DNA from: Flavonifractor sp. An112
GTDB lineage: Bacteria > Bacillota > Clostridia > Oscillospirales > Oscillospiraceae
Length of the DNA stretch: 46,681 nt
Direction of reading: 5' to 3'
NCBI RefSeq assembly: GCF_002161085.1
Contig: NZ_NFLU01000019.1
Coordinates: 1-46,681 of the forward strand
Below, in pieces: positions 1-46,681 of the stretch. The number at the start of each line of letters is the position of its first letter. The first letter of the stretch is position 1. Made by a program: the position numbers and the translations under genes. The notes under the pieces were generated by a model. That model saw only the letters and a list, made by a program, of their open reading frames with translations, made no database searches and had not been told where the DNA came from.

Positions 1-44
<44 letters not shown>

Positions 45-54
45 CTTCTCTTCT

Positions 55-1143
55 TTACGCCTGCTCCAGGGCCAGAAAATCCTTTATGATCTCCTCCCCC
101 CGGGCGTGTACCCGGTCAAAGTCCACATGGGGATTATAGATGGCCTCCAGCTCATCGTGCATGGCCTTGGCCTGAGCCAGGGCGTCCACCGCCTCCTCCA
201 TGAGGGCGGCAGTCACCTTCCGGGCAAAGCGCAGCCGGGCCCGGCTGCGCCGCAGCAGCTCGGCATCCACCATGGCCTCCAGCCGGATACGGCGGTAGGG
301 CCGGCGGGGCCAGGGCTGCTCGGGGGTGGTGCTCACAAAGGCCAGAGACAGATCGGGGACAATCAGATGGGCCATCCGGTCAGGGAACATGGGATCGGGG
401 CAGGCCACCACATCGTGGCCCGCTGCCATGGCCCCGGCGGCCAGGCAGGTGAGCATGGTGTGGGCCAGGCCATAGGTATCGCTCAGCTCATATACCCTGC
501 TGCACTGGGCCTCCACCGTGCCGTACTCCCGCAGCACCCCCTGCCAGGTCACCGCCCCCAAAAACCGCTGTACCGACCGGCCTGCCTGTTCTCCCTCCCG
601 CTTCAGTTCCCGGGACAGGATGCCCTTGGCCCGCTTGGCCATCTTGGCCTCCAGGGCAGGGGTGAGCAGCAGGGCCCGCCCGTCCTCCTCCAGCTGGGCG
701 GCAGCGGTGAGACAGCGGTAGGCCCGGGCATAGCAGGCCTTATAGCCCTTCATGCACCCTTTCAGCTCCGCACCCACCGCCTGGAGTGCCGCCCGGTCAT
801 AGCAGGCCCCCAGATCCACATAGCTCTCCACCAGGCCGGGATATTTGGGCTCCACCACATGGGGGGCGGTGCCGTCCACCACCGCCGCACCCAGGGCGGG
901 GATGATGACCGCATCCAGGGAGTCGGGATCGCCGGAGCAGTAGATGTACTCCACCGAATGGCCCGCCTCCTCCATGGCCCGCCCCACCTGCTTCATCAGG
1001 GTGGATTTGCCGCAGCCCGGCCCGCCCTTCAAAATGCGGATGTCCCGGGCCTTCTCCGGGTCCAGCATCTGATCGTAAAGGGAATAAAAGCCGGTGGGGG
1101 CATTGGCCCCTAAGTAATAACAGATCCTTGCCTCTGCTTCCAT
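55..1143 (-). CDS. P-loop ATPase, PRK06851-like
   Basis: This 362-residue protein has a clear Walker A motif (GGPGCGKST, about residues 40-48) after a short N-terminal region typical of the PRK06851 group of Firmicute ATPases. The segments around 'SLDAVIIPALGAAVVDGTAPH' also fit that group. Members usually carry a second, degenerate nucleotide-binding half; here the C-terminal half has basic stretches (PWPRRPYRRIRLEA) but no obvious second Walker A. An in-frame ATG at 1215 exists, but the ATG at 1143 has GGAGGG seven bases upstream and is preferred. The gene is co-directional with the LysR gene, 68 bases downstream of its stop. Its cellular role is unknown. Confidence 0.75.
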   Translation of the reverse strand: MEAEARICYYLGANAPTGFYSLYDQMLDPEKARDIRILKGGPGCGKSTLMKQVGRAMEEAGHSVEYIYCSGDPDSLDAVIIPALGAAVVDGTAPHVVEPKYPGLVESYVDLGACYDRAALQAVGAELKGCMKGYKACYARAYRCLTAAAQLEEDGRALLLTPALEAKMAKRAKGILSRELKREGEQAGRSVQRFLGAVTWQGVLREYGTVEAQCSRVYELSDTYGLAHTMLTCLAAGAMAAGHDVVACPDPMFPDRMAHLIVPDLSLAFVSTTPEQPWPRRPYRRIRLEAMVDAELLRRSRARLRFARKVTAALMEEAVDALAQAKAMHDELEAIYNPHVDFDRVHARGEEIIKDFLALEQA

Positions 1144-1211
1144 AAAAAGACCCTCCAAGAGTAAGTTTCTCACTCTCAGGGTATGCGTGGGCAGGTTGGA
1201 CGGTGCGCCGG

Positions 1212-2117
1212 TCACATCTTGTCCCGGTAAAAGTAGAGTAATTCCTCCACCAGCATGGCCGCCGCCGGGGACAGAGGGCTGGAGCGCCGGTAGAGCAGAT
1301 AAAACTGCCGCTCCAGCAGGGGACTCTCCGGGGCAAACACCAGGATTTTGCCCTCCTGAGCCGCCTCTTTGGCGGCGCAGCCCGACAGGATGGAGATGCC
1401 TAGGCCGTTCTTCACCCCCTGGAGGATGCTCTCAGTGCTCTCCAACTGGGCTGCCATAGTCAGATTCTTAATCTCCAGGCCGATGCCCTTGAGATACTGC
1501 TCGGCCTGCTTGCGGGTACCGGAGCCCGGCTCCCGCATCAGGAAGGGGGCGTGTCTCAGGATCTCCGGCGTCATCTGGCCTCCCAGGGCCTGATACTCCG
1601 GGGTGTTGGGGGTGGCAATCACCAGCTGTTCCGCGAAGAAGGGGACGCACAGCAGTCCCGCTCGCTGGACCGGAGCCCCCACCAGCCCCAGCTCGGCTCC
1701 GTTTTCCACCATCCACTGGACCACCTGGCCGCTGTCCCCCTGCCGGACCTGGAAAAACACGTCTGGGTAGCGCTGGCGCAGCAGGGGCAGAATCTGGGGC
1801 AGCAGGTACTGGGAGGGCACGGTGGAGGCCGCCACCGACAAAGTCCCCGAGATGGAGGAGGCGGCGGTACGCACATCCTGGGCCGCCCGCTGGCACAGGC
1901 CCAAAATCTCGGCGGCATACCGGCTGAGCACCCGCCCGGCGGCGGTGAGCCGCAGTTCCCGGGTAGAGCGCACCACCAGCTGGGTCCCCAACTCGTCCTC
2001 CAGAGCGGCTACATGGGCGCTGACGGTAGGCTGGGTGAGATAGAGGGCCTCCGCCGCCTTGGAAAAGCTGCGCTGGCGGGCCACCTGTAAAAATGCCTCC
2101 AGTTGTTTGAATTGCAT
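1212..2117 (-). CDS. LysR-family regulator, selenium-gene associated
   Basis: A 301-residue LysR-type regulator. The N-terminal winged helix-turn-helix (about residues 1-60, 'FKQLEAFLQVARQRSFSKAAE') is followed by a LysR substrate-binding domain with two Rossmann-like lobes. The start at 2117 has GGAGG six bases upstream; an upstream ATG at 2174 lacks a site and would overlap the divergent promoter. The gene diverges from selD with only 72 bases between starts, the usual arrangement of a LysR regulator and its target. A LysR subgroup is known next to selD, yedE and yedF in Firmicutes, so control of selenium uptake or use is the likely role. The inducer is unknown. Confidence 0.85.
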   Translation of the reverse strand: MQFKQLEAFLQVARQRSFSKAAEALYLTQPTVSAHVAALEDELGTQLVVRSTRELRLTAAGRVLSRYAAEILGLCQRAAQDVRTAASSISGTLSVAASTVPSQYLLPQILPLLRQRYPDVFFQVRQGDSGQVVQWMVENGAELGLVGAPVQRAGLLCVPFFAEQLVIATPNTPEYQALGGQMTPEILRHAPFLMREPGSGTRKQAEQYLKGIGLEIKNLTMAAQLESTESILQGVKNGLGISILSGCAAKEAAQEGKILVFAPESPLLERQFYLLYRRSSPLSPAAAMLVEELLYFYRDKM

Positions 2118-2130
2118 GGTAAGCCTCCGA

Positions 2131-2159
2131 TTGCTTTTTTCGTTGAAATAAGATACACT
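2131..2159 (+). promoter_or_regulatory. Candidate sigma-A promoter of selD
   Basis: TTGCTT (2131-2136) and TACACT (2154-2159) are separated by 17 bases, giving a predicted leader of about 24 bases before the selD ATG. The region lies between the divergent LysR and selD genes, where a LysR protein would be expected to bind. Both hexamers match consensus only partly. Confidence 0.4.
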
Positions 2160-2189
2160 GTTGCTAACAAACATTCAGGGGGTGATGAG

Positions 2190-3233
2190 ATGCCGTATGA
2201 GAAGCTGCGCCTGACCGCCATGACCACGGCCGGTGGGTGAGGGGCCAAAATAGGGCCGGGTGTCCTAAGGAATGTATTGGCGGGCCTGCCCAAAGCGGCG
2301 GACCCCAACCTGCTGGTGGGTTATGACTCCAGCGACGACGCCGCCGTCTACAAGGTCAGTCACGACGTGGCCATGATCCAGACGGTGGACTTCTTCCCTC
2401 CGGTGGTGGACGACCCCTATACCTTCGGGCAGATCGCCGCCACCAACGCCCTCTCCGACGTGTACGCCATGGGGGGCGAGCCCCGGCTGGCCATGAATCT
2501 GCTGGCCTTCCCCTCCTGCCTGCCGGTGGAGGCGGTGGGAGATATTCTGGCAGGAGGCGCCTCCAAGGTAACTGAGGCCGGAGCAGTGATCGCCGGCGGC
2601 CACAGTATTGAAGATCAGGAGCCCAAGTACGGCCTGTGCGTCACCGGGCTGGTCCATCCCCGCCGCATCCTCACCAACAGCGGGGCAAAGGTGGGGGATA
2701 TCCTGGTGCTGACCAAGGCGCTGGGCACCGGTGTGCTGTCCACCGCCGCCAAGGCCGAGCTGCTGGAAGAGGCCGACTACAAGCAGATGGTGGAACTGAT
2801 GACCACCCTCAATAAGTACGCCGCCCAGGCGGTGGGGTCTATTTCCCTCAGCGCCTGCACCGACGTCACCGGCTTCGGCCTGGTGGGCCATGTGAAGGAA
2901 ATGGCGGAGGGCAGCGGTACCACCATGGAGCTGTGGGCGGGCAAGGTGCCCATCGTGCCCAAGGCTCTGGAGCTGGCACGGGACGGCATCATCCCCGCCG
3001 GCGCTTACCGCAACATGGACTTTACCGCCGGCGACACCCTGGAGGACTCCGCTGTTCCCCGGGAAGTGCTGGACTGTCTCTACGATCCCCAGACCGCCGG
3101 CGGACTGCTGTTCAGCGTACCCGAGCGCCAGCTCCACGCCCTCATGGGCCGGATGATGGACGCCGGGGTGCCCGCCGTGGCCGTGGGCGCGGTGCGTCCC
3201 AGAGGGGAAAAGCTGGTCCACATCAAGCCATAA
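2190..3233 (+). CDS. selD: Selenide, water dikinase; Sec-containing SelD
   Basis: SelD makes selenophosphate from selenide and ATP, the selenium donor for selenocysteine and selenouridine. The ATG at 2190 opens a frame reading MPYEKLRLTAMTTAGG, then UGA at 2238-2240, then GAKIGPGVLRNVLAGLPK, and runs on to the TAA at 3231. The UGA falls exactly at the catalytic Cys/Sec position of SelD (GG[C/U]GAK), with the essential Lys three residues later. Read as Sec17 the product has 347 residues, normal for SelD; the Gly/Asp-rich ATP sites follow (GYDSSDDAAVY, GGHSIEDQEP). Simple gene calling would stop at the UGA and start at TTG 2277, losing the catalytic segment. A ribosome site (AGGGGGTGA) precedes 2190. 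The gene heads the selenium block. Confidence 0.93.
2238..2267 (+). promoter_or_regulatory. UGA(Sec) codon and candidate bacterial SECIS hairpin
   Basis: After the UGA at 2238-2240, TAGGG (2251-2255) can pair with TCCTA (2263-2267), including one G-U pair, around a seven-base loop that starts 15 bases after the UGA. This distance is at the short edge of what is known for bacterial SECIS elements. The stem is short and the first two loop bases are C rather than the preferred G, so the exact fold is uncertain even though UGA recoding is well supported by the protein alignment. Confidence 0.45.
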
Positions 3234-3239
3234 GCAGAC

Positions 3240-3273
3240 AAAAGGGCTGCCGCACGTTGTGCGGCAGCCCTTT
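3240..3273 (+). terminator. Intrinsic terminator after selD
   Basis: A perfect 15-bp stem (AAAGGGCTGCCGCAC with its complement) and GTT loop begin six bases after the selD stop. The T-run is partly inside the stem (CCCTTT) and continues as GTGCGTTTT. It separates selD from the transporter gene. Confidence 0.75.
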
Positions 3274-3345
3274 GTGCGTTTTCCCATTATACCTCTCTTT
3301 ATTGATTTTTTCTATATCTTTCATTTTATTTATGGAAAATTCGTA

Positions 3346-3375
3346 TTTCAAATTTTTGTACCCCGGCGCTATAAT
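3346..3375 (+). promoter_or_regulatory. Candidate promoter for the YedE-type transporter
   Basis: A perfect -10 hexamer TATAAT lies at 3370-3375 in the 158-base AT-rich spacer between the selD terminator and the transporter start. The -35 region (TTTCAA/TTCAAA near 3346-3352) is weak. No regulatory RNA was recognised in this leader. Confidence 0.4.
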
Positions 3376-3431
3376 CTGCTTGAGAGAAAGTTTGTTTGCT
3401 TTCCTGAAAAAAAGTTAGAGAGGTGTTGTGT

Positions 3432-4505
3432 GTGACAAAGCTCAAAGGACACCTGCCGGTTATTCTGGCCGGACTGGTGGTAGGCATCGCCTCGGTGGTG
3501 CTGGTTGCTCTGGGCAACCCGGTAAACATGGGCTTCTGTATCGCCTGCTTCCTGCGGGACATCGCCGGCGGCGTGGGGATGCACCGGGCCGCCATTGTGC
3601 AGTACATCCGGCCCGAGATCATTGGCCTGGTGCTGGGCGCCATGATCATGGCCCTGGCAGGCAAGGAGTTCAAGGTGCGGGGCGGCTCCTCCCCCATGAC
3701 CCGGTTCGTGCTGGGCTTCTGCGTCATGGTGGGCGCCCTCATGTTCCTGGGCTGCCCCCTGCGGATGGTCATCCGCCTGGGCGGCGGCGACGGAAACGCC
3801 ATCCTGGGCCTCATTGGCTTCATCATCGGCATTTTCGTGGGCACCCTGTTCCTGAAAGCAGGCTTCTCCCTCAAGAAGTCCCAGCCTCAGCCCAAGATCG
3901 AGGGTGTGCTCATGCCCGCCGTCAACGTGGGCCTGCTCATCCTGGTGATCGCCGCTCCCGCCTTCATCTTCTTCTCCACTGAGGGTCCCGGCTCCATGCG
4001 GGCCCCCATCGCCGCCGCCCTTATCGCCGGTCTGGTGGTGGGCGCCATCGCCCAGCGCAGCCGTCTGTGCATGGCCGGCGGCATCCGGGACGCCATGATG
4101 CTGAAGGACTTCCACCTGCTCATGGGCTTCGTGGCCATCTTCGTGGCCGTGCTGGTGGGCAACCTGATCGTGGGCGGCATGGGCCTCAAGGGCGGCTTCA
4201 ACCCCGGCTTTGCCGGTCAGGCCGTGGCCCACACCGACGGGCTTTGGAACCTGCTGGGCATGGTGCTGGTGGGTCTGGGCTCCGTGCTGCTGGGCGGCTG
4301 TCCCCTGCGTCAGCTCATCCTCTCCGGCAGCGGCAACAGCGACTCCTCCGTGGCCGTGCTGGGCATGGTGGTGGGCGCCGCCTTCTGCCATAACTTCGGC
4401 CTGGCCTCCTCCACCGACGGCCCCAGCTTTGCCGGTAAGGTGGCCGTCATCATCGGTCTGGTCCTGGTCTGCGCCATCGGCGCGGGCAACACCAAGAAAG
4501 CGTGA
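3432..4505 (+). CDS. yedE: YedE-family putative selenium transporter
   Basis: A 357-residue, strongly hydrophobic membrane protein with about ten predicted helices and two similar halves. Each half carries a conserved small-residue/Cys segment: 'MGFCIACFLRD' and 'LGCPLRMVIR' in the first, 'RSRLCMAGGIRD' and 'GGCPLRQLIL' in the second. This pattern belongs to the YeeE/YedE (sulfur or selenium permease) family. Its place between selD and a TusA-like gene indicates uptake of a selenium compound. GTG, TTG and GTG starts are possible at 3423, 3426 and 3432; AGAGAGG at 3416-3423 is best spaced for 3432. The TusA-like gene follows after 10 bases, so the two are probably cotranscribed and coupled. 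Confidence 0.88.
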   Translation: MTKLKGHLPVILAGLVVGIASVVLVALGNPVNMGFCIACFLRDIAGGVGMHRAAIVQYIRPEIIGLVLGAMIMALAGKEFKVRGGSSPMTRFVLGFCVMVGALMFLGCPLRMVIRLGGGDGNAILGLIGFIIGIFVGTLFLKAGFSLKKSQPQPKIEGVLMPAVNVGLLILVIAAPAFIFFSTEGPGSMRAPIAAALIAGLVVGAIAQRSRLCMAGGIRDAMMLKDFHLLMGFVAIFVAVLVGNLIVGGMGLKGGFNPGFAGQAVAHTDGLWNLLGMVLVGLGSVLLGGCPLRQLILSGSGNSDSSVAVLGMVVGAAFCHNFGLASSTDGPSFAGKVAVIIGLVLVCAIGAGNTKKA

Positions 4506-4515
4506 GGTGAACGGT

Positions 4516-4719
4516 ATGAATCAAGTGGACGCCAGAGGCTACTCCTGTCCTGAGCCGGTGCTCATGACCAAGAAGGCCCTGCAAAACGGCACCCCCCTGG
4601 TGGTGCTGGTAGACAATGAGACTCCCCTCCAGAACGTGCGCCGGTTTGCCACCAACAATGGCTACCAGGTGACCTGGAAAGAGGTGGGGGAGGACTATGA
4701 ACTCACCATCACCAAGTAA
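4516..4719 (+). CDS. yedF: TusA/SirA-like protein of selenium cluster (YedF N-domain)
   Basis: A 67-residue protein consisting of one TusA-like domain with the conserved CPxP motif (SCPEPV, Cys11), whose cysteine carries persulfide or perselenide in relatives. Typical YedF proteins of selenium clusters add a DsrE-like domain and are about 200 residues long; that second domain is absent here. AGGTGA six bases before the ATG supports the start. The next gene begins 23 bases before this one ends, implying translational coupling. Delivery of reduced selenium from the transporter toward SelD is inferred from context. Confidence 0.8.
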   Translation: MNQVDARGYSCPEPVLMTKKALQNGTPLVVLVDNETPLQNVRRFATNNGYQVTWKEVGEDYELTITK

Positions 4720-4957
4720 GGAGCACATCGCCACCTTCCACACCCACTTCGGGGCCCTCACCTTCCACAAGAAGCTGAAAGCCCTGGGAGACAACGCGGT
4801 GATGATGCCGGTGCCCCGCAAGCTGTCCGCCTCCTGCGGCACCTGCGTGAAGTTCTCCCTTCCCTTCGACCAGTCCTGGGCCGACGAGGATCTGGAGGCG
4901 GTCTACCTCCATGAAGAGGGAAACTACCGGCTGCTCTTCGAGAACGAGGAAACCTGA
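4697..4957 (+). CDS. DUF3343 small protein, putative Se/S carrier
   Basis: An 86-residue protein with the DUF3343 pattern: an N-terminal 'ATFHTHFGALTFHKKLKALG' segment, a 'MPVPRKLSASCGTCVKF' centre and a short acidic tail. The two cysteines in SCGTC are the conserved candidates for binding sulfur or selenium. The reading frame overlaps the TusA-like gene by 23 bases and GGGGGAGG lies just before its ATG. DUF3343 genes commonly sit beside yedE/yedF/selD, and the order here is the usual one. The biochemical role is not established. Confidence 0.8.
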   Translation: MNSPSPSKEHIATFHTHFGALTFHKKLKALGDNAVMMPVPRKLSASCGTCVKFSLPFDQSWADEDLEAVYLHEEGNYRLLFENEET

Positions 4958-4959
4958 GA

Positions 4960-4995
4960 AATCCCCCCGGATGTCTTGTAGCATCCGGGGGGATT
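4960..4995 (+). terminator. Strong hairpin ending the selenium operon
   Basis: AATCCCCCCGGATG (4960-4973) and its exact complement (4982-4995) form a 14-bp stem with an eight-base loop directly after the DUF3343 stop. There is no clear T-run on either side, so it may be a weak terminator or an mRNA-end stabiliser. Confidence 0.55.
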
Positions 4996-5005
4996 ATGCT
5001 ATACT
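4976..5005 (+). promoter_or_regulatory. Candidate extended -10 promoter for udk
   Basis: TATACT (5000-5005) is preceded by TGC, forming an extended -10 element. TTGTAG (4976-4981) lies 18 bases upstream, partly inside the loop of the preceding hairpin. The udk ATG follows about 28 bases downstream. Confidence 0.4.
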
Positions 5006-5032
5006 AAATAAAAAAATGGGGGAGCGGACGCA

Positions 5033-5650
5033 ATGGACACCATGATCATCGGCATCGCCGGAGGCACCGGCTCGGGCAAAACCACCCTGACTCTGGGTCT
5101 GAAGGAGCGCTTTGGGGACGCGGTCTCCATCCTCTACCACGACAACTACTACAAGCAGCACGACGAGATGCCCTATGAGGAGCGGTGCAAGCTGAACTAT
5201 GACCACCCGGACGCCTTCGATACCCAGCGTCTGGTGGAAGATCTGGACGCTCTGCGCCGGGGGGAGACAGTGTACAGCCCCACCTACGACTACACCATGC
5301 ACAACCGGGCCGCCGAGACGGTGGAGGTCCGTCCCGCCAGGGTGATCCTGGTGGAGGGCATCCTCATCTTTGTGGAGCCCGCCCTGCGGGAGCGCATGGA
5401 CATCAAGCTCTTTGTGGACACCGACGCCGACGTGCGCATCCTCCGCCGCATCCTGCGGGACGTAAAACAGCGGGGCCGCTCCCTGGACTCGGTGGTACAG
5501 CAGTACCTCACCACCGTCAAGCCCATGCACGAGCAGTTCGTGGAGCCCTCCAAGCGGTACGCCGACCTGATCGTACCCGAGGGCGGCCGCAACCAGGTGG
5601 CCATGGAGATGATCATTCAGCGCATCCGCAGCCATATTTCTTTGGATTGA
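5033..5650 (+). CDS. udk: Uridine kinase
   Basis: A 205-residue cytoplasmic kinase of the pyrimidine salvage pathway that phosphorylates uridine and cytidine. The P-loop GGTGSGKT lies at residues 10-17. It is followed by the nucleoside-binding 'YHDNYYKQHDEMPYEER', 'NYDHPDAFD' and 'YDYTMHNR' motifs, the family signature. The length is normal. GGGGGAG sits 10 bases before the ATG. It is a single-gene unit flanked by hairpins and does not belong functionally to the selenium genes upstream. Confidence 0.95.
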   Translation: MDTMIIGIAGGTGSGKTTLTLGLKERFGDAVSILYHDNYYKQHDEMPYEERCKLNYDHPDAFDTQRLVEDLDALRRGETVYSPTYDYTMHNRAAETVEVRPARVILVEGILIFVEPALRERMDIKLFVDTDADVRILRRILRDVKQRGRSLDSVVQQYLTTVKPMHEQFVEPSKRYADLIVPEGGRNQVAMEMIIQRIRSHISLD

Positions 5651-5658
5651 CAGACAGC

Positions 5659-5692
5659 AAAAGGGAACCTGCCATACGGCAGGTCCCCTTTT
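5659..5692. terminator. Bidirectional terminator
   Basis: AAAAGGGAACCTGCC pairs with its complement with one A/C mismatch around an ATAC loop. The A- and T-runs on the two sides allow it to end both udk (plus strand) and the small minus-strand gene starting at 5870. Confidence 0.85.
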
Positions 5693-5693
5693 C

Positions 5694-5870
5694 TTATTGA
5701 AACCGGTAGCCCTTTTGCTGCAAACTCTGGAGAAAGCCCATGAAATGCCCATGGTCCCAAAAGTTCAGCAGCCGCCAGCCCTCCATGGGATGGAAGGAGA
5801 CGATGCGGGCCTCATCCAGCCGTACCCTGCCGCTCACCCACTGCTCCTTTGTATATGCCGTGAGTTGCAT
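5694..5870 (-). CDS. Small hypothetical protein, 58 residues
   Basis: This short gene begins 17 bases after the M56 protein stop, with AAGGAGGGAG placed correctly before the ATG at 5870, and ends directly before a terminator. The product is soluble, aromatic-rich and moderately charged (MQLTAYTKEQWVSGRVRLDE...). I do not recognise a family. Its ribosome site, operon position and terminator support it as real. A role with the M56 sensor upstream is only a guess from position. Confidence 0.6.
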   Translation of the reverse strand: MQLTAYTKEQWVSGRVRLDEARIVSFHPMEGWRLLNFWDHGHFMGFLQSLQQKGYRFQ

Positions 5871-5887
5871 CCGCTCCCTCCTTATTG

Positions 5888-8587
5888 TCACCAACCGGTA
5901 CCCACCAGATTGCCGTGCCATCCGTCGGTCTCCAGCGTGATAAAACCGCAGCGGCCGTACTCATAAGCCCCCTTTGGTACCGATGGGTCGTTTCCGGTAT
6001 ATTCCCCGGTGTTGCCCGCCATGGAGTGATTCAAGGCGTCCTCGTTCTCCGGCACAAAGATAGTGGTCAGATAGAAGGGATAGACGTTGTCCGGCAGGTC
6101 CTCAAAAGCGGGGATATCATCTTCCGCGGGGCTGACGATGCACTGGACATAGGTCCAGCAGAAGCTGCTGCCGGAACTGGCCTGGAGGTGGCGCTCCTCC
6201 AATGCGGTACAGTGGGCCTTGGCTGCCGCCAGATAATCCTGGCCGGTATTGGGAATGACGATTTGATCCTGCTGATCGTAGTTGCCCCCCAGCGCCTGGA
6301 ACTCCACTTCATCATACCAGCCCCGCAGAATCCGGTATACTTCCCGCTCCTCCACACTGTCTGGATTGAGCCATATCACACCGGAGCCGTCGTCATAGGC
6401 CGCCGCTGAAAGTCCCGCATAGGCGGTAAGGGTCCAGCCCGGCCCCGCCAGGGTCACTCCGTCCCCCTTGGGGGCCTCCTGCGCCGGGGTGCTGTACTTC
6501 CGCCAGGTGAGATCGGCCAGTCCGCTGTAATAGCCCTCACCATTATCGGTGTTCCAACAATCCTTCAGCGCTTCACCAGCTTGACCGCCCTCAGGCAGCA
6601 GGGTAAGGGTAAGGGGCGTCTCGCCACAGGTCACTCCGGAGAGCAGACTTGCCGAGGTTTGAGCCGGGGTGATCCGGCTGTCCGGCGTAAAACTCTCCGC
6701 CATGAGAGCCAGCACCTTTGGTGCGGCAACGGCAGTGATGGTGAGCGGCTGGCCATCGGTGCCGCCGTCCTGCCATTGGATGGTAATCCTCCAGCAGCCC
6801 TCTGCCCCCTCCACATAGTAGTAACGGTAGTTCCAGCCGTCCCCCTGGGCCTCAAAGACTCGTCCGCTGTCACCGGCAGGGGTCATGCCTCGGGTATCCC
6901 CAGCCAGATAGTCGGCCAGGTTGGTCTTGGTATAGTCCACCGTAATGGCAGAGCCGGTGTCGTATTCGGACACCCATACGCTGTGGACAGGGTCCGCCGA
7001 CGTCTGCTTCCACGCCACCACCGGGATGTAGAGATACCAGCCGTCTCCGTCATAGCGGTGTACCGGGATATTGATATTCTCTTCTCCGCTGGGACCGAGA
7101 TCCAGCACACTCCATTCCTCCACATAGGGAGGCAGATCCAGGCCCTTTTCCGCTACATACCAGTCGTAGATGGCCTCCTCATAGCTGTTGTGGTAGCCGT
7201 AGAAGTCCAGATTGTCATTGACCGGCTGGTCATAGAGGACATTGTAGCTGCCGTCGGGATAGCGCAGAGCAACGATGTTGTGTCCCCCCTGGCCCTCCAG
7301 GTCAAACCAGCCGTCCTCCTCGTACATCCCACCCACCAGGGCGATATCCTCCGCAGGGGCATCGATCTGCACCAGATAGTTGAAGGTCCAGGCCTCCAGG
7401 GTGCCCTCGGGAGCCAGCCCCTCCAACTCTCCCTGCTTGTCCAACCAGGCCAGCTTGGTACTGGTGACCTGGGCGGTGGCCTCCTCGGTGGTAGCTGTCC
7501 CGTTGGAGAATTTATAGTAGGTTACCTCTTTGACACTGTCCAAGGTCTGCTGGGCAAAGTCCTCCACACTCTGATACTGCCCGCTGCCGCCGGTGTTCTG
7601 CCCAGCGGGGTTGGAGGCGCAGGCGGCGATGACCGCCACACAGGCCACCCCCGCCACCATGGATAGCCACACACGGGGCCGCTTCCACCGCAGCAGGTTG
7701 CGGATACGCCCCTTGGGGTCTCCCTCGCCGAAAGCCAGAGGAGTACCCGCGATGGTGAGCCGCCCGGTGGCCAGCGCCAGCAGGGAGGCCGAGTAGTCGG
7801 CCTTGACCCGCTCGCCCAGCTGCCGCACCACCGCTTCGTCGCATCGCATCTCCATGTCCTTGCCCGCCAGAATGAAGGCCGCCCACACCAGGGGGTTGAA
7901 CCAGTGGAGGCACAGGCCGGCAAAAGCCAGCACCTTTACCACATGGTCCCCGTGGCGGATGTGGTACCGCTCATGGCGGATGATGTAGCCCATCTCCCCC
8001 TGGGTCAGGGTGGAGGGCAGATAGATCCGGGGCCTTACCAATCCCAGCACAAATGGGGTGGAGATGTGGTCGGCCAGATAGATGTTGTCTCGCAAACGCA
8101 AGCTGCCCACCAGCCTACGCCGCAGCCGGAGCAGGGCGAAGATGCTGTACCCCGCCATGCCCAGCACGCCGGCCAACCACACCCAGGCCGCCACAGCGGC
8201 CCAGTCCACAGTGGAAGTAGCCTGCTGTTCCGGGACTACAGGAGCCAAGGAATCAGAGGCGGGTGTTTGGGGCTCCACCGGCACCTGCTCGGTCTGGGGC
8301 TGGATAGCCTCCGGCTGCCGCTGGGGCTGCACATAGGTGACGGTGCTCACCACCGGGCTTGCCTGTCTGGCCGGGGCATCCAGGGCCCCCAGCAGGGAGA
8401 TGCCGGAGGGCAGGGACACCGGACACAGAAGCCGGAAGAGCACCACCGCCCACAGGGCATAGGAAAAGACCTTTGGGGCCCGCTTCAGGGCCAGTCGGGC
8501 CGCTATCACACACAGGATCACGATACCCGCCGTGAGGCTCATGTTCAAAAGGGTCGGAAACAGCGTCTGAGATAAGAATGCCGTCAT
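5888..8587 (-). CDS. M56-family membrane metallopeptidase (BlaR1-like) with long ectodomain
   Basis: An 899-residue sensor-protease. Membrane segments are seen near residues 8-34, 41-58, 128-153 and 305-323. The zinc motif HERYH lies at 205-209, with the conserved 'MEMRCDEAVV' near 245-254 supplying the further acidic ligand. This is the BlaR1/MecR1 peptidase layout: signal sensed outside, repressor cleaved or inactivated inside. In place of the penicillin-binding domain of BlaR1 it has about 575 outer residues, rich in Asp, Gly, Trp and Tyr, not recognised as a beta-lactamase fold. ATG 8587 follows the BlaI-like gene by six bases with AGGGGGTGA upstream. What it senses is unknown. Confidence 0.85.
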   Translation of the reverse strand: MTAFLSQTLFPTLLNMSLTAGIVILCVIAARLALKRAPKVFSYALWAVVLFRLLCPVSLPSGISLLGALDAPARQASPVVSTVTYVQPQRQPEAIQPQTEQVPVEPQTPASDSLAPVVPEQQATSTVDWAAVAAWVWLAGVLGMAGYSIFALLRLRRRLVGSLRLRDNIYLADHISTPFVLGLVRPRIYLPSTLTQGEMGYIIRHERYHIRHGDHVVKVLAFAGLCLHWFNPLVWAAFILAGKDMEMRCDEAVVRQLGERVKADYSASLLALATGRLTIAGTPLAFGEGDPKGRIRNLLRWKRPRVWLSMVAGVACVAVIAACASNPAGQNTGGSGQYQSVEDFAQQTLDSVKEVTYYKFSNGTATTEEATAQVTSTKLAWLDKQGELEGLAPEGTLEAWTFNYLVQIDAPAEDIALVGGMYEEDGWFDLEGQGGHNIVALRYPDGSYNVLYDQPVNDNLDFYGYHNSYEEAIYDWYVAEKGLDLPPYVEEWSVLDLGPSGEENINIPVHRYDGDGWYLYIPVVAWKQTSADPVHSVWVSEYDTGSAITVDYTKTNLADYLAGDTRGMTPAGDSGRVFEAQGDGWNYRYYYVEGAEGCWRITIQWQDGGTDGQPLTITAVAAPKVLALMAESFTPDSRITPAQTSASLLSGVTCGETPLTLTLLPEGGQAGEALKDCWNTDNGEGYYSGLADLTWRKYSTPAQEAPKGDGVTLAGPGWTLTAYAGLSAAAYDDGSGVIWLNPDSVEEREVYRILRGWYDEVEFQALGGNYDQQDQIVIPNTGQDYLAAAKAHCTALEERHLQASSGSSFCWTYVQCIVSPAEDDIPAFEDLPDNVYPFYLTTIFVPENEDALNHSMAGNTGEYTGNDPSVPKGAYEYGRCGFITLETDGWHGNLVGTGW

Positions 8588-8593
8588 CTTAGG

Positions 8594-8953
8594 TCACCCC
8601 CTGTTCTCATCGATGAGCTGCTGTAACTGCGCGATCTCCTCCTGGGACAGTTTTTTCCGGCGGGTGAAGGCGGTGAGGAAGGCAGGCAGGGACCCGGAAA
8701 AAGTCTCCTCCACAAATTCCTCGCTCTGCCGGGCGTAGAACTCCTCTTTGGATACCAGGGCGGTCACCACCCCGTCCTGATTTTGAAAAATGCCCCGCTG
8801 GCACAGCCGCTTGAGCACCGTATAGGTGGTGGACTTCTTCCAGCCCAGGGCCTCCTCCGCCTGGCGCACCAGCTGGGTGGAGGTCATGGGTTCCCCCTGC
8901 CAAATGAGACCGGCAAAGCGGGACTCCACCGCCCCCAGTTTCCAATCGCTCAT
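8594..8953 (-). CDS. BlaI/MecI/CopY-family repressor
   Basis: A 119-residue winged-helix repressor. The N-terminal DNA-binding domain (about 1-75; 'STQLVRQAEEALGWKKSTTYTVLKRLCQRG') and the C-terminal dimerisation helices match the BlaI/MecI family in length and order. It is the first gene of a unit with the M56 protein, the classical repressor-sensor pair. Two adjacent palindromes cover its own promoter at 8993-9013, so autoregulation is expected. Release would follow cleavage triggered by the M56 partner; this is the family mechanism, not something visible here. Confidence 0.92.
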   Translation of the reverse strand: MSDWKLGAVESRFAGLIWQGEPMTSTQLVRQAEEALGWKKSTTYTVLKRLCQRGIFQNQDGVVTALVSKEEFYARQSEEFVEETFSGSLPAFLTAFTRRKKLSQEEIAQLQQLIDENRG

Positions 8954-8992
8954 AGGATCGCCTCCTTTGGTCTACTACTTGTCGTCCTCACC

Positions 8993-9024
8993 TGTAGTCT
9001 ACAGTCTATAGACCATTCTGTCAA
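8993..9024 (-). promoter_or_regulatory. Promoter and operator of the first BlaI/M56 operon
   Basis: On the minus strand TTGACA (9024-9019) and TAGACT (9001-8996) are exactly 17 bases apart. Two perfect palindromes abut: TGTAGTCTACA (8993-9003), over the -10 box, and GTCTATAGAC (9004-9013), inside the spacer. TACA/TGTA half-sites are typical of BlaI-family operators, so bound repressor would block polymerase directly. Confidence 0.8.
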
Positions 9025-9040
9025 TGACAATCCGGTTACA

Positions 9041-9232
9041 AAAAAGGGTCTGTTGCAAAATGTGCAGCTCGTACAAAGACCCGTCATTCCGAGAAAAACG
9101 GCCGCCCACCGGGCGGCCGTTTTTCGTGGGAATCCGCCCCTTTTGCCGGGGAAATGGATTGCCACGCCAGTGTGCGCACTGGCTCGCAATGACAGGTTTG
9201 TGCAAAACAGCTATTTTGCAACAGGCCCTTTT
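9041..9232. repeat. Nested palindromic repeat element (MITE/REP-like), about 192 bp
   Basis: The element is bounded by near-perfect inverted ends: 9041-9061 and 9213-9232 match at 19 of 20 positions (AAAAGGG[T/C]CTGTTGCAAAAT). Inside lie two units facing opposite ways. Each has a GTCATTsCGAG left part and CGTGGsAATCC right part around its own hairpin: unit 1 at 9083-9136, unit 2 at about 9156-9193 on the minus strand. There is no coding potential. It sits between the stop of the 9232-9768 gene and the promoter of the next operon. GTCATTGCGAG/CGTGGCAATCC repeats are scattered in many bacterial genomes; the mechanism of spread is not known to me. Confidence 0.7.
9094..9124. terminator. Perfect 14-bp hairpin with A and T flanks
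   Basis: AAAAACGGCCGCCC (9094-9107) and its complement (9111-9124) enclose a three-base loop. The A5/T5 flanks make it a functional-looking terminator in both directions. It forms the core of unit 1 of the surrounding repeat and would end the minus-strand operon 12068-9232 before the next promoter. Confidence 0.75.
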
Positions 9233-9768
9233 CAGGCAAATTTCTTCCGCAGGCGGAAGAGCTGCCAGATGATGCAGAACATGACGATGATCCATACCAC
9301 CAGCACACCCATCAGAATGAGGGTGCCCAGGGTATCCCATTCCTCCCAGGGCAGGGGCAGGAACATGAGGGTACGCAGCACCGCGTCCACATTGCGGCAG
9401 GTCCTCAGGCCGCCTCCGCTCTCCCCCGCCGCCTCCGCCAGAAGGGCCAGGTCGGTGAGCATCTGGAAGTGAAAATACAGGCCGATGCAGGTAAGCAGCG
9501 CATTCAGCAGGAAAAACTGCCCCATCAGTGTCTGTCCGGTGGCAAACACCGCCAGCCAGTCGGCCAGCTCCCTCGCTCCCAGCAGGATGCAGAAGGGTTT
9601 GAGCAGGGTCAGGTCCCGCAGCTGATCCCCCAGCAGGGTGATGGCGAAGAAAAAGAGCAGATAGCCCACCCAGTTGGGCAGAACGTTCAGGGTACCCAGG
9701 TTCAGATTCAGGTGGAGAAACACATAGCCCCAGGCAATTTTGGTCAGGCCACGATAGGTACTGCTCAT
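9232..9768 (-). CDS. Hypothetical integral membrane protein
   Basis: A 178-residue protein with about four to five hydrophobic segments, including 'VGYLLFFFAITLLGDQL', 'MGQFFLLNALLTCIGLYF' and 'LGTLILMGVLVVWIIVMFCIIWQLF', ending in a basic tail (RLRKKFA). I do not recognise the family. Its ATG overlaps the stop of the preceding M56 gene by four bases (ATGA), so it is translationally coupled and probably part of the same signalling unit. The gene ends at the edge of the repeat element. Confidence 0.7.
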   Translation of the reverse strand: MSSTYRGLTKIAWGYVFLHLNLNLGTLNVLPNWVGYLLFFFAITLLGDQLRDLTLLKPFCILLGARELADWLAVFATGQTLMGQFFLLNALLTCIGLYFHFQMLTDLALLAEAAGESGGGLRTCRNVDAVLRTLMFLPLPWEEWDTLGTLILMGVLVVWIIVMFCIIWQLFRLRKKFA

Positions 9769-11699
9769 GGGACCACCTCCTCCGGCAGAGCCACGCAGAT
9801 ATAGGTTCGATCCCCGTCCTCAACGGCCACCGCCAGGGCCTCTGGCATGGCGGTCAGGGTCATATTCTCGCCGCTGTATAAGCCGGTGCTCTTCCGCACC
9901 GGGTCCTCATCCGGCCCCACCGGATACAGGGTATACCGGTAGTCCGCCTGGGAAAGGGCGCGCTCCGGATCGGCGGACCGGGACATGAAGGCCAGCTCCA
10001 CCGGCACTTCCACAGGCTCCTCCGTCTGTCTCACAGTGACTCGGAGGGCAAAGCCGTCCTGCATCAAAGTAAACGGGGTATTGGGGCGGGGAGCCGGCTC
10101 GACCCAGCCGCTGGAGAGATAACCGACCAGTTGCTGCGGCCTGTAGGAGGATACGGTGCGGTCAATGCCCAGCTGCATCCGCAGGTCCACCTCCACCCGA
10201 AGGGTGGCTGTCTCCGCCACGTAGGTGGTGCCGGGGGTGTTCAAATTCCGGGGGAGCCACCGGGGCGCCCCGTCCTCGGCGAATCCCATCCAGCTCTCCA
10301 GTTCCCCCAGGGGAGTTACCGTCCAGAATTCTCCCTCCGGACGGACCGCCACCTGCTGGACGGCCACGCCTTTGGTCTCATCTCCCTCCAGAGGAACGAA
10401 AAACAGGGTGCCGGTGTAGCCGCCCGCTCCATCGGCCAGCAGGTTCATCACCGACCACTCCGCCTGCCAGGCGGGCCGGGTCCAGCGATAACCCAGGTCC
10501 GAAAAGGGGGAGGCGTACAGGTCCACCTCCTCAAAGGGTTCCTCCACCGCCTGGACCACCTGGGCCCGTTCCTCCTCCGGGGTCACCATGGCAAAATACA
10601 CCGGACTGTCGCACAGCACCGCCTTGGCGTAGGTGTCCAGCGCTCCGGCCACAGTGGTGGGCCGGTTGAGCATGGCGGCGGTCATTGCAAAACTCCCCCG
10701 CTGGTCATACTCAGGCACCGCCACCGCCCCGCCGGTGCCCGCCAGACAGGTCACCGCCAATACCACCGCCACGCACCGGGCCCCTAAAGCCACCCCTCTG
10801 GGGTAACGCTTGAACCGGGCAATGGCTCCGATTCGGTCCTTGATGTTGCGGCCTCCGTTGGCCATGGAGGTGGTACCCGGCGCCCGGGCATATTTGTCCT
10901 CTGCCATGGACAGGAGGATCACGCCGTATTCCCGCCGCTGCTCCCCCTCCAGCCGTTCCAGCACCCGCTGGTCGCACAGTGCCTCGCTGTCGTTCTGGGC
11001 CCGGTTCCAGCAGTACCACAGCAGGGGGTTGCACCAGTGGAGGCAGCGCAGCAGGCAGATCCCCACGCCGGCCCACAAATCCCCATATTTCAGGTGGAGC
11101 AGCTCGTGGAGGAGCACCTTGTCATCCACCGCCCGCTCCGGCAGCACCAGCACCGGGGAGAGCGGCCCGCACACAAAAGCGCTCTCCGCCGCCGCCAGCA
11201 CAACCACTCGCTTGGGCACCTTCAGGCCGTACCTCACCGCCACCCGCTCCAGCTGGGCTGTCACCTCAGGTGCGGGGGCCTTTCCCCGGGCCACCTTCCG
11301 GCGCAGAGCCACATAGGTCAGCAAAAACCATAGCAGAGTAAGGACCACCCCGGCCACATAAATGATAAAAAGCCAGTCGGTCACACTGGTGGGCATGACA
11401 GGCCGGAGCAGCAGGACGGGGGCCACCACCTCCGTCAGCGTATAGGGCTGGGTGAGGGTGGAGGACAGTTTGGCCTCCACCGTCAGTCTGGCGGTCTCCA
11501 GCGCCATCCGCCCCTCCGGCAGGAGGGACCGGCCCAGCAGCCCGGCAGGCAGCAATACCCGCAGGGCCAGAATGACCCACACTCCATACTGCCACCGGGG
11601 AGACAATTTGTCCAAAAAGAGCCGCTTGGCAATGAGCAGCACCGCCGCCGCCACCGAGGCGGTAAGGGTCTGCATCAAAAAGGCCCAGATGTTTTCCAT
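9765..11699 (-). CDS. Second M56-family metallopeptidase (BlaR1-like)
   Basis: A 644-residue membrane protease-sensor. Hydrophobic segments occur near residues 8-24, 38-56, 108-131 and about 308-326. The zinc motif HELLH is at 198-202, followed by 'HWCNPLLWYCWN' and 'EALCDQRVL', the usual M56 sequence of motifs. About 300 outer residues follow the last helix and are unlike those of the first module, so the two systems probably sense different signals. ATG 11699 lies three bases after the stop of its BlaI-like partner. A membrane protein gene is coupled downstream. Confidence 0.85.
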   Translation of the reverse strand: MENIWAFLMQTLTASVAAAVLLIAKRLFLDKLSPRWQYGVWVILALRVLLPAGLLGRSLLPEGRMALETARLTVEAKLSSTLTQPYTLTEVVAPVLLLRPVMPTSVTDWLFIIYVAGVVLTLLWFLLTYVALRRKVARGKAPAPEVTAQLERVAVRYGLKVPKRVVVLAAAESAFVCGPLSPVLVLPERAVDDKVLLHELLHLKYGDLWAGVGICLLRCLHWCNPLLWYCWNRAQNDSEALCDQRVLERLEGEQRREYGVILLSMAEDKYARAPGTTSMANGGRNIKDRIGAIARFKRYPRGVALGARCVAVVLAVTCLAGTGGAVAVPEYDQRGSFAMTAAMLNRPTTVAGALDTYAKAVLCDSPVYFAMVTPEEERAQVVQAVEEPFEEVDLYASPFSDLGYRWTRPAWQAEWSVMNLLADGAGGYTGTLFFVPLEGDETKGVAVQQVAVRPEGEFWTVTPLGELESWMGFAEDGAPRWLPRNLNTPGTTYVAETATLRVEVDLRMQLGIDRTVSSYRPQQLVGYLSSGWVEPAPRPNTPFTLMQDGFALRVTVRQTEEPVEVPVELAFMSRSADPERALSQADYRYTLYPVGPDEDPVRKSTGLYSGENMTLTAMPEALAVAVEDGDRTYICVALPEEVVP

Positions 11700-11702
11700 G
11701 GA

Positions 11703-12068
11703 TCACACCTCCATGTCGTCCAGCAGCTTCCGCAGCTCCTCCCGCTCCTGGGCAGTCAGCTTCTCCTCCTTCAAAAAGGCGGCCACCAGCTTGCCCGCCG
11801 AGCCCTGATACACCCGGTCCAGCAGGCCCCGCCGCTCCTGAGCGGCGCAGGACTCCCGGTCCACCGCCGCCCGGTAGCGGTGGGGCGCCTGGGTCTTGTC
11901 AATGGTCACCAAACCTTTTGCCTCCATCCGGGTCAGGTAGGTAAGCACCGTGTTGCGGCTCCAGCCGGTGGCGGGCCGCAGCACCTCCACCGCCTCGCCC
12001 AGAGCCAGCCCATCCGGCGACGTCCACAGGGTCTCCAGCACCCGCCACTCCTTGTCACTCAGCTTCAT
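11703..12068 (-). CDS. Second BlaI/MecI/CopY-family repressor
   Basis: A 121-residue winged-helix repressor (MKLSDKEWRVLETLWTSPDG..., then 'WSRNTVLTYLTRMEAKGLV'), with a helical C-terminal half ending 'LTAQEREELRKLLDDMEV'. The start at 12068 has GGAGGGG upstream; the longer frame to 12143 would begin upstream of the -35 box and is rejected. Together with the M56 and membrane genes downstream it forms a three-gene operon. Its promoter is buried in a 44-bp palindrome, pointing to tight autoregulation. Confidence 0.92.
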   Translation of the reverse strand: MKLSDKEWRVLETLWTSPDGLALGEAVEVLRPATGWSRNTVLTYLTRMEAKGLVTIDKTQAPHRYRAAVDRESCAAQERRGLLDRVYQGSAGKLVAAFLKEEKLTAQEREELRKLLDDMEV

Positions 12069-12076
12069 CTCCGCCC

Positions 12077-12131
12077 CTCCTACAGCTGTAGTATCTACAT
12101 AGATACTACAGCTGTAGGAGTATAATGTCAA
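12077..12131 (-). promoter_or_regulatory. Promoter of second BlaI operon inside a 44-bp palindrome
   Basis: Positions 12077-12097 and 12100-12120 are exact reverse complements (21 bp each, two-base centre). The palindrome holds two copies of CTACAGCTGTAG (12080-12091 and 12106-12117), 26 bp centre to centre. On the minus strand TTGACA (12131-12126) and TAGTAT (12108-12103) are 17 bases apart, so one dyad covers the -10 and the other the start region and ribosome site. The same geometry is used by the first BlaI module. Confidence 0.85.
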
Positions 12132-12191
12132 CACTTTCGCCAAATTTTCCGCAAACAGAAAAAAAGCCTACAGACCGTCCCGGAATTGTGG

Positions 12192-12197
12192 TACAAT
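12192..12197 (+). promoter_or_regulatory. Candidate extended -10 for the DUF1846 gene
   Basis: TACAAT at 12192-12197 is preceded by TGG (extended -10 form) about 45 bases before the ATG at 12242. No convincing -35 is seen. Confidence 0.4.
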
Positions 12198-12241
12198 AAC
12201 CGTTGAGTGAAAAATGATATGAGAAGGGACGGAGACCGGAA

Positions 12242-13726
12242 ATGGACAAAATCGGGTTTGACAATCAAAAATATCTGGAGCTCCAGTCGGCGCACATCCG
12301 GGAGCGGATTCGCAAGTTCGACAACAAGCTCTACCTGGAATTTGGCGGCAAGCTGTTTGACGATTATCACGCCTCCCGGGTACTGCCCGGCTTTGAGCCG
12401 GACAGCAAGATCCGGATGCTGAAGGAGCTGCGGGATTCGGTGGAGGTGGTCATCGCCATCTGCGCCAATGACATTGAGAAAAATAAGGTCCGGGGCGACC
12501 TGGGTATTACCTACGATGTGGACGTGCTGCGGCTCATCGACGCTTTCCGGGGCCAGGGCCTACTGGTGGGCAGCGTGGTCATCACCCAGTACGCCGGCCA
12601 GCCCGCCGCCGACGCCTTCCAGCGCCGGATGGAACACCTGGGCGTCAAGACCTATCTGCACTATCCCATTGCCGGTTACCCCCACAACACCACCCTCATC
12701 GTCAGCGACGAGGGCTACGGCAAAAACGACTATATCGAGACCCAGCGGCCTCTGGTGGTGGTCACCGCCCCCGGCCCCGGCAGCGGCAAGATGGCGGTGT
12801 GCCTGTCCCAGCTGTACCACGAGTACAAGCGAGGCGTGAAGGCGGGCTACGCCAAGTTTGAGACCTTCCCCATCTGGAATCTACCCCTCCAGCACCCGGT
12901 GAACCTGGCCTACGAGGCCGCCACCGCCGACCTGGGGGATGTGAACATGATCGACCCCTTCCACCTGGCCGCCTACGGGGAGACCACGGTGAACTACAAC
13001 CGGGACGTGGAGATCTTCCCCGTCCTCTCCGCCATGTTTGAGAAGATCATGGGAGAGTGTCCCTACAAGTCCCCCACCGATATGGGCGTGAATATGGCGG
13101 GCAAGTGCATTGTGGACGACGACGCGGTGTGTGCCGCCGCCCGGCAGGAGATCGTCCGCCGGTACTACACCGCCCTGTGCGACCGCCGCATCGGCACCGC
13201 CACCGACGATCTGGTGTACAAGCTGGAGACCGTCATGCAGCAGGCCCATGTGGATGTGTCCATCCGGTCTGTGGTGGCCGCCGCCGCCCAGGTGGCCGAG
13301 GAGACCGGCAACCCCGCCGGAGCCATCGAGCTGCCCGACGGCGAGGTAGTCACCGGTAAGACCACCGATCTGATGGGCGCCTCCTCCGCCACCCTGCTCA
13401 ACGCCCTCAAGCGGCTGGCAGGCATCGACCACGAGCACCACCTGATCTCCCGTGAGGCTCTGGAGCCCATCCAGCAGGTGAAGGTCCACCACCTGGGCTC
13501 GGTGAATCCCCGGCTCCACTCTGACGAGATTCTCATTGCCCTGGCCATCTCCGCCACCACCAATCCTCTGGCCAAGCAGGCGCTGGATCAGCTCTCCGCC
13601 CTGCGGGGGTGTGAGGCCCACTCCTCCGTCATCCTCTCTCCCGTGGACTCCCACACCTACAGCCGTCTGGGTCTGCGCCTCACCTGCGAACCCCAGTATG
13701 AGACCAATAAGCTGTATCACAAATGA
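12242..13726 (+). CDS. DUF1846 (UPF0371) family protein
   Basis: A 494-residue cytoplasmic protein that matches the DUF1846 family across its full length. Characteristic stretches include 'FDNQKYLELQSAHIRERI', 'GKLFDDYHASRVLPGF', 'TAPGPGSGKMAVCLSQLYHE' (a P-loop-like turn near residue 180) and 'NYNRDVEIFPVL'. The family is widespread in Firmicutes; structures exist but no reaction is established. It is a single-gene unit with its own terminator. GGAG lies seven bases before the ATG. Confidence 0.9.
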   Translation: MDKIGFDNQKYLELQSAHIRERIRKFDNKLYLEFGGKLFDDYHASRVLPGFEPDSKIRMLKELRDSVEVVIAICANDIEKNKVRGDLGITYDVDVLRLIDAFRGQGLLVGSVVITQYAGQPAADAFQRRMEHLGVKTYLHYPIAGYPHNTTLIVSDEGYGKNDYIETQRPLVVVTAPGPGSGKMAVCLSQLYHEYKRGVKAGYAKFETFPIWNLPLQHPVNLAYEAATADLGDVNMIDPFHLAAYGETTVNYNRDVEIFPVLSAMFEKIMGECPYKSPTDMGVNMAGKCIVDDDAVCAAARQEIVRRYYTALCDRRIGTATDDLVYKLETVMQQAHVDVSIRSVVAAAAQVAEETGNPAGAIELPDGEVVTGKTTDLMGASSATLLNALKRLAGIDHEHHLISREALEPIQQVKVHHLGSVNPRLHSDEILIALAISATTNPLAKQALDQLSALRGCEAHSSVILSPVDSHTYSRLGLRLTCEPQYETNKLYHK

Positions 13727-13735
13727 GTTTAGAAC

Positions 13736-13772
13736 AAAAAATGGGTGCTGTCTGTTGACAGCACCCATTTTT
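13736..13772. terminator. Bidirectional intrinsic terminator
   Basis: A perfect 16-bp stem (AAAAATGGGTGCTGTC and complement) with a TGTT loop and T-tails on both strands. It ends the DUF1846 gene and the convergent lipoprotein gene. Confidence 0.93.
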
Positions 13773-13789
13773 AATGTCTGTATCTGGGA

Positions 13790-14656
13790 TCAGGCGCCCA
13801 GGGCTTCCGCCGGAATCTCAAAGTCGGCGGCATTGTTGTAGTTGGTGCAATCCATGATGACCTCCACCTTGTCGACGGTCATCATGCCGCTGACATCCAC
13901 ACCTTCCGCGCCTTCCACGCTTCCCATCGCCGCATTCAGTGCCTTGCCCATGATGGACTGCATCACGTCGGTCATATCCATGAAGTAGCGCACGGGATAG
14001 CCGCTCTCCTGGTCGATCCACACGGTGATGGGCATATCGCCCAGATCGCTGTAAAAGTCGGACACATCCACCATACCGCCCAGGCTGGACTCCAGATTGG
14101 TGGTGGCGCCGCTGGCCTTAAGCACTTCTTCCATGGCCTCGCCCCGGATCACGCCGGTATACTTGTCGGTGGTCATGCCGTTGATCTCCTCGGTACCCAC
14201 GCTGATGTACTCCGCGCCGCTGTCCAGATAGAGATTCACACTCTGCTGGGCGTCGTACTGCTCCAGCATATTGACGGTGGCGGTCTGGCTGGTCCAGGTG
14301 TTGCCGTCATAGAGGTACATATTGTAGGTATCCCCGTCAGCCTCAGCAAAAATACTCATGGAAACCGAGCCCAGGGAACCCATGTCCATGGTCATGTCGG
14401 CCTTCATCTTCATGGGATCGTTGAAGCACACCATATCCATGGTGGTATCAGTCTCCACCTTCTGGCCCATGGCGGTCATATCCATTTCCATGACCATGGT
14501 GGCCTCCATGCTCTCCGCAGCGTTGACTTTCTCTGTGGCCGCCCGGATCTTCTCGGTGGCATCCTCCTTGTTGGCAGTTCCGTTGCCGCAGGCAGTCATG
14601 GACAGGGTCAACGCGGCGCCCAGCGCAAGGGCCGCAACTCTCTTTCCTGTACGCAT
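13790..14656 (-). CDS. Met-rich lipoprotein, DUF6612-like
   Basis: A 288-residue secreted lipoprotein. The signal peptide MRTGKRVAALALGAALTLS ends in a lipobox (SMTAC) with Cys near residue 23. The mature part is rich in Met, Asp and Thr and resembles the LolA-like DUF6612 lipoproteins ('VYNMYLYDGNTWT', 'TDKYTGVI', 'ITVWIDQESGYPVRYFMDMT'). The start at 14656 has AAGGAGG upstream; the longer frame to 14824 has neither a site nor a sensible N-terminus. It is convergent with the DUF1846 gene and divergent from the sigma gene at 14845. Confidence 0.8.
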   Translation of the reverse strand: MRTGKRVAALALGAALTLSMTACGNGTANKEDATEKIRAATEKVNAAESMEATMVMEMDMTAMGQKVETDTTMDMVCFNDPMKMKADMTMDMGSLGSVSMSIFAEADGDTYNMYLYDGNTWTSQTATVNMLEQYDAQQSVNLYLDSGAEYISVGTEEINGMTTDKYTGVIRGEAMEEVLKASGATTNLESSLGGMVDVSDFYSDLGDMPITVWIDQESGYPVRYFMDMTDVMQSIMGKALNAAMGSVEGAEGVDVSGMMTVDKVEVIMDCTNYNNAADFEIPAEALGA

Positions 14657-14803
14657 AAAAGTTTCCTCCTTGTAATTGTGTCTAACATTCTTATGCAGGC
14701 ACGACTCGGGTGTATTCAAGTCTACCATAGTTTTCTTCCCTTGTCTCCTCTTTTTTCTGAAAGTTTTCTGAAAATTGTCCGTGGGTTTTCCCACCACCCC
14801 GTG

Positions 14804-14809
14804 TATAAT
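14804..14809 (+). promoter_or_regulatory. Candidate -10 of the sigma/membrane-protein operon
   Basis: A perfect TATAAT lies 35 bases before the GTG start at 14845, just downstream of a small GTGGG-TTTT-CCCAC hairpin. No good -35 is present at 17 bases, so activation or an alternative sigma factor is possible. Confidence 0.4.
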
Positions 14810-14844
14810 GAAACAGAAAGGCAACGTGGAAAGGGGGTGCCGGC

Positions 14845-15393
14845 GTGGAGGAGCGGGACATCATAGAGCGGCTGCTGGGGCGGGATGAGACCGGTCTGCA
14901 TGATCTGCTGCGGTATTACGGCCCCTTGATGCGCTATATCATCGCGCCCATCGTGACGGACCCCCACGACCAGGAGGACTGTCTGTCGGAGGCGGCCATG
15001 CGGGTATGGGACCGGGTGGACCAGTTCGATCCTCAGCGGGGCAGCTGGACTGCCTGGCTGACTGCGGTGGTCCGCAATACCGCCCGAAATCACCGGCGGG
15101 CCGTCCAGCCCCACCACAGCACCCAGGACCTGGACGAAAACACCCCCTCCACCCAGCCCACCCCGGAGGAGCTGCTTCTGCGGCAGGAGCGGCAGGCCGC
15201 CGTCAATCGGGCCTTACTCCTGCTCTCCCCCGACGAGCAGACCCTCTTTTACCGAAAATATTACTACTTACAGCCCACGGCTCAGATTGCCGCCGAACTG
15301 GGCACCACGGAGCGGGCGGTGGAGGGCAAGCTCTACCGGCTGAAAAAGCGTCTGCGGAAACTGTTGGGAGGTGAGGGATATGCGGGACCCTGA
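14845..15393 (+). CDS. ECF-type RNA polymerase sigma factor
   Basis: A 182-residue sigma-70 family protein without regions 1 and 3. Region 2 is at about residues 20-85 ('LMRYIIAPIVTDPHDQEDCLSEAAMRVWDRVDQFDPQRGSWTAWL', in parts) and region 4 at about 120-175 ('LSPDEQTLFYRKYYYLQPTAQIAAELGTTERAVEGKLYRLKKRLR', in parts). GTG at 14845 has AAAGGGGGTG upstream. The following membrane protein overlaps its end by 14 bases and is its likely anti-sigma factor. Confidence 0.9.
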   Translation: MEERDIIERLLGRDETGLHDLLRYYGPLMRYIIAPIVTDPHDQEDCLSEAAMRVWDRVDQFDPQRGSWTAWLTAVVRNTARNHRRAVQPHHSTQDLDENTPSTQPTPEELLLRQERQAAVNRALLLLSPDEQTLFYRKYYYLQPTAQIAAELGTTERAVEGKLYRLKKRLRKLLGGEGYAGP

Positions 15394-16852
15394 TTGGGAG
15401 GCCATGGATGAGCAGGAATTTGAAGCCCTGCTGGAAAGCAGCGTCATCCAGCCCCCACCGGAAGAAGTGGTGGCGGAGGTCACCCCCTGGCGGCTGGCCA
15501 CCAAGCGCATCCTCACCGGCATCGCCCTCACCACCGTCACTTTGAATTTTTGGTGGCTCAACTACCTTCTCCCCGCCATCGGCATGGCGCTGATGCTGCT
15601 GGGCTTCCGGGCCCTGCGGCGGGAAAATCGGTGGCTGGGTCTCTGCTTCGGCATCACGGTGTTCCGTGCCGTCTATCTGTATGCCGGTCTGATCCTCAAC
15701 AGCACCATTTGGCACAGCACCATATTCCCCTCCCCTGTGGTCTATGGATTGACCGGAGTCAATCTGCTCCTTACATTCGCCCAATTCTTCTGCCTGTGGC
15801 GCGGATTTCGGGCGGTGCAGCAAAAGGCGGGTCTCCCCGCTCGTGCAGGGGGCGCTGTGGCTCTGATGGTATGGTATGGCGTCATTTTCCTGCTGGCCCT
15901 GGTGCAGTATGTGGGATTCATCCTTCTTGGCATCTTGTTGGTGAGCTATATCTGTATCCTCCGCAGCCTGTGGAAGCTGTCCAAAGAGCTGGATCAGGCG
16001 GGCTATGCCATCCGCCCCGCGCCGGTGCGCATCGAGGACGGAACCGCGGCCCTGGCCATTGCCATCCTGCTGGTGGCCGGCTGCTTTTTGGGCTGGCTGC
16101 TGGGGTGCAAGTATCCCATGGACTGGCAGGCGACAGGCCCTGCCGAGCACAGCGGTGCGGAGGAGATCGAGGCACAGCTGCTGGAGCTGGGCTTCCCCGA
16201 TTATGTGCTTCAAGATCTGACTGCCGAGGACATCGCCGCCTGCGACGGCGCCCTGCGGGTGGTAACAGATGTCCACAATCATTCTGTGAATAACAGCGCG
16301 AACGAACCCCTGCGCATCACCGGTGTGGCGGTGGAGCTGCCCGGCGAACAAGGTCGATGGATGATTTTCCACCACTTCCTCTGGACCGAGGACCCCGGTT
16401 TCTACGGCACCGAGTCTATCCAGCTCTGGCCCGCCCAGCACCTTTCGGAGGGATGGAGGTCTGCGGGAACTGTCTCCGGTCGGGTGTTGTACGACAAGAA
16501 CGGGCAAACCTACTCCGCTCCTTACTACTATCTGGGCGAGCAGACCTTTACCTCAGACAGCATTTTCTGGGGAGAGCAGACCAGCACCGACATATTCGCC
16601 GCCTTCTCCATGCCTGAGACGGGCGAAAACAAGCGGGGTTACCTGGCCTATCCCGTTGCAGCACTCCAGGACGGCTATATCCTTGACAGCTGGTTCAATT
16701 ACACCCACCAGCGTACCGCCCTCCAGTACCCCGCCATGACGGCTATGGAGGCCAGAATGTGCAACGGTTTGAACTGGTACGGTCCCTTCTACACCGTTCA
16801 GGACGCGCTTCAGTTCTACCCCACAGCAGAAAGTGCAGATCTTCTTTCGTAG
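15380..16852 (+). CDS. Membrane protein, probable anti-sigma partner
   Basis: A 490-residue protein. A short acidic cytoplasmic start (MRDPDWEAMDEQEFEALLES) is followed by about six membrane helices between residues 45 and 245 and then a 240-residue outer domain rich in Tyr, Trp and Gly. I do not recognise a named family; position and topology suggest control of the sigma factor. An in-frame GTG at 15371 exists, but the ATG at 15380 is better spaced from the GGGAGGTGAGGG site. Translational coupling with the sigma gene is expected. Confidence 0.75.
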   Translation: MRDPDWEAMDEQEFEALLESSVIQPPPEEVVAEVTPWRLATKRILTGIALTTVTLNFWWLNYLLPAIGMALMLLGFRALRRENRWLGLCFGITVFRAVYLYAGLILNSTIWHSTIFPSPVVYGLTGVNLLLTFAQFFCLWRGFRAVQQKAGLPARAGGAVALMVWYGVIFLLALVQYVGFILLGILLVSYICILRSLWKLSKELDQAGYAIRPAPVRIEDGTAALAIAILLVAGCFLGWLLGCKYPMDWQATGPAEHSGAEEIEAQLLELGFPDYVLQDLTAEDIAACDGALRVVTDVHNHSVNNSANEPLRITGVAVELPGEQGRWMIFHHFLWTEDPGFYGTESIQLWPAQHLSEGWRSAGTVSGRVLYDKNGQTYSAPYYYLGEQTFTSDSIFWGEQTSTDIFAAFSMPETGENKRGYLAYPVAALQDGYILDSWFNYTHQRTALQYPAMTAMEARMCNGLNWYGPFYTVQDALQFYPTAESADLLS

Positions 16853-16890
16853 GAATCGCCCCTACGGCACATAATAGCTGTTCTTCCGCA

Positions 16891-17109
16891 AAAAAGGACC
16901 GGGCTGAAATCAGCCCGGTCCTTTTGCATCTGATTAGTCTGCCTCGTCCTGCATCGCCGCGTCGTCGCAAAGTCCGCTCTCTTCGGAACAGCCTGACGGC
17001 TATTCCTCATACCGCTTCCTTGCTCCTCCTTTCCCATAGCGACCCGCTTTCGCTGGGCTCGCTCTGGGGTCCCATCATGGCCTTCTCCTGGGCGGCGGGA
17101 GGTACGTCC
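16891..17109. repeat. Partial duplicate of the EF-G-like gene 3' end, interrupted
   Basis: Positions 16891-16958 repeat 17243-17310 (terminator plus the last codons of the EF-G-like gene) at 65 of 68 positions, and 17077-17109 repeat 17323-17355 at 31 of 33. In the true gene the two blocks are 12 bases apart; here 118 bases separate them, so the duplicate is itself interrupted. Two of the three differences in the first block are the hairpin centre (GAAATC versus GATTTC), as if the hairpin had been inverted. There is no intact reading frame. Confidence 0.85.
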
Positions 17110-17242
17110 GCCCCAGCGGGTCAAGACCCGCCGGGGTCCCCATTCTTTTTCATCTGCTCGGGGCAAGTGAATTGCCCCGGCATCAAGGTTTTGCCCTTGG
17201 GGCAAAACACTTGGACGAGGACGCGTCCTCCTGCCGCCCCAT
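17110..17242. repeat. Hairpin-rich element between the two gene tails
   Basis: This 133-base stretch holds GGGGCAA-GTGAA-TTGCCCC (17160-17178) and, just after it, TTTTGCCC-TT-GGGGCAAAA. The first hairpin and its CGAG flank match, with one difference, the hairpin at 29370-29388 downstream of kdd when read on the opposite strand. No gene is seen. Confidence 0.6.
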
Positions 17243-17277
17243 AAAAAGGACCGGGCTGATTTCAGCCCGGTCCTTTT
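17243..17277 (-). terminator. Intrinsic terminator of the EF-G-like gene
   Basis: AAAAGGACCGGGCTGA and its exact complement form a 16-bp stem with a TT centre, eight bases after the stop codon, with a T-run on the minus strand. A diverged copy is found at 16891-16925. Confidence 0.88.
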
Positions 17278-17285
17278 GCATCTAA

Positions 17286-19364
17286 TTAGTCTGCCTCGTC
17301 CTGCATCGCCTTGGCGGCCTCAATGGCCTTCTCCTGGGCGGCGGGAGGAGCGTCCTCGTAGCGGACAAAGTGGAAGGTGAAGGAGCCGCGGCCCTGAGTC
17401 ATGGACCGCAGGTCGATGGCATAGCGGCTCATCTCCGCCATGGGCACCTCGGCCTCCACCACCTGGTTGCCCTCGCCGTCGGGGTTCATACCCATCACGC
17501 GGCCGCGGCGCTTGTTCAGGTCGCCGATGACGTCGCCCATGTAGCTGTCGGGGATGGTGACCTTCAGCTCGCCGATGGGCTCCAGCAGCACGGGGCTGGC
17601 CTGGGGCATACCGGCCTTGTAGGCCAGCTGCACGGCGGTCTTAAAGGCCATTTCGGAGGAGTCAACGGGGTGATAGGAGCCGTCGAACAGGGTGGCCTTC
17701 AGGTACACCACGGGATAGCCCGCCAGCACGCCGTGGACCACGGCCTCACGCATACCCTTCTCAACAGCGGGGAAGTAGTTCTTGGGCACAGCGCCGCCCA
17801 CGACCTCCTCGCAGAACTGGAGCTCCTCGGTGTCGCCGGGCTCAAAGCGCATCCACACGTCGCCGAACTGGCCGTGACCGCCGGTCTGCTTCTTGTGGCG
17901 GCCCTGGACCTCCACCTTCTTGCGGATCTTCTCACGGTAAGCCACACGGGGCTCGGAGAGCTCGGCGTCCACGCCGAAGCGGCTCTTCAGGCGGGAGACG
18001 ATGACGTCCATCTGCATATCGCCGGTACCGGAGACCACCATCTGGTGGGTCTCGGCGTTGTTCACCCAGTTGAAGGTGAGATCCTCTTCGTTCAGGCGGG
18101 TAAGGCCGGCAGCGATCTTGTCCTCCTGGCCCTTGGTCTTGGGGCTGATGGCCACGGAATAGCAGGGCTCGGGGAAGGGGATGGGCTCGATCTTGACCAC
18201 CTTGCGGGGATCAGACAGGGTGTCGCCGGTCTTGACCTTGTCCATCTTGCCGATGGCGCCGATGTCGCCGCACTCCAGCTCCTTGACCTCCTCGGCCTTC
18301 TTGCCCTTCATGACGTACAGGCGGCCCAGCTTCTCAGTGGCACCGGTACGGGCATTGACCACCTGCATATCAGGCTTCAGGTTGCCGGAGAGCACCTTCA
18401 CATAGGAATACTTGCCGTACTGGTCGGACACGGTCTTCCACACAAAGGCGCAGGGCAGAGCGCCGGGGAAGGCCACGAACTCATCCAGCTCGCCCTTCTC
18501 GTTCTCGCCCATGAGGGGATGACCCTCCAGGGGAGAGGGCAGCAGCTCCACGATGATGTCCAGCAGCATACGGGTGCCCAGGCCGGTGATGGCGGAGCCG
18601 CACACCACAGGGAAGAGGGACAGGTCCTTGACGCCCTGGCGCAGGCCCTGGATCATCTCGGCGTAGGTGAAGTCCTCGCCGGAGAAGTACTTGTCCATCA
18701 GCTCCTCGCTGGTCTCGGCCACGGACTCCTTCAGGGCGTCGTACAGCTCGTCCAGCACGGGCAGCTTCTCGTCGGGCACGTCGATCTCCACGCGCTCGCC
18801 CTTGGGGCCCGCCTCAAAGGCACGCTTATGGAGCACGTCGATGAAGCCGATGACCTTCTTGTCGGCGTCCCAGATGGGGGCCACCACGGGGGCGATGTTC
18901 TTGCCGAAGCGCTCCCGCAGGGTATCGAAGGCGGCGTTGTAATCGGAGTTATCCTCGTCGGTCTTGGAGATGTAGAGCAGACGGGGCATATTGCGGCGCT
19001 GGCACAGCTTCCAGGCCTTCTCGGCGCCCACGCTCATGCCGCCCTTGGCGGAGCAGACGATGATGGCGGCGTCGGAGACCTGCATGGCCTCCATGACCTC
19101 GCCGGAGAAGTCGAAGTAGCCGGGAGTGTCCAGCACGTTGATCTTACAGCCGTTGTACTCAATGGGGGCCACCGCGGTGGAGATGGAAATCTGGCGGCGG
19201 GTCTCTTCGGGATCATAATCACAAACGGTGTTTCCGTCGGCAGGATTGCCCAGACGGGGGGTACCACCGGTCAAAAACAGCATACTCTCGGCCAGGGAGG
19301 TCTTTCCGTTGCCACCGTGTCCCAGCAGACAGATGTTGCGGATATTTTGTACGGAATAGCTCAT
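17286..19364 (-). CDS. EF-G-like translation GTPase (EF-G paralogue)
   Basis: A 692-residue five-domain elongation-factor-G homologue. G1 is GHGGNGKT (15-22), G3 DTPGYFDF (79-86), G4 SKTD (133-136); domains II-V follow, including 'RVMGMNPDGEGNQVVEAEVPMAEM'. Canonical EF-G has GHIDAGKT, DTPGHVDF and NKMD. The His needed for GTP hydrolysis (DTPGH) is Tyr here, and the G4 Asn is Ser. This pattern is known in the EF-G2/EF-G-like branch, so it is probably not the housekeeping translocase. GAGAGGAAA precedes the ATG at 19364; the much longer frame to 19649 overlaps the promoter and is rejected. Confidence 0.88.
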   Translation of the reverse strand: MSYSVQNIRNICLLGHGGNGKTSLAESMLFLTGGTPRLGNPADGNTVCDYDPEETRRQISISTAVAPIEYNGCKINVLDTPGYFDFSGEVMEAMQVSDAAIIVCSAKGGMSVGAEKAWKLCQRRNMPRLLYISKTDEDNSDYNAAFDTLRERFGKNIAPVVAPIWDADKKVIGFIDVLHKRAFEAGPKGERVEIDVPDEKLPVLDELYDALKESVAETSEELMDKYFSGEDFTYAEMIQGLRQGVKDLSLFPVVCGSAITGLGTRMLLDIIVELLPSPLEGHPLMGENEKGELDEFVAFPGALPCAFVWKTVSDQYGKYSYVKVLSGNLKPDMQVVNARTGATEKLGRLYVMKGKKAEEVKELECGDIGAIGKMDKVKTGDTLSDPRKVVKIEPIPFPEPCYSVAISPKTKGQEDKIAAGLTRLNEEDLTFNWVNNAETHQMVVSGTGDMQMDVIVSRLKSRFGVDAELSEPRVAYREKIRKKVEVQGRHKKQTGGHGQFGDVWMRFEPGDTEELQFCEEVVGGAVPKNYFPAVEKGMREAVVHGVLAGYPVVYLKATLFDGSYHPVDSSEMAFKTAVQLAYKAGMPQASPVLLEPIGELKVTIPDSYMGDVIGDLNKRRGRVMGMNPDGEGNQVVEAEVPMAEMSRYAIDLRSMTQGRGSFTFHFVRYEDAPPAAQEKAIEAAKAMQDEAD

Positions 19365-19424
19365 AACTTGTTTCCTCTCCTTACATTTGGAATCGCGGAG
19401 CAGCATGGTAAACTGCTGTTGTCC

Positions 19425-19453
19425 ATTATACATGAAAGTTCCGTCAGTTACAA
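19425..19453 (-). promoter_or_regulatory. Sigma-A promoter of the EF-G-like gene
   Basis: On the minus strand TTGTAA (19453-19448) and a perfect TATAAT (19430-19425) are 17 bases apart, with TG just upstream of the -10. The start codon is about 60 bases downstream. No leader element is recognised. Confidence 0.8.
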
Positions 19454-19498
19454 CTAAAACTTTAGAAAAATCGCGCAAACTCCCGGGTAAGGCAGAGG

Positions 19499-19528
19499 AA
19501 GGCCCCGCCGCAGAAGGGGCGGGGCCTT
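19499..19528 (-). terminator. Hairpin after the DUF4179-like gene
   Basis: AAGGCCCCGCC (19499-19509) pairs exactly with 19518-19528 around an eight-base loop, just after the stop at 19537. The following T content on the minus strand is low, so it may terminate weakly. Confidence 0.55.
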
Positions 19529-19536
19529 GGGACAGT

Positions 19537-20418
19537 TCAGCTTTGGTCCACGGGGATGGTCTGGCCGTTGAGGGTAATGGAAACCACCTGCTCCGGGTCG
19601 ACGGGCTGATCGAAGGCCCAGGTGGCCCACCAGCTGTTTCCATCCGCATACGTTGGGGTCAGGACGGTGCCGTCCTTCAAAACGACCGTAGGAGTAAATT
19701 TCTCCAGTGTAATAAAGGGGATGGTCTTTCCATCCTCCAGGTACATGGTATCCTGATCACAAACCAGAGTAAGGCTCAGCGGGGAGAGTTCCAAGGACTG
19801 GGCCATGACAGAGCCCTCCGCCCCAAGATCAGCAGGCAATGCAAGGGAGATGGAAAAATGCTCAGATTCCACTGTCTGGAGTGGAATTTCTATGGTCCAC
19901 TCCCCTTCCACCGGTTTGCTCAGGGCAGAATAGTCCACCAGCATCTCCACCTGGGTCAGCCTGGGCAACTGCTCGGGGCCAAAGCCCTCCAGACAGTAGG
20001 GCCAGACATCCCTGTCCGTCCTCATCAGGGAACAACTGATCTGCGTGGTCTCATCCAGCCGATTCCCGTCCAGGTCCCGAGCCGTGAAATAGACCCGCAC
20101 CATCCTGCCGTCAGCCAGGGCCTGGGCCGCTTCGATCCGGACCCCCTGATCCTCACAGGCGGCCTCCACCTGGGTGGCATAGGAGGTCCGGCTGCCCAGG
20201 TCGTCCCGGATGGCCTGCCAGAGGGTGGGCCCCGCCGCCAGGGCCGAAACCGTGAGGACGGCGGCAGCGGCTGCCGCCACAAGCCCCCGGCGGGTAAGGC
20301 GGCGGGGCCGGGCCTTCTCCCCGGACAACGCTTTTCTCATCCGGTCCCGGGTACCCTCCACCAGCGCCCGGTCCGGAGCAATCTCGTCAAATTTGGCGCG
20401 ATAGTCATGCTCAAACAC
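19537..20418 (-). CDS. Anti-sigma-like membrane protein, DUF4179 type
   Basis: A 293-residue protein with a cytoplasmic N-terminus (1-43), one membrane segment ('GLVAAAAAAVLTVSALAAG', about 45-63) and a large outer domain. This is the layout of DUF4179 anti-sigma factors partnered with ECF sigma genes. The start is GTG at 20418, with GGAGGGG seven bases before it, and overlaps the sigma gene by eight bases. The signal sensed by the outer domain is unknown. Confidence 0.75.
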   Translation of the reverse strand: MFEHDYRAKFDEIAPDRALVEGTRDRMRKALSGEKARPRRLTRRGLVAAAAAAVLTVSALAAGPTLWQAIRDDLGSRTSYATQVEAACEDQGVRIEAAQALADGRMVRVYFTARDLDGNRLDETTQISCSLMRTDRDVWPYCLEGFGPEQLPRLTQVEMLVDYSALSKPVEGEWTIEIPLQTVESEHFSISLALPADLGAEGSVMAQSLELSPLSLTLVCDQDTMYLEDGKTIPFITLEKFTPTVVLKDGTVLTPTYADGNSWWATWAFDQPVDPEQVVSITLNGQTIPVDQS

Positions 20419-20911
20419 AGGAATCCCCTCCTTCTTCCAGATAGTCCCACAGCTGCCGCCGGACCCGCATCAGGCGCATCCGCACGGCGGACTCCTTCTT
20501 GCCCAGCAGCCCGGCAATCTCAGGGGTGGAGTACCCCTCGTAGTAGTAGAGATGGACCACTACCCGCAGCTCGGGGAACAGCCTGTCCAGGCAGGCGTCC
20601 AATCCGCTCTCCGCCGTCTCCGGGGCCGGGAGGTGCTCCGCCGCCTCCAGCGGCTCGGTGCGCCGGCGGAAGGGATTGCGCCAGTATGAGTTGGCGCAGT
20701 TCACCGTCACCCGGCAGAACCAGGCGCGGGCGTGCTCCTCGCTCTCAAAGTCCGGCCCCTTGGCCACATAGCGGAGAAAGACCTCCTGAAAAATATCGTC
20801 CGCCGCATCCCGGCGGCGGGTACGGGCAAAGGCCAGTCGGTAAACCAGCCCTGCGTACCGCTCCAGCAGCTCCTCCGCCCGGGCATTGAACCCGCCGGCA
20901 TCCTTCTTCAC
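20411..20911 (-). CDS. ECF-type sigma factor
   Basis: A 166-residue sigma-70 family factor. Region 2 ('YRLAFARTRRRDAADDIFQEVFLRYV', in parts, about 20-50) and region 4 ('FPELRVVVHLYYYEGYSTPEIAGLLGKKESAVRMRLMRVRRQL', in parts, about 110-150) are both clear. GTG at 20911 follows GGAGAGGAGGGG; the frame extends to ATG 20950, which has no site. It is paired with the overlapping DUF4179-like gene. The upstream hairpin isolates it from the neighbouring sigma operon. Confidence 0.9.
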   Translation of the reverse strand: MKKDAGGFNARAEELLERYAGLVYRLAFARTRRRDAADDIFQEVFLRYVAKGPDFESEEHARAWFCRVTVNCANSYWRNPFRRRTEPLEAAEHLPAPETAESGLDACLDRLFPELRVVVHLYYYEGYSTPEIAGLLGKKESAVRMRLMRVRRQLWDYLEEGGDSCV

Positions 20912-20994
20912 ATGACCCCTCCTCTCCAGGTGTTTGAAAAGGCCTTTCACCTGAACTACGCGCCAGCCCTCTGTTTCGTCACATCCAAATAGAA

Positions 20995-21021
20995 AAAGCG
21001 CAGGCCCGCAGCCTGCGCTTT
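20995..21021 (-). terminator. Intrinsic terminator after the zf-HC2 anti-sigma gene
   Basis: AAAGCGCAGGC pairs exactly with GCCTGCGCTTT around a five-base loop, followed on the minus strand by TTTTTCT. It starts 11 bases after the stop at 21032. Confidence 0.9.
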
Positions 21022-21031
21022 CTCAAAATAA

Positions 21032-21991
21032 TTACGGTTGCACGATCTCGCTGCCGTCCAGCGGCACGGTGTAGGCGGTGCAGCTGGCAGTACCGTCAGG
21101 GCCAGGGGTGACCTGCTCCAGCTGGCACAGCCAGCCGGTACCCTCCTGGTTCAGTCCGGCGCACATCAGCTTGGTGGTAGTGCCGTCCTGAGCAGTGGGG
21201 CCGGTCATGGTCCCATCCTCACCCACCGTCAGCTCGTCGGTGTTCCAGCCCAGCCAGGCGGCCAGCTTGTACAGGGCTTCCGTCTGGGTAAGACCGACCT
21301 GGGTAAGCGTGGGATTCACGGTGGCCTGGGTCGTCTGGACGCCCCGGTCGTCCGGGGTCACGCTGTAGGGTTCAGCTCCAGTTTCAGCAGGTGTCTGGGA
21401 CGCAGCAGCAGGCTCCGTGGTCTTTGTGCTGCCCTCTCCGGAATAGCTCTGACCACCCTGCTGGCTGTCTGTCCCCTGACCGGAGCTGCCGCCGGCAGTC
21501 TGATCCTCCTGATTGCCGCTCTCTGCCTGGGCCTGGGTGGGCTGGGGCACGATCTCTCGGGTCACCGGTCCCTCCTCATCGCCTCCGGCAGGCAGGTTGC
21601 TCTCCACCGCCACGGAAATGCTGCCGGGGGCCTGCTCGCCGCCCCGGAAGCCGCCGGTCCGCCACTGGTCCATGACCCCCGCGCCCACCAGCACCAGGGC
21701 GGCCACCGCCGCCAGGGAGGCCAGGCTCCGCCAGCGCCACTGCCGCTTCTTGCTCTGGAAGGGGGTGACCTTGGAGGTATGAATCTTGTTCATGACCCCT
21801 TCCTTCAACTCTGCGGGAGGTTCAGCTGCCAGGTAGGGCAGTTCTTCATGAATGGACTCCAGATCGTCCGCAAGGGTCCGGCACGCCGGGCACGCCGACA
21901 GGTGCTCCTCCAGCCGGGCAGTCTCTTCCTGGGTCAGAGGTCCGTCCAACCGGGCGCTGATTAGTTCCAGCGCCTCGTCACAGCTCAGCAT
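21032..21991 (-). CDS. Anti-sigma factor with zf-HC2 domain
   Basis: A 319-residue RsiW-like protein. The N-terminal zinc-binding anti-sigma domain has the HxxxCxxC pattern ('LEEHLSACPACRTLADD', residues about 27-43). A membrane helix lies at about 88-106 ('SLASLAAVAALVLVGAGVM'). The outer part is low-complexity Gln/Thr/Gly-rich, then a folded C-terminal piece. ATG 21991 follows GGAGGGAA; the upstream frame to 22036 is not needed. The gene is 41 bases after the sigma gene at 22629-22033, its likely partner. Release by regulated proteolysis is the family mechanism. Confidence 0.85.
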   Translation of the reverse strand: MLSCDEALELISARLDGPLTQEETARLEEHLSACPACRTLADDLESIHEELPYLAAEPPAELKEGVMNKIHTSKVTPFQSKKRQWRWRSLASLAAVAALVLVGAGVMDQWRTGGFRGGEQAPGSISVAVESNLPAGGDEEGPVTREIVPQPTQAQAESGNQEDQTAGGSSGQGTDSQQGGQSYSGEGSTKTTEPAAASQTPAETGAEPYSVTPDDRGVQTTQATVNPTLTQVGLTQTEALYKLAAWLGWNTDELTVGEDGTMTGPTAQDGTTTKLMCAGLNQEGTGWLCQLEQVTPGPDGTASCTAYTVPLDGSEIVQP

Positions 21992-22032
21992 ATCGTTCCC
22001 TCCTCTCCATTCGGGGGTAAGTCCCCCGTTGT

Positions 22033-22629
22033 TCAAGGTATAGACGTGGACGAATCAAAAAAGTTCCCCTGTTTTTTCAAATAGTTCCGCAGAGCCAGCC
22101 GGGCACGGGCAATGCGGGACTTCACCGTGCCCTCCTCCAGACCCAGCACCTGGGCGATCTCGCCGTAGGACAGCCCCTCCAGCTCCCGGAGGATGAGCAC
22201 CCGCCGGTGCTCCGCCGACAGGGTGGCAAGGCCCGCCCGCAAAGTCTCCCGCCGCTCCCGGCGTTCGGTCTCCACATGGGGGGAGAACCGCTCGTCGGGC
22301 AGTTCGGCCTGCCGGGCCTCCTCCTCATCGTCCAGGGAGATGGTCATGGACAGAGCGCTGCGCCGCTTCTCCCGGCGGAGAAAATCAATGCACACATTGC
22401 TGGTCAGCCGGTACAGCCAGGTGGCAAAGGAGCTGTCCCCCTGAAACTTGCCCAGCCCCTTCCAGGCGTTGAGAAAGGCCTCCTGACTCAGCTCCAGGGC
22501 ATCGTCCGGGTTGCCCGTCATCCGCAGGGCCAGATTGTAAATCCGTCCCTGATTCTGCTCCACCAGGGCGGCAAAGGACTCCTCGTCCCCCTGCCTGGCC
22601 CGCTGGACCAGCTCCCATTCCGCTTTCAT
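22033..22629 (-). CDS. ECF sigma factor, SigW/RpoE-like
   Basis: A 198-residue factor with a strong region 2 ('YNLALRMTGNPDDALELSQEAFLNAWKGLGKF', in parts) and region 4 ('LRELEGLSYGEIAQVLGLEEGTVKSRIARARLALRNYL', in parts), closest to the SigW/RpoE group. AAGGGGGTGGGAAAGG precedes the ATG. It sits 39 bases downstream of dusB, so read-through from dusB and an internal promoter are both possible. Confidence 0.92.
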   Translation of the reverse strand: MKAEWELVQRARQGDEESFAALVEQNQGRIYNLALRMTGNPDDALELSQEAFLNAWKGLGKFQGDSSFATWLYRLTSNVCIDFLRREKRRSALSMTISLDDEEEARQAELPDERFSPHVETERRERRETLRAGLATLSAEHRRVLILRELEGLSYGEIAQVLGLEEGTVKSRIARARLALRNYLKKQGNFFDSSTSIP

Positions 22630-22668
22630 GCCTTTCCCACCCCCTTGTCTGTCTTGTACCCGCCGCCG

Positions 22669-23655
22669 TTACCGGTCCGGCTCGTCTTTCAAATCCCGTT
22701 TGATGCCCGCTGTCACCTTGTAGATATCCTCCAGGGTGGACACATGGCTGATCTGCTCCTTATAGTATCCGGCGTGGGGCACCCCCTTCAGGTACCAGGC
22801 GTAGTGCTTCCGGGCCTCCAGGCAGGCAATGTGTTCCCCCTTCTGAGCCGCCGACAGCTCAAACTGCCGCACCGCCGTGTCGCACCGCTGGGCCAGCGGG
22901 GGCAGGGGCGGGATCTCCTCCCCCGCCAGAGCCGCCTGGGCCCGCTGGAACAGCCAGGGATTGCCGAAGCAGCCCCGGCCGATCATGGCCATATCCGCCC
23001 CGGTGTACTTGAGGATGCGTACCGCGTCCTTGGGCTCAAATACATCGCCGTTGGCGATCACCGGAATGGAAACCGTCTCTTTTACCGCCCGGATGTAGTC
23101 CCAGTTGGCGGTGCCGGAGTACATCTGGGTGCGGGTGCGGCCGTGGACCGCCACGGCAGCCACTCCGGCCTCCTCCATGGCTTTGGCAAACTCCACACAG
23201 TTGATGGAGCCCTTGTCCCAGCCCAGACGGAACTTCACCGTCACCGGCCTGCCGCCAGCCCCCCGGATCACCGCCTCGGCCACCTTGACCGCCAGCTCCG
23301 GGTTCTTCATCAGGCCGGAGCCGTCGCCGGAATTGGCCACCTTGGGCACCGGGCAGCCCATATTGATGTCGATGATATCGGCACCGGAGCGCTCCGCAGC
23401 TATGCCCGCCGCCTGCTCCATACAGGCCGGGTCGCTGCCGAAGATCTGCACCGCCGCCGGGTGTTCCCCCTCCCCCAGCTGAAGGAGCGGAACCGACTTT
23501 TTGTCCTGATAGCACAGGGCCTTGGCGCTCACCATCTCCGTAATGGTATAGCCCGCCCCCAGTTCCCGGCAGATGGTCCGGAAGGCCAGGTCTGTCACTC
23601 CCGCCATAGGAGCCAGCGCCAGAGCCGAATTTATCGTGATATTGCCAATTTTCAC
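22669..23655 (-). CDS. dusB: tRNA-dihydrouridine synthase
   Basis: A 328-residue flavoenzyme that reduces specific uridines in the tRNA D-loop with NADPH. The TIM-barrel start 'LALAPMAGVTDLAFR' binds FMN. The catalytic Cys101 lies in 'DINMGCPVPKV', and 'NGDVFEPKDAVRILKYTGADMAMIGRGCFGNPW' (in parts) forms the phosphate-binding end. Length and motifs fit the DusB group of Firmicutes. The start is GTG at 23655 after a GGGGGAC site. Confidence 0.95.
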   Translation of the reverse strand: MKIGNITINSALALAPMAGVTDLAFRTICRELGAGYTITEMVSAKALCYQDKKSVPLLQLGEGEHPAAVQIFGSDPACMEQAAGIAAERSGADIIDINMGCPVPKVANSGDGSGLMKNPELAVKVAEAVIRGAGGRPVTVKFRLGWDKGSINCVEFAKAMEEAGVAAVAVHGRTRTQMYSGTANWDYIRAVKETVSIPVIANGDVFEPKDAVRILKYTGADMAMIGRGCFGNPWLFQRAQAALAGEEIPPLPPLAQRCDTAVRQFELSAAQKGEHIACLEARKHYAWYLKGVPHAGYYKEQISHVSTLEDIYKVTAGIKRDLKDEPDR

Positions 23656-23696
23656 AGTGTCCCCCGATGTGTTATAAATAGTAGCGTAACAAGCGT

Positions 23697-23725
23697 ATCA
23701 TACCACAGGACAGGACATCCGGCAA
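23697..23725 (-). promoter_or_regulatory. Promoter of dusB
   Basis: On the minus strand TTGCCG (23725-23720) and TATGAT (23702-23697) are 17 bases apart, and TGG before the -10 gives an extended -10. The leader is about 35 bases. Confidence 0.65.
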
Positions 23726-23788
23726 GGTTGTTTCCCCCCGTCCGGTATCTGCCGCTTGATTTTGATTAAAAACAAGGAGTGTTCCAAC

Positions 23789-23947
23789 ATGGATAAGTAC
23801 GTCTGCGATCTCTGCGGCTATATCTACGACCCCGCTGAGGGCGATCCCGATAACGGCGTGGCCCCCGGCACTGCCTGGGAGCAGGTTCCCGCTGACTGGG
23901 TGTGCCCCCTGTGCGGCGCCGGCAAGGACCAGTTCTCCAAGCAGTAA
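23789..23947 (+). CDS. Rubredoxin
   Basis: A 52-residue one-iron electron carrier. The four ligands Cys6, Cys9, Cys39 and Cys42 lie in YVCDLCGY and WVCPLCGA, with the usual aromatic core residues. ATG 23789 follows AAGGAG; an upstream ATG at 23756 is out of line with the family length. It is a single gene with its own terminator. Typical partners in anaerobes are oxygen or peroxide reductases; none is adjacent. Confidence 0.97.
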
Positions 23948-23966
23948 GCTTTTCCCCCACCGCATT

Positions 23967-24012
23967 CCGCCTGTCTGACGGTTGTTCCGTCGGACAGGCG
24001 GTTTTCTTTTTT
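23967..24012 (+). terminator. Intrinsic terminator of the rubredoxin gene
   Basis: CCGCCTGTCTGACGG pairs with 23987-24001 (one T-G wobble) around TTGTT, followed by TTTTCTTTTTT. Confidence 0.95.
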
Positions 24013-24262
24013 GCATCAATTCCACTCCAAAATTTCATGTACAAAAGCGTTCCTCTTTTCTGTCAAATGATTCTCGTTTGGTTTTCCCCGGTTATTTTGT
24101 AAATTTTATTTTCTATATTCCAAAAAGTAATCGTCCACCCTGCTATTATGCTATATATTTCTTTCGTCCGTTCCCCGGCTCTGCATGATTGATGTATGCT
24201 TTTTTCATTTTCTGCTACTCCTCGCATCTGATTTCAGGCGGCTGGAATTCTGCTTCTCCCCA
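24013..24262. other. AT-rich intergenic stretch, nothing recognised
   Basis: This 250-base spacer is markedly more AT-rich than its surroundings. It has no supported gene, no strong hairpin and no recognised riboswitch. It leads into the kamB promoter and may simply insulate it. Confidence 0.5.
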
Positions 24263-24292
24263 TTGACAGAACCGATGGGGGCCTCTTATAAT
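24263..24292 (+). promoter_or_regulatory. Sigma-A promoter of kamB-kamC
   Basis: A perfect TTGACA (24263-24268) and perfect TATAAT (24287-24292) are 18 bases apart. Transcription would start near 24299, leaving a leader of about 48 bases to the TTG start at 24347, too short for a riboswitch. Confidence 0.88.
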
Positions 24293-24346
24293 GGCCTCGA
24301 CGAACTCAAAAATGACCCAATTTTCCTATGGAAGGGAGGCCCTATT

Positions 24347-25363
24347 TTGGAACATCTGTTAGCGCCGCTGGTGGGGGATGCCTCCCCCGTGACCGTGATC
24401 GGCCTGTGCAAGAACGCGGGCAAGACCACCGCCATGCGCCGCCTGATGGCCGAGTTGGGGGACGAGCGGCTGGCCCTCACCTCGGTGGGCCGGGACGGAG
24501 AGCGCACCGACCTGGTCACCGGGACCGAGAAGCCCGATCTGTACCTGAAAGCCGGCGATCTGTTCGCCACCGCCCGGGGCATGATCACGCTGTGCGACGC
24601 CACCCTGGAGGTGGTGGACCTGACCGACGTGATGACCCCCCTGGGACCGGTGGCTATTTTCCGCACTCTGTCTGACGGCTATGTGCAGCTGGCCGGTCCC
24701 TCTGCCGCCGGACAGCTGCGCCCCCTCACCGCTCGCTTCATGGAATTGGGGGCCCAGCGGGTCCTCATCGACGGGGCCGCCGGACGGAAGTCTCTGGCTG
24801 GCGCCGGTGTGGAGGGCGTGGCCCTGCTGTGTACCGGCGCCTCTCTGGACCGGGATATGGACCTGGTGGTATCGGAGACCGCCCACACCTGCTGGCTCTT
24901 TGACCGGAAAGTACCGGAGCACGCCGGCCTGCGTTCCGCCCTGGAGGGCGTGGAGGACCGCTTCGCCCTGTTCGAGCTGGACGGCACCCCTCTGGAGCTG
25001 CCCCTGGACGAAGGCGGCAGCCCCAAGTGGAACAAGCTGCCTCGCCGCCCCCTGGCGGTGTGGGCGTCGGGAGGGGTTACCGACCCCCTGCTCAAAACCC
25101 TGGCCCGCCGGGGCGCTCCCACTACCCTGGTCACTCAGGACGCCACCCACCTGCTGGCAGGCCGGGCCGCCCTGGAGCTGTTCCAGCGCAACGGCGGCCA
25201 ACTGGCTGTCCGCTGGGAGCTGACCATCGCCGCTGTGGCGGCCAACCCCTGGTCTGCCTACGGCTGGCACTTTGAACCGGATAAATTCATCTCCGCCCTG
25301 CGGCAGGCCATCCACCTGCCGGTGGTCAACGTGAAGGAGGATCATGATGGAACTGACGCATGA
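24347..25363 (+). CDS. kamB: Lysine 5,6-aminomutase reactivase subunit KamB
   Basis: A 338-residue protein with an N-terminal P-loop (GLCKNAGKTT, about 19-28) and the layout of KamB, partner of the MutS-like KamC. Together they are believed to restore lysine 5,6-aminomutase after its adenosylcobalamin is damaged. The start is assigned to TTG 24347: GGAAGGGAGG lies eight bases upstream, and a consensus promoter at 24263-24292 would place any upstream start outside the transcript. The family assignment also rests on kamC overlapping its end and the kam operon following directly. Confidence 0.83.
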   Translation: MEHLLAPLVGDASPVTVIGLCKNAGKTTAMRRLMAELGDERLALTSVGRDGERTDLVTGTEKPDLYLKAGDLFATARGMITLCDATLEVVDLTDVMTPLGPVAIFRTLSDGYVQLAGPSAAGQLRPLTARFMELGAQRVLIDGAAGRKSLAGAGVEGVALLCTGASLDRDMDLVVSETAHTCWLFDRKVPEHAGLRSALEGVEDRFALFELDGTPLELPLDEGGSPKWNKLPRRPLAVWASGGVTDPLLKTLARRGAPTTLVTQDATHLLAGRAALELFQRNGGQLAVRWELTIAAVAANPWSAYGWHFEPDKFISALRQAIHLPVVNVKEDHDGTDA

Positions 25364-26843
25364 ACTGCGGGAAAACGCAGGGTTTCAGTGGGTACTGAAC
25401 CGGCTGAGTCCCATGTCGCCGTTCGGCAAGGCGGCCGCCCGCTCCCTGCGGTGGTACGGCCCCGGAGAGGAGGCCGCCCTGGAGGAGGAGCTGGACAATG
25501 TGGCTCTGGCCATGGAGCTTTGGAACGCAGGCACCACCGCCCCTCAGACCGAGGGCTGCGGCTGCGGCCCGGTGCGGCTCACCGAGGCCGAGCGCAAGGA
25601 CGCCGCCGCCGCTCTGCGGGGTGTCACCCGCTGCCTGCCCCTGTTTCACGACATCCGGGGCTCCTTCGACCGGGACCCCGGCGCCCCCTTCGATCTGGTG
25701 GAGCTCTTTGAGATCAAGCATTTCCTGGTCACCCTGGAGCAGCTGGTCCAGGCCTATGCCGCTCTGCCCCCCATGGCCGGGCTGTCCTTCCCCTCCCTGG
25801 CTGACGCCCTGGAGCTGATGGACCCGGAGGGCCGCCGTCTGCCCACCTTCTCCGTTGTCAATTCCTACCACAACGACCTGGCACCCCTGCGCGCGGAGAA
25901 GGCCAAGCTGGAGAAGGCCATCCGCATGACCATGGAGGACAAGCGGGGCCCCCTGATGGAAAAGCGCCGTGTCCTGGCGGTGGAGGAGGATAAGCTGGAG
26001 CTGGAGGTCCGCCGGATGCTCACCGGCAAGCTGATGGCCTACAAGCAGGCCTTCCTGGACAACATGGAGACTCTGGGCCGTCTGGATCTCATCGTGGCCA
26101 AGGCCAAGCTGGCTCTGCGGTACAACTGCGTGCGGCCCGCCCTCAGCGCCGATAAATCCATCACCCTCCGGGGGGTGCGCCATCCCCAGGTGGAGGAGGA
26201 TCTGGCTGAGCGGGGCGAACAGTTTACCCTGCTGGATCTGGACCTGAAGCCGGGCTGCACCGTCATCACCGGCGCCAACATGGGCGGCAAGACCGTGTCT
26301 CTCCGCTCCACCGTGCTCTCCCTGCTTCTGTGCCAGTGCGGCTTCTTCGTCTTTGCCCAGTCCGCCGCCCTTCCCCTGTTCCACCGGGTGGAGCTCATCC
26401 TGGCCGACAGCGGCCCCGGCGCCGGCGGCCTGTCCTCCTTCGGCAAGGAAGTCCATCTGCTGGACAAGCTGCTGCGAGAGACCCACGGCCAGTTCTTCTT
26501 CGTGGCTCTGGACGAATTCGCCCGGGGCACCAACCCCCAGGAGGGCGCAGCCCTGGCCCGTGCTCTGGTGCGTCACCTGAGCAGTCTGGACTGCGTGGCC
26601 CTCATGACCACCCACTACGACGGGGTGTCCGACGTGGCCGCCGCCCACTACCAGGTGGCCGGTCTGGTGCGGGACATCCAGGGCGACGAGGGGGACGATC
26701 CCCGCAAGCGGATCGCCCGCCGGATGGACTACCGGCTCCTTCCCGCCCCTCCCGGAGCCCCCTGTCCCCGGGACGCCCTCCGGGTGTGCCGACTGCTCAA
26801 ACTGGACGATACCCTCATGGAACTCTTCCAGGCCGACCTGTAA
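25344..26843 (+). CDS. kamC: Lysine 5,6-aminomutase reactivase ATPase KamC (MutS-like)
   Basis: A 499-residue protein resembling the core and ATPase domains of MutS without the mismatch-binding domain. Walker A is GANMGGKT (310-317), the signature region 'ADSGPGAGGLSSFGKEV' follows, and Walker B is VALDEF (387-392) with 'ARGTNPQEG' and a His switch in 'MTTHYD'. This matches KamC rather than a DNA repair MutS. It overlaps kamB by 20 bases. ATG 25344 and ATG 25347 are both possible; the second is better spaced from GGAGG. Confidence 0.88.
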   Translation: MMELTHELRENAGFQWVLNRLSPMSPFGKAAARSLRWYGPGEEAALEEELDNVALAMELWNAGTTAPQTEGCGCGPVRLTEAERKDAAAALRGVTRCLPLFHDIRGSFDRDPGAPFDLVELFEIKHFLVTLEQLVQAYAALPPMAGLSFPSLADALELMDPEGRRLPTFSVVNSYHNDLAPLRAEKAKLEKAIRMTMEDKRGPLMEKRRVLAVEEDKLELEVRRMLTGKLMAYKQAFLDNMETLGRLDLIVAKAKLALRYNCVRPALSADKSITLRGVRHPQVEEDLAERGEQFTLLDLDLKPGCTVITGANMGGKTVSLRSTVLSLLLCQCGFFVFAQSAALPLFHRVELILADSGPGAGGLSSFGKEVHLLDKLLRETHGQFFFVALDEFARGTNPQEGAALARALVRHLSSLDCVALMTTHYDGVSDVAAAHYQVAGLVRDIQGDEGDDPRKRIARRMDYRLLPAPPGAPCPRDALRVCRLLKLDDTLMELFQADL

Positions 26844-26853
26844 ATTTTCCCTG

Positions 26854-26890
26854 CTCCGGCAGGCGGTTCACGCCGCCTGCCGGAGTTTTT
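26854..26890 (+). terminator. Intrinsic terminator after kamC
   Basis: CTCCGGCAGGCGG (26854-26866) pairs exactly with 26873-26885 around six bases and is followed by TTTTT. It separates kamBC from the riboswitch-controlled operon. Confidence 0.95.
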
Positions 26891-26995
26891 GCCCTTCCAG
26901 TTCTGGTTACCATTTGGTAAGCACTATCCCGCTGTAGCGTACAAAAGTCTACAGAACAGAGAAAAATTTTGTGAGCCTAATTTTTCAAAAAATAG

Positions 26996-27024
26996 TTGAC
27001 AAACAAAAACGGCTGGGTTATAGT
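26996..27024 (+). promoter_or_regulatory. Sigma-A promoter of the lysine-fermentation operon
   Basis: TTGACA (26996-27001) and TATAGT (27019-27024) are 17 bases apart. Transcription would start near 27031, just before the riboswitch, leaving a leader of more than 300 bases before kce. Confidence 0.88.
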
Positions 27025-27049
27025 GTTTTTGTCAAAAGTAAATAACACG

Positions 27050-27205
27050 CATGGATAGAGGCGCGGAGCGCAAGGTAGCAGAGCAATGATAAGGGCAGGC
27101 GAGCCCGATGTACTCTGTGAATGTCCGCTCCGCCGAAGGGGGACGTGAATCGTACAGCCCTCCCCCTGAGCCGTGGGCCCAGTGCTTACGGATTGTCATG
27201 AGTCA
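27050..27205 (+). ncRNA. Lysine riboswitch (L box)
   Basis: The conserved lysine-riboswitch blocks occur in order: ATAGAGGCGCG (27054-27064); GCGGAGCG (27063-27070) pairing exactly with CGCTCCGC (27126-27133) as P2; GCCGAAG (27132-27138); a P4 stem AGGGGG/CCCCCT (27137-27142 with 27162-27167); then GAGCCGTGGGC and a P5 stem GTGGGC/GCTTAC, and a closing TTGTCATGAGTC like the 3' strand of P1. The order matches the B. subtilis lysC element. It lies between a promoter and a terminator ahead of lysine-degradation genes, so lysine-induced expression is inferred. Exact ends and folding were judged by eye. Confidence 0.87.
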
Positions 27206-27280
27206 CATGAAGCGCTATTTGTGTCTGAACGAGAGTCTCCCCTCCCGCGGACATGAGTAGTGTTTTTTTGTTCATGAAGC

Positions 27281-27332
27281 GCTATCTCGCCGGAGGAATG
27301 GATCTCCTACCGGCGAGGTAGCTTTATTTTTT
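27281..27332 (+). terminator. Terminator of the riboswitch expression platform
   Basis: GCTATCTCGCCGG (27281-27293) pairs with 27310-27322, extended inward by AGGA/TCCT, and is followed by TTTATTTTTT. The kce ribosome site GAGGAGG begins two bases later. As the only strong terminator between the aptamer and the coding region, it is the likely point of control. Confidence 0.88.
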
Positions 27333-27346
27333 CGAGGAGGCGTGTC

Positions 27347-28165
27347 ATGGAAAAGCTTATTATCACCGCGGCCATCTGCGGCGCAGAGGTCACCAAAGAG
27401 CACAATCCCGCTGTCCCCTACACCGTGGAGGAAATGGTCCGCGAGGCCAAGAGCGCCTTTGATGCAGGCGCCGCTGTTATCCACGTCCACGTCCGCGAGG
27501 ACGATGGTACCCCCACTCAGGACCGGGAGCGGTTCCGGGTGATCCTGGACGCCATCAAGGAGGCCTGCCCCGGCGTGATCCTGATCCCCTCCACCGGCGG
27601 CGCCACCGGCATGACTCCCGAGGAGCGGCTCCAGCCCACCGAGCTGTGCCCCGAGATGGCCACTCTGGACTGCGGCACCTGCAACTTCGGCGACGACATC
27701 TTCGTCAACGATATGCCCACCATGCGGGCCTTCGGCAAGCGCATGATCGAAAACAACATCAAGCCCGAGTATGAGTGCTTCGAGATCGGCCACCTGGACA
27801 CCATCGTGAACATGGCCCACAAGGGTCTGGTCCCCGGCGCTCCCATGCAGTTCAACTTCGTGCTGGGCGTATCCGGCTGCACCCCCGCCACCGTGGGCAA
27901 CCTGGACTACCTGGTGAAGCAGATCCCCGCCGGTTCCACCTGGACCGTCACCGGCATCGGCCGGGGCGCCTGGCCCATGGTTGCCGCCGGCATCGTGATG
28001 GGCGGCAACGTCCGCGTGGGCTTCGAGGACAACATCTACCTGGAGAAGGGCCACAAGGCCGCCTCCAACGGCGAGCTGGTCGCCAAGGTGGTCCGCCTGG
28101 CCAAGGAGCTGGGCCGCGAGATCGCCACTCCCGATGAGGCCCGGAAGATCCTGTCCCTAGCCTGA
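27347..28165 (+). CDS. kce: 3-keto-5-aminohexanoate cleavage enzyme
   Basis: A 272-residue TIM-barrel enzyme that converts 3-keto-5-aminohexanoate and acetyl-CoA to acetoacetate and 3-aminobutyryl-CoA. The zinc ligands His46 and His48 lie in 'VIHVHVRE' at the same positions as in characterised Kce, and a conserved Glu (about 227, 'GFEDN') is the third. 'STGG' at 82-85 and 'FEIGH' at 145-149 are also family features. GAGGAGG lies six bases before the ATG, directly after the riboswitch terminator. It is the first gene of kce-kdd-kamA-kamD-kamE. Confidence 0.95.
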   Translation: MEKLIITAAICGAEVTKEHNPAVPYTVEEMVREAKSAFDAGAAVIHVHVREDDGTPTQDRERFRVILDAIKEACPGVILIPSTGGATGMTPEERLQPTELCPEMATLDCGTCNFGDDIFVNDMPTMRAFGKRMIENNIKPEYECFEIGHLDTIVNMAHKGLVPGAPMQFNFVLGVSGCTPATVGNLDYLVKQIPAGSTWTVTGIGRGAWPMVAAGIVMGGNVRVGFEDNIYLEKGHKAASNGELVAKVVRLAKELGREIATPDEARKILSLA

Positions 28166-28185
28166 TCTCATTCCTTTGTTTTACT

Positions 28186-28215
28186 TATCTCCCCAACCAT
28201 ATATCTCCCCAACCA
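28186..28215 (+). repeat. Tandem 14-bp repeat in the kce-kdd spacer
   Basis: TATCTCCCCAACCA occurs at 28186-28199 and again at 28202-28215, a period of 16. It lies between kce and the ribosome site of kdd (CAGGAGG). No function is evident. Confidence 0.7.
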
Positions 28216-28244
28216 AACATTAAACGAAACAGGAGGAACTTTCT

Positions 28245-29285
28245 ATGCAGAAGAAAGGCAACAAGTACGGCACTCACCGCGTCATCGAGCCCAAGGGCCT
28301 GCTGACCCAGGCTGCCAAGAAGATCGACAACACCATGGAGTGCTACTCCAATGAGATCCTGTGCGACGTTTCCGCTCTGAACATTGACTCCGCTTCCTTC
28401 ACCCAGATCTATGAGGCCTGTGAGAAGGACCTGGCCAAGACTGAGCAGATGATCCTGGATATCGTCAATGAGCGCGGCAAGATGCAGAACCCCGTCACCG
28501 GTTCCGGCGGTATGTTCATCGGCACCGTCCGTGAGATCGGCGAGGACCTGCAGGGCAAGATCGACCTGAAGGTGGGCGACAAGATCGCTTCTCTGGTCTC
28601 CCTGTCCCTGACTCCCCTGAAGATCAACAAGATCAAGGCCATCCACCCCGAGATCGACCGCGTGGACGTGGATGCCCAGGCTATCCTGTTTGAGTCCGGC
28701 CTGTATGCCAAGCTGCCCGACGACATGAGCGAGGAGCTGGCTCTGGCTGCTCTGGACGTGGCCGGCGCTCCCGCCCAGACCGCTAAGCTGGTGAAGCCCG
28801 GTGACTCCGTGCTCATCCTGGGCGGCGCCGGCAAGGGCGGCATGATGTGCTGCTACGAGGCCATGAAGCGCGTTGGCCCCACCGGCAACGTGGTTGCCCT
28901 GGTCATCTGCCAGGAGGACGCCGACCTGCTGAAGAGCATGAACCTGTGCCACCACGCCATCGTTGGCTCCGCCACCAACCCCACCGAGGTGCTGGAGAAG
29001 TCCCTGGCCGTCAACAACGGCAAGGAGTACGATGTCTCCATCCTGATCGTGAACGTGCCCGCCTGCGAGATGGCCGCCATCCTGCCCGTCCATGACAACG
29101 GCGTGGTGTACTTCTTCTCCATGGCCACCGATTTCGCCAAGGCTGCTCTGGGCGCCGAGGGCTGCGGCAAGGACGTCACCATGATCGTCGGCAACGGCTA
29201 CACCAAGGACCACGCCGAGATCACTCTGTCCGAGCTGCGTGAGAATCCCCAGCTGAAGGCCTACTTCGAGAAGAAGTATCTGTAA
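28245..29285 (+). CDS. kdd: L-erythro-3,5-diaminohexanoate dehydrogenase
   Basis: A 346-residue NAD-dependent dehydrogenase that oxidises 3,5-diaminohexanoate to 3-keto-5-aminohexanoate with release of ammonia. The Rossmann motif 'VLILGGAGKGGMMCCYEAMKR' (in parts, around residue 190) and the upstream 'LVKPGD' resemble medium-chain dehydrogenases, but the N-terminus 'KKGNKYGTHRVIEPKGLLTQAA' is Kdd-specific. CAGGAGGAAC precedes the ATG. Its last 52 bases are repeated 204 bases downstream. Confidence 0.95.
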   Translation: MQKKGNKYGTHRVIEPKGLLTQAAKKIDNTMECYSNEILCDVSALNIDSASFTQIYEACEKDLAKTEQMILDIVNERGKMQNPVTGSGGMFIGTVREIGEDLQGKIDLKVGDKIASLVSLSLTPLKINKIKAIHPEIDRVDVDAQAILFESGLYAKLPDDMSEELALAALDVAGAPAQTAKLVKPGDSVLILGGAGKGGMMCCYEAMKRVGPTGNVVALVICQEDADLLKSMNLCHHAIVGSATNPTEVLEKSLAVNNGKEYDVSILIVNVPACEMAAILPVHDNGVVYFFSMATDFAKAALGAEGCGKDVTMIVGNGYTKDHAEITLSELRENPQLKAYFEKKYL

Positions 29286-29286
29286 G

Positions 29287-29438
29287 ATATTCTGAGCTGT
29301 CTGTGCAGCTCGGACGCCAGCGCCAGCTGGCCGCGCCTTTTGGCGCGCAGAACGCGCAGCGTTCCCGCAGGGGCAATTCAGTTGCCCCGAGGATGTCAAA
29401 TCACGGAGGCCCCGCGCGATGGAACATTGCGTGGGGCA
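29287..29438. repeat. Multi-hairpin element between two kdd tails
   Basis: This 152-base non-coding stretch contains GAGCTG/CAGCTC, GGGGCAA-TTCAG-TTGCCCC (29370-29388) and GCCCCGCGC/GCGTGGGGC (29409-29417 with 29429-29437). The GGGGCAA hairpin and its CGAG flank recur at 17160-17178 in the opposite orientation. There are no open frames of note. Confidence 0.65.
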
Positions 29439-29490
29439 CTGCGTGAGAATCCCCAGCTGAAGGCCTACTTCGAGAAGAAGTACCTGTAAG
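29439..29490 (+). repeat. Duplicate of the kdd 3' end
   Basis: This 52-base segment repeats 29235-29286, the last 16 codons of kdd plus its stop codon, with one difference (a silent TAT to TAC). It starts inside no ribosome site and lacks the rest of the gene. After it, 29491-29715 holds no recognised feature before kamA apart from the kamA ribosome site. Confidence 0.93.
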
Positions 29491-29715
29491 TTCCTGTTTT
29501 ACCGATTTCCAGATTATTTCCCATTTACTTTGTGACTTACCTGTCCCATCGACAGATGAGCTGATTGATGTGATCGTTCTGCGGCCGATGATTCCGGCCC
29601 CGGTCCCGCTGGAGAAACTCTCCTCCCCAACCCTTTCTCCCCCCGTTCCGGTTCCCGGTCCCTGACGCCTGTGAATGGCACATCCCCACACTGATTTAGA
29701 AAGGATGACCTTGTT

Positions 29716-30969
29716 ATGGTAGAGTCCCGCCGTAAGATCCTGTTCCCCGATGTGACTGACGAGCAGTGGAACGACTGGCATTGGCAAGTCAAGAACCGCA
29801 TCGAGACTCTGGAGGACCTGAAGAAGTATGTGGATCTGACCCCCGAGGAAGAGGAAGGCGTTAAGGCCTGCCTCGGCACCCTCCGCATGGCCATCACTCC
29901 TTATTATCTGTCCCTGATTCAGCCCGGCGATCCTCACGATCCCGTCCGGCTGCAGGCCGTCCCCACCGCCAAGGAGCTGCATCAGTCCGCCGCCGACCTG
30001 CTGGACCCCCTGCACGAGGATGAGGACTCCCCCGCTCCCGGTCTGACCCACCGCTATCCTGACCGCTGCCTGCTGCTGATCACCGACCAGTGTTCCATGT
30101 ACTGCCGTCACTGCACCCGCCGCCGCTTCGCCGGTCAGAACGACGCCGGCCTGCCCGTGGATCAGGTGGATCAGGCCATCGAGTACATCCGCAACACTCC
30201 CGTCATCCGTGACGTGCTGCTCTCCGGCGGCGACGCTCTGCTCTGCTCCGACGAGCGCCTGGAGTACATCATCGCCAAGCTGCGTGAGATCCCCCACGTG
30301 GAGATCGTCCGCATCGGCTCCCGTACCCCCGTGGTGCTGCCTCAGCGTATCACTCCCGAGCTGTGCAATATGCTGAAGAAGTATCATCCCATCTGGCTGA
30401 ACACCCACTTCAACCATCCCAACGAGATCACCCCCGAGTCCGCCAAGGCCTGCGCCATGCTGGCTGACGCCGGTATCCCTCTGGGCAACCAGAGCGTGCT
30501 GCTGGCCGGCATCAACGACTGCGTCTACACCATGAAGAAGCTGGTCAACGAGCTGGTCAGAATCCGGGTGCGCCCCTACTACATCTATCAGTGCGACCTG
30601 TCCATGGGCCTGGAGCACTTCCGTACTCCCGTCAGCAAGGGCATCGAGATCATCGAGGGCCTGCGCGGTCATACCTCCGGCTTCTGCGTGCCCACCTTCG
30701 TGGTGGACGCCCCCGGCGGCGGCGGCAAGACTCCCGTCATGCCTCAGTACGTCATCTCCCAGACCCCCAAGAAGGTCATCCTGCGCAACTACGAGGGCGT
30801 TATCACCACTTACACCGAGCCCGAGCACTACACCGATTGTCAGTGCGACTACTGCACCGGCAAGAAGAAGAAGGAGCTCATGGGTGTGGCCGGCCTGGAG
30901 CGCGGCCAGGCGCTCTCCATGGAGCCCGCCAACCTGGAGCGTCATAAGCGCTCCCACCACGAGGAGTAA
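29716..30969 (+). CDS. kamA: L-lysine 2,3-aminomutase
   Basis: A 417-residue radical-SAM, PLP-dependent enzyme that converts L-lysine to L-beta-lysine, the first step of the pathway. The cluster motif CSMYCRHC supplies Cys126, Cys130 and Cys133. The PLP lysine lies in 'PGGGGKTPVMP' (Lys338, aligned with Lys337 of the clostridial enzyme). Cys269 and the C-terminal CQCDYC (375, 377, 380) fit the structural zinc ligands. AAAGGATGACC precedes the ATG. A stable hairpin separates it from kamD. Confidence 0.96.
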   Translation: MVESRRKILFPDVTDEQWNDWHWQVKNRIETLEDLKKYVDLTPEEEEGVKACLGTLRMAITPYYLSLIQPGDPHDPVRLQAVPTAKELHQSAADLLDPLHEDEDSPAPGLTHRYPDRCLLLITDQCSMYCRHCTRRRFAGQNDAGLPVDQVDQAIEYIRNTPVIRDVLLSGGDALLCSDERLEYIIAKLREIPHVEIVRIGSRTPVVLPQRITPELCNMLKKYHPIWLNTHFNHPNEITPESAKACAMLADAGIPLGNQSVLLAGINDCVYTMKKLVNELVRIRVRPYYIYQCDLSMGLEHFRTPVSKGIEIIEGLRGHTSGFCVPTFVVDAPGGGGKTPVMPQYVISQTPKKVILRNYEGVITTYTEPEHYTDCQCDYCTGKKKKELMGVAGLERGQALSMEPANLERHKRSHHEE

Positions 30970-30981
30970 TCCAGATAAATA

Positions 30982-31015
30982 CAGCGGATCGCCGCCCAAC
31001 CGCGGCGATCCGCTG
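30982..31015 (+). other. Stable intercistronic hairpin between kamA and kamD
   Basis: CAGCGGATCGCCGC and its exact complement form a 14-bp stem with a six-base loop 12 bases after the kamA stop. CCCCCCGTTTTT follows, so partial termination is possible, but the T-run begins six bases from the stem. It may set different mRNA levels or protect a 3' end. Confidence 0.75.
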
Positions 31016-31053
31016 CCCCCCGTTTTTGAAGTGACAAAGAATGGAAGTGATCG

Positions 31054-32622
31054 ATGTTGGAATCCAAGCTGAACCTTGATTTTAAGCTGGTGGAACAGGC
31101 CCGCGCTCACGCTTCCCGTGTGGCGGACGACACCCAGCGTTTCATCGACGGCTGCACCACCGTGGCCGTGGAGCGTACCATCTGCCGCCTGCTGGGCATC
31201 GACGGTGTGGACGCCGGCGACGTGCCTCTGCCCAACGTGGTTGTGGAGCACCTGATGGACAAGGGCGCTCTGCCTCAGGGCGCCGCTTTCTGGATCGGCA
31301 ACGCCATGGTGGAGACCGGTAAGGATCCCCAGGCCATCGCCGAGGACGTAGCCAACGACAAGCTGGACCTGACCGCTCTGCCCACCCACAGCGAGGCCGA
31401 GATCCACGCCGCTCTGGATCCCATTGTGGAGGCCAGCCTGGCCAAGATCCGCGCCCGCCGCAAGCGCCGCGAGGACTTCATCGCCACCCACGGCGGTGAG
31501 AAGCAGGGCCCCTGGATCTACCTGATCGTGGCCACCGGCAACATCTATGAGGACGTTGTGCAGGCCACCGCCGCCGCCCGCCAGGGCGCCGACGTCATCG
31601 CCGTCATCCGCACCACCGGCCAGTCCCTGCTGGACTATGTGCCTTACGGCGCCACCACTGAGGGCTTCGGCGGCACCTACGCCACTCAGGAGAACTTCCG
31701 CCTGATGCGCGAGGCCATGGACAAGGTGGGCGAGGAGCTGGGCCGTTACATCCGCGTGTGTAACTACTGCTCCGGCCTGTGTATGCCCGAGATCGCCGCC
31801 ATGGGCGCCTTCGAGGGTCTGGACGTGATGCTGAACGACGCTCTGTACGGCATCCTGTTCCGCGACATCAATATGCAGCGTACCCTGGTGGACCAGTCCT
31901 TCTCCCGCGCCATCAACGCCTATGCAGGCGTGGTCATCAACACCGGCGAGGACAACTACCTGACCACCGCCGACGCTGTGGAAGAGGCTCACACCGTGCT
32001 GGCCTCCCAGTTCCTCAACGAGGCTTTCGCCCTGCGGGCCGGCCTGCCCGAGGAGCAGATGGGTCTGGGTCACGCCTTTGAGATCGACCCCGACGTGGAG
32101 AACGGCTTCCTGTATGAGCTGGCCCAGGCCGAGATGGCCCGGGAGATCTTCCCCAACGCTCCCCTGAAGTATATGCCTCCCACCAAGTTCATGACCGGCA
32201 ACATCTTCCGCGGCCACGTTCAGGACGCCCTGTTCAACATGGTGACCATCCTGACCAACCAGAAGATCCACCTGCTGGGCATGATGACCGAGGCCATTCA
32301 TACTCCCTTCCTGTCCGACCGCTTCCTGGCCATCCAGAACGCCCAGTACATCTTCCGCACCATGCACGACCTGGGCAGCGAGATCGTCTTCAAGGAAGGC
32401 GGTATCATGCAGAACCGTGCTGCCGACGTGCTGCACAAGGCTACCGATCTGCTGGGCCAGATCGAGCAGCTGGGCATTTTCGAGACCCTGGAGCGGGGCA
32501 TCTTTGCCGACATCAAGCGTCCTCGCGACGGCGGCAAGGGCCTGGACGGCGTTGTGACCAAGGCCGCCGGGTACTTCAACCCCTTCCTTGAGCCCATGAT
32601 GAAAGGGGGTGCCGGCAAATGA
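31054..32622 (+). CDS. kamD: D-lysine 5,6-aminomutase alpha subunit
   Basis: A 522-residue TIM-barrel subunit that carries most PLP and substrate contacts of the adenosylcobalamin-dependent 5,6-aminomutase, which turns beta-lysine into 3,5-diaminohexanoate. Segments such as 'DDTQRFIDGCTTVAVERTICRLLGIDGVD' (in parts), 'RTTGQSLLDYVPYGATTEGFGG' (in parts) and 'MPPTKFMTGNIFRGH' are diagnostic. Its stop overlaps the kamE start by four bases, fitting one-to-one synthesis of the two subunits. Confidence 0.96.
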   Translation: MLESKLNLDFKLVEQARAHASRVADDTQRFIDGCTTVAVERTICRLLGIDGVDAGDVPLPNVVVEHLMDKGALPQGAAFWIGNAMVETGKDPQAIAEDVANDKLDLTALPTHSEAEIHAALDPIVEASLAKIRARRKRREDFIATHGGEKQGPWIYLIVATGNIYEDVVQATAAARQGADVIAVIRTTGQSLLDYVPYGATTEGFGGTYATQENFRLMREAMDKVGEELGRYIRVCNYCSGLCMPEIAAMGAFEGLDVMLNDALYGILFRDINMQRTLVDQSFSRAINAYAGVVINTGEDNYLTTADAVEEAHTVLASQFLNEAFALRAGLPEEQMGLGHAFEIDPDVENGFLYELAQAEMAREIFPNAPLKYMPPTKFMTGNIFRGHVQDALFNMVTILTNQKIHLLGMMTEAIHTPFLSDRFLAIQNAQYIFRTMHDLGSEIVFKEGGIMQNRAADVLHKATDLLGQIEQLGIFETLERGIFADIKRPRDGGKGLDGVVTKAAGYFNPFLEPMMKGGAGK

Positions 32623-33407
32623 GTTCCGGACTGTATCAGATTCGCGATAAGGACCTTGACACCACGCTGGACCTGACCCGGCTGAAACCCTATGGCGACA
32701 CCATGAACGACGGCAAGGTGCAGCTCTCCTTCACCCTGCCCGTTAAGGACGACGACAAGGGCGCCGCGGCTGCCGTGCTCATGGCTCAGAAGATGGGCCT
32801 GGCCGACCCCAACGTGGCTCTCCGCCAGAAGCTGGACGAGGCCTTCACCTTCTATGTGGTGTACGGCTCCCTCACCCACTCCATCAACTACAACGAGATC
32901 GTGGTGCAGACCGTGGCTGACGAGGCCATGAGCATGGACGAGACCGATGAGTTCCTGAGGGAGCGGCTGGGCCGCAAGCTGGTGGTGGTAGGCGCCTCCA
33001 CCGGCACCGACGCTCACACCGTAGGCATCGACGCCATCATGAACCGCAAGGGCTTTGCCGGCCACTACGGCCTGGAGCGCTATGAGATGATCGAGGCCTA
33101 CAACCTGGGTTCCCAGGTGCCCAACGAGGAGTTCCTCAAGAAGGCTGCCGAGGTCAACGCCGACGTGCTGCTGGTGTCCCAGACCGTGACCCAGAAGGAC
33201 GTCCACATCCAGAACCTCACCGAGCTCATCGAGCTGGCCGAGGCCGAGGGTGTCCGCGAGAAGTACATCTTCTGCTGCGGCGGCGCCCGTATCACCCACG
33301 CTCTGGCCAAGGAGCTGGGCTATGACGCTGGCTTCGGTGCCGGTACCTACGCCGACGACGTGGCCACCTTCTGCGCCAAGGAAATGGTCCGCCGCCTGGG
33401 TAAGTAA
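32619..33407 (+). CDS. kamE: D-lysine 5,6-aminomutase beta subunit
   Basis: A 262-residue B12-binding subunit. The cobalt ligand motif DAHTVG gives His133, and the PLP Schiff-base lysine falls at Lys144 (AIMNRKG). Both have exactly the numbering known for the clostridial enzyme. A Rossmann-like B12 domain follows ('ADVLLVSQTVTQKDVH', 'KYIFCCGGARITHALAKELGYDAGFGAGT', in parts). It is the last gene of the operon and is followed by a strong terminator. Confidence 0.96.
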   Translation: MSSGLYQIRDKDLDTTLDLTRLKPYGDTMNDGKVQLSFTLPVKDDDKGAAAAVLMAQKMGLADPNVALRQKLDEAFTFYVVYGSLTHSINYNEIVVQTVADEAMSMDETDEFLRERLGRKLVVVGASTGTDAHTVGIDAIMNRKGFAGHYGLERYEMIEAYNLGSQVPNEEFLKKAAEVNADVLLVSQTVTQKDVHIQNLTELIELAEAEGVREKYIFCCGGARITHALAKELGYDAGFGAGTYADDVATFCAKEMVRRLGK

Positions 33408-33460
33408 TCCAAATCTCTATTGTTTCGATTTTTCCTCTTTTTCCCCTCTTTTTCTCTGTA

Positions 33461-33498
33461 GGACAACGGGGCCCCAGACGGGGCCCCGTTGTCCGTTT
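33461..33498 (+). terminator. Terminator of the lysine operon
   Basis: GGACAACGGGGCCCC pairs exactly with 33480-33494 around AGAC (15 bp), followed by GTTTT. Confidence 0.9.
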
Positions 33499-33503
33499 TG
33501 CGT

Positions 33504-33537
33504 AAAAAACGCCGGGACTGCTGCCCCGGCATTTTTT
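33504..33537 (-). terminator. Terminator of the HAD phosphatase gene
   Basis: AAAAAACGCCGGG pairs with CCCGGCATTTTTT (one C/A mismatch) around an eight-base loop. It lies 20 bases after the stop at 33557, with a T6 run on the minus strand. Confidence 0.85.
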
Positions 33538-33556
33538 GCTACCTTATATAACAGAA

Positions 33557-34213
33557 TTACAGCCCCAGCCAGGCCTTCAGATCCCCAAGGTCCTGCGCCA
33601 CATGATCCAGCGGCAGGCCGCTGGCTTCAAAGTCCTGCCGGGTGGTGGTACCGTTGAGAACGGCGCAGAAATGGGCCCCGGCCCGGTGGGCGGTCTCCGC
33701 ATCAATGAGGGTATCCCCGCAGTAGAGCACATTCTCCGGCTTCAGGCCCAGCTCTGCCAGGGCTGCCAGCAGCCCCTGGGGGTCCGGCTTGGGCCGGTCC
33801 ACCTTGTCGCCGCCGGTGATGGAAACCAGGCTCTGCCGTACGCCTCTGGCCTCCAGCACTGCCGTCAGTGTGTCGGTGCGCTTGGTACTTACCACACCCA
33901 CCGGGATTTCCGCCTCCCTGAGCGCGGTAAGCAGCTCCGCCGCACCGGGGAAAAGGCGGGTCACCTGCACCTGGAGGGGTGCGGCCTTCTCGGTGTACAG
34001 CTTCCGAAACAGGGCCCGCTGCTCGGGCCGCTGGTCTCCAGTGAGGGTGGTATAGCCGTCCTCCAGAGTCATACCGATGGTGCGGCGCACCGCCTCCCGC
34101 TCCGGCTCCGGCAGACCCATCTGCTCAAAGCCGTACCGGAAACCGGCCACAATGGCCTCGGTGGCATCCCCCAGTGTATAGTCAAAATCAAAAAATACCC
34201 CTTGAAAACCCAT
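33557..34213 (-). CDS. HAD-family phosphatase (Gph/PpaX-like)
   Basis: A 218-residue hydrolase. Motif I is DFDYT with nucleophile Asp9 and acid Asp11 ('FFDFDYTLGDA'), motif II the Thr of 'VGVVSTKR', motif III the Lys of 'KPDPQGLL', motif IV 'YCGDTLIDAETAHRAG'. Together with the helical cap this fits the phosphoglycolate phosphatase/PpaX subgroup; the substrate cannot be read from sequence. ATG 34213 follows GGAGGAACC; ATG 34231, overlapping the rpoN stop, is less likely. It is cotranscribed with rpoN. Confidence 0.88.
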   Translation of the reverse strand: MGFQGVFFDFDYTLGDATEAIVAGFRYGFEQMGLPEPEREAVRRTIGMTLEDGYTTLTGDQRPEQRALFRKLYTEKAAPLQVQVTRLFPGAAELLTALREAEIPVGVVSTKRTDTLTAVLEARGVRQSLVSITGGDKVDRPKPDPQGLLAALAELGLKPENVLYCGDTLIDAETAHRAGAHFCAVLNGTTTRQDFEASGLPLDHVAQDLGDLKAWLGL

Positions 34214-34227
34214 GGTTCCTCCAAAAA

Positions 34228-35592
34228 TCATTCGTATTGCTTCCGCCCCGTGGTGCTGGGGATGTGCAGCTCATCCCGGTATTTGGCTACGGTGCGCCGG
34301 GACAGAGGGCAGCCCTGGGCGGTCATCATCTCACACAACTTCTGGTCGGACAGAGGCTTTTTCTTGTCCTCTCCGGCGATGAGCTTTTTCAGCAAGGCCT
34401 TGGCCGCGTCGGGAGAGGCGGCGTCCTCACTGCTGGTCCCCAGGCTGCGGGAGAAGAAGTAGCTCAGGGGATACACCCCCATGGAGCACTGGATGTACTT
34501 GTCCTTTACCGCCCGGCTCACCGTGGACTCGTGGACCCCGATGCGCCCGGCCACATCGGCCAGAGACATGGGCACCAGATGGCCCGGTCCCTGCCGAAAG
34601 AAGGCCTCCTGCAATTCCAGGATGCACCCGGCGCAGGACATGAGGGTAGATCGGCGCTGCTCAATGGCATGGACCATCCACTTGGCCTGCTTGACCTTTC
34701 CGGTGAGGTAATCCTTCACCTGCTGGTCATCGCTCTCCTTCAGCAGACGGGTATAGTACCCGCTGATCCCCAGAGTGGGGAAATAGTAGTCGTTGGGCAG
34801 CAGCTCGAAGTGATCGGGAAAGCTGACCACGATGATATCGGGATTGATGTAGGTCAGGTTCTCTCTGGCGGCAAAGCCGGTGCCCGGCCGGGGATTCAGG
34901 GTGCGGATCAACTCACAGGAGGCCCGCACCTCCTCGGGGGTTGCCTTCAGCTCCCGGGCAATGAGGCCATAGCGGCTCTTAGACAGGGCGTCCAGCTGGC
35001 TCTCCACGATACGCACCGCCAGTTCGTCCACCGGCGTACGGCGCACCAGCTGGAGCCGCAGACATTCGGACAGGTCCCGGGCCCCCACGCCGGCGGGCTC
35101 CAGAGACTGGACGGCGGCCAGCGCCTGCTCCAGCACCTCCACCTGGCAGCCGTAATCGGCAGCCAGGGCATCCAGAGGCTCATCCAGCCAGCCGTTGGCG
35201 TTGAGGCTCTCCACCAGGAAGGTGCCGGCCTCCATGACCTCCGGCGGCAGATCCAGCACCTTGAGCTGGGAGAGTACATAGTAATACAGGTTGTCCTCCC
35301 GGTCCTCCATGGTACCGTAATTGCCCAGCCGGTCGTCCTCTTCCTCAGTGTCCTGCTGGTGATAGTAACGGTTCTGAGGGTCGGTGGATTCCAGCCACTC
35401 CAGCTTGCGGCGGAGCTGATCGCTCTCATCCGCCTTGTCGTACCGCTCCTCCGGCTCCAGCACCGGATTCTCCTGCACGGCCTCCTCAATGTATTCCAGC
35501 AGCTCCTGAGACCCCATCTGAAGGATCTCCATGGACTGCATCATCTGGGGAGAGAGGGTCTGTGTCTGCTTTTGTGTCAGGTTCAATTCCAA
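34228..35592 (-). CDS. rpoN: RNA polymerase sigma-54 factor
   Basis: A 454-residue sigma-54. The Gln-rich activator-interacting region ('LNLTQKQTQTLSPQMMQSMEILQM') opens the protein, the core-binding region follows an acidic linker (about 50-105), and the HTH ('MSLADVAGRIGVHESTVSRAVKDKYIQ', in parts) and RpoN box (SRRTVAKYRDEL) are intact. The start is TTG 35592, eight bases after GGAGG; no ATG fits. No sigma-54 enhancer-binding protein is encoded in this window, so its targets lie elsewhere. Confidence 0.93.
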   Translation of the reverse strand: MELNLTQKQTQTLSPQMMQSMEILQMGSQELLEYIEEAVQENPVLEPEERYDKADESDQLRRKLEWLESTDPQNRYYHQQDTEEEDDRLGNYGTMEDREDNLYYYVLSQLKVLDLPPEVMEAGTFLVESLNANGWLDEPLDALAADYGCQVEVLEQALAAVQSLEPAGVGARDLSECLRLQLVRRTPVDELAVRIVESQLDALSKSRYGLIARELKATPEEVRASCELIRTLNPRPGTGFAARENLTYINPDIIVVSFPDHFELLPNDYYFPTLGISGYYTRLLKESDDQQVKDYLTGKVKQAKWMVHAIEQRRSTLMSCAGCILELQEAFFRQGPGHLVPMSLADVAGRIGVHESTVSRAVKDKYIQCSMGVYPLSYFFSRSLGTSSEDAASPDAAKALLKKLIAGEDKKKPLSDQKLCEMMTAQGCPLSRRTVAKYRDELHIPSTTGRKQYE

Positions 35593-35689
35593 GGTAACTT
35601 CCTCCCTTCGCCCATTTTCGCGGTTTCTCGGAAGAAAGTATATCATGGAACCCCCTCACATTTCAACATCTCGCCCGGTAGAAAATACT

Positions 35690-36007
35690 TCACTCCCGAG
35701 GCGCCAGCAGCTGCTCGGCTCCATAGCGCAGGCAGCGGCGCAGCCGGGACTCTCCCCGCTTGATGTTGCGGGACACGGTGGATTTATCCACACCGGTCAG
35801 CTCGGCGATCTGCCGCATATTGAGCCCCTTATCATAATAGAGCAGCATACACTCCCGCTGCCGGGGGGTTACATCCTCCTGGAGGGCCCGCATCACATTG
35901 CGGCGCAGCCGCCCCATCTGCTCGGAGTTATCCTCCGCCATGACCTGAGCATAGACTGCCATATCGGCGGCAAACTCTTTCCCTCTCCTATATCGTGTAC
36001 CGGACAT
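35690..36007 (-). CDS. Sigma-70 region-4-like HTH protein
   Basis: A 105-residue protein whose C-terminal two-thirds is a sigma region 4 helix-turn-helix ('LQEDVTPRQRECMLLYYDKGLNMRQIAELTGVDKSTVSRNIKRGESRLRR', in parts). Region 2 is absent, so it cannot act as a complete sigma factor. Small proteins of this kind are known as phage or mobile-element transcription regulators. The start at 36007 overlaps the preceding small gene by 20 bases. Its place just upstream of rpoN is notable. Confidence 0.75.
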   Translation of the reverse strand: MSGTRYRRGKEFAADMAVYAQVMAEDNSEQMGRLRRNVMRALQEDVTPRQRECMLLYYDKGLNMRQIAELTGVDKSTVSRNIKRGESRLRRCLRYGAEQLLAPRE

Positions 36008-36221
36008 TGCAGTGATACCCCCTGTCGTAATAGCGCTCACACAGGACCGCCAGGTCCCGGGCCTCTCGCCACATGGCCTCCAGATGGCGAATGCGCTGTT
36101 CCAGCAGCCGGCGTCCGTGCTCGTCCACCGCGGCCGTCCTTCGGCTCTCCAGCAGCCGCACCCGCTGCCGCAGGGTCTCCGCACCTGCCCGATATTGAAT
36201 CGATAACTCCTGTAATGTCAT
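35988..36221 (-). CDS. Small helical protein of the sigma-4 cassette
   Basis: A 77-residue, highly charged, Arg/Glu-rich helical protein (MTLQELSIQYRAGAETLRQRV...) ending 'YYDRGYHCNVRYTI'. AAGGGGAC lies upstream of ATG 36221. The C-terminus overlaps the sigma-4 gene by 20 bases, implying coupled synthesis. Relatives occur next to sigma-4-like genes in Oscillospiraceae mobile regions, from memory; no function is known. Confidence 0.65.
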   Translation of the reverse strand: MTLQELSIQYRAGAETLRQRVRLLESRRTAAVDEHGRRLLEQRIRHLEAMWREARDLAVLCERYYDRGYHCNVRYTI

Positions 36222-36384
36222 GCCTAGTCCCCTTCTCTCTGTCGGTAAGCTCCGCCCGGCAGAGCGGGCAAAGCTCCCGCTCCTGGCCATACAGCTCCGC
36301 ACCGCAAAGGCGGCACCACTCTGCCGGCGGTATCCGCTGCACATCCCGCAGCGGGTCTGTCCACACCCGTGGCCGGATACCCAT
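36037..36384 (-). CDS. Zinc-ribbon small protein, end uncertain
   Basis: The frame opens with an excellent ribosome site (GGAGGAGGA) and MGIRPRVWTDPLRDVQRIPPAEWC, then two CxxC pairs (CRLCG, CPLCR), like the small zinc-ribbon proteins common in phage-like loci. After about residue 50 the frame continues for a further 65 residues of Gly/Ala/Arg-rich sequence that overlaps the helical protein by 185 bases. The true gene may be shorter in related genomes, with a lost stop here. The N-terminal half is well supported, the tail is not. Confidence 0.5.
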   Translation of the reverse strand: MGIRPRVWTDPLRDVQRIPPAEWCRLCGAELYGQERELCPLCRAELTDREKGTRHDITGVIDSISGRCGDPAAAGAAAGEPKDGRGGRARTPAAGTAHSPSGGHVARGPGPGGPV

Positions 36385-36425
36385 TCCTCCTCCAAAAATT
36401 TTTTAAAAAAATTTTGTTCTTTCTC

Positions 36426-36454
36426 TTGACAAATCCCCTTCTCCCTGATAAAAT
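36426..36454 (+). promoter_or_regulatory. Promoter of the tRNA pair
   Basis: TTGACA (36426-36431) and TAAAAT (36449-36454) are 17 bases apart, 27 bases before the first tRNA. Confidence 0.8.
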
Positions 36455-36480
36455 AACATTCGCTGTGGACGAGCTGGTCT

Positions 36481-36556
36481 GCTGGTGTAGCTCAGTTGGT
36501 AGAGCAGTTGATTTGTAATCAACCGGTCGGGGGTTCGAGTCCGTCCACCAGCTCCA
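36481..36556 (+). tRNA. tRNA-Thr (UGU)
   Basis: The 76-base cloverleaf includes an encoded CCA end. The acceptor GCTGGTG/CACCAGC, D-stem GCTC/GAGC and anticodon stem GTTGA/TCAAC are perfect, and the loop TTTGTAA gives anticodon UGU. The T-stem GGGGG/CCGTC has a G-G mismatch at pair 51-63 and a G-U at 50-64, which is unusual. Confidence 0.96.
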
Positions 36557-36568
36557 ACAAGTTCATAT

Positions 36569-36653
36569 GGAGGAGTTCCCGAGTGGCCAAAGGGGGCAGA
36601 CTGTAAATCTGTTGCGATTCGCTTCGGTGGTTCGAATCCACCCTCCTCCACCA
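36569..36653 (+). tRNA. tRNA-Tyr (GUA)
   Basis: An 85-base class II tRNA with a long variable arm (CGATTCGCTTCG region), acceptor GGAGGAG/CTCCTCC and encoded CCA. The anticodon loop CTGTAAA gives GUA. It lies 12 bases after tRNA-Thr and is cotranscribed with it. Confidence 0.97.
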
Positions 36654-36690
36654 AAAATGTCTCGCCAGAAGGCGGGGCATTTTTTATTTT
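36654..36690 (+). terminator. Terminator of the tRNA operon
   Basis: AAAATGTCTCGCC pairs with GGCGGGGCATTTT (two G-U pairs) around AGAA, followed by further T residues. Confidence 0.88.
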
Positions 36691-36706
36691 CCTCCCCAAT
36701 CGGATC

Positions 36707-36731
36707 CCTCGCCGGACGGCGGGGCTTTTTT
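36707..36731 (+). terminator. Second, similar terminator hairpin
   Basis: CCTCGCC-GGAC-GGCGGGG followed by CTTTTTTC closely resembles the terminator 40 bases upstream. The 9-base inverted pair CCAATCGGA (36696-36704) and TCCGATTGG (36767-36775) encloses it. Confidence 0.7.
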
Positions 36732-36793
36732 CTTCCCCTGCGTTTCTCCCCTCTCCGAAATAAATCTCCGATTGGTGATGAACTTATCCAAAT

Positions 36794-36811
36794 ATGGAAC
36801 TTTCGTTCCAT
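36794..36811. promoter_or_regulatory. LexA-box-like palindrome
   Basis: ATGGAAC-TTTC-GTTCCAT is a perfect dyad with the GAAC-N4-GTTC core of Gram-positive LexA boxes; only the outer C/G of the classical CGAAC-N4-GTTCG differs. It lies 121 bases before the LexA/CI-like gene. Confidence 0.5.
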
Positions 36812-36827
36812 CGCATAGCCATAATAA

Positions 36828-36899
36828 CACCAAACGGAGATAAAAGTCAATCATTTTTTGTCGAAATATGTTGCGTTTGGTGATAAAATGTGATAGAAT
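36828..36899 (+). promoter_or_regulatory. Promoter and inverted operator of the LexA/CI-like gene
   Basis: TTGCGT (36871-36876) and TAGAAT (36894-36899) are 17 bases apart. CACCAAACG (36828-36836) and CGTTTGGTG (36874-36882) form a perfect 9-bp inverted repeat, the second arm over the -35. A further TTGGTGAT lies at 36772-36779. Autorepression through these sites, possibly with looping, is inferred. Confidence 0.6.
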
Positions 36900-36931
36900 A
36901 GACCCACAAATTGGACAGGAGGGAACATGGT

Positions 36932-37561
36932 ATGGAGCAGGAGAGCACCTTCGGCGCCCGTCTGCGCAGCCTGATGGAAGAGTCCGGCCTCAGCTATGAA
37001 CAGCTGGGGGACCGGCTGAATATGAATCCCCAGACTCTGAACCGCTATGTCCTGGGCCAGCGTGAGCCCAAAATCGGCACCGCCGCCGCCATTGCCCGCT
37101 CCCTTGGGGTGGACCCGCTGTGGCTGCAGGGTTTCAACGTCCCCCGCCAGCCCCCCTGCCCTGCTCGCCGGGAACCGGTGGTACCCATACTCGGTGTCAT
37201 CCGGGCGGGCTCCCCCATTCTGGCCAGCCAGCAGATCGAGGGCTATGCCGCTGCCGACGTACCCGATCCGGAGGAGCATTTCTATCTTCGGGTCACCGGC
37301 GACAGCATGATCAACGCCGGTATCAGGGACGGCGACCTGGTGCTCATCCGGCGGCAATCCACGGCGGAGAACGGTCAGATCGTGGCCTGTCTGGTGGACG
37401 GCGAGGACGCCACTCTGAAGCGCTTCCGCTGTCAGAAGGGCATGGTAATCCTTCAGCCGGAAAATCCCTGCTATGAGCCCAAAATCATTCCCCTGCGGGA
37501 CTTCGAGCAGGGGTTGGCCCGCATCGTGGGCATAGCCGTCAAACTGGTGCGGGAATTATAA
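36932..37561 (+). CDS. XRE-HTH / S24 peptidase repressor (LexA/CI-like)
   Basis: A 209-residue two-domain repressor. The XRE helix-turn-helix occupies about 7-62 ('LSYEQLGDRLNMNPQTLNRYVLGQREPK', in parts). The S24 domain has the autocleavage dipeptide Ala92-Gly93 (IRAGSP), nucleophile Ser125 (GDSM) and Lys163 (TLKRF), so RecA-stimulated self-cleavage should be possible. The HTH is of the phage CI/XRE type, not the LexA winged helix. AGGAGGG lies eight bases before ATG 36932; the TTG at 36911 is rejected. DUF6483 and cupin genes follow in the same operon. Confidence 0.9.
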   Translation: MEQESTFGARLRSLMEESGLSYEQLGDRLNMNPQTLNRYVLGQREPKIGTAAAIARSLGVDPLWLQGFNVPRQPPCPARREPVVPILGVIRAGSPILASQQIEGYAAADVPDPEEHFYLRVTGDSMINAGIRDGDLVLIRRQSTAENGQIVACLVDGEDATLKRFRCQKGMVILQPENPCYEPKIIPLRDFEQGLARIVGIAVKLVREL

Positions 37562-37576
37562 CAAAGGAGCGATACC

Positions 37577-37936
37577 ATGCTGACAGACGACTGGATGCTG
37601 CGGCAGGTGGACGGGTTGGCCCGTTCTCTGGCCAAACTGGTCCTGAAAAAAGATTCTCCCGACTATCTCCCCACCGGCGCGGAGGAAGATGCTGCTCTGG
37701 ATGCTCTTCACCTGCACCTGGTAGAACTGCTGGCCGCCGGCGATGTGGGCGGCGGAGAAGATCTGCTCTTTCAGGAGAGCGACTGGGACGACCTTCGCTA
37801 CCTGGAGGTGGCAGTGGACTTCTATGCCCGCGCCAACACCCTCACCGACGACCAGCTGGACCAGGCCGGCTTTGACCGGCAGGAGCTGCAGGAGGGCCTG
37901 CAGGAGCTGGCGGCCCGTTACGGTGTGATTCTGTAA
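37577..37936 (+). CDS. DUF6483-family protein
   Basis: A 119-residue acidic, helical protein (MLTDDWMLRQVDGLARSLAKLV...), recognised as DUF6483-like from its N-terminus and length. Such proteins are found in Clostridia without known function. It starts 15 bases after the repressor with AAAGGAG upstream and is followed by the cupin gene after 13 bases. Confidence 0.75.
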   Translation: MLTDDWMLRQVDGLARSLAKLVLKKDSPDYLPTGAEEDAALDALHLHLVELLAAGDVGGGEDLLFQESDWDDLRYLEVAVDFYARANTLTDDQLDQAGFDRQELQEGLQELAARYGVIL

Positions 37937-37949
37937 GGAGGATACCCCT

Positions 37950-38282
37950 ATGAAACTCTGTTTTTCCCAGATGGAAGAGACTCCCCTGCCCCAGTTCAAA
38001 GGGGGCGAAAAGACCACCTACAGCCGTTTTCTGGCCGACGGCCACAACCGCATCATGATGAACCGGTTGGAACCCGGCGCCTCCATCGGCCTGCACACCC
38101 ACACTGGCAACAGCGAGGTCATGTACATCCTTTCCGGCACCGGCAAGGCCATCTGCGACGGCGTGGAGGAGCGTCTGGGCCCCGGCGACTGCCACTACTG
38201 CCCGGAGGGCCACGCCCATACCCTCATCAACGACGGCGGGGCCGACCTGGTCTTTTTTGCTGTGGTACCTCAGCACAACTAA
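37950..38282 (+). CDS. Small cupin-domain protein
   Basis: A 110-residue single cupin. Motif 1 is G-x5-HTHTGNSE with His49, His51 and Glu56; motif 2 is PEGHAHTLIN with His88 or His90. This gives a complete metal site. Substrate and reaction cannot be predicted for small cupins. AAGGAGG precedes the ATG and a strong terminator follows. Confidence 0.9.
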   Translation: MKLCFSQMEETPLPQFKGGEKTTYSRFLADGHNRIMMNRLEPGASIGLHTHTGNSEVMYILSGTGKAICDGVEERLGPGDCHYCPEGHAHTLINDGGADLVFFAVVPQHN

Positions 38283-38284
38283 AC

Positions 38285-38322
38285 AAAAAAGCGGCGGACG
38301 CGATGCGTCCGCCGCTTTTTTT
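38285..38322. terminator. Bidirectional intrinsic terminator
   Basis: GCGGCGGACGC-GAT-GCGTCCGCCGC with A6 and T7 flanks lies between the convergent cupin and metallopeptidase genes. Confidence 0.95.
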
Positions 38323-38689
38323 ATTGTTCCCGCCGGTACTGTTCCAGTTCCAGCTCGTCCTTGATCTCCAGGCCTCGCTCGCCGGCCAGGCCCTCCACAT
38401 GGTGGGTAAACTCGTGGGACAAGGTGGTGTACAGCTCGTCCTCCCAGTCCTCCTCCGTCCAGTTCTCCTGCTCAGCCAGGGCGGCAAAGGAGCCGTAGTA
38501 GAGGTTGATGTACCGCCCCATCATATCGTTGCAGTACTCCCCCATAATGTAGAGGTCCTCCCCCGCCGGGTCCTCCACCGCCTCAGGCAGCAGGGAGATA
38601 CCCCCATTCAGATCCTGATAGAACTCCTCCGGGAACTCCTCCGCCATTTCGTCCAGCAGATCCCCCACCTGGTCAAAGCTGAGGATCAT
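38321..38689 (-). CDS. Metallopeptidase-family (zincin) small protein
   Basis: A 122-residue acidic protein with a zincin motif HEFTHHVEGLAGERGLE (His92, Glu93, His96), matching the small 'metallopeptidase family protein' group with a minimal MMP-like fold. Proteolytic activity has not been generally shown for this group. The ATG at 38689 overlaps the tex stop by four bases, so the two are coupled. Confidence 0.88.
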   Translation of the reverse strand: MILSFDQVGDLLDEMAEEFPEEFYQDLNGGISLLPEAVEDPAGEDLYIMGEYCNDMMGRYINLYYGSFAALAEQENWTEEDWEDELYTTLSHEFTHHVEGLAGERGLEIKDELELEQYRREQ

Positions 38690-40857
38690 ACCGCTCCCTC
38701 CTTGGGCTTTTTCATGGTGAGAGAGATGCGCTTCTTTTTCTCGTCCACCTCCAGCACCCAGACGGTGACGATATCCCCCACGGCGCACACCTCGCTGGGG
38801 TGGCGCACCCGGCGGTTGGACAGCTGGGAGATGTGGACCAGGCCGTCCTGGTGGACGCCGATGTCCACAAACACGCCGAAGTCGATAACGTTGCGCACCG
38901 TGCCGGTGAGCTCCATCCCCGGCTTCAGGTCCTTCATCTCCATCACGTCGGTACGCAGAATGGGCTTGGGCAGCTCGTCACGGGGGTCCCGGCCCGGCTT
39001 GAGCAGCTCCTTTACGATATCATCCAGGGTGGGCAGGCCCACGCCGCAGGCTTCTGCTGCCTTTTCCCTGCCGTAAGCCTTTACCCGGTCAGACAGCTCG
39101 TCAATGGTTCCTGCCGCCACATCCTTCAGGGTGTAGCCGCACAGCTCCAGCAGCTTCTGGGCCGCCTCATAGCTCTCCGGGTGGACGCCGGTGTGGTCCA
39201 GCACGTTTTTGCTCTCCGGCACCCGCAGGAAGCCGGCGCACTGCTCGAAGGCCTTGGGGCCCAGCTTGGGCACCTTGAGTACCCCCTTCCGGGTGGCAAA
39301 GGCGCCATTCTCCTCCCGGTACTTGACGATGTTCTTGGCGGTGGTGTTATTGAGGCCCGCCACATAGGCCAGCAGGGGCGCCGAGGCGGTGTTCAGGTCC
39401 ACGCCCACCGCATTGACGCAGTCCTCCACCACGCCGCCCAGCGTCTCGTCCAGCCGTGCCTGGGGCATATCGTGCTGGTACTGGCCCACGCCGATGGACT
39501 TAGGATCGATCTTCACCAGCTCGGCCAGGGGGTCCTGGAGCCGCCGGGCAATGGACACGGCGGAGCGCAGGTTCACGTCGTAGTCGGGGAACTCCTCCGC
39601 CGCCAGCTTGGAGGCGGAATACACCGATGCGCCCGCCTCGTTGACGATCATGTAGCTCACCCCGCCGCCCAGCTTGCGGATCATCTCCACCGCCATCTGT
39701 TCGGTCTCCCGGCTGGCGGTGCCGTTGCCAATAGCGATGTGAGCCACACCGTGCTTGCGGATGAGCTTGGACAGAATATCAATGGCCTCCTGCTTCTTCT
39801 TTTCATTGAAGGTGGGATAGACCACCGCCGTGTCCAGCACCTTGCCTGTGGCGTCCACCACCGCCACCTTGCAGCCGTTGCGGTAGCCCGGGTCCAGGCC
39901 CATGGTAACAAAGCCCTTCACCGGCGGCTGCATCAGCAGGGGTTTCAGGTTGAGGCCGAACATCTTGATGGCCCCCTCGTCGGCCTGCTCGGTAAGCAGG
40001 TTGCGCATCTCCCGCTCCACCGAGGGGAAGATGAGCCGGTCGTAGGCGTCCTCGGCGGCGGCGCGCACAAAGGCCATAGCGGGGGTGCCGGGGTTGAGCA
40101 CCCGCCGGCGGACGGGGATGAGGGCGGCTTCCCGGTCCATCTCCACGCTCACCTTCAGGATATCTTCCCGCTCGCCCCGGTTGATGGCCAGGATCTGGTG
40201 GCCCTGGAGGCGGTTGATGGGAGACCGGAAGTCGTAGTACAGCCGGTACACCGTGTCCGACCGCTCCTTGGCCGCGGCGGCGGACACCAGATAGCCCTTC
40301 TTCCACACCAGTTCCCGCAGCAGCTTGCGGATGTCGGCGTCGTCGGAGATGCGCTCTGCAATGATGTCGTTGGCGCCCTGGAGGGCCTCCTCCACCGTCT
40401 CCACGCCCTTCTCCGGGTCAACATACCCGGCGGCAGCTTCTTCCGGCACAGGGCCGTCCATGGCCTGAGCAAAGAGCAGATCGGCCAGGGGTTCCAATCC
40501 CTTCTCCTTTGCCATGGTGGCCCGGGTGCGCCGCTTCTGCTTGTAGGGGCGGTACAGGTCCTCCACCTCCGCCAGGGTGGCGGCGGAGTCAATGGCGGCG
40601 GAAAGCTCCTCCGTCAGCTTGCCCTGGGCCTCAATGGCCCCCTTGACCTCCTCCCGCCGCTTGTCCAGGTTCCGCAGGTATTGCAGCCGGTCGGCCAGGG
40701 TGCGCAGGGTGGTGTCGTCCATGGCGCCGTGGAGCTCCTTGCGGTAGCGGGCGATAAAGGGAATGGTGTTGCCCTCGTCGATGAGGTTCACCACGTTCTG
40801 AATGTATGTCTCCTTCTGGCCCAGTTCCCTGGCCAGGATCTGAATGATGGTATCCAT
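38686..40857 (-). CDS. tex: RNA-binding transcription accessory protein Tex
   Basis: A 723-residue Tex. The helical N-terminal domain, a YqgF/RNase H-like domain ('MGLDPGYRNGCKVAVVDATGKVL', in parts, about 320-345), helix-hairpin-helix repeats (about 490-560, 'LNTASAPLLAYVAGLNNTTAKNIVKYRE', in parts) and a C-terminal S1 domain (about 640-712, 'GTVRNVIDFGVFVDIGVHQDGLVHIS', in parts) are in the normal order. AAAGGAG lies six bases before the ATG. It is the first gene of a two-gene unit. Confidence 0.96.
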   Translation of the reverse strand: MDTIIQILARELGQKETYIQNVVNLIDEGNTIPFIARYRKELHGAMDDTTLRTLADRLQYLRNLDKRREEVKGAIEAQGKLTEELSAAIDSAATLAEVEDLYRPYKQKRRTRATMAKEKGLEPLADLLFAQAMDGPVPEEAAAGYVDPEKGVETVEEALQGANDIIAERISDDADIRKLLRELVWKKGYLVSAAAAKERSDTVYRLYYDFRSPINRLQGHQILAINRGEREDILKVSVEMDREAALIPVRRRVLNPGTPAMAFVRAAAEDAYDRLIFPSVEREMRNLLTEQADEGAIKMFGLNLKPLLMQPPVKGFVTMGLDPGYRNGCKVAVVDATGKVLDTAVVYPTFNEKKKQEAIDILSKLIRKHGVAHIAIGNGTASRETEQMAVEMIRKLGGGVSYMIVNEAGASVYSASKLAAEEFPDYDVNLRSAVSIARRLQDPLAELVKIDPKSIGVGQYQHDMPQARLDETLGGVVEDCVNAVGVDLNTASAPLLAYVAGLNNTTAKNIVKYREENGAFATRKGVLKVPKLGPKAFEQCAGFLRVPESKNVLDHTGVHPESYEAAQKLLELCGYTLKDVAAGTIDELSDRVKAYGREKAAEACGVGLPTLDDIVKELLKPGRDPRDELPKPILRTDVMEMKDLKPGMELTGTVRNVIDFGVFVDIGVHQDGLVHISQLSNRRVRHPSEVCAVGDIVTVWVLEVDEKKKRISLTMKKPKEGAV

Positions 40858-40929
40858 AGTGTTCTCCTTTGCAGCGGGCTTGTCATCAATATTTTACCCG
40901 GTTTTGGACCGCAAGTCCAGGGTATCTCC

Positions 40930-40958
40930 TTGCTTTCCCCCGTCGTTGCGTGTAAAAT
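40930..40958 (+). promoter_or_regulatory. Promoter of the coiled-coil gene
   Basis: TTGCTT (40930-40935) and TAAAAT (40953-40958) are 17 bases apart, 28 bases before the ATG at 40986. Confidence 0.6.
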
Positions 40959-40985
40959 CAAGGGGAAAGAAGGGGGAGAGACGTC

Positions 40986-41939
40986 ATGAATCAACGCCTT
41001 TATGAGATCGACCAGGCCATCGAGGCCCTGACCGCCGCCCAGGCCCGCCGCAAGCAGCTGGATGCCCAGATCGAGGAACTCCACCGTCAGCGGGGGGAGC
41101 GGCAGGCCAAGGTGGACGAGACCGCCCAAAGCTTCCGCAAGGAGCAGGACGACGTGGACAAGCTGGAGAAGGGCGGCGTGCACGCCTTTCTCCTTACCCT
41201 GATTGGTCATAAGGAGGAGCGGCTGGACAAGGAGCGCCGGGAGGCTCTGGCCGCCAAACTCCAGTACGACCAGGCCAGGTCGGACCTGGAATATCTGGAG
41301 AACAAGCTCAACGGCCTGATCCGGGAGCGGGACGGCCTGCGGGACGCCCCCGAGCAGCTGGAGGCACTGTGGACGGAGAAGGCGGAGCTGGTGAAGGCCA
41401 TGGGCGGCCAGACAGGGGCCCGGCTGGTGGAGCTGGACCGCCAGCTGTCTGACGTGACCCATCAGCAGAAGGAACTGGAGGAGGCACTCTCCGCCGGCGA
41501 GAACGCCAAGCGGCTGCTGGGCCAGGTCCAGGACGATCTGGACAGCGCCCGCAGCTGGGGCACCTGGGATATGCTGGGTGGCGGACTCATCGCCACCATG
41601 GCCAAGTACGACCGGCTGGACAGCGCCCAGTCCAGCATCCGGGCGGCTCAGCGGGCCCTGAGCGACTTCCGCACCGAGCTGGCCGATGTGAGTCAGCTCC
41701 AGGTGCCCAACATCCAGATCGGGGAGTTTGCCACCTTTGCCGATTACTTCTTTGACGGCATTTTCTCCGACTGGTACGTCCAGTCCAGCATCAAAAAGGC
41801 CCAGGAGGGGGTATCGGAGGTCCACATGAAGCTGACCGCCGCACTCCGGGATCTGGAGGCCGCCTCCCAGGACCTGAACGACCAGCAGGCTTCTCTAAAG
41901 CGGGAGCGGGAAGATCTGCTGGATTCGGTCTCATCTTAA
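40986..41939 (+). CDS. Coiled-coil hypothetical protein
   Basis: A 317-residue protein dominated by heptad-like charged helices (about 1-60, 75-180 and 265-317), with a Gly-rich middle segment ('SWGTWDMLGGGLIATMAKYDRLDSAQ', in parts, about 190-215). No signal peptide or membrane helix is seen. I know similar uncharacterised proteins in Clostridia but no function. GGGGGAGAGACGTC precedes the ATG. Confidence 0.8.
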   Translation: MNQRLYEIDQAIEALTAAQARRKQLDAQIEELHRQRGERQAKVDETAQSFRKEQDDVDKLEKGGVHAFLLTLIGHKEERLDKERREALAAKLQYDQARSDLEYLENKLNGLIRERDGLRDAPEQLEALWTEKAELVKAMGGQTGARLVELDRQLSDVTHQQKELEEALSAGENAKRLLGQVQDDLDSARSWGTWDMLGGGLIATMAKYDRLDSAQSSIRAAQRALSDFRTELADVSQLQVPNIQIGEFATFADYFFDGIFSDWYVQSSIKKAQEGVSEVHMKLTAALRDLEAASQDLNDQQASLKREREDLLDSVSS

Positions 41940-41945
41940 AACACA

Positions 41946-41982
41946 AAAGAGCCGGCCTGCCAATGAGGCAGACCGGCTCTTT
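41946..41982. terminator. Bidirectional terminator
   Basis: AAAGAGCCGGCCTGCC pairs with GGCAGACCGGCTCTTT (one C/A mismatch) around five bases, between convergent genes. Confidence 0.88.
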
Positions 41983-41999
41983 GCTTGCGTTCGCCCGGC

Positions 42000-43025
42000 T
42001 TAAATGGTAGCCAGCCGGTAGGTGGTGGTGTGGCGGTACTCCTCCCCCGCCCGCAGGATGGGGCTGGGGAAGCCCTGGTGGTGGATGGCGTCAGGCCAGC
42101 CCTGGGTCTCCAGGCAGAAGGCCGACCGGGGCCCGTACACCGCCCCATCCTTGCCGGGCACGCCGTCCAGATAGTTGGCGGTGTAGAGCTGGAGGCCGCA
42201 CTGGGTGGTGTAGCACTCCAGGCACAGCCCGCCGCCCATCACCCGGGCCGCCAGCCCCAGGGGGGCGTTGGGCTGGGTGCGCAGCACGAAGTTGTGGTCG
42301 TAGCCGTTGCCCACCGTCAGCTGGGGATGCTGCATGGCCAGCCCCTGAAGGAACGCCCGGGGGAAACGGAGGTCAAAGGGGGTGCCCTCCACCGCCAGCA
42401 GGGACCCGGTGGGGGTGCTGTTGGCGTCGTTTTCGGTGATAGCGCTGGCATACACCTGGACCCGCTGTCCCTCCAGGGAGCCGAAGTTGTGGCCCATCAA
42501 ATTGAAGTAGCTGTGGTTGGTCAGGTTGCACAGGGTATCCTTGTCGCTCTTGGCCCAGTAATCCAGGGAGAGTACGCCGTCGGCGGTGAGGTCGTAGCTC
42601 ACCCGCACCTCCAGGGTGCCGGGGAAGCCCTCCTCCCCGTCGGGGCTGGTGTGGGAGAGCACCAGCCTGCCCTCCCGGACTGCCGCCTCCCACACGGCCT
42701 CATGAAAGCCGTGAACGCCGCCATGGAGGCAGTTGGGGCCGTTGTTGGCGGCCAGGGGGTAATGGACCCCGTTCAGGTCAAAGGAGGCGCCACCGATGCG
42801 GTTGGCCACCCGGCCCACCAGGGCGCCGAAGTATTTGTCCTGCTTCTCATAGTCGGCCAGGGTGTCGCATCCCAGCACCACGTCTCTGTCCTCCACCATA
42901 AAGCTGCGGAGGATGCCGCCATAGGTGAGGATCTTGGCCGTATAGCTGCCCGCCTGGGCGGTCCACTGTTCCACTTCTTTCCCCCCGGCGGTGACGCCGA
43001 AGGGTTCTCTTGTCCAGTCTGCCAT
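42000..43025 (-). CDS. Aldose 1-epimerase
   Basis: A 341-residue galactose-mutarotase-type enzyme. Conserved segments are 'GALVGRVANRI', 'PNCLHGGVHGFH' (His), 'NLTNHSYFNL' (His), the Asp of 'GYDHNFVL' and the catalytic Glu in 'FCLETQGWPDA'. It interconverts alpha and beta anomers of a hexose; no sugar operon adjoins it. The ATG at 43025 follows GAGAAAGG; a TTG at 43034 is less likely. Confidence 0.93.
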   Translation of the reverse strand: MADWTREPFGVTAGGKEVEQWTAQAGSYTAKILTYGGILRSFMVEDRDVVLGCDTLADYEKQDKYFGALVGRVANRIGGASFDLNGVHYPLAANNGPNCLHGGVHGFHEAVWEAAVREGRLVLSHTSPDGEEGFPGTLEVRVSYDLTADGVLSLDYWAKSDKDTLCNLTNHSYFNLMGHNFGSLEGQRVQVYASAITENDANSTPTGSLLAVEGTPFDLRFPRAFLQGLAMQHPQLTVGNGYDHNFVLRTQPNAPLGLAARVMGGGLCLECYTTQCGLQLYTANYLDGVPGKDGAVYGPRSAFCLETQGWPDAIHHQGFPSPILRAGEEYRHTTTYRLATI

Positions 43026-43348
43026 GGTGCACAACCTTTCTCCCGAACCGGGGAACCCTCTGTTTTGCTGCGGGCGGGGCTCCCATCAGCCATGTTCTTC
43101 CATTCCACAGCCGCCTCCTGGCCGGAGCAGCTTTGCCTTAAATGATAGCATATTTCGCAGCCGCTGCCAATAGTCAGACTGCCCGGAGCAGCCTCATTTC
43201 CCCGCTGTTCTTCCGCCCCCTCCCCACCCCGGGACGGGGCTTATTTTGTGGCTGTGCAACACCATCCCAGTTTGGTGATATCTATAGAGCAAGGGGAGGG
43301 GTTTTGAGGGCAGCTCTCCCCTTTTGGAGAAAACGAGGAGGAATGAAT
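43026..43348. other. Divergent spacer between epimerase and orphan gene
   Basis: The 323-base spacer holds the epimerase promoter (43142-43170) and a C-rich stretch. Near the orphan gene there is a small dyad (CACCA/TGGTG, 43260-43277) and an AT-richer part with TATAGA-like sequence. No RNA gene is recognised. Confidence 0.5.
43142..43170 (-). promoter_or_regulatory. Promoter of the aldose epimerase gene
   Basis: On the minus strand TTGGCA (43170-43165) and TATCAT (43147-43142) are 17 bases apart, and TGC before the -10 makes an extended element. The leader is about 110 bases. Confidence 0.7.
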
Positions 43349-43780
43349 ATGGCAAACTATACGGAACATTATCAGCTCCACCAGTGGGAGCCGGAGGACC
43401 CCTTTCTGCGGACCGACTTTAATGAGGATTTGGAGAAGATCGACCATATATTAAGCGGGTTTCCGGAAATCATAGTGGGCACCTATGTTGGTGATGGTTC
43501 ACACAATCGTACGATTGATCTTGGTTTTATGCCTCGACTTTTATACGTCTGCAACGAAATTGGTACCACATTTTCTTCCACAAACTATTCATTGGACTAT
43601 CATGGGGGGTTGGTTTTTCCTGACCTGCCCGCAGTTGCAAATGATGTTATCTACCTATGCGCAACGGAGAGCGGATTCCAGGTTATTTATCAAGAGGACC
43701 AGGTTTATGGCACAAATCAGACCTATTATTATACTACCAACTTAAAAAGCGTACGCTTTCGATATTTTGCTGTTAAATAG
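43349..43780 (+). CDS. Orphan protein with phage-like N-terminus
   Basis: A 143-residue protein. The first 35 residues (MANYTEHYQLHQWEPEDPFLR then TDFNEDLEKID) resemble N-termini of tail-fibre-like or surface proteins of Firmicute phages; the rest is beta-rich and aromatic. ATG 43349 has GGAGG seven bases upstream. From about 43460 onward the gene is clearly AT-richer than all neighbours, suggesting recent transfer. The function is unknown. Confidence 0.65.
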   Translation: MANYTEHYQLHQWEPEDPFLRTDFNEDLEKIDHILSGFPEIIVGTYVGDGSHNRTIDLGFMPRLLYVCNEIGTTFSSTNYSLDYHGGLVFPDLPAVANDVIYLCATESGFQVIYQEDQVYGTNQTYYYTTNLKSVRFRYFAVK

Positions 43781-43814
43781 AAGAAGTCCTCCGGCAAATG
43801 CCGGAGGACTTCTT
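43781..43814. terminator. Bidirectional terminator
   Basis: AAGAAGTCCTCCGGC pairs exactly with 43800-43814 around AAAT, starting directly after the orphan gene stop and serving the convergent S-layer gene too. Confidence 0.9.
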
Positions 43815-43849
43815 TACTTCGTTGCCTAACAGAATCCTATCAGGATAGA

Positions 43850-46681
43850 TTAGGGCGCAGCAGGAGCAGCAGGAGTTACAATATTGATGGTGTAAACCTG
43901 CTCGGTACCATCCACAGTAGCGACCTTGATCTTCATAACCACAGTCTGAGCAGAAGTGGTCTGAGTAGCAGCGGTGATGCCGGTCTCGCCGGAGCCGAAG
44001 GTACCGTCGTTATTGTTGTCATAAGTAACGGTGGCACCCACGCCATTGGCAGTAGCCGCAAAAGTGTAGGTCTGGCCACTAGCAGCGGTCACGGTCTGCA
44101 CAACAGTATCCTTATCCAGAGTCAGACCAGCGCCGCCAGTAGCAGTCATGGTAGCCAGAGACACATCGCTGTCGTCATTCTCCACGATGAACAGATAATC
44201 AACCTCGGCATCGGTGGCATTGGTGGTCACAACATAGATGCTGTCGTTCTTATCCTCGGTCAGGTCGGAAGCCACAGCCTCAGTGACATTGCCATCCTCG
44301 TCCATGATGAAGACCAGTGCGTCGTTGCTGTAGGAGTAACCAGTGGAAGTACCAACGACCAGAGTGCCATCGCTCAGCTTATAGCCGTACTGGACGCGCT
44401 GGCCCAGGCTGTTAGTGGTCAGCTTGGTGATCAGGCCGTCGGTGTTGTAGGTGGGAGTAAACAGGCCCACAGCAACGGAAGCGGAACCGCCATCCAGGCT
44501 GTTGTTGCCGTTGGAGGCAGCCTTCACCTTCACGGTGGTGGACTCGCCGTTCACAATGGCCTTGTAGGTGTTGTAGTAGGTGGTGGTGTTGCCGTCCTTC
44601 ACGGTCTCGAAGCCCACCTTGTTGGCGTCCATGATAAACACGGTGTCACCGGAGACAGTGCTGGTGCTATAAGTATTTACATAGACGTGAGTAGCAACGC
44701 CATTCTTGGCAACCCAGGTCAGGGCCGCACCGGCCACATCGGGCACGTTGTCCTTACCGGTGTACACAGCAAAGGTCTTATCGCCGGAGGTCTTGGCCAC
44801 CACGAACACAGTGTTGTTGTTCACGTTCACAGTGTTGGGGGAACCGGTACCGGTGATGGACACCTTGCCGTTGTTGATGGCAGCGGAAGTGAGGCTGCCA
44901 ACGGTGATCTTGTCAGTGGCGTTGGCGTTCACCTTGGTCAGAGCATACTCGTTGTCGGAGTTGATAGTGTAGGTGAAGTAAGCCTTGCTGGTATAGCCGT
45001 TCACAGTGGCGTCAAGCTTCACACCGCTGTTGTTCCAAACCAGATACTTGTCGGTGCCGCCATCATGGGTGCCATCAACATCAGTGGTGCTGATGTCCAC
45101 ATATTTAGTGGTGCCGTCGGTGATGGACTCAATGGTCACGACCTCAGTGGTGCCGTCCATCTTCACAACGCGGGCCTCAACGCGGGCAGAGCCGCCGATG
45201 GAGCCGTCGCCGGGAACATAGACGATCTGCTGGAGCACAACGTAATCGCTGGCAGCAGCCTCAACCTCATCAGCATAAATCAGGTAGCCGTTAGCATCGG
45301 TGTAGTAGGCATAAGTGGTGTTGTACACAGCGCCAGTAGTCACACCGCTGATGGTGATGTTGCCGTTGGCAACATAGTCAGAACCGCTGATGACATACTT
45401 GACGGGGGTGGTGTTCTTGGTACCGGTCAGCTGGCCCTCGAAAGAATCAGCCTTGGCCAGGTAGTAAACACCAGCGTTGTCAACATAGTAGTAGACAACA
45501 TCGTTCTTAGTCAGGCCAGCATAGCCGGACACATCGTCAGCGCTCTTGTAACCGGCAAACACGCCAGGCACACGCACTTCCAGATCGTCGCCCTCGCCCT
45601 TGGTGGCCACATCGCCGTTCAGCTTAGCAACAGAGTAACGGGTCACGGTGATATTGGCAACCTGGTTGGCGGTGGTGTCGCTCATATAGACCTCGATCAC
45701 GTCGCCGACCTTCAGGCTGGTGGCAGCGGTAGTGGTCTTGGAGCCGCCGTTGACAGAGACGATGGAGCCGCTGTCAGTGTAGGACTTGCTGATGTTATCA
45801 ATGGCCTTGGCAGCGGTCTGGGCCTCATCGATCACAACAGTGTAATCGGGAGTCTCAGCATAGGTGCCAACAGTCTTGTTCTTATAAGCCCACTGGTTGG
45901 AGAGGCGGTTCATGCCGTCGGGAGCACCAACGGTCAGGCGCAGATCCTTGAAGTACTGCTCGCAGAACTGCTGATAGGCATCGTTGCCAGTGGCCTTATA
46001 GCCGGTAGTAGTAGCATGAGCAACCTTGGTGGGGGCAGAAGCGCCCATGATGACCTGCATACCATCGGAACCGATAACGGTAGTGCCCTTGGAGGTGTAG
46101 TACACCATGTCAGCGGTCAGAGCCTGGAAAGCCATCTGGGCAGCGTCCTGACGGGACAGGTTATCGGTCAGCACCAGGCCGGAGGGAACGATGCCCGCAG
46201 CAATGGCGTCGGTGGCCACATTGATAACCCACTCGTTGTCCACGTACTTCTCGATCTTGGCATCATAGCCCAGAGCAACCAGCAGCATCTTGGCGAAAGC
46301 AGCGCCGGTCAGCTTGCCCTCGGGGAAGAAGTTGCCGTTGCCGTCGCCAGCCAGGATGCCCAGGTTCACACAGTAGCCGATGTAGGGAGCGGACCAACGA
46401 TCAGCAGCCACGTCCTTAAAGACGGCGGAGTTGGTGGTCAGCTTCTCAGCAGCGTCGGAGCCAAGCAGCATATAGGTGATGATCTTTGCAGCCTGCTCGC
46501 GGGTCAGAATGGTGTTGGGCTGGAAGTCGCCCTTATCGCCGCCCTCGAGAATACCGAGAGCAACCATAACGTCGACAGCCTCAACATTCTTGATCTCACT
46601 GGCGTCAGTGAAATCCTTGCTCGCAGCGCCGGCGCCCACGACCATCATGCCCATCAGCATAACAGCGGCCAGAGCCAGGCT
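43850..46681 (-). CDS. S-layer-homology-domain surface protein, N-terminus cut by window edge
   Basis: At least 943 residues of a large secreted protein. The frame stays open through the right edge: upstream of the internal ATG at 46660 the codons read SLALAAV, the hydrophobic core of a signal peptide ending near 'GAGAASKDFTD', so the real start lies outside. Three SLH-type repeats follow the signal peptide (about first 170 mature residues; 'NVEAVDVMVALGILEG', 'APYIGYCVNLGILAGDGNGNFFPEGKLTGAAFAKML', in parts), which anchor proteins to cell-wall polymer. The rest is Thr/Val/Asp-rich beta repeats. It is probably an abundant cell-surface or S-layer protein. Confidence 0.9.
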   Translation of the reverse strand, partial: SLALAAVMLMGMMVVGAGAASKDFTDASEIKNVEAVDVMVALGILEGGDKGDFQPNTILTREQAAKIITYMLLGSDAAEKLTTNSAVFKDVAADRWSAPYIGYCVNLGILAGDGNGNFFPEGKLTGAAFAKMLLVALGYDAKIEKYVDNEWVINVATDAIAAGIVPSGLVLTDNLSRQDAAQMAFQALTADMVYYTSKGTTVIGSDGMQVIMGASAPTKVAHATTTGYKATGNDAYQQFCEQYFKDLRLTVGAPDGMNRLSNQWAYKNKTVGTYAETPDYTVVIDEAQTAAKAIDNISKSYTDSGSIVSVNGGSKTTTAATSLKVGDVIEVYMSDTTANQVANITVTRYSVAKLNGDVATKGEGDDLEVRVPGVFAGYKSADDVSGYAGLTKNDVVYYYVDNAGVYYLAKADSFEGQLTGTKNTTPVKYVISGSDYVANGNITISGVTTGAVYNTTYAYYTDANGYLIYADEVEAAASDYVVLQQIVYVPGDGSIGGSARVEARVVKMDGTTEVVTIESITDGTTKYVDISTTDVDGTHDGGTDKYLVWNNSGVKLDATVNGYTSKAYFTYTINSDNEYALTKVNANATDKITVGSLTSAAINNGKVSITGTGSPNTVNVNNNTVFVVAKTSGDKTFAVYTGKDNVPDVAGAALTWVAKNGVATHVYVNTYSTSTVSGDTVFIMDANKVGFETVKDGNTTTYYNTYKAIVNGESTTVKVKAASNGNNSLDGGSASVAVGLFTPTYNTDGLITKLTTNSLGQRVQYGYKLSDGTLVVGTSTGYSYSNDALVFIMDEDGNVTEAVASDLTEDKNDSIYVVTTNATDAEVDYLFIVENDDSDVSLATMTATGGAGLTLDKDTVVQTVTAASGQTYTFAATANGVGATVTYDNNNDGTFGSGETGITAATQTTSAQTVVMKIKVATVDGTEQVYTINIVTPAAPAAP

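Follow-up and report, generated by a model that had tools for sequence, protein, structure and literature searches.

A putative lysine-activated leader with one aptamer and a duplicated closing segment ahead of the kce operon of Flavonifractor sp. An112

The stretch of DNA analysed here (the window) comprises 46,681 nucleotides of contig NZ_NFLU01000019.1 from Flavonifractor sp. An112 and contains the lysine-degradation operon kce-kdd-kamA-kamD-kamE, the five genes of which all score above their NCBIfam equivalog cut-offs. A first-pass annotation had placed a promoter, an aptamer and a terminator ahead of this operon, and all three can be located (Table 1). The promoter-like site, TTGACA-17-TATAGT, is the single match in 7 kb, against 1.5 expected by chance, but both of its hexamers are identical in 14 of 14 aligned Flavonifractor-type leaders. 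Just 5' of the promoter lies an inverted repeat, ACAAAA...TTTTGT (26941-26972), which is possibly a regulator site; its ACAAAA arm is found in 13 and the exact TTTTGT arm in 9 of the same 14 leaders. The upstream genes kamB and kamC end in a terminator-like hairpin of their own, so that the leader seems to be the start of a separate transcription unit, and kamB and kamC seem to lie outside the control of the kce-side lysine riboswitch. The leader RNA folds more stably than 100 of 100 shuffled versions (z −5.15). Its minimum-energy fold pairs the 5' end of the RNA (27045-27050) with 27340-27345, near the ribosome-binding site and start codon, a pairing that could be a translational layer or chance.

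Table 1. Coordinates of the leader features and genes of the kce operon and its surroundings in the window.
Feature	Position	Strand	Basis or remarks
kamB + kamC, lysine 5,6-aminomutase reactivase	24185-26843		profile match; directly upstream of leader
Terminator-like hairpin 3' of kamB/kamC	26854-26885		sequence inspection
Sigma-70-like promoter TTGACA-17-TATAGT	26996-27024	+	hexamer match; same hexamers in aligned leaders
Lysine riboswitch aptamer RF00168	27048-27225	+	cmscan 64.5 bits, E 1.1e-14, full length
P1 5' strand	27049-27058	+	Rfam alignment, folds; core GGAUAG 27053-27058
P5 5' strand UCAUG	27196-27200	+	Rfam alignment, fold
Segment A, the aptamer's own closing segment	27206-27220	+	P5 3' strand CAUGA, J5/1 AGCG, P1 3' strand CUAUUU
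Terminator T1	27209-27266	+	19-bp helix, 20-nt loop; U tract 27263-27269
Segment B, T1 3' arm	27248-27266	+	alternative partner: C
Segment C	27273-27287	+	CAUGA, AGCG, CUAUCU; copy of CAUGA-AGCG-CUAUUU (27206-27220)
Terminator T2	27281-27322	+	−29.9 kcal/mol; U tract 27323-27332
Ribosome-binding site AGGAGG	27335-27340	+	sequence inspection
kce, 3-keto-5-aminohexanoate cleavage enzyme	27347-28165	+	NF052387, 419 bits, cut-off 382
kdd, L-erythro-3,5-diaminohexanoate dehydrogenase	28245-29285	+	NF052381
kamA, lysine 2,3-aminomutase	29716-30969	+	TIGR03820
kamD, lysine 5,6-aminomutase alpha	31054-32622	+	NF052384
kamE, lysine 5,6-aminomutase beta	32619-33407	+	NF052385

The aptamer belongs to the lysine riboswitch family RF00168 by its covariance-model score, more than twice the gathering score of 30 bits, and by its location before genes of lysine metabolism or transport, here kce-kdd-kamADE; the earlier identification of a lysine riboswitch in front of a lysine-degradation operon is upheld by both. 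It is the one RF00168 match in the window, which therefore lacks the two complete aptamers of a tandem riboswitch. Two hairpins with U tracts follow it. The first, T1, holds in its 5' arm 6 of 6 core nucleotides of the aptamer's P1 3' strand, which is the arrangement of pbuE-type ON riboswitches and differs from the P1-independent terminator with antiterminator of the lysC-type OFF design. Since the P1 3' strand is common to P1 and T1, the closed aptamer and T1 are mutually exclusive, and this exclusion is the anatomy of an ON switch. The second, T2, is a strong hairpin followed by UUUAUUUUUU (27323-27332) and ends 5' of the ribosome-binding site. It lacks the aptamer's own P1 strand and starts with a copy of that strand. 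A 13-base repeat, CATGAAGCGCTAT, is present at 27206-27218 and 27273-27285. The first-pass annotation had recognised a single terminator before 27323-27332 and had lysine binding disrupt it. T2 is indeed present there, but T1 and the repeat upstream had been missed, and it is T1 that shares the P1 strand, the terminator named having only the copy.

A search for RF00168 across 120 genomes of the family gave matches in 94 of them; two of the 138 matches listed come from the An112 genome itself. Ten of these 138 riboswitches precede kal, kce or kdd, as judged by tblastn. Coupling of the ON type, in which a U-tailed hairpin has the P1 3' strand in its 5' arm, was found in 10 of 10 catabolic riboswitches versus 5 of 128 others (Fisher p 6e-12, uncorrected for kinship), the 128 including three (L094, L105 and L147) with too little downstream DNA to name a gene. 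These counts come from a strict helix test. It replaced a looser one that passed 91 of 91 catabolic riboswitches but also 28 of the 128 others and was unspecific because it accepts antiterminators and composite folds, a fault shared by the first terminator scan. Four of the five coupled non-catabolic riboswitches precede asd homologues, and their coupled hairpin is overlapped by a later terminator and hence looks like an antiterminator. The fifth, L087, precedes an ORF whose cluster representative is Na+/H+-antiporter-like, and the only long U-tailed hairpin found there contains the P1 strand; this riboswitch may also be of the ON type, which would fit an exporter.

A classical OFF switch as in lysC, with lysine promoting termination, is what the family at large would lead one to expect, given that most lysine riboswitches are regarded as OFF switches and that 126 of the 128 non-catabolic riboswitches have a P1-independent terminator. 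The shared strand, by which a closed aptamer prevents T1, the catabolic gene context and the distribution of coupling all speak against it at kce, and we regard it as highly improbable. The kce leader is instead very probably a lysine-activated (ON) transcriptional switch, a prediction from anatomy and comparison that backs the ON control claimed earlier. The first ORF after each riboswitch was chosen mechanically and one representative was scanned per cluster; the commonest other clusters were antiporter-like (31, below curated cut-offs), amino-acid ABC transporter-like (29), dapA (25), asd (20) and lysA (5). The second lysine riboswitch of the An112 genome (L001; C40:21908-22080, minus strand) precedes a member of the asd cluster; its terminator lies 44-74 nt past the aptamer and outside P1, an OFF-type platform. 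Two riboswitches of the ON type (L216 and L217) lie directly before kdd in genomes where a further such riboswitch precedes kal/kce or kce (L208 and L218), such that split fermentation operons each have a switch of their own.

The association of the aptamer with kce was followed in 80 named loci, chosen for best KCE similarity. A lysine aptamer lies upstream of kce, or, in loci where it comes first, of an ORF treated as kal, in 74 of the 80. The remaining six are L019, L060, L068 and L072 (both Porphyromonas), L070 and L077; in five of them a cmscan run at gathering scores gave no RF00168 match, and the sixth, L060, has 402 nt of upstream DNA. For L019, an additional kce copy of Flavonifractor plautii, no lysine riboswitch was detected within the DNA fetched. 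By the strict helix test, the P1 3' strand lies in a U-tailed hairpin in 70 of the 74 loci with an aptamer, the failures being L014 and L016, with no adequate U tail after the hairpin, and L052 and L074, in which, on inspection, the helix rule is violated by interior loops. A family-wide search matched KCE in 42 of 400 genomes, and 29 of the 30 family loci fetched, which include the An112 locus and overlap the named set, have the aptamer, the one miss (L246) being at a contig edge. In a sample of the phylum KCE was matched in 88 of 398 genomes, that of An112 included, and RF00168 was found in 3 of the 29 further loci fetched, all 29 of which lie outside the family.

Segment C, with which the 5' side of T2 begins, shares with segment A the ability to pair with the P1 and P5 strands of the aptamer. 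Among 91 distinct leaders drawn from 116, many of them close kin, a copy of this kind stands ahead of a U-tailed hairpin in 35, the window leader included. The 35 are made up of 34 kept from 36 flagged leaders (L041 and L045 were dropped, segment A being misplaced in them) and L014, added by hand. Since C was sought by the single motif G[CT]GCT[AG]T, degenerate copies would be missed among the 56 leaders to which none was assigned. Two leaders with a second U-tailed hairpin, L020 and L213, lack an intact C and were left out of the two-terminator class. Counting G-U pairs, the P5 5' strand pairs with C at 5 of 5 positions in 31 of the 35 leaders and the P1 5' strand at 6 of 6 positions in 28. 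C often differs so as to match P1, as in GGAUAG/CUAUCC, CAAUAG/CUAUUG and GAAUAG/CUGUUC. For P5 the covariation rests on one lineage (L079 and L082), in which UCGUC is matched by GACGG in C and just 4 of 6 P1:C pairs are kept. When C was permuted among 21 distinct rows, the observed 118 of 126 P1:C pairs (mean 113.4) was equalled or exceeded in 8 of 5,000 permutations and the observed 100 of 105 P5:C pairs (mean 95.0) in 21 of 5,000. The pairing of C is thus somewhat above permutation, an excess that is small and uncorrected for kinship; C began as a copy of A, and much of its complementarity is therefore inherited. In four leaders (L010, L226, L227 and L243) segment A has the J5/1 sequence UGCG, off the lysine-aptamer consensus, and C has AGCG, and there C may be the better closing strand.

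The conservation of C was assessed in the 14 Flavonifractor-type leaders, all of which have an identical CAUGAAGCG in C (9 of 9 columns). Over its whole length C is conserved in 13 of 15 columns, to be compared with 137 of 176 for the aptamer, 2 of 6 for the rest of the T2 5' arm, 0 of 16 for the T2 loop and 6 of 13 for the T2 3' arm. The conservation of CAUGAAGC is not accounted for by T2, whose stem in the window does not include it. These values bear on a simpler reading of the locus, in which lysine controls T1 only, T2 is an unregulated brake and C is a remnant of the duplication. C is not required for ON control, as the 56 leaders not assigned a C indicate, and the T2 of L025 resembles a T1 unit recently copied in tandem, as such a reading would have it. 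However, a strong unregulated terminator would block the operon, and C is conserved at the level of the aptamer while the rest of T2 is not. Moreover, in four Oscillibacter leaders (L014-L017) the U tract after the A:B hairpin is interrupted or displaced, with the hairpin, C and T2 all kept; L014 and L016 fail the U-tail filter and L015 and L017 just pass it. In these, little would be left at T1 for lysine to act on, and their sequences hint at control through C. We consider control of T1 only to be quite improbable.

We propose instead, and on balance hold to be probable, that a single aptamer is read at two successive checkpoints, one for each of two terminators that incorporate separate copies of the closing segment. 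At the first checkpoint lysine would hold A in P1 and P5, so that A:B pairing could not take place and T1 would be absent, whereas without lysine A:B would form T1 and transcription would stop. Past T1, C would close the same aptamer again, with the T1 hairpin inside P5. At the second checkpoint lysine would hold C and block T2 (C:D), and without lysine T2 would stop those polymerases that had leaked through T1. In its fuller form, with the single aptamer closing, being dismantled by T1 and re-closing around T1 before T2, so that one site gives two ligand checks, in a design gained or lost several times, the proposal is plausible to us but falls a little short of probable. The aptamer, the genes, the P1 3' strand pairing either in P1 or in T1, and the copy C with its complementarity to P1 and P5 and its conservation are seen in the sequences, and the order of minimum-energy folds is computed, whereas lysine binding, termination at both T1 and T2, and a hand-over in time from A to C are inferred.

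Folding computations, in which energies exclude lysine, magnesium, tertiary contacts and pseudoknots, are consistent with such an order of events. In RNA ending just after C, the C-closed form is more stable than the A-closed form in 34 of 34 leaders folded, by 4.6-19.4 kcal/mol (13.4 kcal/mol in the window), as the T1 hairpin can be retained within P5. In unconstrained folds, where closed means at least 4 of 6 P1 pairs and at least 3 of 5 P5 pairs, 35 of 35 leaders are A-closed when the RNA stops just past A. When it stops at C, 25 of 35 are C-closed and 0 of 35 A-closed, and in the other 10 the minimum-energy fold is without full C closure. Controls with C shuffled were C-closed in 0 of 2,100. 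As the window RNA is lengthened, the computed minimum-energy fold is A-closed to 27245, has T1 at 27262-27270, is C-closed at 27287-27310 and has T2 from 27323. In 34 of 34 leaders, once T2 has been transcribed, both aptamer-closed folds are less stable than the free fold, which in the window consists of T1 and T2, so switching must be kinetic.

The weak point of the two-checkpoint proposal is that a firm hold of lysine on A might leave C unpaired, with the result that T2 would terminate even in the presence of lysine. At full length, the A-closed form that leaves C to T2 beats the C-closed form in 14 of the 34 leaders, the window leader not among them. T2 could be kept off while A is still bound by a fast hand-over from A to C or by pairing of C with B, both being possible because C is a copy of A and shares its partners. 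The second route can also be framed as a mechanism of its own, in which lysine holds A in P1 and the freed B pairs with C as an antiterminator against T2, whereas without lysine A:B and C:D form; control would be ON and C would never close the aptamer. This accounts for T2 being off while A is held. A B:C hairpin of −11.5 kcal/mol is computed for the window, and the pairing is also present in the five A-closed folds inspected (L002, L010, L022, L079 and L208). However, B:C is weaker than T2. Furthermore, it covers C only from 27276 onward. The CAU at 27273-27275, part of the P5 copy, belongs neither to the B:C hairpin nor to the T2 stem and is left unexplained, although it is identical in 14 of 14 aligned leaders. 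As the sole mechanism we think B:C pairing, the leading alternative, rather unlikely, but it and re-closure of the aptamer by C can act together.

On a KCE tree of 75 rows, with 24 of 67 inner branches open, the distribution of one and two terminators requires 6 changes, of which at least 5 are forced by starred branches, and the design has thus been repeatedly gained or lost, or has moved between lineages. In L025 T2 is a near copy of that leader's own T1 unit, which suggests a route by which T2 arises. If the two-checkpoint reading is correct, an aptamer read twice would give tighter repression or a sharper response by way of a short duplication of the closing strand and without a second aptamer; such a route would be simple for evolution to take and reusable as a design idea. 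Natural leaders with one terminator and with two provide matched comparisons. Lysine fermentation, of which butyrate is a product, is a process of interest in gut bacteria in its own right, and a switch turned on by lysine offers a testable mechanism for its control.

Among known riboswitches, the ON-type adenine riboswitch of Bacillus subtilis pbuE likewise shares its P1 3' strand with the 5' arm of a terminator. To our knowledge, pbuE has one terminator and no copy of the closing strand, so that of the two only the window leader has a second terminator and segment C. The lysC (L-box) OFF riboswitch, with its P1-independent terminator and antiterminator, has the same aptamer and the opposite logic. 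Closest to the present leader are the lysine riboswitches before kal/kce with proposed positive control in section 13 of PMC5584792 and the lysine riboswitches of the ON type mentioned in PMC2258182, where Rodionov et al. 2003 is cited; the relevant passages name C. sticklandii, F. nucleatum and two Thermoanaerobacter. The kal/kce riboswitches described there have the aptamer class, pathway and proposed positive control in common with the window leader but, unlike it, are described in these passages with neither a duplicated closing segment nor a pair of terminators. A lysine covariation model has also been published (2026; PMC13273304). In the portions of the open-licence literature covered by our search we found no description of a single aptamer serving two terminators that are built on duplicates of its closing strand. 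Thus, ON lysine control before catabolic genes has already been proposed in print, and it is the two-terminator platform that looks new. Its nearest functional counterparts would be the pseudo-cooperative tandem riboswitches, 14 double lysine riboswitches among them in the part of the review PMC9481103 that treats them, which also provide two checkpoints for one ligand; they do so with two complete aptamers, whereas the window leader has one aptamer and a 15-nt copy of its 3' end.
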